Source of the DNA: Asterias amurensis | Taxonomy: Eukaryota > Echinodermata > Asteroidea > Forcipulatida > Asteriidae | Direction of reading: 5' to 3' | Assembly (NCBI RefSeq): GCF_032118995.1 | Contig: NC_092669.1 | Location: 6,323,501-6,387,500, forward strand | Length of the DNA stretch: 64,000 nt | Made by a program: the position numbers and the translations under genes | Notes under the pieces: generated by a model | Database searches by the model: none | The model's input: the letters and a program-made list of their open reading frames with translations, nothing else | Told to the model about the DNA's origin: nothing | Part shown: piece by piece, positions 1 to 64,000 of the stretch | How the letters are laid out: each line of letters opens with the position of its first letter | Position numbering within the stretch: the first letter of the stretch is position 1

Positions 1-91
1 CAGATTGAACAGAATGTTCTTCTTAATTGTACCTCTTGCGCGTTTGCATTTACCTCTTCACTAAGATCACTTTTCACTTTATTTTTAACAG

Positions 92-2272
92 TTGAAGCAC
101 TTCAGCTGCGCAGAGGTCAAAGGTCAACACTGGGGTTACTTTCTGGTTACCGCATGCAGCGATGAATACGCTAATACATATATCGGCAAGGCATGTGCGG
201 ATTTCAGCCAATCATCTTTTTTCTCCATCGCCCACGTGACAAGTTTGACCAATGGGTTGACCTACAGGAACATCTACTGCGCAATCTGCAACAACGTTAC
301 CATGTCTGACATTGTTGCGTGGCCTGTTGACGTCCAATGTAAGGAGGAACTCCCACAAAACCTAACGAGAAATCTCGATTATATTATGAAGAATTCCAAC
401 TGCAGTACGGATATTAATGTAGGCCATCTAAACCACAACATAGCGAGTATACCACCAATACGACAATGCTTTCTTGACGTCATCAGCAGTTGTCCAGCCG
501 GGCATACTTTGACTGGTGAATGTAAGTCCTACACTGCAATCCACCTTAATGACTCGACACTGTACAGGAATCCACAATGTATGATGTGTCAACTTTCCAC
601 GAACTCCAGCATTTTATCAGACACTGAGCACTGCGAACACTTAAAAGGTACAGTTTCCACCCATTTAAAGAACTTTAACCGAGGGTTACTGCAACGAACA
701 CATCTGACGGTGCCTCCGATCTCGATTCTATTAGACTTTAAAAGCAGCAACCACGTAAAAATAGTTCGTCGAGAGCTCGTTGTTGTCGATGAGGAAGTCA
801 CATGCAAGACAGGAAATGTCTTTGATCCTTTCATGTCAAAGTGTCGACGATTGTTTTGTCAAAGAGGGTTCGTCTTGGATCATAATAGGTGTTTGAAGAA
901 GCAGACAAGGTCGACAAATGCCAATGTAGGTGTCGTAACTATTTCGCAAATGATAGCAAATGAAACACAAGACAATTGCCATCTGGATCCGGAAACCGCT
1001 GTTATATGCATCAGGAGTGTGCTTGGTGTAAATACAGAGAAGTCTGACCTAGAACATGAAGACAATCTACAACAAGAGAGTAACCGACTATGCACTTACA
1101 GCTACAGTCTTCTTTTAAGTTCCTCAATTTACCATACAATTTGGGAGCATTTGCAGCACCCATTAGAGTACCATGCATACATAAACTCCACGTGTCCTTA
1201 CGCTGGATCATGGTCGATGATTGTATATCCACCAAGTGAACACGGTTGCAACTGGCGGCCTCTGACAACCGGAGATTACACCACCTCAAAGCGGGAAAAT
1301 GTTTCCTGGGTTACTTTGATCTCAGGAAAGTCTTCATATCCACTAAGTGAAACTAGGCTTTGGGTTACTTATGATAATATGACCGGACCGAATTCAAAAC
1401 GGTTAACTGGGGTTGAAGTTTGCGAAGATATTTTGTTTCGATGTCCGTTGATTCGTCTCAACAGGACTCTGTTTCTGTTCAGAAAAGACTCGAACGCGAC
1501 CATCGTGTATATCCCAACTGGTCAAGTGTTTTCAAAATGGGAATATGCCGACCAGGAAGATGAAATAGAGCTATGCTCCTTTCTTGAGAATAATGGGTCT
1601 CGCAACACGAGTTACCAAGTGGAATTCTTTGATTACTCCGAGTCACAGTCAGTAGTGAGTCTTGTTGGTACCATCATCTCTCTGGTTGCAGCTGCGCTGA
1701 CTTTTCTAACTTATTTCGTATTCGAGGGTCTGCGAACACACGCTACCTGCTGCATTATGAATATGATAGCTTCTCTCTTCATGGGTCAACTTCTGCTTCT
1801 TCTCGCCGGATCAGCAACATCCAATCCGGGTGGCTGTACTATTATAGCTTTTATGGGACACTACTTTTGGTTGGTCACAATCTTCTGGACTGCTATCCTC
1901 GCATACGATCTAAACAGAACCTTCGCATGCAGTAACCGTAAGATCACCGGTGGCAGACCAACTGTTCGGACCTACTGTTGGTTCTCGTGGGGCGGTGGGC
2001 TCCTGATAGTGGTACCGTGTCTCGTGATAGACCTGTGTGATTGTAGTGACCTACCAGTGTGGTATGGTGACAGCGAAGTCTGTTGGATCGGTAATGGCCC
2101 GTCTAGCTTCATCGTATTTGGTGCACCATTGGGCATTGTCTTGATCTTCAACTTCATCCTATTTGTTTTGACAGTATGTGGAATTAGAAGCACGAAGAGG
2201 GATACCAAATGTATCAAAAGGGATATCAGTAAAGCCAAGCGACTGGGACAAGAACTTCTTGTGTATATTAAA
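92..2272 (+). CDS. Class-B (Methuselah/adhesion-like) GPCR, penultimate exon
   Basis: This exon encodes 727 residues: a long extracellular region and the first five membrane helices of a secretin-superfamily receptor. It is preceded by a good acceptor (pyrimidine-rich, AG at 90-91) and followed by GTGAGT at 2273. It therefore has no start codon of its own; its 5' exons lie left of the window. The first ~515 residues are cysteine-rich with many N-X-S/T sites, as expected for an ectodomain. Hydrophobic helices lie at about residues 521-545, 551-575, 580-612, 628-652 and 670-697. A short basic stretch (third cytoplasmic loop) precedes the donor. I do not see a clear GPS autoproteolysis motif before helix 1, which fits a Methuselah-like receptor better than a typical adhesion GPCR. 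The ligand cannot be inferred. The frame (phase 0) continues exactly into 3280-3534. Confidence 0.85.
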
Positions 2273-3279
2273 GTGAGTACCAACCATGATTCAAAAACGG
2301 GTTCTTTTATAATCAACTTTTATATAGCGCTTCATCACAGCGCTTCCAACATTATTACCCCTGGTCACTGGGCCATTATTTAATTTCGTAAACCTGCTGC
2401 GTGTAACCGCGCTCCAAGCTACTCATCCACATAAACCATCTCTGCCCTCACAGGTACCCATTTAACCAATGGGTGGACAGATGCTTATATGGTTACTTTC
2501 TCGACTACGACAAAAATAATTGGGATGATTGGAAGTTGTTAGATTTTGTTGACAGGCGCGCCTAACACATTCAATTCATTTTACCACATTCAATTCAATA
2601 AATATTTATTTCGGTAATGCCCTCACATAATATAATACATTGTGTTTGATAATACATGTTTTCTCGGTCAAATTCGGCAAAAGAGCAGCCAATGTCTGTT
2701 TTGCCTCTCCAGTTGTTACTGCGTTTCAAATTCAGAATTCGGCCGTTCAATTTCGTTTTGAGTCGAGTCAAATTCCTTTAGCACTATGCTCAATATAGCT
2801 TATCGTCATTCTTTTTCGTGACACACACGCCTCAAGAAGCGTCTGCGAATTTGAATGCTGCTTTGATGAATTGTTAAATTGAATGATTATTTTGTTAAAT
2901 CGAATGAAGCAACATTACATTTGACTAATCCCAAAACGAAATCGAAAGACCCTTTTGAGTAGCATTCGATTTCGCGCGAAATAGAATAGCTTGGTGGTTA
3001 AATTGGCTGCTCATTTTCTTAAATTGACCGAGAAAACCTATATTAACAGTGGACGTTTTAAACAGCAGCTAACATTATTAATAAGTCAGAAGTGCAAAAC
3101 TTAGGATTGGGTGAAGCCATGGCTTTTGTTCCATAACCTATTGACAGACTAACACTGCTTGTAAGACTCACAACGAAAAAGACAAGGGACACCAAAAACA
3201 CATGTAGGTAAACCAACACATTGTTTTAAACCGCTAGTCCATAATGACAATTTTGAATACTCCTCTCTTTCTATGATAG
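2273..3279 (+). other. Intron of the GPCR gene
   Basis: The intron has a GTGAGT donor and an AG acceptor at 3278-3279. It contains one recognisable inserted repeat (2658-3037). The open frame continues about 110 nt past the donor before a stop. That is intronic read-through and not receptor sequence, because helices 6 and 7 are found only after the acceptor. Confidence 0.75.
2658..3037. mobile_element. Small TIR element (MITE) in the GPCR intron
   Basis: The ends are inverted copies of each other for about 35 bp. The left end starts GTTTTCTCGGTCAA and the right end finishes with its complement, TTGACCGAGAAAAC. Both are followed inward by a shared AGCAGCCAAT. No coding capacity is seen. The family is not recognised. 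Confidence 0.6.
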
Positions 3280-3534
3280 ATCTCTACATTACTGGGTTTC
3301 ACGTGGATCTTTGGTTTCGCTGCAGCCATAAGTAACGTAAACGTCTTATGGTATATCTTCATCGTTCTGAATTCCTGCCAAGGCCTGCTGATATTTTTAT
3401 CTTTCACGTGTAACCCACGGGTACGAATGTTATGGATGGAGGCTTTCCGTGGTGAGATGTCTACCAGGCCAAGGAGTTATAGTCTCGGTGTTGCATCATC
3501 AACTGGCTCAGCTACTCGCAACAGCAGAGTTTAG
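3280..3534 (+). CDS. Class-B GPCR, last coding exon (helices 6-7 and tail)
   Basis: The exon follows the acceptor at 3278-3279 in phase 0 and continues the receptor for 84 residues to TAG at 3532-3534. It supplies helix 6 (with LGFTWIFGF, a typical class-B helix-6 signature), a short loop, helix 7 (an LNSCQGLLIF-type motif followed by NPRVR, as at the end of helix 7 in class-B receptors), and a short Ser/Arg-rich cytoplasmic tail. Together with the upstream exon this gives a complete seven-helix core. The short tail suggests no C-terminal scaffold motif, but that is only inference. Downstream sequence quickly enters a dispersed repeat, so the 3' UTR is probably short or contains that repeat. 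Confidence 0.85.
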   Translation: MSTLLGFTWIFGFAAAISNVNVLWYIFIVLNSCQGLLIFLSFTCNPRVRMLWMEAFRGEMSTRPRSYSLGVASSTGSATRNSRV

Positions 3535-3550
3535 TTTAGTAGCACAGTTT

Positions 3551-3790
3551 AAAGATACTGGACACTTTTGGTAATTATTAAAGACCAGCCTTCTCACTTG
3601 GTGTATCTCACAATTTGTACAAAATAACAAACCTGTGAACATTTGAACTCAATTGTTCGTCGAAGTTGCGAGAGAATGCTTCAAGACCTCAAAATCTTAT
3701 TCTGAGGTCTCGAAATCAAATTCGTGGAAAATTACTTCTTTCTCGAAAACAATATTACTTCAGAGGGAGCCGTTGCTTACAGGTCATCAC
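3551..3790 (+). repeat. MITE family 1, truncated copy
   Basis: The copy matches the dispersed element seen complete at 18432-18820. It starts near AAAGATACTGGACAC and includes the central palindrome (GACCTCAAAATC / GAGGTCTCGAAATC) and the CTTCAGAGGGAGCCGTT segment. It lacks the right terminal repeat. It lies 16 bp downstream of the GPCR stop codon, so it may form part of the 3' UTR. Confidence 0.75.
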
Positions 3791-4222
3791 ATGGTGTAAC
3801 CGCAAACCTTACGATATAGAATAGTTTACCAATTAGCTTAGTTTTTATAGTAGATATTGGATAATAATAATATAAAATAATAAACACAGCATTTGTAAGG
3901 CGCACTGACTCTGTAAAAACATTCAAAGGCGCCGGTCCAGGTCAATAAAAGAAAATCTCAGATGTGTTCAAATGCCAGTCTGAAAAGATGTGTTTTAAGG
4001 GAGTTTTGGAAGTTAGAAATGTCATGTGTATCTCTTAGACTTTGAGGCAGAGAGTTCCAGGGGCGGGGGCAAGATTAGAGAATGCCCTATCACCATAAGA
4101 GGCAAGGCGAGTCCGGGAAACAAGAAGCATGCTGCCTGATTACCTCAGACCTGGCCTGGCATGCCGGTGCTGAAACACGCTCGCAAGGTAGGGAGGGGCT
4201 GAACCATGAAGTGTTTTGAATG

Positions 4223-6033
4223 TCAGGAGGTTGATTTTGTACTGAATTCTGAAACTAATTGGAAGCCAGTGAAGATTGTGTAGGATGGGTGAGATATGAC
4301 AAGTAATCTTGCAGCGGCATTTTGGACTGATTGTAATCGAAGCAGTGTATTTTGAGGCAGTCCAGCAAGGAGACTGTTGCAGAAGTCGAGTCTGGTGGTA
4401 ATGAAGGCATGTATCAGCTGCTCTGCTGCATTCGTTGTAAGCAGGCGCCGGATTGCTGCAATCCTTCTAATGTGCATATAGGACACCTGGCAGGTGTCAG
4501 AGACATGTTTCTCAAGAGTCATGAATTGATCAAATGACACTCCAAGATTGCGGGCATCAGAGCTGGGTGGGACAATAGCATCGTCAACCTGCAAGTCTTG
4601 GATGTGTATCTTGTTTTTAAGCTGGGGAGACGATATGACAAGAAATTTGGTTTTGTCAGGATTCAACTTGAGGAAATTGGCCGACATCCAGTTCTGGATA
4701 TCGGTCAGGCAGTTGGCGAGTGACTCAAGCATCTTGGAGCTATCACCTGTGGTAGTGGGGCTGAATGAGGTGTCGTCTGCATAGAAGTGATATTGTAAGC
4801 CATGTTGGCGCGCTATGTGACCCAGGGGTGAAGTATATAGTGTGAACAGAATTGGACCGAGGACAGAGCCCTGTGGTACTCCATACGGAACCTTAGCTGG
4901 AATTGAAGACTCCCCTAGTATGCTATCAACTTGGAGGCGATCACTAAGGTAAGACTTAATCCATCTAAGAGCAGTGCATTGAATACCAAAACAGTTTCTT
5001 AATCTACAGAGAAGTATCTTATGGTCGATCGCAACGACTTTCTCATTGACCTTTGACACGAAAGACAGGTTCGAAATTGGGCGATAGTTTCTCATATCAT
5101 CAGGGTTAAGTGTCTGTTTTTTTATGACTGGTGTAACCAGGGCTGTCTTGAAGCGCTCAGGAAAACAAAATCCGGTGCTATGTTTGGGATCAGTGTGATG
5201 GGTCCTACAAGTTCGTCCAGGCTAGCCTTGACCATGGATGTGGGGAGGGGGTCCAGCAGGCAGGATTTTGGAGGGGAGGTCCGAATGATTTTGGCAATCT
5301 CAAGCTCTGATGACGGGGTAAATGAAGTAACCGAGAACTGAAGATTATCCGCGGTGTCTGAACCAGGTATGGAAGGATCGGGGCCATTTGGTCGTAGATC
5401 ATCTCTGATTCGTTGGATTTTGCTGGTGAAGTAGACGGAGAACCTATCAGCAAGCTCTTTGCGGGACACATGTGATGGGAGTTTTTGGGCTGGTTTTCTG
5501 TGCATGAGTCCATTGGTTATTTGAAAGAGCGCTCGTTGGTCACCTTGGCAGTCTCTGATCTGATCATGGTAGTAGTTGGACTTTGCTTCAGCAAATTTGT
5601 GTTTTACCACATTCCGCTGGGATTTGAAAATATCATGGTCAATCTTGAGCTTAGACTTGCGCCACTTTCTCTCCAATTGGCGGCGACGTTGCTTGGCGAG
5701 GGTGATCTGTATGGTGTACCATGGGACGGCTGGCCGATCAATAACATGACAAGTTTTCATGGGAGCGTGAGAATCCACCAGTTGAGTAAGGACAGAGTTA
5801 TACTGATCAATTAGGGCATCGAGTGCGATGGCGGGATGAGTGGTGATGGGCGAGGCAATGACGTCGTTCCTAAATTTGTCCAAGTCTATCGACCTAGTTT
5901 TGCGGTAGGAGATCAGTCTTTTGATGTATTTAGGTTTCTGTAGATTTAGTGAACAATGGACGGCGCAGTGGTCGGACACAAACTCAGACGATACCACTGA
6001 TTGTATAAGGCTGTCTGATCGGCGAGCGATCAC
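4223..6033 (-). pseudogene. LINE endonuclease C-terminus, linker and reverse transcriptase
   Basis: The first part (6033-5122) opens with ARRSDS and SDHCAVH, the end of the endonuclease domain, then a basic linker (KQRRRQLERKWRKS). The second part (5095-4223) has NYRPISNLSF, the GVPQGSVLGPILF block and YADDTS, the polymerase active site, followed by thumb motifs. Between NEKVVA and IDHKILL the usual block of about 80 residues (HSTETALL through the first catalytic Asp) is absent. This is an internal deletion that removes part of the palm. A frame change lies between 5122 and 5095. Confidence 0.85.
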
Positions 6034-6851
6034 AAAATCGATGATACATGGCCAGATGTGTGAGTTGCAAAGTCTACCATTTGTTGCATGTCGTATTGTT
6101 GGAGGAGTTTTTGGAAGTGATTTGTTTCAGCTGTGTTGTTGTCCAGGTGAATGTTGAAATCCCCGGTGATTATTAGAGTACCAGTGAAGAGCACCTGCTG
6201 ATCAAGTAGCTCTGTAAACTCTTCAATGAACATGCTGAATGGGATTCGGTGTCTTTGTGAAGGTGGCGGTCGGTAAAGGACGATAACCCGTAAGTGATGA
6301 TTGTTGTGGTTAATGTCCACAACAATGTCTTCGAAGGAAGTGTATGATTGCGTCTGGTTGCTACGTGGTTGCCTGGAAACTGACGCAGCAAGCCCGGATT
6401 TACACAGAAGGCCAATTCCACCTCCTCTTCTGCCTTTTCTGTGGGCGTGGATAAGGGTAAAACCTTTTGGGGTCACATTGGCGGTTTTTTGGTCACTGTC
6501 GGATACGAACCAGGTTTCAGTGAGTGCCATAATGTCAATGTCATGATCTTTAATATGGTCTTTGATGCATACAGTAGTAGTAGAAGATCTTACTTTCTGC
6601 TTACCAGCACGGCATCCCCTATGAACATGATTCCAATTGCCGATCCTGTTTTGTTTGAGGGATTTAAACACATCCATTGGTAGTGTCAGTTGTTGAGGAG
6701 ACATTTGAACTCCGATCGATTTCAGTTTGCTGCTGCTGTAGCGCAGTTTATGCTGCACTGGGTTACACATGGTTGACCACGGGGAACAGTGTACAATGTC
6801 TGTAAGTGCAAGCAATCTGTAGCACCACGCTGTGTATGACATGGTGGTCAC
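6030..6851 (-). pseudogene. LINE endonuclease segment
   Basis: The open segment of 273 codons has the AP-endonuclease hallmarks of CR1/L2-type LINEs: an ALTETW block, an RRGGGIGLLCK block, VIVLYRPP, and GDFNIHLD, which carries catalytic Asp and Asn. The frame is lost around 6040, just before the conserved SDHCAV block that continues in the next segment. The N-terminal ~70 residues may not be native coding. Confidence 0.85.
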
Positions 6852-6875
6852 TTCATGGCTTCATGGTGAAGTCCG

Positions 6876-7435
6876 AAAATTACAAGAAGATATACGATGA
6901 TCGTGAGTTCTCTCTTAACTCAAATTGATCAGTCTGGTCGTCAGTTTGATCAGGAGTACGAAACACGACTGCTGGTAGTATTTGCAATCCACAGAAAGTC
7001 ACAAAAGATGAAAAAACTGAGAATTTGCGGAGACCAAACCGCGGGGCGTGCCTGTCCTGGCGCTCACCACAATGAAAACTGATCGGGGGATAAGGTTAAA
7101 TTTAACTGTTTACTCGAGTAGTCTAGCCTCCAATCCCTTTGGGTGTACTGACCACGCCCACGATTAAGACAACATGTTTGTTGTACACTGTTCCTCAATT
7201 AATGCAAATACAAAAACAGATTGCGCCTTTGCTCAATGTGCGTCTACCATTTCCAACATTTTCGAAGTCAACTCCATTGTGAAAATTTTGACTCCCTATT
7301 TTTTTGTATGCAGCATTTTTAATGGAAATAGATACATGTAAATTTAAGATGTCGTGCTGTTTTTCTGTCTTACGGATAACCCCATCACAAATCTGATATC
7401 ACACTTGCACACCAAAACAGTTGTATAATACGGAT
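6876..7435. other. Intergenic stretch without a recognised feature
   Basis: About 560 bp between the LINE 5' end and a MITE fragment. I see no coding, no repeat unit and no RNA-like fold here. Confidence 0.5.
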
Positions 7436-7555
7436 TAAAGGCAGTGTACACGATCGGTTATTACTCAAAATAATTATTAGCATATAACCGTACTTGGTAA
7501 CGAGTAATGGGAAGCTGTTGATATTATAAAACATTGTGAGAACCGGTGTCAGATG
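7436..7555 (-). repeat. MITE family 1, terminal fragment
   Basis: The stretch begins AAAGGCAGTGTACACGATCGG and runs through ATAATTATTAGCAT and GTAACGAGTAATGGG to ACATTGTGAGAA. This is one terminal ~115 bp of the family-1 element. It is cut off where the next small element begins. Confidence 0.7.
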
Positions 7556-7578
7556 CAATTGTGTCCGCCATGCAATAC

Positions 7579-7908
7579 TGTCCGCTCCGGACACTTTTCC
7601 ATATGCAATCGTGTCCTGGGCTAGCGAAAACCGTCCGGTGGACATGTATATGACTGGATATGTAATTTATGTGCGCGCGAAAGGGAGCGTGCATGCACTG
7701 AACTTAAGTATATGCAGCATATTCACCTATTTTATGATTGCAGCAAATACCCAACTGCTGATTATTTCCCATGTCATTCATGACATGCACTTAGCTTGTA
7801 AAAAAAAATGGCGAACGTGTTTCGTCGACCAAGGGCGTTTAATTTACTGCAAGGACGGTTTAGCACGGGGCGGACAGAACTGCATATGCAAATGTGTCCG
7901 GTCGGACA
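7579..7908. mobile_element. Small TIR element with GTGTCCG ends
   Basis: The left end (CCGCTCCGGACAC, CATATGCA, AAACCGTCC) recurs inverted at the right end (GGACGGTTT, TGCATATG, GTGTCCGGTCGGACAC). About 60 bp at each end pair with each other. The interior has no coding signal. A SINE fragment directly follows. Confidence 0.55.
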
Positions 7909-7915
7909 CAATCAG

Positions 7916-8110
7916 CTGAGTGTGTGTTCGAATCCCAGTCGTGACACTTGCGTCCTTAAACAAGACACTTGTAAAACCATTGGTCCCGTGTATTGTGTAA
8001 CGCAAGTAAAAGAACCCAGCGCACTTTAACCAAATAAAAAAGGGTCCCTCCCGGTGTTCCTTGTCACAGCACCTTGTAAACCAGAATGGTGCTATTTTTA
8101 CTGGAGTAGA
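7916..8110 (+). mobile_element. tRNA-derived SINE, 5'-truncated copy
   Basis: The copy begins at the internal-promoter B-box (GTTCGAATCCCAG) and matches the body of the fuller SINE at 44622-45015: GTGACACTTGCGTCCTTAA, AAAAGAACCCAGCGCA, CCCGGTGTTCCT and CACAGCACCTTGTAAA. The A-box half is missing. It is not a functional tRNA. Confidence 0.7.
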
Positions 8111-8179
8111 TCTTATAATTCAAACGTAGTCCCACATACCTTGCCGACATACGGTATGTATAAGCGCCTTGAGCGACAC

Positions 8180-8405
8180 TAGCGAGGTTAAGCTGTACGT
8201 AACGCGATCAAATACGTAAACGTGAACGTCAACAATTTGTGTTGTTTCTGGGTGACGTCGCCGCTTTGGGCTTATTGCATGCTCACGTATGACGTTTGCG
8301 CGTAAACGATGGTAATTTCGCGTATGCTAAAAACGTGAGTTTTAACGACATTATTTTCTGACGTTGATCACATTCACGCGGAACGTGCAGCTAAACCTCC
8401 CTAAC
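8180..8405. mobile_element. Small palindromic MITE, CG-rich
   Basis: The left end contains AGGTTAAGCTGTACGTAACGCG. The right end contains CGCGGAACGTGCAGCTAAACCT, which is the imperfect reverse complement. The interior is rich in ACGT/ACGTCA words. It sits just downstream of the transporter stop codon on the minus strand, so it may lie in that gene's 3' UTR. Confidence 0.5.
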
Positions 8406-8448
8406 GAGTTACGAATTAGCGCACCGTATAAGATGACACTAATTATTA

Positions 8449-8576
8449 TCATTGATTTGTTTCATTTTTATTGTGGAAATATCTTACAAGGGTCAGTGGT
8501 AACAGCGGGAAGGCTCGAAGTAATCCTAAGAAAATGAAGGATGCGTCGTAACTTCCGCTGATGTCGTAAATCAAAC
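8449..8576 (-). CDS. Monocarboxylate-transporter-like (SLC16/MFS) gene, last coding exon
   Basis: On the minus strand this exon follows an excellent acceptor (TTTTATTTATATTTGCAG, AG at complement of 8578-8577). It completes a split glycine codon (G from 9252 plus GT) and encodes 41 more residues to TGA at 8451-8449. The sequence GLIYDISGSYDASFIFLG is the classic end-of-protein motif of SLC16 transporters (G-x-I-Y-D-x-[ST]-G-x-Y-x-x-[AS]-F) at the start of the penultimate helices. The protein then ends within a short hydrophobic stretch and a polar tail, so the C-terminus is short for the family. Confidence 0.85.
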
Positions 8577-8824
8577 CTGCAAATATAAATAAAAAAACTA
8601 ATTATAATGCTATGCAGTAATTACAATTCATTCCCTTTTTATATTTTGGCATTCCCTTTAATTTACACCGATACGGTAAGCACTGTGTACTCAGTAGGCC
8701 TACTGAGTGAAAATCAAATCATATTATTTACCCACGTTGCAAACAGAACTAACCACATGCATCGGGGAGTTGACCGATGAGCGTTACAAGTACAATATTA
8801 ATTTGCTAAGAGAAAACATAATCG

Positions 8825-8970
8825 GCAGTCTAGTTTGGTATGACATTGTTCTAGAATCGCAAAGGTCGTGGGTTCAAATCCCACCCCAGTAATGTGACTG
8901 TGATGTTTTCCCCACATAACTCGGGAGAGTACTGAGTGTACAGCGCTAACACACATCGGTGTATGGGTAT
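8825..8970 (+). mobile_element. tRNA-derived SINE fragment in the transporter intron
   Basis: The fragment contains a B-box-like GTGGGTTCAAATCCCACC, followed by a SINE body with CTGTGATGTTTTC, AACTCGGGAGAGTACTGAGTG and ACAGCGCTAACACACATCGG. The A-box half is degraded. It lies in the last intron of the minus-strand transporter gene. Confidence 0.65.
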
Positions 8971-8971
8971 A

Positions 8972-9232
8972 AACAACATGAATATTCTGTATCCCCTATC
9001 GGCAAATTTAATTACTGTTTACATTGGTAAGTTAAGTGGCTCGCTCTTTCGTATTTTAGCTCTTGTATATAAAGAGAACACATTTTTTATTGTCCGTGGA
9101 CATTTCTCTTCATTTTGTAGGAAGTATATGACTCCGGTCATGCTCCTACATACTATTTATCTGGGAGGGATCCTAATACGAGTAAAACAAAAATGAATAT
9201 TCTTTATCCCCGATGCAAATTTAACATCTATT
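8972..9232. repeat. Pair of similar ~45 bp intronic segments
   Basis: Around 8975-9020 and 9185-9230 the sequence repeats as ATGAATATTCT(G/T)TATCCCC followed by GCAAATTTAA and a CT-rich end. The copies lie about 210 bp apart in direct orientation, in the transporter intron. This looks like an old local duplication. Confidence 0.45.
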
Positions 9233-9251
9233 AAAGAAAACACAAAATTAC

Positions 9252-10079
9252 CAGGAATAAAACCCATTGAGATTCTGAGCATGGTTGTCTTCAGTCCAAG
9301 CCATCCATAAGCCCCTGCCAGTAACTCCACACCAAGTACTTGCTTAGTCACTACATCAGTCAAACACGCCAGTAACCCATCACTGACCAATGTCAAGAAC
9401 GCAGCTGACATCAACGTCCAATAAGAATTCAACCAAGGAGTTGCGCAGTAGGTTACGGATCCCACGATGATAGCCGATGTCATAAGAAGCCAGTGAGATA
9501 TGATACCACGATCAACACATACACCCTGAAGGATCTTAATTATTAAGTCGCCAACACCTGCCACAGTTACAAAAAATGTTGCATCTTCTATTGTGAAACC
9601 CTTTGATTGGATTTGTGAGACAAAATAAATGACCCACATGTCAAATGCGAACTTAATTATTAATAATAATAATTACACCGACTGCCCAGTAACGCCAGTT
9701 ACTCAAAATATTCATATCAAGATTTTTCGCTGTGGTTTTCACCATTGTGGCGCATTGTGACAGAAAACTTGTCTTGGATTCTAATTGGTCGGCATGATTT
9801 TGAGGATGAAGTCTCTTGTAGCCGTTCAGTTGACAAATATTTTTGCCGACAGTAAACATGAGGGCGCCGCACACGGCAAGATGCAATGAGATTGCTCCAA
9901 TAAGCATCATTGACCCCTCCAACCGTACGTTACAAGGAGCAGCTGGATGAGGGGCGGTAATGTCAGCATTCCAATTGAGTTCCCTGTTCTTGCTAAACCG
10001 ACGGCTGTTGCGTAGTTTTTAGAGAAGCAACGCCCAAGAGCATCACGTACCAGCACACCAGCCAATCCAAACCCGGTAC
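9252..10079 (-). CDS. Monocarboxylate-transporter-like gene, main exon (helices ~4-10)
   Basis: The minus-strand exon begins after an acceptor (TTCTCTTTATTACAG; AG = complement of 10081-10080) and ends at CCTG before GTAATTTT (donor at 9251). It encodes TGFGLAGVLVRDALG, the NSIGML...PPL segment and YGWRG, all hallmarks of SLC16 helices 4-5. A cytoplasmic loop with basic and acidic residues follows, then the C-terminal half (FVTVAGVGDLIIKILQGVCVDR, the helix 8-9 loop). The product would carry monocarboxylates or related substrates with protons across the plasma membrane; the substrate is not predictable. The two ends are in the same frame, but about 255 nt in the middle (roughly 9665-9919) are in another. 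The switches fall at a G run (AGGGGTC) and at an ATT/AAT run. Either the assembly has two compensating small indels or the allele is damaged. Confidence 0.85.
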
Positions 10080-10122
10080 CTGTAATAAAGAGAACAAATA
10101 ACATGGCGTCCTTTAGTTATTG

Positions 10123-10272
10123 GGTGCGTTCGATTAGCTTCCCCGGGTCGACCCCGGTGTGTGGCACTTTCTTTTACGAGGACGAACGTGTGCAGATAAA
10201 TACCCACGTTCGTCCTGGGAAAAAGACCCGCCACACACAGGGGTCGACCCAGGGAAGCTACATGAACGCACC
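10123..10272. mobile_element. Palindromic MITE in the transporter intron
   Basis: The ~42 bp terminal inverted repeats are GGTGCGTTCGATTAGCTTCC... and ...GGAAGCTACATGAACGCACC. An inner pair of GTCGACCC words and an inner palindrome (GACGAACGTG / CACGTTCGTC) are also present. The whole 150 bp element can fold on itself. It is non-coding. Confidence 0.7.
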
Positions 10273-10358
10273 TACTATTAGCAACATGTAGGGAGACTCT
10301 GTGACACCCCGTTCAGATTAGGCGCTCCCTCCAGAGAAGAACCGACAAAATGATTGAG

Positions 10359-10740
10359 TTAAAGACACTGGACATTGGTAATTGTCAAAGACAAGTGTTC
10401 TCACTTTGTGTGTCTCAACACATGCATAACATAACAAACCGTGAACTTTGAGCTCAATCGGGCGTCGAAGTTGCGATATAATAATGGAGGAAAAAACACC
10501 CTTGTTCCGCGAACTTGTGTGCTTTCAGATGATTGATTTCGAGACCTCAAAGTCTAAATCTGAGGTCTCGAAAACTAATTTGTGTAAAATTACTTCTTTC
10601 TCGTAAACTACATTACTTCAGAGGGAGCCGTTTGTCACAATGTTTCATACTATCAACCTCTCCCTATTACTCGTTACCAAGTAAGGTTCTATGCTAATAA
10701 TTGTTTTGAGTAATTACCAATAGTGTCCACTTCTTTTAAG
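10359..10740 (+). mobile_element. MITE family 1, near-complete copy
   Basis: The copy begins TTAAAGACACTGGACA and ends GTGTCCACTTCTTTTAA. It has the family's central palindrome (GAGACCTCAAAG / GAGGTCTCG) and the CTTCAGAGGGAGCCGTTT segment. Confidence 0.8.
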
Positions 10741-10846
10741 TATTTGAACAGTTCGACGTCTGAAAAACTTAAAAGCGATTGGACGCGCTGGAAAATCTTG
10801 GGATTTACACAATCTCTATAGCGCACTGTACATTTTTGTGTATAGA

Positions 10847-11247
10847 TTAAAGGCCTGGACACTATTGGTAATTACTCAAAACAATTGTTAGCATAAAAAC
10901 TTACTTGTTACTGATAAATGGTGAGCTGTTGATAAGTATTAAACATTGTGAGAAACGGCTCCCTCTGAAGTAACTTAGTTTTCGAGAAAGAAGTAATTTT
11001 CCGCTAAATTATTTGAATTTGGTTTCGCCACACTTGATTTTGAGGTCTCGAAATCAAGCATCTGAAAGCACACAACTTCGTGTGCTGTAACAAAGGTGTT
11101 TTTTCTTCCATTATTATCTCGCAACTTCGATGACCAATTGATCTCAAATTTCCATAGGTTTGTTATTTTGTGCATAATTATGTTGAGATGACCAAGTGAG
11201 AAGACTAGTCTTTGACAATAATTATCAAAGGTGTCCAGTGTCTTTAA
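10847..11247 (-). mobile_element. MITE family 1, near-complete copy, inverted
   Basis: This is the same element in opposite orientation, beginning TTAAAGGCCTGGACACTATTGG and ending GTGTCCAGTGTCTTTAA. With the copy at 10359-10740 it forms an inverted pair about 100 bp apart in the same intron. Confidence 0.8.
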
Positions 11248-12167
11248 GCTCGAAAGATAAAATAAAATCCCTTGTGGTAATTGACCTAATCAGGAAAAAC
11301 ACTGGGCAGGGGTACTAACCCTTATAATTATTACACAACTTTGAAAAAAAGAAGTTATTCAAAATTCAAACAATCCCACTTGAAACAAAGAAAAATAGCT
11401 AAGTCTGGTAAGGGTATTCAGTGATCCATAAACTGAAACCAAAACAGTTGACTTGTTTACTGCTCACAAGAAGTTAGGAAACTTGTTTTCATTATGTATA
11501 TTTATATTATTGACAACCCTCTTGTGTTATGTTGTGATTCATATAAAAAGCGGAAGTGTTGACTGTTATGCACAGATAACGTTACTTTTTGCACATTTGA
11601 TTTCTTTGTGACTTTGCATCATTGCCATTCATGTAGCCAACCTCAGCAACGTGTAATGATTGCAAATGTGGTATCATTTTAAAGAGGAACACTTTAACTT
11701 TGCATTGATATATAACATAGTTCAAAGAAAGTAATAGATAATAAAAATACACTTGATTAAAAAACGTTTTCTAACTTTTTGTGAGCAGTTTAGAAGATGA
11801 ATATAGCCCCTCTCGCAAGGACAGGGCACAACCAACCTGTCAAGGCGTGCATGAATTGACTTTAAAAACCGTCCATGTTGAGAATTGGCCATAGAAGTGA
11901 GATACAGTGAACATTTAAACTGTTACAAGGGATTTCAATTTTTAATTACACACCTTACACGTACTGTACAAAACAGCACCACCACATAACGGTGGTTGAA
12001 TCGCAGCACATACATACATTCAACATAGTAGGATATATAATTGATGTATGCGTTATTTTAAGAATAATATATAGATTTAAGAAGTTTTCTCGGTTCTAGG
12101 GGGGGGGGGTGGGGGCTATATTCACATGTATGCTTGGACCCTTTGTAAGGAATGTGTTTACCAAGCA
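11248..12167. other. Intron sequence without recognised features
   Basis: About 900 bp of AT-rich intron of the transporter gene. A run of ten G around 12101 is the only notable word. No exon or repeat family was recognised. Confidence 0.5.
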
Positions 12168-12176
12168 ATCAATCAG

Positions 12177-12237
<61 letters not shown>

Positions 12238-12241
12238 TAAT
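12168..12241. repeat. (ATCA)n microsatellite
   Basis: About 18 tandem ATCA units, nearly perfect apart from CAGTCAATC at the start and CAATTAATTGG at the end. Confidence 0.9.
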
Positions 12242-12352
12242 TGGCTAATCAATCGTTACTTTCATAAAGCGCCCATCCAACAGTCGTTGCTTCTACCCAG
12301 CGCCGTAGAGTAGGCATAAAAAAAAAAATGAATGCACTTTAATCAACGAAAT

Positions 12353-12752
12353 TTAAAGGAACACGTTGCCTTGGATCGGTCGAGTTGGTCTTTGAAAAGC
12401 GTTTGTAACCGTTTTTATATGAAATGCATATGGGTAGAAAGATGTTGTAAAAGTAGAGTACAATGATCCACACAAACATGCTTTGAAATTGCACGGTTTT
12501 CCTTTCATAATTACCTCGTCGACTAACACAGTCGGCCATTTATGGGAGTCAGATTTTTGACTCCCATAAATGGCCGACCGAGTTTGTTCGCACAGTAAAA
12601 GGAAAACCATGCAATGTCGAGGCAAGCTTGTGTGGATCATTGTATTCTACTTTTAAAACATCTTTCCAACCATATGCGTTTTATAAAAAACGGGTACAGA
12701 GACGCTTTTTTATAGACCAACTCGTCTGATCCAAGGCAACATATTCCTTTAA
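12353..12752. mobile_element. MITE family 2, complete palindromic copy
   Basis: The terminal repeats are TTAAAGGAACACGTTGCCTT... and ...AAGGCAACATATTCCTTTAA. Both arms carry GAGTTGGTCT, CATATG, AAAAGTAGA and GGAAAACC in mirror order. They meet at a perfect central palindrome around GGCCATTTATGGGAGTCA. Non-coding. Other copies or parts lie at 48186-48862, 51874-52005 and 59065-59300. Confidence 0.85.
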
Positions 12753-12818
12753 GAAAAGGGCTCATCAGGTAAAAACAAAGGTCAAGAGTTCTGATACTGA
12801 GGATTATTGAATGCTCAC

Positions 12819-12962
12819 CTGCCATTATCATGAGACAAACGGCTAGTTGAAAAGCATTTGTACAAAGAGATCCTGCAATGAATGAACCACCAATCAGAGA
12901 ACCGCTTATCATAATGACGACACCACTGCCGAAATGTCGGCCAGCTAACCCAGCAAATGGTC
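12819..12962 (-). CDS. Monocarboxylate-transporter-like gene, exon with helices ~2-3
   Basis: The minus-strand exon has a good acceptor (TTATTTTCCAAAG) and a GTGAGC donor at 12818. It completes a glycine codon from the previous exon and encodes GPFAGLAGRHFG, then ISGSLIGG...AGSL, then LMIMAG. In SLC16 proteins this is the loop after helix 1 (G-P-x4-L-x-x-R-F-G) plus helices 2 and 3. It ends with one base (G) that joins the GT of the next exon, so the frame is consistent across the splice. Confidence 0.85.
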
Positions 12963-14464
12963 CTTTGGAAAATAAAATAAAAATGTAAATTAAAAGAATG
13001 ATCGACCTACATTATTGATTGTAGGTGCTTATAATGGGTAGTACTAAGAAATCAATTGCAACTGACCCAAGGAAACGATCATTTAGTAAAATTTTTGCTG
13101 TGGGGATTCTTTTCTTCATTTTTTAACGGTTGAATTAAAAACTTTATGGGTAACGAATGTGTGTTTAAAACCCTGCAATACGCGTGACCGATTTTGATAC
13201 GCTACCACTAATCGTGTCGGTCAACAACTGTATGCCACTATGTAATAGCATGCACACGGCATATACTGCTACATAAATGGATCCAAAACATTCCAAACTT
13301 CTTTCAGACAGTCCAGAGATTGCATAACAATTCCCACATTATATTCCCGTCTTCTTCATGCTATAATTATTATCATTTTTTTTTAAATATAAATTAAAAC
13401 AAGTCTGAAAAAAAGACGAGCAGATATTTCTAACATGTCTGCACAAAAAAATTGTTTATGGTCTCGCTTGGCTTTTCCTTGAATAACACTCTGAACATAG
13501 AGTAACCAAATAAGCCTTTTGCAGGCTTTCTTAAACACCAGCTGGTAACTATTAACAAATTACTTTTGCTGTTACTTCAGCTCCAAATGTCATAGAGCTA
13601 GCGATGATGAATATCTGTTTGCTGTCTGTGTTTTTATTTCTTTTGATTTTTTTTAAGCAAGTCGCCAGACACACAAGGCAAAAGGCCACTTCCTAAACCA
13701 ACTATTTTTTTCAAGGGGGCCGTTGCCACATACTCTGGTGTTGTAACAGGGGAACCCCCTTTACAGTCCTCACATTGCCGGGGTCTGAACCGGATCATCC
13801 GGCTTCCTGGATATAATGTAAACAGAGTCATAGGTATGGACAAGTGCCCAACTGCTTTCCTGGTATCAGAATAGCAGAAAAGAAATTTTGGGGCTATACA
13901 AAATTATGAATGTTTTTACTTTTCTACTTTTCTGCTACCTGAAAAGCAGATTGAACGTTTTGTGAAAATGAATTTTCTACTTTTCTGTTACCAGAAAAGC
14001 AGGTTTTACTTGATCTCCTTACATAGGCTTGGGTAACATCCATTAAACGCCTGGCTGGTAGAGCAGATAGCACTTCCTCCCGTACGTGTTCAATGAACGT
14101 GACACTGTAAACAACTCCCACAAGTTGATGAACATAATAGTTCACTCAGTGGTTAACAAATCTGAGCTGTCAGCTTTGGCAAATATGACACCAGAGCAAG
14201 TTTGTGATTTATTTCAAATCACTTGGAATTACTAAGTTTTAAACTTAAAACGCGTGTACAACAAGGGTGCGTAGTCGGACGATCAATTTTTACTTAATGG
14301 ACTTATGGGTTTCAAAAAAGTGGAAATAAGGAAATAAGGAAATAAGGAAAGAAGGAAATAATGTCAGCTTTGATTTGTTTACAAATTTGTCTTTGTCTCT
14401 CTGCAATGGGTGGATTTTTTTTTAAGACTGAGAGCAGAAAAAATGTTATTTTTAAAGAGTCTAT
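12963..14464. other. Transporter intron, 5' part of a 4.7 kb intron
   Basis: There is no coding. Two similar ~45 bp segments around 13915-14010 share TTTTCTACTTTTCTG and AGAAAAGCAG. Around 14325-14350 lies a short GGAAATAA repeat. Confidence 0.5.
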
Positions 14465-14870
14465 GTACTTTTTCCTAACAAAAAACAAAATGTCCACAGA
14501 TTTACATTAAACTTACACAGTTTGAAAATTATGATAATAGAAAGCTTCCCGTGAAATTTTGCTTACTGAGGTGCTGTAGTTTTTGAGAAATGAGTAAAAG
14601 TAATCATTTTTGTCTCAGTTTTAGAATGTAAAAACGTATTAACGAGTTATGCTATTATGGTATTGGTATAATTTCAAAACTGGTTAAGGTGATTTTACAT
14701 GCTAAAATAATTTTGGTCTCATGAGACCATAACTATTTGGTGACTTGCTTTACTCATTTCTCAAAAACTACACAACCTTAGTTAGTAATATTTGAAGGGA
14801 AGCTTTCCACTAGCATTATCTTTAAACCCTGTAAGTTTAATGTAAATCTGTGGACATTTTGAAAAAGTAC
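14465..14870. mobile_element. Palindromic MITE with GTACTTTTT ends
   Basis: The ends GTACTTTTTCCTAAC and GTTTGAAAAAGTAC-like frame a pair of longer inverted words: TGTCCACAGATTTACATTAAACTT on the left and its complement on the right. Inside, GTAGTTTTTGAGAAATGAGTAAA is mirrored by TTTACTCATTTCTCAAAAACTAC. Non-coding, about 406 bp. Confidence 0.7.
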
Positions 14871-15055
14871 CCAAAACCTTTAAACAACGTTGTCTAAAGG
14901 TATATTACCCATGTCAAGACTCTCACAAAAACTGACACATTTATTTTCTGTCGACTTGCAAATTATATCTTTGAACATTGAACTTGAACAGTTTCTTCAT
15001 TGGGTGGTGTAATGCTAGAATATCGTATACGTGCTAAGCACAAGTTAATTTCATG

Positions 15056-15546
15056 CTTGAGTCACATACCAGCGGAAGCTAGTTGAGTAAACCCTAGCCT
15101 AAAATGTGCAGAAGCACAGGTGCGTTTTAAGCTTGAGTCACATACCGGCGGAAGCTAGTTGAGTGAACCCTAGCCTAAAATGTGCAGAAGCACAGGTGCG
15201 TTTTAAGCTTGAGTCACATACCAGTGGATGCTAGTTGAGTGAACCCTAGCCTAAAATGTGCAGAAGCACAGATGCGTTTTAAGCTTGAGTCACATACCAG
15301 TGGATGCTAGTTGAGTGAACCCTAGCCTAAAATGTGCAGAAGCACAGGTGCATTTTATGCTTGAGTCACATACTGGCGAATGCTAGTTGAGTGAACCCTA
15401 GCCTAAAATGTGCAGAAGCACAGGTGCATTTTAAGCTTGAGTCATATACCAGTGGATGCTAGTTGAGTAAACCCTAGCCTAAAATGTGCAGAAGCACAGG
15501 TGCGTTTTATGCTTGAGTCACATACCGGCGGAAGCTAGTTGAGTCA
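15056..15546 (+). repeat. 76 bp tandem repeat, ~6.4 copies
   Basis: The unit begins CTTGAGTCACATACC and recurs at 15056, 15132, 15208, 15284, 15360, 15436 and 15512, an exact 76 bp period. It contains TAGTTGAGT, AACCCTAGCCTAAAATGTG and CAGAAGCACAGG. Copies differ at a few sites only. It lies in the transporter intron. Confidence 0.9.
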
Positions 15547-17547
15547 TGGAGAAAGGAATCGAAGGAGCTCGAACAACCCGCAAAACCGCAGAGTAACAAA
15601 AGAATACCCTGACAATGCCCCTGTCTGACCAGTGGAAAAAGATAGGAGACCTCCAGCTGGACGGCCGATTAACAAGCAGGATTAGATCTCTTTGTACAGA
15701 ACGTGCGGTACCGCCGCTCTGCACCGTTGCCTTCGTGTAAAGTTGAATCATTTGAGATAAGAATTGTGAACATACATGTTTTCTTTTACCGTTTGTGGTG
15801 TTTCGCTGAAACATCGTGGCATATTTTTTACATTTTTGTGACTTTCTGGTCAATAGCGGTGGATCAAAATTTGGGTATAGGCACACGAGGGTGGTTGGTA
15901 TTCAATTGTGTTAATCGTTAAGGTGTACAGTAGCGTCCAAAAATGTTATCGCGTCTCAAAAAAGTAGTTTTTCCTCTGTTTATATCCATACGACATACGA
16001 CGCCATAGTTTGGCGAAGAACCAAGTGCGCACGCGCAAATTCACAAACGCCAGGTCGCCCATTGTTTGTGTAAGGTAAGTGGGTGATTACGAGGTGTCGT
16101 TAAACGACGCGGTACCACGGGTTCGAATTTTGAAGTCCATTCGTTCGAGCTCCTTCTCTTCCTTCCTCCAGGGTAATTTTTTACGTACAAATTTCTCTTT
16201 TTAAAATTTGAGTTGCACCGATTTGTTTTCATACAAAATGACAAATATGCTCTTTATTTCAATGTACTGCTACATTATTTATGTCAATACTTTTCAGATA
16301 AGGCCGAAAAAGACTGAATTTCAGAAGCCCTTCGGACTAATTATATATTCACACAGAGGTCACACAGGAATACAAACAAGAAAAAAAGAAATTTGATGAC
16401 CTGCGGTAGACTGTGGGGGAAATTTAAATTGCCGCTAAAAGTGTTTTACAAAATAAATACAAACAAAATGATTTTTTTTTTTTAATTTGCATTATGTGTA
16501 TTTTCCATGTGTTTTCGTGTTTATTGTCTTATGCCATACAACTTTGCTGGTTTTTTTTTCTGTTTTTTTTTTTTTAGGGGGGGGGGGTGATTAGAAAAGG
16601 GCGAGTTAGCATTCAATGATGTGGCCTATGTGATTGGTGGTTCTTTAGAATGACATGGCTTGAAAGGTTATCCACATTTCTATGATGAAATCATAATACA
16701 ACGTGGGGATCGGATGCAAACGTTTTACAACTGACGTTGAGTTATGAACGGCCATCATGATAGGGTTTAACCTTGACCCATGATGCACAAGTTATTCCGG
16801 AAACCCGATGTGTTCAATTGCAATTGTATAAAATATATCCCGAAGGACGCTGGGAGTGCCTCATTGTGCGTGCGATTTCGCTGTGGACCACTTTTATCGA
16901 TATAGTACCCAGTCGCCATTCATGTTTTCATTCAAGATGGCAATTAATCAGTTTGCCATGAACGTACGTCACGTGGTGCGAAAAGCCGTATACACAGATG
17001 AGCGGTTGATGCTCAGCATTATACGGGTTCAATGTCTATGCAATTTTGTCGTGCCAAAATCATTTTGAGTTCGACACTGCAAAAGAGCGATGTTCAGCGC
17101 AGTCACAAGGTGGCATTTAGAGCTGTGACACTGAAATATTGACACATTTATAAAAATTGTTTTGTCGCCTCAAGTACTGGCTTTATTGTTACCCCTGCCT
17201 GGTGACTGGCGTTCATCGTCGTTTTTTAAGAGTTTCGAACAAGATATTCAACTTAATTCTCACAAAATGTTCGTATAAGAATTAGCATCCCATCCAATCC
17301 CGAATACTCTTCACTGATTAGATATTGCACATAAAACGTGTTTCAAAAGATTTCCAAAATAGCGTCGCCCAATTGAGAATTTAAATCTATTCGACACGGC
17401 GAACGTCTAACGTTTGTCACCACGTCGTGCAACTACCGTGTAGCACGGCAGAGCTTGCTGTGCTGCACGGCATGCAGTGGCGAACTCAAATAAAAAGATT
17501 GCGCTAAAAAACAATTCAAATAATTTGAGTTCGACACAGCAAACGTG
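15547..17547. other. Transporter intron, 3' part
   Basis: No exon was recognised. T-rich runs occur near 16473 and 16545-16575, followed by a G run. Related words TTCGACAC(A/G/T)GC...AACG occur near 17060, 17385 and 17530, suggesting a decayed local repeat. Confidence 0.4.
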
Positions 17548-17611
17548 CGACGTTTTAGCGCATGCCTCTGAAGGATAAAATACGTTTAGCGCATGCCTCT
17601 GAAGGATAAAT
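17548..17611. repeat. 32 bp tandem duplication near a splice donor
   Basis: Two adjacent copies of ACGTTTTAGCGCATGCCTCT plus GAAGGATAAA end 20 bp from the donor of the first transporter coding exon on the minus strand. Confidence 0.8.
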
Positions 17612-17632
17612 AAAACAACACAAATTCATTAC

Positions 17633-17832
17633 CAATGAGTCCAATCGTAGCCAGAAGCAAGGAGCTCATCCATCCAAGAATCCAAGTTTGTACCAGAAAC
17701 TCCTCTTGAAATGTAGGCAGAAGTATTCCAAGTCCTTTCAAAATAGCAACCCAAATGAAACCCTTGGTCCAGACCGATACGACTGCTATCCTTCCAGGCC
17801 AACCACCGTCTTGTTCTTCAGTCTTATCCATG
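17633..17832 (-). CDS. Monocarboxylate-transporter-like gene, first coding exon
   Basis: On the minus strand, ATG at 17831-17829 lies one base after a probable acceptor (GTTCTTTGCCTTTTAG). An intron in the 5' UTR is therefore likely, and the further upstream in-frame ATG at 17843 would be intronic. The exon encodes a short acidic N-terminus (MDKTEEQDGGWP), then helix 1 with WTKGFIWV...LKGLGILLPTFQEEF, matching the SLC16 pattern in which the N-terminal D-G-G-W-G-W motif precedes helix 1. It ends GLI-G before GTAATG (donor at 17632), in frame with the next exon. The summed coding length of about 1299 nt (432 residues) is normal for the family. Confidence 0.85.
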
Positions 17833-18431
17833 CTAAAAGGCAAAGAACCTCATCAGAAACACTGCACACATACGTTTAATACGAATAATATTCCTAAACC
17901 ACCAATATAGGGAAGCTGGATTGTGTTCTTTCTTTTTGTAAAGGCTGGGCCGCATCAAGCCATGTCTCAAAACGTCCGAGCCAGTCCTAAAACATAATTA
18001 TGATACGGGTTTTAGTATGGCTGGAACTTTGGCCGAAAAATGTCGTCTTCATGTCACCCTAAGGTCATTTACATACTGGTAATGAGTTCTGGTCTGTGCA
18101 CACAAACATCTAAATGACGATCATATGTGCCATGTTTAAGACGTCCAGTATGATCCATACAAGTACGGCAGTTCATTTCGCAGTACAGTACGTCCTCGTT
18201 TTTAAATGTACGTTTCCACTCCGTCTATTGCAGGACGTGTTTGCTCGAAGAAGTTGAGCAGGCTCAAAGTTCCGGAGCGCCATTCCGATCCAACCTGTCC
18301 GAGCGGCCGTCCATTTCGTAGACACAGACCGTACAAGGTTGCAACAACGCACACTCCGTGTACATACAGTTTAGCAGCCCCTTCGAATGGATTTATCAGA
18401 ACGTATGAGAACGAGTTCGGTGTTGTGGGTA
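17833..18431. other. Upstream region of the transporter gene
   Basis: This is probably 5' UTR intron and possibly promoter. No exon was recognised and no TATA or Inr element could be assigned with confidence. Confidence 0.4.
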
Positions 18432-18820
18432 TTAAAGGCAGTGGACACTATTGGTAATTGTCAAAGACTAGTCTTCTCATTTGATGTGTCTCAACATATG
18501 CATAAAATAACAAACCTGTGAAAATTATGCATAAAATAACAAACCTGTGAAAATTTGAGCTCAATTGGTCGTCGAAGTTGCGAGATAATAATGAAAGAAA
18601 AAACACGAGATGCTTGACTTTGTGACCTCAAACTCTAAATCTGAGGTCTCGAAATCAAATTCGTGGAAAATTACTTCTTTCTCGAACACTACGTCACTTC
18701 AGAGGGAGCCGTTTCTTACAATATTTTATACTACCAACCTTTCCCCATTACTCGTTACCGAGTGATGTTTTATACTAATAATTATTTGGAGTAATTACCA
18801 ATAGTGTCCACTGCCTTTAA
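18432..18820 (+). mobile_element. MITE family 1, complete copy (reference copy in this window)
   Basis: The terminal inverted repeats are near perfect: TTAAAGGCAGTGGACACTAT at the left and ATAGTGTCCACTGCCTTTAA at the right, each followed inward by TGGTAATT. The centre is palindromic (GACCTCAAACTC / GAGGTCTCG). A 26 bp word (ATGCATAAAATAACAAACCT...) is duplicated within this copy. The TTAA at both ends could be the target site. Confidence 0.85.
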
Positions 18821-18953
18821 GCGAATTAAGCCATATTTAAGTAAAGTGGTAAAATCATGCAGCGCTCCTACGGGTAACAAAGACCAGTGCGGAGACCAGT
18901 GTTATGCTCAACCAATTCGGCCAACAAGTTCATTCAACTGAAAATAGTCTGGG

Positions 18954-19127
18954 AACAATTGTCACTGAACCAAACTTTGAACCAGGTCAGTGCGTCCTTT
19001 GTCATGAAGGTGATGTGGTGCTGTGCGTGTGATGAGGCTTAACAATTGTCACTGAACCAAACTTTAAACCAGGTCAGTGCGTCCTTTGTCATGAAGGTGA
19101 TGTGGTGTTGTGCGTGTGATGAGGCTG
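18954..19127. repeat. 87 bp tandem duplication
   Basis: AACAATTGTCACTGAACC... occurs at 18954 and again at 19041. Both copies contain CCAGGTCAGTGCGTCCTTTG and GTGCGTGTGATGAGGCT, and are nearly identical. Confidence 0.85.
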
Positions 19128-19385
19128 TGTGAATCCTGACCTCCACGATTGCATTAAAAACTCTCGCACAGTTAGGCATAGGGGTCGATTTCACAAAGAG
19201 TTAGGACCAGTCCTAACTTAGGACTCGTCCTAGTAGTGATTGTGTTTTGCACGTACGTGCAACGTTCATTAAGCTCCTGGCCAATAAAAAAGCTCTGCTT
19301 TGCTGACTCCGCCCAAAGATCCAGGAAGATCAAACACACTTTGACCATTGACGTCTATAGAGTTTAACAATAAGTAACGTAGCTG

Positions 19386-19477
19386 ATTGTTCAACTAATA
19401 TAAAAGATGTACCTAAAGGATTTAGGTGTCTTTTCAAACGATACCTGGTCTGTCAAATGTAATATAAAAGATGTACT
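19386..19477 (+). repeat. 63-67 bp minisatellite, left remnant
   Basis: About 1.4 units (AAAAGATGTACCTAAAGG, TTTAGGTGTCTTTTCAAACG) lie immediately left of the Penelope-like element. They match the large array on its right side. Confidence 0.85.
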
Positions 19478-22400
19478 TCCCCCGTGTATAATTAACCACA
19501 GTTTTCCTCCCCCTGCAGGTTTACTCTACACACCCTGCATTTTCACTAAAATCTGTTTCCTTTTTAGTGCACTTCCCTTTTGTATATTAATGTTGTTTTC
19601 TTTCCCCCAGTTTATTTATGTCTTTGTCAACTTAACATTCTTTTCCAATTGAAACCAAAGGTTCTTCTCAGAACCACCCCTACTCCTCTTTAGATTATCA
19701 TCCCTTGGTGTTACCGCCAGCCTCAGTTTATTAACATTTTTTAAGTGCTTTTCTCAACAGATTTGTTCCTGTTTGTTTTCTTTTTCACCATGTCTAACCA
19801 AAGTTGCGTTCGCTTGTTTCAGGAACTTAGGAAACTAAAAGAGAAAGCACTACGTTATTCGTATCATCGAGACAACTACAGGTTCTACACACTAACCCGT
19901 TTCATTCCCACAGGTTTACAGGTGAAATTTGACCCAGCTCCTGGGTCTTTGTGTACCCCACTCCGCAGACAGTGGAACAACACACTCCATAGTACTTCAC
20001 TTAGTCTCATTCGTATTCTAACAGAACACTGTGATGTTTGTCTCAACAGCTTTAACCGAGATATATCCTATCTTGAAGCGGAACTTAGGTCCATCTGCTC
20101 AAGTGCCCGTTTTGAGCAATTCACCAGTGAGATCGATGCTGGTTTAACTAAACTTGAATCTGTTCTGATTTCTAGGAGAAATGGCAAGATTGGTCGCCTT
20201 GTCTCCAAACAGCAGCATCACAGACGGAGACGTTTCAAACGCAATGTACCCACTGAAGCTGAACCGTCGGCCCCTCAATCCACAGTTATTAACCTCTCAT
20301 CATGTACCCTTTCAGATGCAGAAAATGACCTTCTCTCCAAGGGACTCAACTTCTGCCCCACTCCTCCCACAGTTAATCAGGCTGAGCTTAGTCAGGACCT
20401 TACTGACTACTACCGTAGAATTCGACTCCGTGAATTCTTCCTCGACTCACCACCCATGGATCCTGAGCCATTTTACTGTAAGAGTAAATGGGTACCACCT
20501 AAGAACCGTGTTCCTTCCCTTGAAACTTACGTGCAGGTTGTTAGTTCACAAATTAACTCGAATGATCATTCTACCCACAGGACTCATGACAACCTCCCTA
20601 GAGAAGAGCGTGAGGCTCTTAAGACTCTACGAGGGCGGAAAGACATCATCATCAAGCCAGCCGACAAGGGCTCTGCTGTTGTTGTCATGGGCCGCCAGCA
20701 ATACATCGATGAAGCCATGAGACAACTGAACAACCAAACTAATTATAAACCACTTGACACTGATCCAACAGGCACCTTCTCAAAGGAGATTCAACAAACA
20801 CTGGACGAAATGCATGACCGTGACAACCTCTCCAAGAAAGCTCACAAGTTTCTTTCCCCGGTCGACTGTAGAACAGCCAGGTTTTACCTCCTTCCAAAGG
20901 TACATAAACCAGACAACCCAGGAAGACCCATCATATCTGGCAATGGTTCCCCCACTGAGACACTTCTCTTTTTGTTGACAGTTTTCTCAAGCCGTTAATG
21001 CCGCAGATTCCATCATACATTCATGACACTCCAGATTTCCTCCGCAAAATCGCAGGTATTCAGAAGCAGGTCCCTAACACAGCCATCATCGGTACTTTTG
21101 ATGTAACCTCTCTATACACCAACATTCCCCAAGATGAAGGGATTGCTGCCTGCTCTTCAGCTCTGGCTAAGAGTGGTCACACATCACCGACCATTTCAGA
21201 CATTGTATCCCTCATGCAACATGTTCTAACAAAAAACAACTTTTCTTTCACGGGTAAGAATTTCCTACAGGTACAGGGCACTGCAATGGGCACACGTATG
21301 GCACCATCAATGGCGTGCCTTTTCATGAGCCATCTTGAACAGCGCATGTTGGCATCAGCCCCTTGCCGTCCCTGGGTCTGGTGGCGCTATATCGATGACA
21401 TCTTTTTCATCTGGACAAGCGATGAAGCAAGCCTCAAAGCTTTCATTAATCACATAAATTCCTTCCACAGGACCATCAAATTCACGAGCGAATACTCAAC
21501 CAAGGATACACACTTTCTGGATGTCAAGGTTCTCAAGACGGATGAAGGCTTAACCACAGATCTCTGTTAAACCCACAGATAAACACCAATACCTACATTC
21601 CACTAGCTGTCACCCCCGACACTGCAAAACCAGCATAGCCTACAGTCAGGCCCTCAGACTCCTTCGAATCTGTTCTAATGATTCTGAATATCCACCACTC
21701 ACAGGAACTTAAGAAACACCTTGTTTCCAGGGGTCATAGCTCTCTAGCAGTCCATCGAGCTATCCAGAAAGTCAAGGCTCGTTCTAGGGAGTCAGTACTT
21801 TCCAAAGGACCCAAGAAACAACAGAGTCCTACGGGGAAAGTTCCTTGTGTTGTCACTTTCCACCCCTCACTTCCTCCCATTCGTAAAACAACCAGTTCTA
21901 ACCATCATATTCTTCACACATCAGATCGACTTCAACGTGCTGTACAGGAAGAACCCATAGTTGCCTACAGACGCCCACCAAGTCTCAGGGACCTCATTGT
22001 CCGAGCAGAAGTCCCTCCCATTAATGATGATGTTAATCCCCCTCTACCACAGGGAACTTTTAGGTGTTCCAACATCTCCAAATGCATCGTCTGTAGACAA
22101 CACATCAGGGAATCGGACTCCTTCACCAGTAACACCGGCGGTACCACCCATAAGACAAGGGGTCATGTCACCTGCACCACCACTAATCTCATTTATCTCA
22201 TATCTTGCAGAGTCTGTGGTGTTCAATATATAGGTGAAACAAGAACTTCACTCAAGAGGCGTTTCTACGGCCACAGATCTACAGTCAAGACCCAAAAGCT
22301 AGATACACCTGTAGGTCATCACTTCAATCTTCCTAATCACTCAATTTCTGACATGATCTTACAGGGCATAGAGGCACTAGGCAACCACAGAGAGACTGTG

Positions 22401-22835
22401 CGTTTGAGTAGGGAGAAACTCTGGATTAGACGCCTCCAGACCATTCAACCCCATGGTCTGAACATCCAAGAAGGAAACGACTAATAAACCTTTTGTTTTG
22501 CCATCTCCTTTTTTCCCCATAGCCTTTTAGCCTGAGCCTCATTCACTAATAAATTACTGTTTACCCAACCTCACTACCCTTGATGTTGTCCTTTGTGTTT
22601 CCATCCTCTTGCTTGTGGTCAAGCCAGTCCCTTCCCTTCAACCCCCCTTTTTTTGTCCCCCTATTCATTGTTTACCCCCTGCTTTTTTATGTATGCTTTC
22701 TAACCCCATTCATGTATTTCCACTTCACTGCTTATGTTTCACTTAGTTACCTGTTCATGTTTGTTGTGTTGTCATTTAGCCTTCGAGAAAGACTCTGCTA
22801 GGGTCGAAACGTCAGGCCATTAACTATTTTTTGCA
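19478..22835 (+). mobile_element. Penelope-like retroelement (Neptune/Penelope type)
   Basis: The element interrupts the minisatellite: ATAAAAGATGTAC flanks it on the left and ATAAAAGATGTACCTC on the right. It encodes a Penelope-type reverse transcriptase and a C-terminal GIY-YIG endonuclease, the defining combination of this group. Its 3' end carries GACTCTGCTAGGGTCGAAACGTCAGG-like sequence (22790-22814, quoted in part). This resembles the hammerhead-ribozyme-derived end typical of Penelope-like elements, although the first core strand is not intact. The element is old enough that its coding region is broken about twice. Confidence 0.85.
19745..22484 (+). pseudogene. Penelope-like element protein region (RT plus GIY-YIG)
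   Basis: In order along the strand there is an N-terminal region rich in Lys/Arg (RRRRFKR near 20.22 kb). Next come the conserved IIKPADKGSAVVV block and FYLLPKVHKP near 20.63-20.92 kb. RT motifs follow at 21.08-21.42 kb (GTFDVTSLYTNIP; QGTAMGTRMAP; RYIDDIFFIW with the catalytic Asp pair). After them come a cysteine motif (CSNISKCIVC) at 22.07 kb and a GIY-YIG domain (LIYLISCRVCGVQYIGET) near 22.19-22.25 kb. RT would copy RNA primed at a nick made by the endonuclease. The coding region is broken about twice and is treated as a fossil. Confidence 0.85.
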
Positions 22836-23580
22836 TAAAAGATGTACCTCAAGGATTTAGGTGTCTTTTCAAACGATACCTTTTCTGTACATATGAGATA
22901 TAAAAGATTTACCTAAAGGATTTAGGTGTCTTTTCAAACGATACCTTGTCTGTGAAAATGTAACATAAAAGATGTACCTAAAGGATTTAGGTGTCTTTTC
23001 AAACGATACCTTGTCTGTCAAATGTATACAAAAGATGTACCTAAAGGATTTAGGTGTCTTTTCAAACGATACCTTGTCTGTACATATATGAGATATAAAT
23101 GATGTACCTAAAGGATTTAGTTGTCTTTTCAAACGATACCTTTTCTGTACATATGAGATATAAAAGATGTACCTAAGGATTTAGGTGTCTTTTCAAACGA
23201 TACCTTGTCTGTACATATATGAGATATAAATGATGTACCTAAAGGATTTAGGTGTCTTTTCAAACGATACCTTGTCTGTACATATATGAGATATAAATGA
23301 TGTACCTAAAGGATTTAGGTGTCTTTTCAAACGATACCTTTTCTGTACATATGAGATATAAAAGATGTACCTAAGGATTTAGGTGTCTTTTCAAACGATA
23401 CCTTGTCTGTACATACATGAGATATAAATGATGTACCTAAAGGATTTAGGTAACTTTCAAACGATACCTTGTCTGTACATATATGAGATATAAATGATGT
23501 ACCTAAAGGATTTAGGTGTCTTTTCAAACGATACCTTGTCTATTAAAATGTAACATAAAAGATGTAACTAAAGGATTGGG
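22836..23580 (+). repeat. 63-67 bp minisatellite, ~11 copies
   Basis: Units contain GATGTACCTAAAGGATTTAG, TGTCTTTTCAAACGATACC and TTGTCTGTACATAT. Unit starts at 22841, 22906, 22971, 23034 and 23101 show spacing of 63-67 bp. Variation is concentrated in the TACATATATGAGATATAAA linker. The long minus-strand reading frames here arise from the repeat period and are not genes. Confidence 0.9.
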
Positions 23581-24164
23581 AGACACTAGTTTGCAATGAT
23601 AATGTTGTCTGTAAGGGAACTGTTACTGGTTTTCACCAACAACACTCTGGACACCGCATGGAGGAAGACCTACAAGCAATATGGATCACAATATCATGTT
23701 TTGGGATCGGACTCCTAATTAACCGACCCCTCCCCCAAAAAGAACAACTACTATTTTCGCTTAACCTTCCCATTGTTTAGAATAACACTATATCAGAACA
23801 ATTAGAGATGTGTCTTCTATAGATGATCAAGATAATGGATTGTCTTGAAAATAAACCAGAAACGTGTTAAACAAGTATACTTTATATATACATGTATAAT
23901 GCAGCCATTCAACGGGTTCTCCAACGGGGTTTAAATACTTTGCACCACTGCTGGTGGCTGAATTAGAGTCGTAACGACTGGGGATGTGGGTTTGGGATTG
24001 GAATACTCCTTTAGTATAAGAGTATAGTGTTAGCATTGTATTCTCGACGGCATTCCTTACGAACCAAGCGGGTGAAAGAAACGAACAATGAAAAACCGGG
24101 GCTCGTTGTGGGATTTATAAGGATGTGGACAGTCGTAGAGGGAGGGGCTTGGGATGGAGTCTTC
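23581..24164. other. Unique part of element A
   Basis: About 580 bp between the minisatellite and the right inverted repeat. No coding motif or known repeat was recognised. Confidence 0.45.
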
Positions 24165-24337
24165 AAAGCAGACCTTTTTATTGGCCAGGAGCTTAATGAA
24201 CGTTGTACGTACGTGCAAAACGCATGAACACTAATAGAAGACATACAAATTGCATGGATAATCCTAAGTTAGGACGAGTAATTGGTCCTAACTCGAGATC
24301 TGACTAGTCCTAACTCTTTGTGAAATCCACCCCTGGA

Positions 24338-24500
24338 CACAAATTGTCAAAGACCAGTCTTCTCTCGTGGTGTATCTCAACATAAAACAAACCTGTGAAA
24401 ATGTACTCAATTGGTCGTCGAAGTTGCGAGGGAATAATGAAAGAAACAACACCCCAAGTTGTTTGCTTTCAGATGCCTTGAATTTGGCGCTAGACCTCAG
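24338..24500 (+). repeat. MITE family 1, fragment
   Basis: Matches the first ~160 bp of the family: GGACACAAATTGTCAAAGACC, AACCTGTGAAAAT, GGTCGTCGAAGTTGCGAG and GTTGTTTGCTTTCAGATGC. It lacks the second half. Confidence 0.7.
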
Positions 24501-24579
24501 CTATTTTATTAAAAATTACAATTCTCATGTTACACTTTCGGTCTAAAAAAATTCTCTGGTGTGTGATGTGTATTTGTTG

Positions 24580-25240
24580 GGTGATATTATCCCCGTCGTG
24601 GGCGTCAATCAGGTGGGGGATGGGGTTGGGTGGTAGTGGGGGGGGGGGGGGGGCAGGGGGACATTGCCTCCACCCAACTTTCGAACTTTTGGTGGGTGGG
24701 GAACACAATATCAAATGTCCCCCCCCACATGATTTGACCTGCTCAACTATCAGTCCTGGGGGAGACGGGTGACACAACTTTCTAAAGGGTGGGGGACACT
24801 ATATCAAGTGTCCCCCTCAAAATTGGCTTAAGATTGCACCACAAAGCATCTAAAATAAATAAAAATTCCTGGGCCCTTCGGGCCCAGACCCCACGCCGTA
24901 AAGCTTAACACCCAACTGCTCCGTCGTTGACTAATTTGCACTTCCCCTTCAAGGTGGGGGACACAATATCAAATGTCACCCATGTGTCTGACCGTCTTTA
25001 TCATGAAACTCAAATATTGCACTGTGTAAAAGACTAAACCATTTGTCCCACGTACTGAGCCTCGGTAGTCAGGGGACGGGGACCACTTTTTGAAGGGTCG
25101 GGGACACAATATCAAATGTTCCTTCATGTTTTTGACCATCTTTATCATGAGGCTCAACTTTTGCATTGTGTTAAAGGAAACCAAACCATGTTTCCCATTA
25201 TTAGCATCAATCCGGAGGGAGTTGGGGGATTTTTGTTAAC
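24580..25240. repeat. Imperfect repeat with GGGGGACACAATATCAAATGT words
   Basis: A core word GGGGACAC(A/T)ATATCAA(A/G)TGT recurs at about 24695, 24789, 24955 and 25099. It is usually followed by CATCTTTATCATGA(A/G)(A/G)CTCAA or a variant. A G run of 14-15 bases lies at 24640-24653. GGCCC...GACC(C/A)ACGCCGTAAA words at 24875 and 25280 also repeat. The units are not evenly spaced; this looks like an old decayed tandem family. Confidence 0.6.
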
Positions 25241-26194
25241 TCGTGTGTCTTATAAGGGCACGTACGTACGTGTCATCTCCATACTGGCCCGGACCAACGC
25301 CGTAAAGGCTTAACTCACTCGCATACTCACTCTTTGACAGTTTTGCCCCCTAAAATTTGTGTCATATAAACATCCTCAAAAAGGTTCTACTGCTGCTCAC
25401 ATTTTAAAGTCTTTATGTTTTGTTTCATTCATTATGCCTGTTAATGGCTTAAGATTGCGCCTGTTACTGGCTTAAGATTGCCAGAGCATCCAGATGCAAA
25501 ACTTCCCCGAGCTCTTGAGTGGGCCCGGACCCCACGCCTCACCCGTTGCGCGCCTGGATTTGTCTATCCATGCAGACATAATAAGGATACACAACTATAA
25601 TGGGAGACTTTGAGGCGCTAGATGGCAGCAGACTTACCAGGTAAATTTCCATTGTTTACGTAGTTCTGGGCATGCGCACATTACCGAGAACAATCGACCA
25701 CGAAGCAAACTTCCAAAGTCCCCGGGTAACCACCAGACTGTCTAATGGCAATACATTGTGTGTAGCTCAAAGTATTGACCTCATATCGATTTATATGGAT
25801 ATTCATTGAATGGTGAATTTGTATATACCCAACCTGTCACAGCCCTTTACACTTTTAAATGGGGTGTTTTATTTGGATGGAACAACTCGTCATCAGGCCT
25901 TTAGAATTCCCCATATCAAACTGAGCAGGGGATAACAGTTTAACCGTCGATTTCACCAAACTCTTTCTAACTTGGATTTATCTTAACTCGAGATATAGGA
26001 TTAATCAAAGCGTTTCGTGAAATCGGCTGCATGACAATGAGTCAATGGTCAGTTTTCTCTAGACTGTAAACATATTTTAGACTTTTATTTGGGGGGTGTA
26101 TGCTTAGCACTCTAAGCCTTAGGTACATGTGGTGCACCCAGATATGTCATTGGTCTAGGGGTGAGTTAGAGCGGAGTCAGTAAGGAAGAGCATT
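25241..26194. other. Intergenic stretch with little recognisable content
   Basis: One imperfect palindrome around 25945-26030 (CGATTTCACCAAACTCTTTC / AAGCGTTTCGTGAAATCG) resembles the ends of element A. Nothing else was recognised. Confidence 0.4.
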
Positions 26195-26370
26195 ATTTTT
26201 GCGGGCCTTTTCGAAACCTCGGCGTCGGGCTAGCTTTGACCCGTGATCATGTTTCGATAATATTGCGCGTGCTTTGCGTACGTGCTCAGGGCTTCAGAAG
26301 AGAGAATGGATGGAGCCTGAAGCTGAACCCAAAGCCGAAGCCGTGTATTCGAAAAGGGCCCATATTAACC
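26195..26370. mobile_element. Palindromic MITE with GGGCCTTTTCGAAACC ends
   Basis: The left end GGGCCTTTTCGAAACCTCGGC is mirrored by the right end GCCGTGTATTCGAAAAGGGCC, with GGCT/AGCC words between. A second copy lies at 57970-58139, also flanking GCGTGCTTTGCGTA in its centre. Confidence 0.65.
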
Positions 26371-26499
26371 GTTATATTTGTAACGACGTGCAAAACGTGC
26401 ACGACCTTACGCCACAACAAAAGACACACCACGTGCAGACGCAGTCAACTGGAACGTGTTACAAAGCAGGAGAGAAAGAAAGGTATGGTCGCCCTGAAG

Positions 26500-26850
26500 G
26501 GACATAGAACATACGTGAATATTGACGTCAATATTCATGGATTTTGCCCCAAATCGCAAATATTCACGTCAATATTCACGTGAATATTTGCGATTTGTGA
26601 CCAAACGCAAATATTCACGTCAATATTCACGTAAATATCCGCGATTGTGCCCGAAATCGTGAATATTCACGTAAACATTTACGTGAATATTTGCGATTTG
26701 GGGCACAAAACGCAAATATTGACGTGAATATTCACGTCAATATTCACGTAAATATTCACGATTTTTGCCCCCGATCGCAAATATTTACGTGAATATTCAC
26801 GTAAATATTTCTGGATTTGTGGCTTATGCCCAAATCGCAAACCCAGTCAT
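26500..26850. repeat. Left inverted repeat of element B, built from palindromic ACGTGAATATT modules
   Basis: Short palindromic modules such as GTGAATATTGACGTCAATATTCAC alternate with a GCGATTTGGGGC-type spacer (quoted in parts). Every module can fold with its neighbours. Reading frames across it are by-products of the repeat. Confidence 0.8.
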
Positions 26851-26958
26851 CCGTGAATATTTGTGTTTTGTTAGTAACCTAGGTAGGCAAGTTCGCAATT
26901 CAAACAGGCACCCCGACCCGGTTATTCAGCACCCCGTGTAGAACATACACTTACGCCG

Positions 26959-27052
26959 TGTCCGAAACGACGACTTCGGCTACAGCTACGTCTAGATCAG
27001 ATCGTCTACCAGTGTTGAAGAACGGTAGCCAAAGTCGCCGTTTCGGACACGG
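26959..27052. repeat. 94 bp hairpin (GTGTCCGAAACG ends)
   Basis: GTGTCCGAAACGACGACTT is mirrored by AAGTCGCCGTTTCGGACAC, with GGCTAC/GTAGCC and ACGTCTAGATCAGATCGT in the middle. This is probably a very small palindromic MITE. Confidence 0.65.
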
Positions 27053-27246
27053 CCTTAGGGTGCAGTGTTTCCGTACGATCTTCGAGTGAGTATGCACGCT
27101 CGGCTTGCTCTTATTGAGAAGACAGTTTGGGAAGTTATTTACATCATGGCGAAGGAAACCCCGGTAAGTATCGTGTTTCTTATTTCAGATTTTTTTTTCC
27201 ACCAAAATAACCCCAAATGATGTGTACAGTGGGATTGAGGCAGACC

Positions 27247-27354
27247 AAGTAACTGGGCGCTGTTACTCCTCTTTTCGATTTTGACATTTGCTGTCGACGA
27301 CAGAAAAATGTCTAAATCGAAAAAAAAGAGTAACAGCGCCCCAGTTACTTGGTT
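27247..27354. repeat. 108 bp hairpin (CAAGTAACTGGG ends)
   Basis: CAAGTAACTGGGCGCTGTTAC and GTAACAGCGCCCCAGTTACTTG are inverted copies, extended inward by TTTTCGATTT / AAATCGAAAA. The loop is about 30 bp. Confidence 0.75.
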
Positions 27355-28103
27355 TGGATTTAGGGGGTCCTGTTTAACCATGGTTTAACTTTCTTTAACA
27401 ACCTTGGATGAATTTGGGCCTTGCTGTGCAGTGCTTTGCCTGACCTACCTATACGTTGTCATGGATGCGTGGTTGGGCCTCGCCACCACTTGCAAAACAC
27501 ACATTGTATTTTTACACAACCAAAATATGAAAATAGGATTTATCTATAATTTTCTTTTTCCGTGACTTTGACTGCAATTCAGAAAAAGTTCTTGAACTGG
27601 CATGATCAATAAACCTCGTCATAAATCACTAGCTTTCGGGCTGATAAGGAAAAACAAAAGTGTTAAAAAGCAGTTCTATTTATAAAAAATTATAATTAAA
27701 GTTTTACATGGTTACCTTGAACTTTGAAGTACAAATTAATGCTGAGCAGCCACCTAGTCCATGGTTGGTTGGTGCTGGTTAATAAAGTTTTTTCGTCTTT
27801 TTGTTAATGTTGTTTTATTATTAATTTTTTATTTCCTAATTTTTACACAATTCCGTACTATTCGGTTTTCTACGAGAAACGTTATTCAGGTAAGTAATGG
27901 ATTTCCTGTGAGTTAATTAATTCATCCATTTATTTATTGTTAAAGGTAATGGTATAAGGTGATCCCCTAGCTGCCGCTTCCCAGGTTGTATCGTAATTTG
28001 GGTGTGATCCCTGGCTACACGGCAGTTAACGGCTGTATGGCTTCTGACTGGCACCCCCGAACAAAGATATTGACAAAATAGGGACACCGCCAATAAAGGG
28101 CTA

Positions 28104-28200
28104 GATAACTCAGTTGGTAGAGCGCCGGCACGTTAATCCGGAGGTCGTTGGTTCGAATCCCACTCTAGTCAATTCTTCGTTCAACCCCAAATATCATTAA
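28104..28200 (+). mobile_element. tRNA-derived SINE head (tRNA-Asn-like)
   Basis: A cloverleaf-like stretch starts GGCTAGA and closes with TCTAGTC, giving a 7 bp acceptor stem with one wobble. It has an A-box AACTCAGTTGGTAGAGCG and a B-box GGTTCGAATCCC. The anticodon position reads GTT, but the base before it is C instead of the near-universal T, and the anticodon stem has a mismatch. The following ATTCTTCGTTCAACCCCAAA continues as a SINE body shared with the inverted copy at 28257-28350. I call it a SINE and not a working tRNA gene. Confidence 0.65.
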
Positions 28201-28256
28201 CAAATTTACCCAGTCAGTTTCCCTTGTGGTTTATATTAAAATTTAAATTCAAGTAA

Positions 28257-28348
28257 AACAATGACTTGGTAAAGTTTTAATAATTTGGGCTTGAACAAAG
28301 CAAAAATGACTGGAGTGGGACGTGAACCCTCGTACCTGGGTGTCCACC
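28257..28348 (-). mobile_element. tRNA-derived SINE, 3' part (split copy)
   Basis: On the minus strand GGGTTCACGTCCCACTCC (B-box) leads into AGTCATTTTTGCTTTGTTCAAGCCC, the same body as the plus-strand SINE (quoted as parts). Its A-box half is found 1.35 kb away at 29700-29730, beyond the foldback element. Confidence 0.65.
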
Positions 28349-29701
28349 CGATAGTCCGAAAGTCCGTTAGTCCGAAGGTTCAAAAGTCGGAACGCACAAA
28401 TTTCCCTAAACAGGGGTTCATTAGTCCGAAAATGAAATAGGGTTTGTTAATCGGAACATTTGATGCGATAGTTCAAAGGTTCATTAGTCCGAAGGTTCAT
28501 TGATCCGAAGGTTCGGTGGTCCGAATCGACGATAAGGTCCGATAGTCAGAATTGACGATCGAACCTTATTGTCAATTCGAACTATCAGACCTTATTGTCA
28601 ATCCGGACTTTCGAACCTTCGGACTATCAAACCTTTGGACTATTGAACCTTTGGACTATCGAGCTCTAACCCGAACCGGTAGCATACCGGTACTCTACCG
28701 GTTACCGCTCGATAGTCCGAAGGTTCGATGGTCTGAAGGTTAGTTAGTCCGAAGGTTCCTTAGTCCGAAGGTGCGTTAGTCCAAAGGTTCAATAGTCCGA
28801 GGGTCCGACAGTCCGAAGGTTCGATAGTCCGAAGGGCCTGTTAGTCCGAAAATAGGATAAGGTTAAATATTCCGAAGGTTCGGTGGTCCGAATTGACAAT
28901 AAGGTTCGATAGTCCGAATTGACAATAAGGTTCGATAGTCCGAATCGACAATAAGGTTCGATAGCCCGAATCGACAATAAGGTTCGATATAGTCTGATTT
29001 GACATGAAAAGTCCAAATTAAAGTTTTACTAGTCAGAATGAGAATAACAAACAATAAATTAATAAGGGTTATGGGAGTTTAAATGTACAAATAGTATGCG
29101 TATTAGTTTAAACAAATAAATACAAAAAACAAGGCAAGTGCTGCAAATTTGAAAAGTTGGGTGTGGTAGGGTTCACGATTGTTTATTTTAGAGGATGCTC
29201 TTTTTCTGACCAATTTTGTGGGGGGCGTCAAGTGTCTTTATGTCATCTGCTCCACCTTCCAATATGATGGAGTCAGACTATTTAAACAACTTGTTTTGTC
29301 AATTCGGACTATCAAACCTTATTACCGATTCTGACTGTCGAACCTTATTATCGATTCGGACTATCAAACGTTATTGTCAATTCGGACTATCGAACCTTAT
29401 CGTCGATTCGGAATAATGAACCCTCGGACTGTTGAACCTCGTTTTTGTTTCGAACTATCGAACCTTCAGACCAATTAACCTTATTCTAAATTCGGACTAC
29501 CGAACCTTCGGACCAGTAAACCTCGGATCAATGAACCTTCGGACTAATGAACCTTCGGACTTTCGCATCAAATGTTCGGATTAACGAGCCCTATTTCATT
29601 TTCGGACTAATGAACCCCCTGTTATGGGAAATTTGTGCGTTCGGACTATCAAACCTTCGGACTATTGAACCTTCGGACTAACGGACCTTCAGACTCTCGA
29701 G
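28349..29701. mobile_element. Foldback element with long subrepeat-rich inverted arms
   Basis: Both arms are built from short words such as GGTTCGATAGTCCGAA and GGTTCATTAGTCCGAA. In mirror order they share unique stretches: AACGCACAAATTTCCC, CATTAGTCCGAAAATGAAAT and GAACATTTGATGCGA. At least 170 bp at each end pair directly. A second, inner inverted pair surrounds 28660-28700 (GGACTATCGAGC / GCTCGATAGTCC). The unique centre (about 29030-29270) has no coding. The element splits a SINE. Confidence 0.7.
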
Positions 29702-29730
29702 CGGACCCCACTCTACCAAGTGAGCTAGTC
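29700..29730 (-). mobile_element. tRNA-derived SINE, A-box half (split copy)
   Basis: On the minus strand the sequence is GACTAGCTCACTTGGTAGAG, an A-box. It completes the SINE whose B-box half is at 28257-28348 once the foldback element is set aside. Confidence 0.6.
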
Positions 29731-29760
29731 ATATTATGTTGGTGGTCCCCCTATTATACA

Positions 29761-30782
29761 AATATACCATGGTTTGAGGGTGACTAGACGATATTAGCTC
29801 CCCGAGGTATTGGAAGTTGACAAACTACTTCCCTCGGCTTCGCCTCGGGAACAAGTTTGTCAACTTCTAATATAACATGGTTTGAGGGTGACTAGACGAT
29901 ATTAGCTCCCCGAGGTATTGGAAGTTGACAAACTAGTTCCCTCGGCTTCGCCTCGGGAACAAGTTTGTCAACTTCTAATATCACATGGTTTGAGGGTGAC
30001 TAGACGATATTAGCTCCCCGAGGTATTTGAAGTTGACAAACTAGTTCCCTCGGCTTCGCCTCGGGAACAAGTTTGTCAACTTCTAATATAACATGGTTTG
30101 AGGGTGACTAGACGATATTAGCTCCCCGAGGTATTGGAAGTTGACAAACTAGTTCCCTCGGCTTCGCCTCGGGAACAAGTTTGTCAACTTCTAATATAAC
30201 ATGGTTTGAGGGTGACTAGACGATATTAGCTCCCCGAGGTATTGGAAGTTGACATACTAGTTCCCTCGGCTTCGCCTCGGGAACAAGTTTGTCAACTTCT
30301 AATATAACATGGTTTGAGGGTGACTAGACGATATTAGCTCCCCGAGGTATTGGAAGTTGACAAACTAGTTCCCTCGGCTTCGCCTCGGGAACAAGTTTGT
30401 CAACTTCTAATATAACATGGTTTGAGGGTGACTAGACGATATTAGCTCCCCGAGGTATTGGAAGTTGACAAACTAGTTCCCTCGGCTTCGCCTCGGGAAC
30501 AAGTTTGTCAACTTCTAATATAACATGGTTTGAGGGTGACTAGACGATATTAGCTCCCCGAGGTATTGGAAGTTGACAAACTAGTTCCCTCGGCTTCGCC
30601 TCGGATACAAGTTTGTCAACTTCTAATATAACATGGTTTGAGGGTGACTAGACGATATTAGCTCCCCGAGGTATTGGAAGTTGACAAACTAGTTCCCTCG
30701 GCTTCGCCTCGGGAACAAGTTTGTCAACTTCTAATACCGAGGGGAGCTCATCGACTAGTCACACGAAAAACCATGTTATATT
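29761..30782. repeat. Palindromic element with nine tandem 108 bp hairpin monomers
   Basis: The monomer starts ATGGTTTGAGGGTGACTAG at 29769 and repeats every 108 bp to about 30741, nearly without variation. Each monomer contains a strong hairpin: GAAGTTGACAAACTAGTTCCC against GGGAACAAGTTTGTCAACTTC around a TCGGCTTCGCCTC tip (arms quoted separately). The outermost sequences (AATATACCATGGTTT and AAACCATGTTATATT) are also inverted. The array therefore looks like one palindromic element whose inner part was amplified in tandem. Confidence 0.9.
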
Positions 30783-32349
30783 TGTTTTACTATACTTCAT
30801 ACATATTCAGTTACCGGACACATGAGTTTTGAGCAAGAGAAGGTGATACTGTGAAACAAAATGCACATGATAAGTTTGTTCATGTGTTGGATGTTGCTAA
30901 GAGAGCGCTTTTCGTTGCGTGTATGCAAAACAGTACCACGATCGTAAAGCGCACGACAAGTAGAACAGCCCCCTAGGGATGACGTCGCCCAAGGGTAGTA
31001 ATGGTAGTGCACATGACAAGTAGAATAGCTCCCGGGGAGCATTAGCTATTACTTGTCATGCGCATTTACATTTGCGTGAATAATCACGTGTGTGCTTGGT
31101 AATTAGCAAAATTATACACCTGGCAGGTGGTGATGAATGGACCAATGAGAACTGAGAACTCGACTCTCGGTTATGAATATTTATGAGGTATAGTAACATT
31201 AGTTATCTTTGTTTGGGTGCCAGTCAGAATGTTTGCCTAACATTAATTTATGTGCATGGTGTTTCTTTACTCTAAAATTGCAACTTTAAATTTAAAGTTT
31301 AATTGACTCAAAATTTACACAATAAAAAATTCTCACAACTAAATGGAAATTATTGTAATTGCCTGAATGCTGTCTATACAGGAATTTTGAATAATAAAAA
31401 CGATTGGTAACCTTTAATTTTGCCTGACATAAGCAATTGCTTAAGCAATCTTATAATAACATGTGTACAGCAAATTAACAGTGCATCAATCAGCAGCTTG
31501 AAGTTTTCTCTAATTTGCCTTTTTGTCTGAACTTACAATGATTAAAAATATAAATAGTGTTTGAAAATTGAACAAGAGTAATGTTAAAACCAAAAATCAT
31601 AACTCTGCATCAATATATTTCATGAGAAATCACGGCCGCAATCTAGCGGTTGTTGACTTTGTTTGCCTATAACTGCTGCACAAATCGCCGTCATATTGAA
31701 ACTTTTGATAGTGTAACACTTAAAATGGGTGTCACTTGTATTACGGTTTGATGGCCAGTAGAACAAATAAACAAAACTCAAGTGTAGATTCTCCTCTTTG
31801 GGCTGTAGATACAGAGTGGTTTATTATCACTGTATTGCTTTACAAAGATGAGTAGGCCTACCAGTCGAGAAGTAGAAGGAAAGGAAGAAAACACTGGATC
31901 GGGCCACAGTGCGAGATTTTGCACTGGGCTAACCAGGAGGGTCTGTCTATAATTACAGAATAGAGAAGAATAATCTAAAGATGGAACATAGGGGCATTTT
32001 GCACTTAAGTTGTGGGGACAGACTAGGTGGTCATAAAGGTCGTAAATTTGTCAAGTCCCAGACATGGTCCAGACAACCAGTCTGGTGTCTGGGTGGTGCA
32101 TATATTTATTTAGGATGGGTGCTTGTGAGATTGGGGGAAGTGTCTGGGGTAAAAACCAAATTACCAGCTTACAATAGCAACTCGCGAACGGGGCATGTTC
32201 GAGCATGCGAATTTCTCGAACCGCAACCCGTCGTGTACTGTGCCGCGCCAGCGTTAGATATCAGCGTGTCTAGGTGCCAGACTAAACTTGGGTTTAAGGA
32301 CACCTCAAGTTGCTGGGAAAAAAATTCACGGTTCAGTGGGTTCACGAAT
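30783..32349. other. Right inner part of element B, non-coding
   Basis: AT-rich sequence without coding motifs. A short repeated phrase GCACATGACAAGTAGAA(T/C)AGC...CCC occurs near 30950 and 31010. Nothing else was recognised. Confidence 0.45.
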
Positions 32350-32772
32350 TTGAGGCCCAAATCGCAAATATTGACGTGAATATTTGTGCTTTGGGGGCAC
32401 CAATCGCAAATATTGACGTGAATATTTGCGATTTGGGGCACGAATCGCAAATATTCACGTCAATATTCATGTCAATATTTGCGAATTGGGCAAAAATCGT
32501 AAATATTCACGTAAATATTTACGTGAATATTTCCGATTTGGGACAAAAATCGCGAACATTCACGTAAATTTTAACGCGAAAATTCACGATTTCGGGCACA
32601 ATCGCGAATATTTACGTGAACATTGACGTGAATATTTGCGATTTGGGGCATATATCGTGAATATTTACGTGAATATTGACGTGAATATTTGCGATTTTGG
32701 GCAAAATCCATGAACATTGACGTCAATATTCACGTAAATATATATGTTCAATGTCCCTTCAGGGCCACCATA
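32350..32772. repeat. Right inverted repeat of element B
   Basis: The mirror of 26484-26850, built from the same AATATTGACGTGAATATT and GCGATTTGGGGCA modules and ending ATGTCCCTTCAGGGCCACCA then TA. Confidence 0.8.
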
Positions 32773-32806
32773 GAAAGGAAATTTCCCTGAGCTTTACCAA
32801 TACTAT

Positions 32807-33574
32807 GAGGGGCCGTTTATGACTAAATGAGCAAACCCACATATATAAGAGCAAAACCATTATATAAGAGCAAACCCATATATATAAGAGCAAAACTTTT
32901 ATTGGCTGTTATTTTCCCGCTTCTTTCTTGATCCTTCCCTTAATCCCTTTCCCCCTCTCTTTTTCTATAAATGGATATGTATTTGTTTGTACTTGTTTTA
33001 TGCCTCTGAAGAAGGTCCGGATTGGATCGAAAGCTAAGGCCAATCTACCCTATTCATTATATAAGAGCAAAACCATATATATAAGAGCAAAACCATATAT
33101 ATAGGAGCAAAACCATATATATAGGAGCAAAACCATATATATAGGAACAAACCAGCAAAACCATATATATAAGAGCAAAACCATATATATAAGAGCAAAA
33201 CCATATATATATAGGAGCAAACAATTTATATAAAAGACAACCGAAAAAATATATTAAGATCAACGGCAAATATATAATCGATGCAAAAATAAATATAAAG
33301 GATCAAAAACTCAAATACAAAAGACAAACACAAATATATTTAACAGCTCCCTCTATATTGGACGTAGTTTCATATATATAAGACATGTGCACCCATATAT
33401 ATAAGACATGTAGTCTCATACACAGGACGTCAACAGTTGACCAAGGTTAAAATCGGGAACGAAAATCACCGAGCCGTAAATTCAGCCTTTGTCTGGCACT
33501 TGGTAATCATTGCGCCATTTCTCTGGGAATGGGAAAGGGAGAGGGGGACCGACACGTCGCGACGGCGTGACTTT
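32807..33574. repeat. Left inverted arm of element C
   Basis: The arm includes tandem words AGAGCAAAACCATATATATA (units of roughly 20-22 bp at 33060-33210). These are followed by decayed spacer words and the block ending GACACGTCGCGACGGCGTGAC. A Penelope-like 3' fragment (32900-33058) sits inside it. Confidence 0.8.
32900..33058 (+). mobile_element. Penelope-like family 2, 3' end fragment with hammerhead-like core
   Basis: The fragment is homologous to 42352-42510 on the other strand. Near its end it reads CTGAAGA-AGGTCCGGATTGGATC-GAAA. This has the two conserved hammerhead core strands (CUGANGA and GAAA) around a 5 bp stem II (GGTCC/GGATC). Such ribozyme cores are known at the ends of Penelope-like elements. 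Stems I and III could not be established. Confidence 0.65.
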
Positions 33575-35394
33575 AATTGTAATTAATTTGTTTAATATAA
33601 TCGAATGAGATTTTTGATTTATTTTGCACGATATACTAGCTTCTGAATATTCAATAAAATACCTGTTGATCCTGGCCATCACATTAGGGTTGTTTTTATA
33701 ATTTCCTGTGCCCTTACTGTTTTTCTTGCTTTGCTTTTGTACATGTACTTATATTATCTATTTGACATACTGTCTGCTTGTATTTGTAATTGTTTAGTAG
33801 GGTTTAATGCGTAACGCAGTAAACCGTTTAACACCAGGAAGTATGCATAATTATAGCGATTGGGATTGTCAGGGCGCATTCAGACGTGGTTCCATTGTTC
33901 TTTTCAACCAACCAAAGCAATGCATTTGGGGAAAGGGTGCTTGTATTTCTGGGAACCGTCATTGAATATTCTGCCACCGAGGAGTTAAGATAGATTGTAT
34001 AGTTTCGCAAAATTCGGTACCTTCTTGGCAACTCGCTGGAAGTGGGAACCGCATTGAAGAAATCCAAGTGATACCTGATGAGGAGGGCGAAGATGGGCGG
34101 CTACAGAGAGTGGTGAAGCCGATGGCTTACTAGCCGAGCCAATCGGGTGAGTCGCTACATTTTCAGACCTAATGCTGGGGCAAGTACAGCCCCAACAGTA
34201 ACGCTAGTAGGTAACACGAGTACCGTGAATACGGAAAGGTTTCAAACATCTAGTATGTATAAAGGGCCAATAATTGCGAACATCCCACAGATTAATAGTC
34301 AGGATATTTCACGGCCTTTACACGTAACTCTGGGTATAACGGGCCAACGTTCTCAAAGCACGAGTACAGGTACACAAGGACAAGAAAGGACGGACAATCA
34401 TAATTTTTCTGGCAGCTTGCCGTTTAATATGAAAGTTAGTCAGAGTTTGTGTCAGTCAGGCCAATCAGGAATAAGTAAGCCTAGTAGTTTAGTGTAAAAC
34501 TTGGCAAACTCTAGTCAATATTCAGGGTAGTCCATACATAACAGGGATGGGGCATGTAGTAGGTTAGGAGGGACATCATCTTCAATAGAACTGGGTGGTA
34601 CCCAACTTTCAAATGCAGGGTGCAAAATAAGTACAGTAGGGAGCAGTAGCATGTTGGGGTCCATTGATTGCACAGCGGGCTCTTGAAGCATACCGATGGC
34701 GGATAACATGCAGCATATGAATTAACCATCAACTCCCTTTAATCCATTGATATCGGTTTGTAGCGAATTGGGCGAGGGCCTACCGCTAACCTTAAAAGTT
34801 TTAAGATTATTCATAGCGAGTTTGTGGATTTCGCTGTGATCTTATAAAGCAGAGTGACCCTATAGTAGTACAAATAGCGGGCAAGACACAATAATTCTCG
34901 CTGGCTGTAAACGAGGGGGGGGGGGTTTATAATATGGAAAGATAATAAACACAGGCGTCCAATTACTTCTATACATTTTTTGACTTATGTAGCAGTGTAT
35001 TTGCGAGCTCATCTCCATAGAACACATAGAATTATTGAAATGTTGTCAGATCGTACGCACTGAGAGCAGCAGCTCGTCCAATAAGTGTGGATGGCGCACT
35101 TTTAGAATGAGGCAGCAATTAACACCAGTTAGATCATGGGCATAATTGACGATGAATTATGGGCATTGCACGTCACAGCACCATGTGTTAATCAAGCTCT
35201 AGAACAAAGTGTACATAAAGAATAGAAGGGCAATAGCAAGTTTCATTATGACCTTTCGGAATGATTGATCATTATTAGGCACTAAATGGCCAGCTTCCAT
35301 AAATCAAGGGGTAGCCTATTGCATAATATTAAAATTAAAGACCTTTGCATCTTCTTCCATTGGTACACACGTATCTGGTATTTCATATGTTTAA

Positions 35395-36060
35395 TGAATA
35401 GGGTATAGATGGCCTTAGCTTTCGATCCAAACCGGACCTAGTTCAGAGGCATAAAACAAGTACAAACAAATACATATCCATTCATAGAAAAAGAGAGGGG
35501 TAATGGATTAAATGAAGAAAGAAGCGGGAAAGAAAGAAGCGGGGAAAAACAGCCAATCAAAGTTTCTATTTCAGAAACACTTGGTGGCTATGAACCAATA
35601 CGAGTAAAGTGGCGAGGACAAAGGAGGTTTCATATGAAAGGATGGATTACTGGACCATAAAAGTGGTAAATGCATTGTTCGTTAACAATGCAGGGAAACA
35701 TGAACGGGTAGAGTTAGAAAACAAGTTGCATCATGATGCAATTAACAATGGTCAATTAATAGAGAAAAGCAAGATCAAAGGTACGATGGTATTAAAAATA
35801 GATATAAGGGACCTGTGGAAAAAAGAAGGGGGTTACTTACACGAGATAGTTATAGTAACAAATATATAGGACAACTTAAAAAAATTAATTTATACTTGAG
35901 TTACAGAATATAAACAACATTATAGTTCTCACGCAGAAGTGAAGTGGGGGTAACGGGAAGTTATTTAACACCAGTGTTTATGTTTAGTGCAAAGGGCTTG
36001 ACTGTCTTGAGTTGGTGAATCCAGTGTGATTCTCTATGCTTGCAGTTATATTTCATATGT
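35395..36060 (-). mobile_element. Penelope-like family 2, truncated copy
   Basis: Homologous to 42352-43040: the shared 3' end (AATAGGGTATAGATGGCC, TTAGCTTTCGATCC, GGACCT) is followed by AAAGTTTCTATTTCAGA, AGTGGCGAGGACAAAGGA, GTTGCATCATGATGCAA and TTATTTAACACCAGTGTTTA. Only the 3' non-coding part and the last bit of the coding region remain. It lies inside the core of element C. Confidence 0.75.
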
Positions 36061-37385
36061 TCATAAATTGCACACTTGGGAGGATCCCACGGGTAGTTTC
36101 ATTGTTTCTAAGATGAAAGAGGATTGAAGACGCTTGGACCCTCGGCAAGATTCAAAATGTTCCATTACACTTCCAGTGCTGAGCAGTCTGGTTAGTATTT
36201 TACCGCCAGTCTGCAAAATATTGAATTATTCGGTTTGGTCCTGGGGCGAATTAGAATAAATCTGCTTTATACTTGTTATGTATAAAGAGTTACACGGTTC
36301 TATGGTTCGGCGGGAACATTGAATAGGACTAGGTGCGGTACCCGGGGTAAGGCTTAGTTTTGTTAATTTAGTCTTTTCTTAGTCGTTATATAGTTTAAGT
36401 ATCATCGGTAACAGTAGCAGCTACCATAGCTTAGCAGGGAGGTCAGTACTAGCTTGAACCTGAAAGCGTTGATTTGCATAGATCAGGTGTACGTTTCCAA
36501 TATCGGTTGGTTTTTCGTATCTGGCGGTCAACACAGCACTGATGTTCCATGGCAATGACACGTTGTGTCGTAAAAATGTCGGTACAAAATGTAACGAACA
36601 ATGGAGGCGGGCTAAACCGTAAAGCTTACGTATATGAAAAACAAAGGCGCATGATTAAAAATTATCAGTTGATCCGGTTATTCAAGTTACATGGTGTAGT
36701 TATTGTCAGTGAAGACGAAAATTCGGTCGTTACAAAAAGTAACAAACATTGTAATGTGGGACTTAACAGAGTATGTACATGAGATGAGAAGACGCATGAT
36801 TAAAAATGATAGAGTGATCCGGTTATTCAAGTTACAGGGTGTAATTATTGGCAGTGAAGACAACAATTCGTAAAGTGGTTACAAAAAGTAACAAACATTA
36901 TAATGTTGGATTAAAATGTAACAGAGCATACACATGAAATGACAAGATGCATTACAGGGTGTAATTTTTACAGTGAAGACAAAAATGTTCGATGCAAACG
37001 TAGTAGAGTGTGAAGATGAAAAGAGAAGACGAATGATTAAAAAGGAATCAGTGCAGCATAGCTTGCATACATCTTCATCCGGGGAGATGGAAGTCTGGAG
37101 CACTTGAATCCTACATTAGGCCAGACTTAATGTTTTCAATTGTCTAAAAGGGGGTAGCTTGTAGCAAGGTCATAAACAAGCAGTGTAGACAACCGCTTCT
37201 TTAATTAGCATATTGCTGTTTAAGATAAATAATCATTTACAAGATTGGTGAATGTTGAGTTGGTTGTTAACAAATTGTGTACAACATTTTCAACTACATA
37301 CAAGACTTTGACAAGATAAAATATTGGTCAAAACAGATTACCCAGGCTGTTTTTCTTTGAATTTGTTTTTATACAGATGTTTATC

Positions 37386-38090
37386 GGGGACAGTATCATT
37401 CGCCACAGCAGCGGCATAGTGGTGGTACAGTGACATGGAAAGGCGTGTATGGGGCACGCCTGGACGGCTGGGACTAGGCTCAGGAGATACGGCAAAAGGC
37501 GAGGTCCCGACGACAATAGTGTTACATCTAAGAACCAAAGATATCTTGAAGGAAAATTCGGGACAGATAAGACATAGGGTAAAAGGGAGCCTAAAGATGT
37601 TCATCAATCCGATGCAAGAACGTGGGTACCGGGACAGTATCATTCGCCACAGCAGCGGCACGGTGGAGATACAGTGACATGGAAAGGCGTGTATGGGGCA
37701 CGCCTGGATGGCTGGGACTAGGCTCAGGAGATTCCTGGCAAAAGGCGAGGTCCCGACGACAATAGTGTTACATATAAGGACCAAAGATATCGTGAAGGAA
37801 AATTCGGGACAGATAAGACATAGGGTAACAGGGAGCCTAAAGATTTTCATCAATCCGAAGCAAGAACGTGGATACCGGGACAGTATAATCTGCCACAGCA
37901 GCAACACAGTGGTGGTACAAGTGACATGGAAAGACGTGTCTGGGGCACGCCTGGACGGCTGGTACTAGGCTCAGGAGATACCTGGCAAAAGGCGAGGTCC
38001 CGACGACAATAGTGTTACATATAAGGACCAAAGATATCTTGAAGGAAAATTCGGGACAGAGTAGACATAGGGTAAAGAGAGCCTAAAGGT
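37386..38090 (+). repeat. ~246 bp tandem triplication within the element C core
   Basis: GGGACAGTAT(C/A)AT recurs at 37386, 37631 and 37877 (spacing 245-246 bp). Each unit carries GGAAAGGCGTGTATGGGGCA, GGCGAGGTCCCGACGACA and GGAAAATTCGGGACAGA. The unit spans what appears to be a hydrolase-like (SGNH) coding segment, so the relic holds that segment almost three times. Confidence 0.9.
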
Positions 38091-38338
38091 AATTAGGAAC
38101 ATCCTACCCAACACACGGTTAATTTGGTCAGACATTTTGTTAAGGGCGAAGTATCAAGGTAAAGTTAAAGGAGGGCAGACAAACGCTGCACTTGGGATTT
38201 AAATATGTATGCAAAGAAGATACTTCGGGAGATGCAAAACGCACATGTTGTAAAACACCCCCATCTCATTAACCCTTCCCGGAAGGTGCGTACTGGCAAG
38301 ACATGATTCATTTGGTTCCATCAAAATTAATCAGACGG

Positions 38339-38339
<1 letters not shown>

Positions 38340-38391
<52 letters not shown>

Positions 38392-38393
38392 GG
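38340..38393. repeat. Long poly(A) run followed by poly(G)
   Basis: About 43 consecutive A are followed by ten G. This could be an old retroposition tail or an assembly-fragile homopolymer; no element was tied to it. Confidence 0.8.
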
Positions 38394-38574
38394 GTGTTTG
38401 GGCAAAGTTTTATATCAAAATTTGCTTTGGCGGTAAGTTTAGGTTGTTCTTATAAACAAGAAGCTAATAGGCATTATAGCCTGTGAGGAAGTGGTAAATT
38501 AATTTATGTGAATTTGATATGGATAAATATGGTGGTAATAAAATGATGTGATTGTATATAAAGAAGTAGATTAA

Positions 38575-38720
38575 TTTGGTAACTTCTTGGCAACTCGCTG
38601 GAAGTGGGAACCTCATTGACCCGGAGTTTTCTCCAGTCAATGAGTGCATTTATAATTATAATAATTGTAATTAGTCTGGTACCTTCTTTGGCAAATCGCC
38701 AAGAAGTGGGAACCTTTGCG
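38575..38720. repeat. Repeated GGTACCTTCTTGGCAA(C/A)TCGC word
   Basis: The phrase (G)GTA(A/C)CTTCTTGGCAACTCGC + AGTGGGAACC occurs at 38577-38612, again in variant form at 38678-38713, and at 34018-34053. All are inside element C, linking its two interior flanks. Confidence 0.6.
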
Positions 38721-39366
38721 GATTGGAAATTTACCGTTCGCAAAGTGAGTAATTGGGACCCTTTGCGAATTGGTCGCAAAGTGTATTATAATGGGAACTG
38801 GTATACTTCTTTATGAGTGGATATCACTGGATGGAATTAAATAAAGGGAAATCCCTTATATTATTATGAATTGGTGTTTTACCACGGAATTCAGAGTACG
38901 GAATAAATTAACTCTTGGCAGAGTTCACTACAACAACAAATCCCTGTGTCTGTGTATATTTATCAGGTGGCAATGGGCAAATAAAGAATAAGAATAAGAA
39001 TAAGAACCAATGAAAGTAATGAAAACATATGACGTCGCTCCAATGTCGTCCATACATTAGCAAAGTAAATGGCGGACTATCTCTCGTCTTCTTCCTTTAA
39101 AGTGCTGCTTCAGAAAATTTGAAGATTACCTCACAGCGTAAAACCAAAACTTTGAATATTTCGAAAAAGGTTGGACAGTTGATTTATAGTTTTTGATTGT
39201 GAACAATTTTCCTGTTATCCTAATTTGTTTTTACACTATAGTATCATGGAGATAGTATTGAAGAGAGGAATCGCTGTCGGTGTACGTGCAGCATGCACAC
39301 TGATCAGATCGGATCGTCTGCCCATTTCCAGCTAGCCCGGGTGCTAGCTATAGCGTCGGTCGTCAG

Positions 39367-39612
39367 TCACGCCGTCGCGACGTGTCGGTCCCCCTCTCCC
39401 TTTCCCATTTCCAGTGAAGCGTGCGCAATGATTACCAAGTGTCAGACAAAGGCTGAATTTACGGCTCAATGATTTTCGTTCCGATTTTAACCTTTGACGG
39501 CTGTTGACGTCCTTTGTATGAGACTTTATGTCTTATATATATGGGTGCACATGTCTTATATATATGAAACTACGTCCAATATAGAGCTGTTAAATATATT
39601 TGTGTTTGTCAT
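39367..39612. repeat. Right inverted arm of element C, inner segment
   Basis: Mirror of about 33340-33574: GTCACGCCGTCGCGACGTGT, TTGACGTCC, then GGGTGCACATGTCTTATATA and ACGTCCAATATAGAGCTGTT. The arm is interrupted at 39613 by a LINE and resumes at 41885. Confidence 0.85.
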
Positions 39613-39778
39613 TTATATTTGAGGTTTTTTTTTTTTTCCCTGGAGGGGGAAATTTATTCAAGTTTCTTCAATGTACAAAGCTACACAAACTACTGGTAAA
39701 ACCAACTACTTATAGAACGATACTAAGAGAGAAATGGCAAATTGCAAAAACAGGAAGTTTGATGATTATGCAAGGCAT

Positions 39779-41345
39779 TTAGTTGGTACATAGCAATACA
39801 AAAGGCTCCCATTTGGTATTGAACTTATCTAAGTTGTTATTCTTAACAAAGATCATTTTTTCCATTACAAAATAATGATTTATTTCCTTTTTGATAAGAA
39901 CAAATGAAGGCTTTCTGTCGTTCATCTTCATCCGATAAATATGAAAACGGCAAAGAATGAGAATTAAATTGAGAGCAGACCATTTTCTATTAAGGACACC
40001 AAACAGCTTAGTCGTGTTGTCAAAATTAATGTCAATGTTCAGTGTATTAGTCAACCAGTGTTTTATCTGACGCCAAAAATACAGAGACACCTTGCAATTA
40101 CAAAACAAGTGGACTAGTGTCTCTTCTTCCCTTTTACAAAAAGTACACAGATTAAAATTCTTCCGACCAATTTTAGAAAGAAAGGAATTTACACCCAAAA
40201 TTCTATGCACCAATCTAAACTGGAACCAACGTAACTTGGTGTCACATGTACAGTTAAAGGGTAAACCACAGAAAATGTGCCATTGAGGAATCGGAAAAAT
40301 CACGCCAATTTTTTCTTCCCATTTAACAATAAACTTGTGCACAACTTTTTTGCTGGAGGTGAAAACACTGTACAGACGGGTGGAGCCCTTTATATCCATC
40401 AACAAAGTCTCAAAATTAAATGGTAAAAAAGGGCGAGCAATTTCTGTGGTTTCTCCATTCAGTACATTACGGAAGGAATGTTTGATTGCATTGACCACGC
40501 CCCCGTACTCTAAAAAATTTGTTCTGACCCTGAATTTCCTTTGAAATGCCACAAGAGAAAGAGCCACACCTTGCGTGTCAAAAATGTCACACACGAAGTT
40601 CACACCCTTTTTGGCCCAGTGTTTATAGTTAATGTTTTTGTTACCGAACATAATATTCTGATTATGCCACAACACATTTTTCAAAGCGTCAATTTGACTG
40701 GCAGGTACGTGACACTTAACAAAGCTGCACCAAGCATTAAGAACATCAATCCAAAAATGGTTTTGATTTGCGGCCCCTTTTAAATAGATCAGCAATGCCT
40801 GGTGGCCTCCCTCGAGTGCTAGAGGATCATGAATGTTCGAAATCTTCAAAAAAAGAGTGACCCAACCCAAGTTATTTGAACTTAGAAATCTGCGGATCCA
40901 GGTGACCTTAAGGACTTTTATATACGAATGCATGTCAATCATTTTAACTCCTCCATGACTATAGCCTTGAATCATCTGGTTCCTGGACACACGGTCATTC
41001 CCTTTCCATATAAAGTTATAGAACATACAGTCTAATTCTTTGATAACATTGCTAGGCGGGTTGGGAAGAGTTAAAATAAGAAAAGTAAGCTTAGATAAAA
41101 GGAGCGACTTTGTTACAGTAACTCTCCCCAGCACCGTTAGGTTACGTTTAGACCACTGCTCAATTAAACTTTTAATAGCAGAAATGACCTTGGTGTAGTT
41201 CAAATTCACCATACTAGCAAGATTAGTGTTAAAGTCTATACCAAGGGCTCTGAAAGAGTTTTCAGCCAAAACCCAGTTGACTTTGATGTGCTCACAAATC
41301 CCTTTCTTACGCCCTTTGTTGCTACCAATCCAAACCGCATTAGTT
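39779..41345 (-). pseudogene. LINE ORF, C-terminal half (thumb to zinc-finger-like end)
   Basis: The open stretch of about 500 codons starts in the RT thumb (FRALGIDF, then GRVTVTKSLLLSKLTF, the L1/Tx1-type post-RT block). It carries the WKG and GG(V/L)KMID motifs, then FQFRLVHRILGVN, CTFCKREEETLVHLFCNC and FW, the cysteine motif typical of L1/Tx1-group LINEs. It ends at a TAA at the very 3' end, close to the poly(A). This portion looks intact. Confidence 0.85.
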
Positions 41346-41354
41346 TTCTTAGGG

Positions 41355-41870
41355 TTTTCTTAGTGGCCGGTATATTGGAGAAAACATTAGGCTGATGTAC
41401 GACCTGCTTAATTTTACAGAAAACAATAATATTCCCGGTATGTTTTTGTTAATTGATTTTGAAAAAGCCTTTGATTCAGTTTCACACAGTTTCATTTTGA
41501 AGGTTTTTGAACAATTTAATTTTGGCCCTTCCATTCAGAAATGGTTCAGTGTTTTTTATAGCGGGGCGAAAGCTTCCGTTCTTGTGAATGGTTCTCTTTC
41601 CGAATCTTTTAAGATTGGAAGAGGTTGTAGACAGGGTGACGGTTTGAGCCCCTACCTATTCCTTTTATGTGCAGAAGTGTTCGGAATGTTGATCCGAAAA
41701 GACTAAGTGCTTAAAGGCATAATGGTTAGCGGTTGTGAATTCAGACTTTCCCAGTATGCTGATGATACAGTTCTTTTTTTAGACGGCTCAGAAGGCTCCT
41801 TTGAAAAGTCCTTTGAAATACTTGCGGCCTTTGCTAGAATGTCTGGCTTAAAAGTCAACATTGACAAAAA
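41355..41870 (+). pseudogene. LINE reverse-transcriptase core, inverted segment
   Basis: On + the sequence reads GRYIGENIRLMYDLLNF, LLIDFEKAFDSV (first catalytic Asp), GCRQGDGLSPYLFLLCAE and, after a stop at 41704-41706, QYADDTVLF (catalytic Asp pair) then MSGLKVNIDK. Directly after that residue the protein would continue on the minus strand near 41345. It is oriented opposite to the rest of the element. Confidence 0.85.
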
Positions 41871-41884
41871 TATTTGAGGTTTTT

Positions 41885-42351
41885 GGTCCTTTATATATAT
41901 TTGCCGTTGATCCTCTATATATTTTCGGTGGTCTTCTGAATATTTGTTTTGATCATTTTACATTTATCATTTTGCTCTTAAATATATTGGTTTGCTCTTA
42001 TATGGGTTTGCTCTTATATATATGGGTTTGCTCCTTTATATATGGGTTTGCTCTTATATATATGGGTTTGCTCTTATATATGTGGGTTTGCTCTTATATA
42101 TATGGTTTTGCTCCTATATATATGGGTTTGCTCCTATATATATATATGGTTTTGCTCCTTTATATATAGTTTTGCTCTTATATATATGGTTTTGCTCTAA
42201 TATATATGGTTTTGCTCTTATATATATGGTTTTGCTCTTATATATATATATATGGGTTTGCTCTTATATATATGGGTTTGCTCCTATATCTATGGGTTTG
42301 CTCCTATGTATATATGGTTTTGCTCCTTTATATATAGTTTTGCTCCTATAA
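41885..42351. repeat. Right inverted arm of element C, GCTCTTATATATGGGTTTG array
   Basis: After about 110 bp of arm spacer come ~15 units of roughly 20-22 bp (GGGTTTGCTC(T/C)TATATATAT and GGTTTTGCTC variants), complementary to the left-arm array. The array resumes at 43590-43680 after the Penelope-like insertion. Confidence 0.85.
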
Positions 42352-43590
42352 TGAATAGGGTAGATGGCCTTAGCTTTCTATCCAATCCGGACCTTCTTCA
42401 GAGGCATAAAACAAGTACAAACAAATACATATCCATTTATAGAAAAAGAGAGGGGGAAAGGGATTAAGGAAAGGATCCAGAAAGAAGCGGGAAAATAACA
42501 GCCAATCAAAGTTTCTATTTCAGAGACAATATTGGTGGCTATGAACCAATAGGAGTGAAGTGGCGAGGACAAAGGATGTTTGGAATGAAAGGATGGGTTA
42601 CTGGACCATAAAAGTGGTAAATGTATTATTCGACAACAATGCAGGGAGACATGAAAGGGTAGGATTAGAGAGCAAGTTGCATCATGATGCAACTAACAAT
42701 GGTCAATTAATAAGAATAGCAAGATCAAAGGTATGATGATTTTAAAAATAGGTACGAGGGACCTGTGGAAAAAGGGGGGGGGGTACTTACATCAGATAGT
42801 TACAGTGATGAATTTATAAAAACAACTTTAAACAAGATTAAATTATACTTTATGTACAGAATATATATAACACATAAGTTAATAGGCCGAAGTGAAGTGG
42901 AGGGTAATGAGAAGTTATTTAACACCAGTGTTTATGTTAAGTCCAAAGGGTTTGACCAGTCCTTACTCTATGGTTTGACTGTCTTGAGTTGGTGAATCCA
43001 GGTGAGTGTGATTCTCTACTCTTGCGGTGTGTGTCATCACCATTGCAAGCTTCAATCACCAGAAGTTCAACATCACTGACACTATGATTGGGGCTGTTGA
43101 AGTGGATAGAGACTGGGTACGGTTTCTTAGTCTTTATGGAAGAGACATGATTAGCAAAGCAAAGACTAAGTTTGGTCTTAGTCTCTCCCACATATTGTAG
43201 CCCACATCTCTTACATGATATGACATAGACTACATTAGACGTGCTACATTCAGAGTCGGTCTTGATGTTGTATGAAGAGCCAGTGGTATGACTCTCCACC
43301 TTAAGTCAGGGCTTAATGTGCAGACACGTTCTGCATTTGGAACGGGTACATTTGTGACAGCCCAGTATATCTGTCGGGGGTTGTGTTTGGACTGTACCTG
43401 GGGGAAGTTTGGCCCTGACTAGTATGTCACCAAGGTTCTTAGGGCGGCGGAATGCAACCATGGGAACCTTAGGGATTGCTGAGTGTAACCTGCTGGAGGA
43501 GTGAAGTATAGGCATGTTATTATTGAGAATTGAGGGAAGTTTGGGTAGTTTGGGGTGGAAGGTGGTGACCAAAGCAACTCTATTGGTCGG
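42352..43590 (-). mobile_element. Penelope-like family 2, 5'-truncated copy with GIY-YIG endonuclease
   Basis: The copy is on the minus strand. The coding end carries FHPKLPKLPSILN, FRRPKNLGDILVRAK, CTRSKCRTC and the GIY-YIG block VVYVISCKRCGLQYVGET (about 43.57-43.15 kb). A 3' region of about 600 bp follows, ending in the hammerhead-like sequence near 42.36-42.41 kb. RT is absent, so the copy is 5'-truncated, and the remaining coding has about two breaks. It splits the right arm of element C. Confidence 0.8.
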
Positions 43591-43697
43591 AGCTTTTGCT
43601 CTTATATATATGGTTTTGCTCTTATATATGTGGGTTTGCTCTTATGGTTTTGCTCTTATATATATGGGTTTGCTCATTTAGTCATAAACGGCCCCTC
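43591..43697. repeat. Right inverted arm of element C, outermost part
   Basis: Four units of GCTCTTATATATATGG(G/T)TTT, then GCTCATTTAGTCATAAACGG and CCCCTC, the mirror of 32807-32890. Confidence 0.85.
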
Positions 43698-43704
43698 ATA
43701 CTAT

Positions 43705-44122
43705 ACATCTAAAACCGTATTAGTGACCTCATTGTGCACGAGTCATATTTATTTGAGAGGAGGAAGGAATTATACATTTTGGCGTCCACGGAGCATAGAG
43801 TAAGTTTGCTTGATGACCACCTTGTTTGAACAACCGACAACTGAAGATATTTCATTATTTTTACGTTTTGAACTTGCTTTATCGATACGTGACGGTAACT
43901 GTTTCCCAATTGGGATTAAGAAGGTAAAGAATTACTTATATATTTTGTTGTTGATTAAATTATTTTTTAATTAAGTGCATACCTCGAATGATTGAAGATG
44001 TGCGCACTGCGTGTGTGCATTAATTGGATGGCTTGAAACAACATGAATATTTTGTCAGATGCAGTTAGAGGTATGTAAGGTCGCGCGTATAGCTGCAGAT
44101 GAGATTACTTCAGCCGGGGTTC
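43705..44122. other. Intergenic stretch without recognised features
   Basis: About 420 bp between element C and a MITE. No coding or repeat was recognised. Confidence 0.45.
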
Positions 44123-44489
44123 CTTAAAGACACTGGGCACTATTGGTAATTGTCGAAGACAAGTCGTCTCACTTGGTGTATATCGACATGTGCATAAAAA
44201 AACAAACTTTTGAAAATTTGAGGTCAATTGATCGTCGAAGTTGCGAGATAATACATGAAAGAAAAAAAAGATGCTTGATTTTGAGACCTCAAAATCTAAT
44301 TCTGAGGTCTCAAAATCAAATTCGTGGAAAATTAGTTCTTGCTCGAAAACTACGTCACTTCAGAGGGAGCCGTTTCTCACAATGTTGTACACTATCACAA
44401 CCTCTCCCCGTTACTCGTTACCAAGTTAGGTTTTATGCTAATAATTATTTTGAGTAATTACCAGTAGTGTTAGTGTCTACTGCCTTTAA
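44123..44489 (+). mobile_element. MITE family 1, complete copy
   Basis: Starts TTAAAGACACTGGGCACTAT and ends GTGTCTACTGCCTTTAA, with the central palindrome GAGACCTCAAAATC / GAGGTCTCAAAATC. Confidence 0.85.
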
Positions 44490-44621
44490 CACGAATGCTT
44501 GGCTTTTGTTTTTTGTAACCCGTTCTAAAATATATTGTCGAGATGTCAGTTATGGCAATGTACAATACCCCTTTTCGACGGTCGTTCAATGTTTTGTAGG
44601 TTTTTAAATAATGTTATGATT

Positions 44622-45015
44622 TGGGAGTGTCGTGGCCGAGCGGTTAAGAGCACCGGATTCAAACGCTGGTGTTTCCGATCAGCAGAGTGTGGGTTCGTAT
44701 CCCCAGCCGTGACACTTGTGTCCTTAAGCAAGACACATAACCATTGTTTCGTCCTTCAGATGGGACGTAAGGCCGTTGGTCCCATGTGTTGTGTAAACGC
44801 ATGTAAAAGAACCCAGTGCACTTATCGAAGGGGCTCGCCCCGGTGTTCCTGGCTGGATTGGCAGCATATTGCGCCACAGCACCTTGTAAAACCACTACAT
44901 GGTGCTAAGGATTAGGTCTTCTATATCTCAAAATTCACCCCACTCCTTGCAGTAGTAATACCTGGCGCTTTGTATACTTTGGCAAAAGGCGCGTTATAAA
45001 TACGGTTATTATTAG
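44622..45015 (+). mobile_element. tRNA-derived SINE, near-full-length
   Basis: The head is tRNA(Ser/Leu)-like: A-box GTGGCCGAGCGGTTAAGAG, an extended variable region, and B-box GGGTTCGTATCCCC, an internal RNA polymerase III promoter. The body (TGACACTTGTGTCCTTAAGC, AAAAGAACCCAGTGCACTT, CACAGCACCTTGTAAAACC) is followed by GGCAAAAGGCGCGTTATAAA and a TTATTATTAG tail. It is about 390 bp. Fragments of the same family lie at 7916-8110, 46985-47092 and 60388-60450. Confidence 0.8.
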
Positions 45016-45341
45016 TGCTTGCGATTGGTTCTCGGTTGTTCGTGTGGAGGCAACTACCAATAAAGAGTATTTTTAAACGAACAGCACTTTTGTTTGTGAA
45101 CATACATAGTCATAGGATCACCACGCTGCAAAAACTGGAGTGTTAAAATTGACGATCTGTGTGTTGTTAAAGAGAATCAGAGTTAACAAAATAAAGAGTG
45201 TGTTAAAATGAACCCTTCTTTAAATCCAACTACCTTGGTGTTAACTTAATATCATGTGGTGTTTGGGTATCCGTATATGACTAAAAAGGTTGTGTCACGT
45301 TTAACACCCGGTGTTTGCAACTGGTATTTGTATTATTTATT

Positions 45342-45690
45342 TTAAAGACAGTTGACACTATTGGTAATTACTCAAAAAAGTTGTTACCTAAGAAACTAAC
45401 TTGGTTACAACATTCTAAGAAATGGCTTGTCCTGAAGTAACGTAGCTTTTGATAGAGGGGTAAATCATCACCCAATGAATAACATACTTCAGCTGAAGCA
45501 TTTTTTATGCATCTAGAAGCATACAGAGCAAGTGCACCACGAATGTTTTATTTTTATTATGCATCCAAAAACCCACACAGTTGTGCACAAGGGTGTTTTT
45601 TCTCTATTATTCTCTTGTAAATTCGATTACCAAAACGTTCACACACAAAGTGAAATTACTGGTCTTTACCAAATGTGTCCAGTGCCTGTA
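45342..45690 (-). mobile_element. Diverged MITE family 1 relative
   Basis: The ends (TTAAAGACAGTTGACACTAT and AATGTGTCCAGTGCCTGTA) and landmarks (CTGAAGTAACGTAGCTTTTG, CAAGGGTGTTTTTTCTCTATT) match family 1. The middle differs, lacking the GAGACCTC palindrome. Confidence 0.65.
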
Positions 45691-45977
45691 GCGGCAGCAA
45701 AGACGGCTATCATTATCAACAGTTGTTCTTGGTGACGTATTTATAAATGTCGCATACAGACAATGGAATACATTAAAAGGAACTAAAAGACTATAAAAAC
45801 ATCTAAATTAGGGGAAGATCATTAGCAGAAATTATTACATTACAAGTTCTGTAAAAACATGAAAACATGTATGTCTGTGTTTTGTTTCCTTGTCTGTCTG
45901 AGTTGATTTCCTTTTTACAAGCTTCTGCTTTTCAAAGCGGCCCATACTCTATTTATTACATCGGTGTTTCCTGTTTC

Positions 45978-46331
45978 TTAAAGGATCATTACAGACTTGG
46001 TTTTGCTGGCAGTGTAAGCACTTTATGTAATGCCCTATATACATAAACTGACAAACCTGTAGAAGTTCGAGATCGATCGGCCATCTGGCTCACGAGAGAA
46101 TAGTGAAAAACCGATTACAAATTTTGCGTTGCATCGATGAAAAAAAAGATAAGATTAATAATAAAAAACGCGAAATTAGATTATTTATTTCTCGTCAAAT
46201 ATGAAATTTCAGACAGTAATATTTCAAGGGATGTTTTCTACTATCATCATCATTGGATCATGTAAGTTTTATGTAAATCTGTGATCTTCACGATTTTTGT
46301 TTCTTATCAATTCTGTAACGTTTTCCTTTAA
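45978..46331 (+). mobile_element. MITE family 3, copy 1
   Basis: Starts TTAAAGGATCATTACAGAC and ends TGTAACGTTTTCCTTTAA, giving imperfect inverted ends. It shares with 62272-62565 the segments GCTGGCAGTGT(A/G)AGCACTT, ATACATAAACTGACAAACC-like, and TTCAAGGGATGTTTTCTACT. Confidence 0.7.
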
Positions 46332-46984
46332 TGATATAATTTTTTGCATTACTCCGTAACTGTTGATATTTTGATATGGAAGTATGGACATAAAATGTCT
46401 ATTTGAGTTTAATGCATTGAATTGAAATCGAAACTTTCGTCAACAAGTTATAGAAGCACATGTTAATTAATAATAATACTACAAATAATATAAAGAAGAC
46501 AACGCCTCACAACCAACAACAGAATAAGTACAACACATTCTAGAACATGCATTGCAGCAAACATGTCATAAAACAGAAGAGTTTGTTGTTGTTGTAGGGC
46601 CGCGGAACAAAGATATGAGAAGAAGTTAAAAAAAAAAAAAAAAAAAGATATGTATTTATTAATGTCCAAGATAAACAGCGGAAATCACTTCAAGAAACGT
46701 ACAACACTAAAACAGATTCATTATTATGCTGGGGAACATCAGTGGGAAAATATATATTACATTACAAGTTCCATAAATAAAACATGAAAATGAAATCGGA
46801 GTTTTCAATCACAAGTTGAGAGAAAACAAAATTAAACACTCGAATAAATACAGAACATGAAGAACTAAAACATTGCACTTTCCCGGGCAAATTCGTCAAA
46901 AGTCATAAAGTTTCATTAACACGCATTCAAATTCAAACGTTTCCCCGAATCCACGCAATTTAGCTAGGGTTTCTTATGTGCTGA
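46332..46984. other. Intergenic stretch, AT-rich
   Basis: Holds an A-run around 46629-46646 and no coding motif. The open frame with many phenylalanines on the minus strand is this A-run read backwards. Confidence 0.45.
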
Positions 46985-47092
46985 TGCTGCATTGTCATTT
47001 TCACGACCGGGATTCGAACCCAAACTCTGATGAACAGAAGCATCAGAGCTTGAGTTCGGTGCTCTTATCCACTAACCCACGACACCCCACTT
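46985..47092 (-). mobile_element. tRNA-derived SINE head fragment
   Basis: On the minus strand GTGTCGTGGGTTAGTGGATA (A-box region) is followed by AGAGCACCGAACTC, and GGGTTCGAATCCCGG (B-box) ends in TCGTGA. It matches the head of the SINE at 44622-45015; the body is missing. Confidence 0.65.
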
Positions 47093-47224
47093 TATAGCTT
47101 TGATCGTTATAAACTGCACTACGAAGTGAGTTCTCCAATTTATTGGTCTCAACGTTTCGACTAGTCTTGGTTCAAGACTCTCCTGGATTTGTCACAAGAG
47201 AGCGCGCTATCAACCCCAACGCGC

Positions 47225-47400
47225 TAGTATACAAATATTGACTGCTTCGAGTGCTATGGTTAAAACTATGACTCCCGAGGTGATCCCCGTAGCGTTCTGT
47301 TTTCCCGAGGCGAAGCCGAGGGAAAATAGAACGCTCCGGGGATCACCTCGGGAGTCATAGTTTTTAACCATTGCACGAGTAAAAGCAGTCAATATTTGTT
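47225..47400. mobile_element. ~170 bp palindromic element with CCCGAGGCGAAGCCGAGGG tip
   Basis: The outer words CAAATATTGACTGCTT and AAGCAGTCAATATTTG are inverted. Inward, ATGACTCCCGAGGTGATCCCC pairs with GGGGATCACCTCGGGAGTCAT and AGCGTTCT pairs with AGAACGCT. The hairpin tip shares CCTCGGCTTCGCCTCGGG with each monomer of the 108 bp array at 30 kb. Confidence 0.8.
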
Positions 47401-47784
47401 TTATAACACCCCGAACATTGCTAAATACTGTACTATTATTATTAAGTTACAGACCTGAATGCTACAATCCACGGACGACGCGAATACAGATTGCAAACAC
47501 TTTTGCTGAATGTGTTGCATGTCGTGTCGTGCAATCCGAAATGGTTACAGACTATTAATTTATCATACTCGTACACGCAACGGACGTCTGGGTACTGCAA
47601 GCCGTGTGCTAGTCTGTCGGACTAGCGCACGGCGCCATGTGCTAGTCTTCGGACTAGCGCATGGCAAACCGACGGCCGTCGTGTAGCAAAACTAAGACAT
47701 GTCATGTGACGCGCTCTAAACCAATGAGCAGGCAGAATCTTTGCAAGGGGTGTTATAAAACCCAACATCACCCGAGAACCGCTA

Positions 47785-47897
47785 TCACAGGATAGCCTTT
47801 GCACATTCGTTAAATCCCCCCCCCAAGAAAAAAAAAAAAGAAAAAAAAAAACGGGAAAAACATAATGCGCGTGCGTAGGTTTCCCGCAGAGCCCGCC

Positions 47898-47933
<36 letters not shown>

Positions 47934-48010
47934 GGGGGGGGGGGGTGGGGGTGGGGAGATTTAACGAATGTGCCAAGACTCTCCTGTGATAGCGGGTCTC
48001 GGGTGACAGC
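47785..48010. repeat. Inverted repeat around poly(A)/poly(T) tracts
   Basis: CTATCACAGGATAGCC, GCACATTCGTTAAATCCCCC and A-rich tracts are mirrored by a 36-base T run, a G-rich stretch, AGATTTAACGAATGTGC and CCTGTGATAG. Overlapping minus-strand open frames here have no gene-like content. Confidence 0.75.
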
Positions 48011-48185
48011 GGTGCTCGGGTGATAGCGGTTTGTGGTTGATAGCGCGTTGGGGTGATAGCGCGCCCTGTTGTGACAAATCCAGGAGAGTCTTGAACCAAG
48101 TCTACGTTTCGACTTGCTTGCTCTAGTCATCGCTAGCTCTTGTCATGCGACCCGTTCGCATTGTAAAAGAAGATACACGTCAAAC

Positions 48186-48862
48186 AAAGGGTAACGTTGC
48201 CTTTGATCGGGCGAGTTGGTCTATGAAAAGCGTTTGGAAACCGTTTGTTATAAATGTGTTTGGAAAGATGTTTTAAAAATAGAATGTAATATTCACCACA
48301 AAATAGTTCGCAAAATAAAAGGAAAACCGTGCAAGTTCGAGGCATATTTGTGTGGGCCATTATATTATACTTTTAAAGGCAGTGGACACTATTGGTAGTT
48401 ACTCAAAATAAATATTATCATAAAACCTTTCTTGATTACGAGTAAAGGGGAGAGGTTGATAGTATAAAACATTGTGAGAAACGGCTCCCTCTGAAGTAAC
48501 GTAGTTTTCGAGAAAGAAGAAATTTTCCACGAATTTGATTTTGAGACCTCAGATTTAGAACTTGAGGTTTCGAAATCAAGCATCTGAAAGCACACAACTT
48601 CGTGTGACCATGGTGCGACAAGGGTGTTTTTTCTTTCGTTAAATTTCGCAACTTCGAGGACCGATTGAGCTCAAATTTTCAAAGGTTTGTTATTTTGTGC
48701 ATATGTTGAGATACACCATGTGTGAAGACTATATTCTTTGACAATTACCAACAGTGTCCAGTGTCTGTAAAACATCTTCCCAACCATATGCATTTTATAA
48801 CAAACGGTTTCAAACACTTTTCATAGACCAACTCGCCCGATCACAGGCAACGTTCACTTAAA
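48186..48862. mobile_element. MITE family 2 copy, split by a MITE family 1 insertion
   Basis: GGGTAACGTTGCCTTTGATC, GAGTTGGTCTATGAAAAGCG and GGAAAACCGTGCAA run to 48371. The right arm resumes at 48771 with AACATCTTCCCAACCATATG and ends AGGCAACGTTCACTTAAAG. A complete family 1 element occupies the gap, so family 1 moved later than this family 2 copy. Confidence 0.85.
48372..48770 (-). mobile_element. MITE family 1, complete copy nested in MITE family 2
   Basis: Starts TTAAAGGCAGTGGACACTAT and ends GTGTCCAGTGTCTGTAA, with central CTCAGATTTAGAACTTGAGG. Confidence 0.85.
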
Positions 48863-48946
48863 GTAAACTAATCATTATTTGTTATGATTTTTGTTTAGTG
48901 TACTCGAATCGCATTTGTTGCTCGAGAATAGAGGGCGCTGTTCATA

Positions 48947-49025
48947 ATGAGTGGTCTCTACCAGGCTACGTGCCAGGTGATGAAGCTAGTTATTTTGCTT
49001 TTTACCTGCAATTTTACACTAGCAG
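48947..49025 (+). CDS. YWTD/LDLR class-B propeller gene, first coding exon (signal peptide)
   Basis: ATG at 48947 opens 26 residues. They end in a hydrophobic core, KLVILLFTCNFTLA, typical of a secretion signal; a second in-frame Met precedes that core. Alternative starts are MSGLYQ or the internal MKLVI. The donor GTAAGT follows at 49026 after one base (G). That phase matches the GT that opens the exon at 60611, giving LAG-DFALIAD, so a signal peptide would directly precede the propeller. The link across 11.6 kb is inferred from phase and sense, not proven. No promoter element was assigned. Confidence 0.55.
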
Positions 49026-49717
49026 GTAAGTATTTAAATTCACATTCAAACTTACATTTATTACCATACTTCATGAAAACAGTACAAACAAAATTTATAC
49101 AGGAGTACCCATTAAACAATGCTATTTTATAAGTCAGAGATTATTTAAGTATGGAGGCATCATCTTTTGTTGTATCTGTATGTCCTTTGTTGCTTTTGGG
49201 AAAAAATAAAATAAAATAATTTTGAAGCCGAGGCCTGTGTTGATATGCTTACAGTTAGGGACAGACAAACATAACCTAAACAGGAACAAGAACGCACAGA
49301 CAGACAATTAGAACAAAGACAGAAATGGTAAAGACAACGATGATAAGAATAACAATATTAACATTAACAATATTAAAGGAACACGTTGCCTTCAGATTTC
49401 ACAAAATTTTACGTTTGAGGGTGTTCCTTATACTTATTAAGAGTTGTTCTTGCAATAAAACACATTTAATGTGTTGTAATTAGTGAATGGTAATTAAAAA
49501 AAAAAAAAACACTGACCTCTGACCCCGAAACATGGCCCGCGAAATATATACGTTTTTCAAGCCGTCAAAACGATCGTCCGTTTATGCGCGATGCACAGCA
49601 GTTAGGCTGGCACCGTAGCCAATAGCCTGGTAAACCTACCAGAAGAACACGAGGTAACATACCGTTCTCTACCATACGACGTTGTGTGAAATGTAAACAC
49701 ACCATTTTGCTGTCAAA

Positions 49718-49815
49718 ATGGATCGCCGAAAAACACAGATTCAGCTCATTGCTCTACGCAAAGAGATGATTGAAGACACGTCCAAAAAGAAGGAATGGAC
49801 ACCTCGCCAATCAGG
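49718..49815 (+). CDS. Possible short first exon of an unrecognised gene
   Basis: ATG opens 32 codons rich in Lys/Arg/Gln and ends at a consensus donor (CAGG/GTAAGA). The upstream CACACCATTTTGCTGTCAAA gives a fair start context (AAAATGG). A family-2-like MITE start (TTAAAGGAACACGTTGCC) lies 340 bp upstream. I do not recognise the peptide and found no matching downstream exon. Confidence 0.25.
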
Positions 49816-51873
49816 GTAAGAATAATGTAGTGGGACATGGACTAGCCGACGAGAGAGAGAGAGAGAGAGAGAACGGACCGTGATTGTTTATACCCAATGC
49901 AATGTTATTGTTAGTTATTATTGTGGACGTGACACGTAAATTCACAGCCATGACAGCCGCAACACTGAGTTGTGAGAGTACATAAATGTACATGTACTAT
50001 GACTAGATTACATGTAATTTTGTAGATCTATTCACTCGGTGCATAGATGGGAGTGGGGATTTGAATCGAGTGTCCAGCGTCCTAATGACTTGGCATAATT
50101 TACCCTAATTTACTTTGATGCTACAATTAAAAGAGTCGTTTATCTGGCTGGGAAGGGGAGGACTTTTGTAAAAATTGTAGAAATACATTTTAAAAATACT
50201 AAATAGTACAGATTTATTAAATGTTTTTGTATATTTTTAACAGTTTACCCAAAATATTGTACCCAAGTCAACTCGTACCCAAGTCAACCCGAATTCTTTC
50301 AAAGAAGTGTGACCTTTCAAACAATAAAAAATAAAATTGTCGAGAACTAATAAGTTATATCAATGGTTATGAATTTCTTGTTGAAGGTACTATGTGAGCA
50401 GATGCCAGGACTTGGCGTAAACATCTTGGAGACCTCATCTAACCCAACCAAGCTGGTGTGTTTGTACCAACTGTAGGGAGATGCCAACATAACAGGAGAG
50501 GTCATGCTGCAAACAAAGGCCGGATGAATGCTTCTCAAACTTGGCAGTAAGAGAGTGATTATTTCATACTGTCAATGGCATGTGCATGTATAACAATATA
50601 CACATGTACTGTCAAAGCAGTCCAGTTTTGTTATATGATATTTTGATCTGTCCGCCCCCCCCCCCCAAAAAAAAAAGGAAAAACAAAGTAAATGTGTAAT
50701 TACTGTAAACAAATATTTAATAAGGAAACACAAATTTAAGCTTTCATTCATTGTAGTTACTTGTAAACAGCCTCCTTCGCCAACGTTGCATTACCAAAAA
50801 ACTTTACACTGAACAGCCACATCCCAAATTTTAATAACATCATGTCTTTGACCAGCAGCCGATTTCACAAAACTTTATGCAACTGCGTAAGTCCACTTGT
50901 GCAACGTTTATAGAGCAACTTGCGCCATTAAAATTGCGCAAGTGGACTCACGCAGTTGCGGCTGCAGGTAGGTAATATTTGCAAAAATGTCACTTTAATG
51001 AATCAACATCAAGTGCATGGGTTTTATATTCCATATACATGTACAAATAACCAATTTTTATTTTGTTAATTGTTTCAAAAATGTTTGTGTTTATATTTGA
51101 AAAGATCTTGAGGCACCTTGTTCTGGACCACCATTAGAGTTGGCACGACATCACAGGAATGACATGTACACCAGGGGAGCATGATGTACACAACAAATGA
51201 CTTTGCCACCCAGCCAGCCTTCACAGACAACATGTGTTGTGTCAGAATGGTACTGGAAATAGAGTAACACTACCTAGTTACTGTTTGTAAAATCAGGGAT
51301 ATATTTCCAGATAGTTTCAACTTTCATGTACACATGATTTATGCAAAACAGGTTTTACAAATGGCAATATTTCCTGTTTTCAACAAGTAGATTCTTATTC
51401 ATAAATTAACACACAATGTCAATATTTCAACTTATTATTATTTTCTTTTGCACATTACTTATGTCAACAAATCATTGAATGTGATGTGAGCAGAGTTTGT
51501 TTTCATTAAGTTTAATTTGAAGTACATGGCCAATTGTTTATACAATCATCATATTTATTGTATTATTTATTTGAGATTTCGATATTTTGTAATAAAAAAC
51601 ACACTAGAACAACAAATACAAAAACATAAACAATCTGTAATCAAATAAATTTATCTGAAATATCTTTTTTCTGTATTCATAAAGAGACATGGATCATAGA
51701 TGCAACAAGTTTGATAAACACAGTGCCATTTCAAATTTTTAACCTTAACCCTTGCAAGTATATTTTGATTTCAACCACATGCCTGTTATGAAATGCATGG
51801 TCAGAATGATGTTTTAGAACTAGTCATATTGTTGACTAGCAGACCATGTTAGTTCGAATAAGTAAAAGTTTTA

Positions 51874-52005
51874 AAGGAAAACCACCGAGTTGCAAGTCAT
51901 ACTTGTGTTGATCATTCTATTCTACTTTTAAAACATCCTTTCTAACCATATGCATTTTACAACCAAATCACTTGATCTAAGGCATTGGTCTCTCTAAAGG
52001 GACTT
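51874..52005. repeat. MITE family 2, half copy
   Basis: GGAAAACCACCGAGTTGCAAG, ATCATTCTATTCTACTTTTA, AAACATCC and ACCATATGCATTTTAC match the right arm of the family. The left arm is missing. Confidence 0.65.
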
Positions 52006-52560
52006 TATACCTTAGATGTTGGTAATTACTAATTTGTGATCATAAAACTCACTTGATTAAGTCTACATGATGAGAGGCATGTCAAAGGACTTGTTTCTAT
52101 ACTGCAATGGTGTTTTTCTTTCACTGTTTCTTGCAGCTTATATTGCCAAATTTAGCCCAAATTGTCACATGTTTATTATTGTATGCATAAATATTGAGGA
52201 GATACACCAACTATACTAAGGATACTGCATGGGACTATAGTGTTCTTTGGCAAAGGACAAATTTAATTAGTGTACTGCTGTGAATTGTAAAAACATTAAA
52301 TAAATTGTCCACATTTTTTTATAAAGTTCCTCTTAATTTGTGACAAAGATTCTCTTTGATTACATACAAACTCTAGAACTTGCCAATAATGCTAATAATG
52401 CACTGACCTTATATCTTATGCACACCTGTACAGACAATTTTGTAGCCAAATTGTGGAAAGTTACATGGAAATTAAATTTAAGAAGTGGAAAATCTGGATT
52501 TGTGTTTTGCTACAAGTTCTGTTGGTAGTAGTGGTGGTGGTGGTATTGGGGGGGGGGGGG

Positions 52561-52726
52561 TATAATATTTCGAAACAAAGGCAGAGAAATATGGAAGCTA
52601 TAAGACGTAGTTGTTTGAGTTGCAACGTGAATCAAGATGGATCCTTGTTCTTTATTCACCTCTGAACTTTAACCTTTGAATAATAAACCTGTATGACAAC
52701 AAGTCAATAGAGGGCGCTATGCTACA
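52561..52726 (-). repeat. 3' LTR of the Ty3/gypsy-type element
   Basis: 166 bp, identical as read to 57148-57313. It contains TTCAAAGGTTAAAGTTCAGAG and AATAAAGAAC on the sense strand, the latter a possible polyadenylation signal. Confidence 0.9.
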
Positions 52727-52741
52727 TCTCTCCCCTTTTTC
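52727..52741 (-). other. Polypurine tract of the LTR element
   Basis: The sense strand reads AAAAAGGGGAGAGA directly before the 3' LTR, the position used for plus-strand DNA priming. Confidence 0.7.
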
Positions 52742-53017
52742 AAGATAGAAAATGTTAATGATTTTGTTTTAGATAAAAATTTAAACCAAATCAATTGGGA
52801 GAATGCATAGCCAAACTTTCTAAAGTTGTTAAAAGAAAAAGGTTGAGGGCAAAGAAAATGTAAAAAGGAAGGTTCTCCAGTTTCTTTGTTTTGCTCATGA
52901 AGATTACGGCTTAAGGCTTAGCAGAGCAAGAGAAGTAAAAGAAATAAAATTTCATAGCAGAATCCTACAACAGTTCAGAGTCATTTTTGTTATTTGTTGT
53001 CCTTTACTATTCGGGAG

Positions 53018-56000
53018 TTACACATAGTCTTTGAACCGAATCGGAGCATGTTTGTCGCGAGAGGGTCTATTTGAGTTCGCTGATGGGGCTTGTTCTTGTT
53101 CAACTGATGGCGTACGTGTAGGTTCCTCCTTTCCCACGAATTTCTTGCAATGGGAGACGTTGCGAGTTACAACATGGTGGTCATGTTGAGCAGTGATCAT
53201 TGGGCCCTTTTTATCAGTGACCGTATAAGGGCGAGGGTGGTAGGGAGGGGTTGTTTTGCGGAGCGTGTGAAAGTTTTTGACGAGAACAGTGTCACCAACA
53301 GCAATAGTCGATGGTATTGTGTGACGGCGTTTGTCAGCATATTGTTTCATTTTCTGCTTTGCTAACTCATCCCGTTGGCGAAAGTTGAGCTGTTGGTCGT
53401 GAGAAGAGTTGTGTATCTGCGGAATCAGTGTGTTGATGTTGCGGCCGAAGCGTGCAGCCGCCGGAGCAGTGCCTGTGCTGCAGTGCGGGGTTGAGCGATA
53501 TGCACGGAGAAATGTCCAAAGTTCTTGTTTCCATGGCTTACCTTCTGCCTCAGCACAGCGCACAGCTTTTTTTAGCGTTTTCATGAAATTTTCTGCCTGC
53601 CCATTTGCCTCAGGCCAGTGTGGAGTTATTTTGCGGTGGCGAAAACCAAGATATTCGGAGAAGGTTTTGAATTCTGCGCTGTTGAATGGGGGTCCATTAT
53701 CGGTTTTCACGACTTCGGGAATGCCATGTGATGCAAAGATTTTGTCAAGGATGGGAATCGTAGCGCGAGCTGATGTTGAGCGTAAGATTTCAACACATGG
53801 GAATCTGGAGTAATCATCTATGCACACAAGAAGGTAGTCTCCGGAGATGAATGGTCCACAGAAATCAACACTGACGTTTTGCCATGGATATGCGGGAAGC
53901 TCCGTCATTGACAAGGGTTCGCGTTTGTGCTCTCGAGTGGAAGATTGGCATGCGAGACAGTGCTTAACAAGTTCTTCAACTTTCTGATCAATATTTGGGA
54001 ACCACACCTTCTCACGGAGTAGCGACTTTGTTTTTGATATTCCCTGGTGACCAGAGTGGGCAAGACTGAGAACACGCTGTTGCAGAGTGGAGGGGATGAC
54101 GATACGTTGCTCGCGCAATATTATTCCGGAGTCTGTCACTGTGATGTTCTCGCGAACAGCCCATATGGCGGGGTAGCTTTCTTTGAGTTTGAACCATTGT
54201 CCAGCGCGATATGCTTGGATGGAGGATTGGAGTGATAGATCTTTGGCAGTTTCTTGACGGATTTCTTCAAGGGTTATTGCTTTGGGGGTGGAGTGGTGTG
54301 CGATCAGGTTGACAAACTCCTCAGTTTCTACAGAGAGGTTGTTGGATTCAGAGTTTGCGATAGGATGTCTTGACATGTAATCCGCTGGATTGTCCTTCCC
54401 AGCACAGTGAATAACGGACATGTCATACGACTGGAGTTTTAACAGCCAGTTTTGTATCCTTGGAGATGTATTTGCCTGTGGCTTTGTGAATATTGGTACA
54501 AGTGGTTTATGATCGGTGACGATTGTGAATTTTTGTCCAAATACATACATGTGGAAGCGAGTAACACCCCAAGCTATGCCTAGTGCCTCTCTTTCGATTT
54601 GGCTATATCGTTGTTCAGTTGGAGTGAGCGCACGACTTGCATAACTCACCACTTTACTTTGTCCGTGTTTGTTTGTTTGTGTGAGCATTGCGCCAAGACC
54701 AACCGGACTAGCATCAACCCATATTGCAGTATCTTTAGTTGGGTCAAAGTATGCACCGACTGCTTCCTGTGAGAGTGATTCTTTAAGCAGTTGAAGAGCA
54801 TTGCGGTGTGTTGCATTCCATTCGAATTTTGTGTTTTTCTCTGTCAGCACTCGAAGGGGTTCAGTTATGGTTGACAGGTTTGGTATGAAGCGCGAACTAT
54901 AGCTTGCCATACCGAGTAGGCTGCGGACCTCAGCCGGGCTTTGTGGGTCACTGGCGTTTTTGATAGCATCAACCTTTGCGGGGTCCGGGGAGACACCTTT
55001 GCCGCTGAAGACGAGCCCAAAGAAGTGAATACGTGGCTGAGCGAACTGACACTTCTCGTTGTTAACAGTTAGGCCCTTTAGTTGTAAACGCTCCAGAAGC
55101 AGGTGGAGCCGTTTGTTATGTTCCTCGACGGTAGGGGCATGGATAAGAATGTTGTCTGAGACATTGAGTACACCTTGTATACCTTCGATGGTTTGCCGAA
55201 TTGTGTTTTGGAAGACTTCACTAGCGGATGAAATGCCAAAGTTTAGTCTTTTGTATCGCTTGAGTCCAACATGTGTAGCAAATGTAGTTATATACCGACT
55301 TTCGGGTGATAGTTCAAGCTGATGGTATCCTGAGCGGAGATCCAATTTTGAGAATACTCGTGATCCATTGAGTTCAGCGATAAGCTCATCCATAGTTGGT
55401 GTTGGGTGGCGTTCGCGAATTATTGCTTTGTTTGCAGCTCTCATATCTACACACAAGCGTATGCTGTCAGGGCTGTGTGGTTTTGGGACTGCGATTATAG
55501 GGGATACCCATGGAGTGGGACCAACTGCATCCTCGATGATGTCTTGGTCTTCAAGTTCTTTCAGTTGTTTTTCAATTTGTTTTCTCAGGTGGAAAGGGGC
55601 TTTGCGATGTCTTTGAGCGACAGGGGGTACAGATTCATTGATGTGGAGTTGTACCTGGACTCCTGCTAGTTTGCCAATGCGTGGAGCAAACAAGTTTGGG
55701 TAGGAAGTGGCAAAGTCATTATTGTTATGATCAGTGATGTTGTTAACCGGATCATTGATGGTAATAAGACCTAAATCTTGGGCTGTTTGGAGGCCAAGGA
55801 GACATCCAGCTTGGTTGTCAACAACAAAAACGTCGGTTGTTATGAAGTGGTTTCCTGTTTCAAGGAGTGCTGTAAACCTACCAAGTATGGGCAGTGGCTC
55901 TTTCACGCCGTATGGATAGAGGCGTATGTGTGTTTTCCTGAGAGTTAGTGACTTGTGGCGTGAGATACGACTGAATGTGGATTTGTCGATGAGGTTGCGG

Positions 56001-56947
56001 GGGCATCCAGAGTCGATAATGACAGTCACTTTAGAACCTTCAATGGAAATGGTTGCATGTGGCTTTCGCGAGGTTGAATCAATTGCAAAAACGTACTCAT
56101 CATCGGAAGATGATGATGCATTGTGTTCATCTACATTCCTGACCGTACGTGGCTTGTTGTTATATGGTTTTTGTTGGCTTTGAGAGGACCGACAAACCGA
56201 CGAAAAATGATTGAGCTTACCACAGGAGTTGCATTCCTTTCCTTTGGCTGGGCAATCTTTATCATGTGGGTATTGTCCCCCACAGAAAAAGCATTGCTTC
56301 GGCTTGTCATTCCACTGCTTGTTTGCATTGTCACGATTGGTAGATCTGCCCTTGCTGGGAGTTTGACTCGACGGTCGCTTTGAAATTTTGTTAACGGTTT
56401 GATGGCTTTCGGTGTGATTTTCAACGCCGCCAGCCCTCTTTTCTGACAACTCAAGGGATCGAGCAAGCTCTAGCAACTGTGATAGTGTGTAAAGCTTCTC
56501 AAGCGCTCGTCGGCGAAGTGTTTTTGAAGAGCATCCCGTAATGATTTGTGTGAGCAGTTCACGATTGAGATCAGAGAAGTCACATTTCTTTTGCACTCGA
56601 AGTCGAGTGCAAAACTGATCTACACTTTCCTCTGGATTCTGAGTCAGGCGCCTGAAAAGGATGGTCTCATATATAGGGTTCTGTTTTGGAACGAAATGAG
56701 TTGTCAAAGCTTCTTGGGCCTTTTCATAATCATTCTCATCGCCCGTGTCAGAAAGTGTATCAAAAACAGTCTGAAGTTGCTCACCTCCGAAATGTAGAAG
56801 TAATGCTCGCTTTCTTTTAGCTCCAGTGATGTTGAATCCGACCATAGCTCCTTCAAAACGTTTCAGCCATTTCTCCCATTTGACACTGAGAGCGGTAGGT
56901 TCACTGTAGGGGTCGAACGGAGCCAGGGTTGGCATGTTAGATGCCAT
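53018..56947 (-). CDS. Gag-pol polyprotein of the Ty3/gypsy-type element
   Basis: A single frame of 1309 residues. It starts with a gag-like region (residues ~1-200), then two zinc knuckles (CFFCGGQYPHDKDC and CNSCGKLNHFSSVC, ~215-255). Next are an aspartic protease (VIIDSGCPRNLID, ~305-320) and RT (~445-625, with LDLRSGYHQLEL and FGISSASEVFQ). RNase H follows (~735-850, DASPVGLGAML). Then comes integrase (~945-1240, with an H-H-C-C zinc domain at HSGHQGI...CLAC and the D-D-E core in the FCGP/TDNGPPF/GQAE blocks) and a short basic tail. The fused single frame and LTR style suggest a mag-like lineage. It is a mobile-element gene, not a host gene; the element looks whole. Confidence 0.9.
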   Translation of the reverse strand: MASNMPTLAPFDPYSEPTALSVKWEKWLKRFEGAMVGFNITGAKRKRALLLHFGGEQLQTVFDTLSDTGDENDYEKAQEALTTHFVPKQNPIYETILFRRLTQNPEESVDQFCTRLRVQKKCDFSDLNRELLTQIITGCSSKTLRRRALEKLYTLSQLLELARSLELSEKRAGGVENHTESHQTVNKISKRPSSQTPSKGRSTNRDNANKQWNDKPKQCFFCGGQYPHDKDCPAKGKECNSCGKLNHFSSVCRSSQSQQKPYNNKPRTVRNVDEHNASSSSDDEYVFAIDSTSRKPHATISIEGSKVTVIIDSGCPRNLIDKSTFSRISRHKSLTLRKTHIRLYPYGVKEPLPILGRFTALLETGNHFITTDVFVVDNQAGCLLGLQTAQDLGLITINDPVNNITDHNNNDFATSYPNLFAPRIGKLAGVQVQLHINESVPPVAQRHRKAPFHLRKQIEKQLKELEDQDIIEDAVGPTPWVSPIIAVPKPHSPDSIRLCVDMRAANKAIIRERHPTPTMDELIAELNGSRVFSKLDLRSGYHQLELSPESRYITTFATHVGLKRYKRLNFGISSASEVFQNTIRQTIEGIQGVLNVSDNILIHAPTVEEHNKRLHLLLERLQLKGLTVNNEKCQFAQPRIHFFGLVFSGKGVSPDPAKVDAIKNASDPQSPAEVRSLLGMASYSSRFIPNLSTITEPLRVLTEKNTKFEWNATHRNALQLLKESLSQEAVGAYFDPTKDTAIWVDASPVGLGAMLTQTNKHGQSKVVSYASRALTPTEQRYSQIEREALGIAWGVTRFHMYVFGQKFTIVTDHKPLVPIFTKPQANTSPRIQNWLLKLQSYDMSVIHCAGKDNPADYMSRHPIANSESNNLSVETEEFVNLIAHHSTPKAITLEEIRQETAKDLSLQSSIQAYRAGQWFKLKESYPAIWAVRENITVTDSGIILREQRIVIPSTLQQRVLSLAHSGHQGISKTKSLLREKVWFPNIDQKVEELVKHCLACQSSTREHKREPLSMTELPAYPWQNVSVDFCGPFISGDYLLVCIDDYSRFPCVEILRSTSARATIPILDKIFASHGIPEVVKTDNGPPFNSAEFKTFSEYLGFRHRKITPHWPEANGQAENFMKTLKKAVRCAEAEGKPWKQELWTFLRAYRSTPHCSTGTAPAAARFGRNINTLIPQIHNSSHDQQLNFRQRDELAKQKMKQYADKRRHTIPSTIAVGDTVLVKNFHTLRKTTPPYHPRPYTVTDKKGPMITAQHDHHVVTRNVSHCKKFVGKEEPTRTPSVEQEQAPSANSNRPSRDKHAPIRFKDYV

Positions 56948-57127
56948 GATTAGCCGATTAGCTTACGACGTGTCCAGATAAACACGTGTGTGATGACTGT
57001 GAATAAATGTTCAGCATTCAGTTCAGGAGTGCGACCGAAAAATGTCCCGAAATCTCACTTTTGTTTGTTGGGATCGCCTTGAAATTAGAGCACTCGACAG
57101 ATGATGATTACGCTGTGAGTTGAAACA

Positions 57128-57147
57128 GATCCCATCCTCGTCGCCAT
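57128..57147 (-). other. Primer-binding site of the LTR element
   Basis: Directly after the 5' LTR the sense strand reads (A)TGGCGACGAGGATGGGA, the usual position of the tRNA primer site. I did not assign the tRNA. Confidence 0.6.
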
Positions 57148-57313
57148 TATAATATTTCGAAACAAAGGCAGAGAAATATGGAAGCTATAAGACGTAGTTG
57201 TTTGAGTTGCAACGTGAATCAAGATGGATCCTTGTTCTTTATTCACCTCTGAACTTTAACCTTTGAATAATAAACCTGTATGACAACAAGTCAATAGAGG
57301 GCGCTATGCTACA
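57148..57313 (-). repeat. 5' LTR of the Ty3/gypsy-type element
   Basis: 166 bp, identical as read to the 3' LTR. It is followed on + by a G run, matching the G run on the other side of the element. Confidence 0.9.
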
Positions 57314-57366
57314 GGGGGGGGGGGATGGCGGTTGCGGGTAGAGGCCATCCTTGCACCCTTAGCGGT

Positions 57367-57736
57367 AAGCCTGGGCGACTAGTGTCGCACTCCAACTATT
57401 GAATCCTGAGTCGAGTCGCGACTATTGTTTTCAACTATTCGGTTAAACGTGCTACAAAAATAGTTTAAAAAAAATTGCGTCTCCCTGTTTGGTGAACCAA
57501 TTTAGTCGCTCATGACTATTCATGACAACATAATTTACTTACAGAACACAGTCGGACATCAGTGACACAAATCTTCAATCTTTTCCGCTTGAATTAGACT
57601 ATATTGTGCTTGCGGCACACATTGCCACAGTGCATCGTGATAATTAAAATTTTGTTGCGACTAGTGTCGTAGTCGCAACTATTGGATGGAGGTGCGACTA
57701 GTCGATTAGTAATTTTCACTGGTCGCCCAGGCCTAA
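57367..57736. mobile_element. Palindromic MITE with GCCTGGGCGAC ends
   Basis: AAGCCTGGGCGACTAGTGTCG at the left is mirrored by GACTAGTCGATTAG, TGGTCGCCCAGGCC at the right. CAACTATTG words occur in both arms. About 370 bp, non-coding. Confidence 0.65.
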
Positions 57737-57969
57737 TTAGCAGAGTTTTCCTGTCCTGCGAAGAAGCCGGTTGTCATCTAACCGTGCTTGGAAAACTTCT
57801 TTGATGTACGTGTACTCTTTCTTGTCCATACCGGCTTCAATAATCACATCACCACCCAACTTTCACTGTGACCTGGGAATCAAGTATCAATACAAAAATG
57901 TTACAAATTAATAAAATTGTTCCCCGTTTCTGATTTTGTTTTGTAATTTTTGAAAAGAGTTCTTCTAGA

Positions 57970-58139
57970 CTATGGCCCTTTTCGAAACCACGGCTTTGGC
58001 TTTGGATTCAGCTAGGGCTAGCTTGGCCCCGCAGATGTTTGAACAATACTGAGCGTGCTTTGCGTAGGGATTCAGACAAGGGGACGGAGTCTGAAGCCGA
58101 ATCCATAGCCGATGCCGTGGTTTTGAAAAAGACCTATGG
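57970..58139. mobile_element. Palindromic MITE, GGCCCTTTTCGAAACC family, second copy
   Basis: TATGGCCCTTTTCGAAACCAC is mirrored by GTGGTTTTGAAAAAGACCTA, with GGCTTTGG / CCATAGCC inside. Same family as 26195-26370. Confidence 0.7.
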
Positions 58140-59064
58140 AAGCTTCATTTTTGTGGACAAGAGTATTAATTTATTTTAGCTTTCCTTGCCAACTACCATT
58201 TGCAGTATGTGCACCCTGTTCAGATGCATCGCACCGTAAATTTTGCTGTCAAATGATTCTGAGCAATGTAAACAGGAGCTACCTCAAATAGTACTGTCCA
58301 AGACCAAGGTCAAGGAATTACATCCCCATAATAGACATAAACATTATTTTATAAAATAATGAATGTATACCCCGAAGAAAGGATCATGTTGGCAAATAAG
58401 ACAAGTGACATCATCTATCCTATGGCGATGGACTAGTATTAGTAATAGACACCACTGTCCTGTTGCCCTGTGACTCTACATAGGTACATGCAAACAGCAT
58501 AGAGAAAGGACAGAGAAGTAAAGTCCCTGTAATTTTGTATCTAAAAACGAACTGTGGGGTATAGGCCTATGTGACTCGCAATTGCATACTATACTTACGC
58601 GGTAAACGCCTCTGCATGTCTGAGCAGATGTTTTATTGAGAGGATGAACTCTCTAGCTGTAGTTTTGGTGTGGGAGGTCATGACACGTCCATTTTCAACT
58701 CCACTCGCTAGTTAGTATACGGGTACTAGACATTCTTCCGTGTACAAAGTGTTCGCATTACTAGACTGGCCCCGCTAAAATCCTACATCGTACGAGCAAG
58801 AACGGGGAGTTCACTGCGTCTGGGGAGGTCTGGCCGCGGGGACTGATGGCCCGCTGGACGGCAGCCGCTCGGCCCCGGGACGTGGGCTGAACTTGCTGCT
58901 TAGATAGATTAATAAAAAGTTAACTTAAGGTAGGCCCTTTTATTTTTGTTCATGAACTGTTTTGTTGTTGTTGGAGTAACCATCGAGGAAGAGATAGATA
59001 CAAATGGGTTCGTAAAATTGTTAATAATTGCTCAGTCGTATAGTTCAACGGCTGCGACTGGAAA

Positions 59065-59299
59065 TAAGACTAGTGAATTTGGCGGCCATTTATGGGAGTC
59101 AAAATCTTGACCCCCATAAATGGCGGAGCGTTTTGTTTCGAGAAAGTTAGCAAAAGTGAAGCAATTCTAAGGCATGTTTGTGTAGATCATTGTCTTCTAC
59201 TTTTTTAACATCTTTCCAACCGTAATCATTTTACATCAAACGCTTGTCATAGCCCCAAAACGCCCAACAAAGCGCAGCCCGAAGGCAACGTGTTCCTTT
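59065..59299. repeat. MITE family 2 relative, right part
   Basis: The central palindrome GGCCATTTATGGGAGTCA / TGACCCCCATAAATGGC is followed by a right arm (ATCATTGTCTTCTACTTTTT, AACATCTTTCCAACC) and the end AAGGCAACGTGTTCCTTTAA. The left arm is mostly gone. Confidence 0.75.
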
Positions 59300-59522
59300 A
59301 ATATGAATAATACCTCCACTGGCACAACACCGGACGGTCCCAATCCACTCTACTCACAGCCGGAAACAAAATAACTTAATTGGTGGCGGGTAGGACTCAA
59401 TATATCAAATAATTAAGGATTTAGTAATAGTGTAATACTTCTCATTTATTGATTTAATTTTTATGCCAGTGGTTATAGTGAAAGTTATTGTGATTGTTTT
59501 CTTGTAGGTAGTTGTAAATAAA

Positions 59523-59683
59523 TAAGTTTTTTTGCCATAACTTTTAAGGGGTGGTTACCAAACTTACATCTTTCCTTTATTACTTGTGTCATAAAACCCC
59601 GGGCCACCCTGCCTTCACGCGCAATGCGTCCGAGAAATACCATGACTCCAAAGCACCCCTTAAAAGTTATGGCAAAAACAAGT
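59523..59683. mobile_element. Palindromic MITE with TTGCCATAACTTTTAAGGGG ends
   Basis: TTTTTGCCATAACTTTTAAG + GGGTGG is mirrored by CACCCCTTAAAAGTTATGGC + AAAAAC. About 160 bp, non-coding. Confidence 0.75.
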
Positions 59684-60136
59684 TCTGATATTCAGCTTTC
59701 GATAATTACAAAGCAAACTCTGAGAAAACATTTCACTTCGAAACTATGTGGTTATTAAACAATATATCAGTTTTTATAAAACAAAAACCAAAAAAAGAAT
59801 GTGAGAAGCGTTACTGTCACAACGTTTCTGAGATTATTCATTGATAGTAGGGATACTTTTCCTGCGTGAAAATATAAGTTAAGGATTTTAGGAAAAACGC
59901 GACCACCTTTTGTAACGCAAATTTCTAGTATTAGCTTCATGGCATACATCAATACCGTTATATAGAAATAAAACGGTAGAATGGTTCCGAAACTAAAAAA
60001 ATAAACTTTGCCTTAACAACGTGTACTGATAGCAGTACACACTCAAACAAAGGCGTTGGATGACCATAACTCTGCAATAAAGTAATCATCCAAAGACCAA
60101 TATAAAGCTATACATTTCTTCAAAGCGTAAAGACCT
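59684..60136. other. Intron stretch without recognised features
   Basis: AT-rich, no repeat or exon recognised. Confidence 0.45.
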
Positions 60137-60384
60137 AGGCCTAATTTCATAGAGCTGCAGCCTAAGCACAAACAATTTGCTCAGCATGAAATGTTTTCCT
60201 TGATAAAAAAAAGGATTACCAACCAAACTTCCACGTGATTTTCAGTATCAGCAAACAACAGCTGAATACCAGTAACAAGCTAAATGCAACAAATGGAAAT
60301 TTGGTTGGTAATCCTGTTTTAATCAAGGAAGAAATGTCATGCTAAGCAAATTGTTGTGCTTAGCAGCTCTATGAAATTGGTTCC
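60137..60384. mobile_element. Palindromic MITE with AATTTCATAGAGCTGC ends
   Basis: CCTAATTTCATAGAGCTGCAG at the left and GCAGCTCTATGAAATTGG at the right are inverted. Inward, AAGCACAAACAATTTGCT pairs with AGCAAATTGTTGTGCTT, and GGATTACCAACCAAA pairs with TTTGGTTGGTAATCC. About 250 bp, very well preserved. Confidence 0.85.
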
Positions 60385-60387
60385 AGA

Positions 60388-60450
60388 TGATCAGAAACCC
60401 ACGAGTTTGAATCCGGCGCTCTTAACTACTAAGCCATGACACGCCATGTG
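60388..60450 (-). mobile_element. tRNA-derived SINE head fragment
   Basis: On the minus strand GTGTCATGGCTTAGTAGTTA + AGAGCGCCGG is the A-box half of the tRNA(Ser/Leu)-like SINE. The B-box is only partly present. Confidence 0.55.
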
Positions 60451-60610
60451 CACTTACATGATTCTCGCAATATCTGCACTTCATAAACACAATTATCTTT
60501 TTGTTTGTTTTGTGGTTTTGACTGTTCTTGTTAAACGGCCCGATGATGGGAGCTCATAATTTTAATTTCTTCATTCCCCCCCTTTTTTTGTGTTGTGCTT
60601 ATACTTGCAG

Positions 60611-60850
60611 GTGATTTTGCATTGATCGCTGATCTTTTTAATAACAGCATTTATGCGGGAAGCATGGGCAAGGCCCTTGTCGATTTGACACCGCTCCCTC
60701 TAAGTGGCTTAAAGGGTCCATTGGCCGTTGACTACGACCCAGTGATGGAAATGGTTTACTGGACTGAGGTTCAAGGTGTGCCGTCTTCAAAGATAGCTAG
60801 AGCTCATCTGAACGGCAGCAATCAAATGACACTCGTTGAAAGCCTTAGAG
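60611..60850 (+). CDS. YWTD propeller gene, exon with first propeller blades
   Basis: The exon follows TTATACTTGCAG and ends before GTGAGA (60851). It begins with the last two bases of a codon (GT) and ends with one base, so it is a symmetric exon. It encodes ADLFNNSIYAGSM, then GPLAVDYDPVMEMVYWTEVQG and KIARAHLNGSNQ, the LDL-receptor class-B pattern (A-x-D-x4-x-x-Y-W-T-D, then I-x-R-A-x-x-[DN]-G). Six such repeats build a beta-propeller used for ligand binding or for acid-dependent ligand release in LRP/LDLR-type receptors. Here YWTE replaces YWTD in this blade. Confidence 0.85.
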
Positions 60851-61139
60851 GTGAGACTATATTATGCATTGGTTAAAAGTGAACACAATTGGTTTGCCAC
60901 GTTGTCCTGCTTGATTTGCACTAAGAAAAAACTCAGAAAATTCAGCGGTAACGAAAACGATAACGATACTGCGCAAAGAGAACACATTCGATTGGTTGAA
61001 TTGCTCCATTCGGAATACGAGGGCGTGCATTTTTTTAACGTTTTCGTTTTCGTTCCCGTTAATCAAGGCCTGTGTGACCGCGCCTTTGTGATACTTTGTT
61101 GTTTTCTAAGACAATAATCTGCATCTCCTCCCCTTACAG

Positions 61140-61299
61140 TACCGGATGGTTTGAGTTTGGACCTGACTTCTCGCATGATGTACTGGACGGATATGGTTTA
61201 TATGCACATTATGCGAGCCACTATGGATGGAGAAAACAAAGAAGTTATCGTTGAAAATATTGGATCCCCTAGAGCCATCGTTGTTCACCATCTATCGGG
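61140..61299 (+). CDS. YWTD propeller gene, blade exon
   Basis: The acceptor is CTCCTCCCCTTACAG (AG at 61138-61139) and the donor is GTAAGG at 61300. The exon completes V and encodes PDGLSLDLTSRMMYWTDM, HIMRATMDGENKEVI and SPRAIVVHHLSG. This is one full class-B repeat with a canonical YWTD, ending with two bases that join the next exon. Confidence 0.85.
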
Positions 61300-61331
61300 G
61301 TAAGGGTTTACTTTACACTGAGCTATCGCCT

Positions 61332-61438
61332 TTAAAGGGAAGGTACACGTTTGGTAGTTACTCAAAATGTGTTCTGCGCCTCTGATAATTTTGTATGTAA
61401 GGGGCGCAATGTAAATTTTAAATAGTATTAGTATTATT

Positions 61439-61503
<65 letters not shown>

Positions 61504-61536
61504 GGTTGTTGTTGTTGTTGTTGTTGTTGTTGTTAA

Positions 61537-61579
<43 letters not shown>

Positions 61580-61830
61580 ATTTTAAAACCAATATTAACT
61601 TAAAAACTGACTTTGTAACGAGCATTGGAGAGCTGTTGATAGTAAAAACATTGTGGGTAACAACTCCCTCTGAAGTAACGTAGTTTTTGAGAAAGAGGTA
61701 ATTCCTCAATCAAAAAATAAAAGACCGATTGATGAGCCCAAATTTTTACAGGTTTGTAATTTTATGCTATGATGGGATACACCAAGTAAGAAGACAGGTC
61801 TTTACCAATTACCATTAGTGTACCTTCACT
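61332..61830 (-). repeat. Diverged MITE family 1 copy carrying a (GTT)n expansion
   Basis: Starts TTTAAAGGGAAGGTACACG and includes GGAGAGCTGTTGATAGT, CTCCCTCTGAAGTAACGTAG and TACCAATTACCATTAGTGTAC at the end. The first arm is interrupted by the trinucleotide array. Confidence 0.65.
61439..61577. repeat. (GTT)n microsatellite
   Basis: About 46 GTT units with a few substitutions (a GTG and a GTTAAT interruption), within the YWTD gene intron. Confidence 0.95.
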
Positions 61831-61831
61831 A

Positions 61832-62027
61832 ATTCTAAATCTGAGGTCTCGAAATCAAGTTCGTGGAAAATCATCTCTTTCTCGAAAAGTCACCTCAGAG
61901 GGAGCTATTTCTCACAATGTTTTTTACTTTCAACCTCTTCCCATTACTCGTAATCAAGTAAGGTTTTACATATGCCCAACAAATATTTTGAGTTATTATC
62001 AATAGTGTCCACTGCGCCCTTTAAGTA
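61832..62027 (+). repeat. MITE family 1, right-half fragment
   Basis: From AATTCTAAATCTGAGGTCTC through CTCAGAGGGAGC to GTGTCCACTGCGCCCTTTAA. It abuts the diverged copy at 61332-61830. Confidence 0.75.
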
Positions 62028-62080
62028 TAAGTTTTACACCAATTAGAATAACTACCAGTATATTGTTTTGTCCTCATCAG

Positions 62081-62208
62081 GTTCATCTACTGGACCGACT
62101 GGGGGGATTACCCTAAGATTGAGAGGGCAGATCTAGACGGGGGAAATAGGATAACCCTGATTGAAGGAGAGTTGGGCTGGCCAAACGGAATATTAGTCGA
62201 TCACGAAA
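62081..62208 (+). CDS. YWTD propeller gene, blade exon
   Basis: The acceptor TTTTGTCCTCATCAG ends at 62080 and the donor GTAAGG starts at 62209. The exon reads FIYWTDWGDYPKIERADLDG, then NRITLIEGELGWPNGILVDH, a textbook class-B repeat: YWTDWG, the ERADLDG loop and WPNG before the next strand. It closes with one base of a split codon. Confidence 0.9.
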
Positions 62209-62271
62209 GTAAGGATTTTTACCCCGTCTTTGATATCTCATTATATAAACATTACATTTTTTTTCTTTGCT

Positions 62272-62565
62272 CACAAAACAGTTGCTGGCAGTGTGAGCAC
62301 TTACTGTAGTCCAACATGTACATAAACTCACAAACCTGGTGAAGTTTGAGATCGGCTATCTGGGTCACGAGAAAATAGTGAAAAAAACGAGTCCATATTT
62401 TGGATGACACCGATTAAAAACAAAAAGCGCTTCTCCTCAAATATGACGTTCCAGACAGCAATACTTCAAGGGATGTTTTCTACTAACATCAACTATAGAC
62501 CGTTTTATGTAAATCTGTGATCCCACAGACGCGATTTTTATTACCACTTTTGTAATGTTCCTCGT
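62272..62565 (+). mobile_element. MITE family 3, copy 2
   Basis: Shares GCTGGCAGTGTGAGCACTTAC, ACATAAACTCACAAACCTGG, ACTTCAAGGGATGTTTTCTA and TTTTATGTAAATCTGTGATC with 45978-46331. Its terminal repeats are eroded. Confidence 0.7.
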
Positions 62566-62586
62566 ATCTTCTTTGCCATCTTACAG

Positions 62587-62847
62587 ATAACATGATGTAT
62601 TGGTGCGACGCCAGCCTCGACTTGATAGAACGAAGTGATCTTCTTGGAGAAAAACGGCAGGTCGTCAAAAATTTGACGGAGCTTAATCTCCCTTTCCATC
62701 CTTTTGATTTGGCTGTTTACAAAGATGAAATATATTGGACTGATTGGAACTATGTAGCTCTTCTTAGGGTGAACATAAATGGTCTAGGGGAGCAGTTCTT
62801 TGGGGCACGCGTATTCGAACGGGCTGCAGGACTACACATTCAATTAG
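62587..62847 (+). CDS. YWTD propeller gene, last propeller exon in the window
   Basis: The acceptor is TTGCCATCTTACAG (AG at 62585-62586) and the donor is GTTAGT at 62848. The 261 nt exon opens with the end of a split Asn codon. It encodes NMMYWCDASLDLIERSDLLG, LPFHPFDLAVYKDEIYWTDW and the ALLRVNINGLG region, two more blades. YWCD in place of YWTD and the final HPFDLAV...IYWTDW-type blade match the fifth and sixth repeats of LRP-type propellers. In such proteins an EGF module usually follows; that exon would lie beyond the window. The closest relatives are LRP4/5/6-like or other YWTD proteins. I cannot choose a gene name. Confidence 0.85.
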
Positions 62848-63004
62848 GTTAGTTGCCCATAATTATCGAGGAGTTTTGATGACCGTTAACATTGGTTCAA
62901 CTCTTTAGGGGCACAATTGACACACTTGGAAACTGTCAAAGACCAGTATTTTCACTTGGAGTATCCTAGAATAATGTGTAAAATAACAAACCTTTGACAT
63001 TTTT

Positions 63005-64000
63005 TTGCAGAACAATCTTGCAACAAATTGGCTGAAATCTTGCAATGATTTGACAGACATCTTGCAGTGATTTAACTGAAATCTTGCAGTCGTTTAACGG
63101 CGATTTTGCAGTCGTTTAACGGAGATTTTGCAGAGGTTTAACTTTAAGCTTTCACTGATTTAACGAAAATCTTGGAAGTGATTTTGCAAAAATATCTTGC
63201 AACAATTTGACAGAAATCTTGCAATGATTTAACTTAAATCTTGCAGTGATTTGACAGAAGTCTTGCACCAATTTGACTGCAATCTTGCAGTGATTTGAAC
63301 AAAATCTTACAATAATTTAACAGATATATTGTAGTGATATGACTGAAATATTGTAGTGATTTGAACGAACTCTTGCGATATTTGGCTGAAATCTTGCAGT
63401 GATTTGACTAAAATCTTGCAGTGATTTAACTGAATTCTTTCAGTGATTTGACTCCCATAAAGCAGTAATGTGGCTGAAATCTTGCAGTGATTTGACTGAA
63501 ATCTTGCAATTATTTGACATAAATCTTGCAATGATTTTGCAGTAATCTTGCTGGGATTTGACTGAAAACTTGCAGTGATTTAACTGAAATCTTGCAGTGA
63601 TTTGACTGAAATCTTGCAATGACTTGGCAGAAACCTTGCAATGATTTAACTTGAATCTTGCAGTGATTTGACATAAATCTTGCACTGATTTGACTGCAGT
63701 CTTGAAATCTTGCAGTGATTTGACTGAAATCTTTCAATGATTTAACTTAAATTTACACTGATTTGACAGAAATCTTGCAATGATTTAACTTAAATCTTGC
63801 AGTGATTTGACAGAAGTCTTGCACTGATTTGACTGCAATCTTGCAGTGATTGAACAAAACCTTACAATAATTTGGCAGATATATTGTAGTGATATGACTG
63901 AAATATTGTAGTGTTTTGAACGAACTCTTGCGATATTTGGCAGAATTCTTGCAGTGATTTGACTGACATATTGCAGTGATTTAGCTGAAATCTTGCAGTG
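63005..64000. repeat. Degenerate ~22 bp minisatellite
   Basis: The consensus ATCTTGCAGTGATTTGACTGAA is repeated about 45 times with many substitutions (AACTTAAATCTTGCAATG, CAGAAGTCTTGCAC and others). A higher-order copy of ~600 bp is visible: the run TATATTGTAGTGATATGAC occurs near 63326 and 63881. It lies in an intron of the YWTD gene and continues past the right edge. Minus-strand frames rich in CKISVKSLQDF are repeat translations, not genes. Confidence 0.9.

Follow-up and report, generated by a model that had tools for sequence, protein, structure and literature searches.

Does the long mirrored element in this window, the whole 64,000-nucleotide stretch of Asterias amurensis DNA analysed here, call for a new kind of mobile DNA? 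The original prediction described mirrored ends, DIRS/SGNH-like coding traces in the core and identical 7-bp flanks, ATACTAT, and offered two readings: a DIRS-like relic captured in a transposon with terminal inverted repeats (TIRs), or an undescribed DIRS-related lineage with minisatellite-bearing arms. The mirrored element is genuine and has family members dispersed through the genome; the window holds one copy of this small mobile-DNA family, enlarged by three kinds of other inserted mobile DNA, and no new element class is needed to account for it. As an overall account, the locus is probably a non-autonomous TIR transposon hosting Ngaro-like, LINE and Penelope inserts.

The limits of the element were established from its 17-bp end, GAGGGGCCGTTTATGAC, which occurs in the window at 32807-32823 (+) and 43681-43697 (-), the sole two matches at up to three mismatches against a chance mean of 0.07. 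Across the 491.5-Mb genome, 48 exact occurrences were found, versus none in the control. The trinucleotide TAT directly precedes the 17-mer in all 48, reading TATGAGGGGCCGTTTATGAC; with it included, the correct ends read TATGAGGGG...CCCCTCATA and the element extends from 32804 to 43700, starting 3 bp further out than first proposed (the family end is also cited as TATGAGGGGCC). The mirrored ends thus hold with a small shift of boundary. The boundary features are as follows.

32798 to 32803, no strand: left target-site duplication CAATAC, 5/6 identical to the right one; boundary and length from 10 paired copies.
32804 to 32828, + strand: left terminus, 25 bp, TATGAGGGGCCGTTTATGAC..., with TAT before the 17-mer in 48/48; identical to the right terminus.
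43676 to 43700, - strand: right terminus, ...GTCATAAACGGCCCCTCATA, with the same 17-mer end; identical to the left terminus.
43701 to 43706, no strand: right target-site duplication CTATAC, 5/6 identical to the left one; length from paired copies.

The letters ATACTAT are present at both ends, but they parse as ATAC+TAT at the left end and as ATA+CTAT at the right, and a 7-bp direct repeat across the 10 paired copies stays at chance level (0.39 vs 0.40 shuffled), as do lengths of 7 to 10 bp counted from the corrected boundary. The target duplication is a direct repeat of 6 bp lying outside TAT..ATA, with an identity of 0.83 vs 0.30 shuffled in 10 independent paired copies (0/2000 shuffles). 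Five of these pairs are exact, three carry one mismatch, one is off by one base of length (judged by eye) and one, L031, has no duplication; in the window copy, CAATAC and CTATAC agree at 5/6 positions. Shared termini with variable flanks support a mobile unit, with 6 bp in place of the expected 7.

Between the termini, the inverted arms are borne out at about their proposed length: the left arm measures ~770 bp, and the segments 32893-33042 / 42365-42514 and 33351-33456 / 39481-39586 are inverted pairs, 97% and 93% complementary. Each arm consists of the 25-bp end and a variable array of a 20-bp AT-rich minisatellite, a foldback-like composition. Free of inserts, the unit is ~1.85 kb long, as in L033, a 1848-bp copy. 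Solitary arms, named in advance as evidence against a mobile unit, are borne out only in part: 19/32 family loci show a single terminus orientation within ~3 kb. Measured against L033, the window copy divides into four parts.

32804 to 33572, + strand: left arm (long TIR), 20-bp AT-rich minisatellite with a Penelope fragment inside; inverted and tandem repeats, homology to L033.
33573 to 33796, + strand: short-element interior, left part, with a LINE-like 3' tail at its end; 96% to L033, uninterrupted in 9/9 other copies.
38972 to 39364, + strand: short-element interior, right part; 93% to L033.
39365 to 43700, - strand: right arm (long TIR), enlarged by a LINE and a Penelope element; inverted and tandem repeats, homology to L033.

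A sister family with a different end, TATGGGGCGCC..., is represented by 16 exact termini; all 16 copies begin TATGGGGCG and have TA..TA ends. An exact 6-bp duplication flanks two of the three facing pairs examined, GTATTC in L050 and CATGTG at C3:28465901-28470578; at C3:27333120-27343954, where the termini lie 10.8 kb apart, only 1/6 positions match.

According to the available portion of PMC10045372, IS3EU elements always have TA..TA ends and usually 6-bp target duplications. Both features recur here (TA..TA in 48/48 termini and in the 16 sister copies), and on this likeness of ends and duplication, with no transposase found, membership in the IS3EU/GingerRoot DNA transposons is likely. The sister start TATGGGG also resembles the TAYGG..CCRTA ends that PMC12730594, in the part available, gives for fungal IS3EU members. 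The family differs from IS3EU/GingerRoot in that no transposase was found with it and in its arms of ~600 bp, mostly 20-bp minisatellite.

The search for a transposase covered several sets of sequence. None of the 53 open frames that reach 130 aa or more at the 31 other family loci shows a DDE domain in Pfam; these frames gave RVT_1 below cut-off and GIY-YIG in L025, 7tm_1 in L034, a host-gene match to RNase_PH and weak chance matches. No transposase was found near the termini among 150 scored rve matches. An rve match on C3, between two sister termini and on their inner side, is Gypsy by eye; a second inner-side match, a 1354-aa frame, was taken as Gypsy by length only. No transposase was recognised in the sister element of 4.7 kb that spans C3:28465901-28470578 (L057, L058, L049), two of whose open frames were covered by Pfam, and the rve loci L040-L044 lack TA..TA ends accompanied by exact 6-bp repeats in the 3.3 kb examined. 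Rfam at gathering thresholds returned two tRNAs only, both outside the element.

Other superfamilies were weighed against the same features. Polinton ends begin AG. A non-autonomous Polinton/Maverick, or some other 6-bp-duplicating family, would share the long inverted repeats and, in the accessible text of PMC10045372, the duplication length; this assignment is nevertheless unlikely, the TA..TA ends being the stated IS3EU/GingerRoot signature and no Polinton gene having been recognised by Pfam in the family frames scanned. Somewhat less probable still is a MULE-type foldback element or a Galileo-like member of the P superfamily. The architecture is the same: in the available parts of the sources, Tetris of Drosophila virilis (PMC4079207), itself non-autonomous like this family, and Galileo (PMC4168063) both combine long inverted repeats, internal tandem repeats and a variable middle, and the 7 bp originally read would have fitted Galileo. 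The duplication length speaks against both: the family has 6 bp, whereas the same parts give 8-10 bp for Tetris and mostly 7 bp for Galileo. Neither the 7-bp (or 8-bp) duplication of Galileo and the P superfamily nor the 8-10 bp of MULE foldback elements is found in the family, lengths of 7-10 bp being at chance. An IS3EU/GingerRoot-type transposon stays the likely host, and its interior holds the DIRS-like core.

33797 to 38971, + strand: inserted relic of a Ngaro-like (DIRS-order) non-autonomous retroelement, A...B form; absent from 9/9 other copies keeping the site, collinear with the C7 copy.
33797 to 34015, + strand: A repeat of the split direct repeats; matches C7 603-850 and 6510-6757.
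38430 to 38973, + strand: B repeat of the split direct repeats; 97% to C7 6854-7398 (B2).
37387 to 38088, + strand: 246-bp tandem repeat, 2.9 copies, SGNH-like by eye only; 195 genome matches of its peptide, no Pfam match.

In 9/9 other copies examined that keep the interior site, the core is missing and the sequence runs uninterrupted, although at least L020, L024, L035 and L036 among the nine share flanks and are not independent. A core peptide has 195 genome-wide matches, several per copy, and among the first 50 listed the window's is the sole one with a family terminus at less than 15 kb, the next being 17.4 kb away. The core is a repeated element in its own right. The order A1...B1-A2-B2 of split direct repeats is the mark of Ngaro-like (DIRS-order) retroelements, which are not known to make a target duplication. 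This arrangement is present in a relative on contig C7, the only one read from end to end, where the A pair (603-850 and 6510-6757) is 100% identical over 248 bp and the B pair (B1 5968-6512, B2 6854-7398) over 545 bp; the window copy retains A...B only. Neither in the window nor in C7 do the core junctions show a target duplication; a shared TAA/TAAT alone recurs, and the core ends fit crossing-over at this match.

The coding traces of the original prediction fared less well. Pfam recognised no domain in all 16 stop-to-stop core frames of >=70 aa, reverse transcriptase (RT), RNase H (RH), tyrosine recombinase (YR) and SGNH included; two chance-level matches (E 0.15 and 0.18) fell below cut-off. 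An SGNH domain can be read by eye only. The DIRS-order assignment is based on the structure of the C7 relative and not on coding traces, and the core is non-autonomous at best. It is not DIRS-like in the strict sense, which calls for inverted terminal repeats together with an internal complementary region: no inverted repeat was found within it at E 1, and the mirrored arms are part of the host transposon.

Were the 5.2-kb core the ancestral interior and the short copies deletion derivatives, the lack of a long target duplication at the junction would be expected; this history is very improbable and already largely contradicted, as the short copies continue without a break across a LINE-like 3' tail (AATGGCCAAATAAAG), one resembling it lies outside a family element in L034, and the core recurs without arms, its C7 relative having split direct repeats of its own. 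The undescribed DIRS-related lineage, with the arms as its own inverted terminal repeats, would explain why core and arms occur together in the window and draws on the inverted terminal repeats of DIRS elements described in the accessible part of PMC9210276, but it has next to no credibility left, being contradicted by arms without core in those nine copies, a core without arms among the first 50 listed of the 195 matches, split repeats in C7 that are direct, not inverted, and a 7-bp repeat at chance. The captured relic, the other original reading, is supported by the core-free copies, the arm-free core and the C7 split repeats.

LINE and Penelope-like insertions, both named in the original prediction, make up the rest of the nest.

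39626 to 41869, no single strand: LINE insertion, 5' part inverted, zf-RVT on - and RT on +, duplication ATATTTGAGG(T5); Pfam, empty site in L033; exact edges blurred by a T run.
32885 to 33053, + strand: Penelope-like fragment in the left arm with a mirror counterpart in the right one; 97% complementary arms, junction to minisatellite, outer edge by eye.
35392 to 36048, - strand: Penelope-like fragment within the core, flanked by the 13-bp duplication TATTTCATATGTT (35379-35391, 36049-36061).
42351 to 43593, - strand: 5'-truncated Penelope-like element with GIY-YIG domain (PF01541) in the right-arm minisatellite; junctions to minisatellite.

Pfam matches in the right arm are PF00078 (E=2.8e-14), PF13966 (E=5.2e-7) and PF01541 (E=0.003, below its cut-off); PF01541 recurs in L025, beside another family terminus, at E=8.1e-08. 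The GIY-YIG domain and 5'-truncated copies are shared with known Penelope-like elements. The C7 copy carries the same Penelope-like insertion and duplication as the core. Several Penelope-like elements end in the arm minisatellite at nearly equal phase, through either a single origin or repeated targeting.

These observations suggest a sequence of events. A DNA transposon, non-autonomous and bounded by long inverted arms, its 25-bp end presumably recognised by a transposase, would have moved by cut-and-paste, leaving a 6-bp target duplication; the DDD/E enzyme, most likely of IS3EU/GingerRoot type, would have been supplied in trans. A Ngaro-like, tyrosine-recombinase, non-autonomous retroelement entered the interior without target duplication, probably by circle recombination at the TAA/TAAT match. 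A LINE entered the right arm, and Penelope-like elements lie in the minisatellite arms.

What looked contradictory, target duplication around a DIRS element, resolves into a legible nest of ordinary insertions, for several of which an empty site or a relative is available for comparison. The core family, with its identical A1/A2 and B1/B2 in the C7 copy, offers a good site to study YR retroelement integration. If the IS3EU assignment is true, foldback-like minisatellite arms would be documented in a superfamily beyond Mutator and P, and the pair of sister families would allow direct comparison of the role of the arrays. Tentatively, and with somewhat less than even confidence, we suggest that an IS3EU-type lineage evolved foldback architecture independently, its two sister families, with different ends, each carrying its own, different ~20-bp AT-rich minisatellite immediately next to the end, perhaps to provide additional sites for transposase binding or for bending, the arrays in turn becoming landing sites for Penelope-like elements.

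The mirrored 17-bp ends claimed by the original prediction are present at both ends of the element and at no other position in the window, in a search with up to three mismatches. The genome search for more copies with the same termini (491.5 Mb, 23 contigs; the window is C22:6323501-6387500) gave 48 exact matches to the 17-mer and 0 to its reversed control. We fetched 31 further loci, which together with the window cover all 48 exact copies. TAT directly precedes the 17-mer in 48/48 copies, in agreement with a degenerate genome search (48/48). In an inverted repeat, bases that read TAT at one end and ATA at the opposite end cannot be a direct duplication; they therefore belong to the termini, and the window element extends over 32804-43700 (10,897 bp), with ATACTAT split into ATAC+TAT at its left end and ATA+CTAT at its right end.

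The window element is real, mobile, and nested. A well-preserved copy at another locus (L033, 1848 bp) has arms of 611 and 605 bp with 86.5% inverted identity, separated by an interior of ~630 bp. Each arm consists of a 25-bp end, tandem copies of an AT-rich 20-bp unit in numbers that differ between arms and between copies, and ~270 bp of other arm sequence. Two facing termini were found in 13/32 loci, the paired copies ranging from 201 bp to 10.9 kb; the other 19 have a single orientation within about 3 kb. At least 1 kb of flank is common to the TIR copies of L018, L020, L024, L036, and also L035 (on C7, C8, C9, C16, and C15, respectively), which indicates a TIR element carried inside a larger dispersed repeat.

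The first four of these were taken as one insertion because of their common flanks, and only L036 was retained, leaving 10 pairs for which boundaries and lengths of the duplication were compared with shuffled pairings. With TAT as the boundary and a length of 6, identity was 0.83 versus 0.30 for shuffled pairings (0/2000 shuffles); the only other outstanding settings, offset 1/length 8 and offset 2/length 10, include the same 6 bp. The 7-bp duplication originally proposed scored 0.39 versus 0.40 when shuffled, and with it the idea of a DIRS element making such a duplication dissolves. The 6-bp duplication is exact in five of the 10 pairs (L015, L022, L026, L028, L038) and has one mismatch in three (L023, L033, and the window); in L036 its copies differ, by eye, by one base in length, and L031 has none at its paired termini. 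The terminus is tandemly doubled at one end, 25-26 bp apart, in L031:2539-2564 and L038:3211-3237; in L038, the outer copy bears the exact duplication TGCAGC.

The other half of the original prediction, a DIRS-like relic inside a TIR transposon, is supported by the distribution and structure of the core. The interior site is uninterrupted (TTGTTTAATGGCCAAATAAAG) in 9/9 other copies examined that keep it, although common flanks in at least four of them bring the number of independent cases below nine; 5,175 bp are present there in the window copy alone. Genome-wide, 195 matches were found to a peptide from the 246-bp tandem repeat of the core, several per copy because of that repeat. Among the first 50 matches listed, the window's alone has a family terminus within 15 kb; for a match on C18 the distance is 17.4 kb. 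A relative (C7:20357500-20365400) runs collinear with the core at 92-97%, except for about 460 bp exclusive to C7, and contains two pairs of repeats:

C7 copy 603-850, A1, identical to A2 (100%)
C7 copy 5968-6512, B1, identical to B2 (100%)
C7 copy 6510-6757, A2, identical to A1 (100%)
C7 copy 6854-7398, B2, identical to B1 (100%)

This order, A1, B1, A2, B2, is the split direct repeat pattern described for Ngaro-like elements (PMC9210276). The window copy differs in having A...B, with A2 and B2 absent. Its junctions (TTTAGTAGGG and GGTGGCAATGGG), set beside the empty site TTTAATGGCC and the B1/A2 junction GGTGGTAATAGGG, would be consistent with recombination at TAA/TAAT and a few later substitutions. 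The A...B form could have arisen by integration of a single-unit circle or by later recombination between B1 and B2. An SGNH hydrolase ORF is noted in Ngaro-like elements of amphibians (PMC9210276); of the DIRS/SGNH-like coding traces proposed for the core, SGNH is readable by eye only, and none of the 16 core frames of at least 70 aa has a Pfam domain. The core is accordingly read as a putative DIRS-order relic on the strength of structural features in a single fully read relative. DIRS RT-like open frames were also seen by eye near a family terminus in L019:4281-5541, where the scanned frames gave no Pfam match naming an RT.

Other layers of retroelements accompany the core. A LINE is inserted in the right arm, its 3′ part on the minus strand and its RT part inverted on the plus strand, with the duplication ATATTTGAGG(T5) and a matching empty site in L033. 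Both arms and the core contain Penelope-like pieces. The one in the core has a 13-bp duplication, and the C7 copy carries this piece and its duplication as well, which places the piece in the core family before the core reached the window. A scan of the window and of loci L009 to L059 (except five duplicates) showed eight Penelope 3′ ends: five (L025, L029, L039, window left, and window right) adjoin the 20-bp array in almost identical phase, two (L050, L052) adjoin sister arrays, and one is in the core. This pattern may reflect either a single inherited insertion or repeated targeting of the array.

The sister family has a different terminus, TATGGGGCGCCGTTTATGAC, with 16 exact genome matches. 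By eye, 7/8 loci returned have a different AT-rich ~20-bp array behind it, and one (L047) has no such array. The 6-bp duplication is exact in 2/3 facing pairs seen, L050 (744 bp) and C3:28465901-28470578 (4.7 kb), and matches at only 1/6 positions in the third, C3:27333120-27343954 (10.8 kb, Gypsy inside). In L011/L048 (C3:27343935-27344028), a sister terminus is located 74 bp inward from a TATGAGGGG terminus, which suggests nesting of both families.

Complete IS3EU families are described as always having TA..TA termini and usually 6-bp duplications, with GingerRoot similar (PMC10045372), and fungal IS3EU ends as TAYGG..CCRTA (PMC12730594). The TA..TA termini and 6-bp duplications of both present families fit IS3EU/GingerRoot. 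A DDE domain was found in 0/53 open frames of at least 130 aa across the 31 loci, all scanned with Pfam. Of 301 candidates in an rve search, 150 were scored, and three of these have one of the 68 termini within 15 kb: one on C3 reads by eye as Gypsy, one on C4 (1354-aa frame) was taken for Gypsy unread, and the third is at about 53.6 kb of the window, outside its element. This last domain (53618-53872; C22:6377118-6377372, minus strand) sits in a 1314-aa open frame that is probably an LTR retroelement. Separately, L034:4070-5149 holds a 360-aa open frame with a 7tm_1 match (E=3.7e-25), ~1 kb from a family terminus. As termini and duplications fit but the defining transposase gene was not found, membership of both families in IS3EU is only likely.

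Long inverted arms with internal tandem repeats are described for the foldback elements Tetris, with 8-10-bp duplications (PMC4079207), and Galileo, with duplications mostly of 7 bp (PMC4168063). In literature listings, IS3EU was paired with minisatellites in four genome reports, with Branchiostoma in a Kolobok paper, a survey of element diversity, and the Repbase paper, and with amphioxus in none. The present family may already be catalogued in Repbase; the points of interest left are the foldback-like minisatellite arms of a probable IS3EU lineage and an accessible family of Ngaro-like elements.
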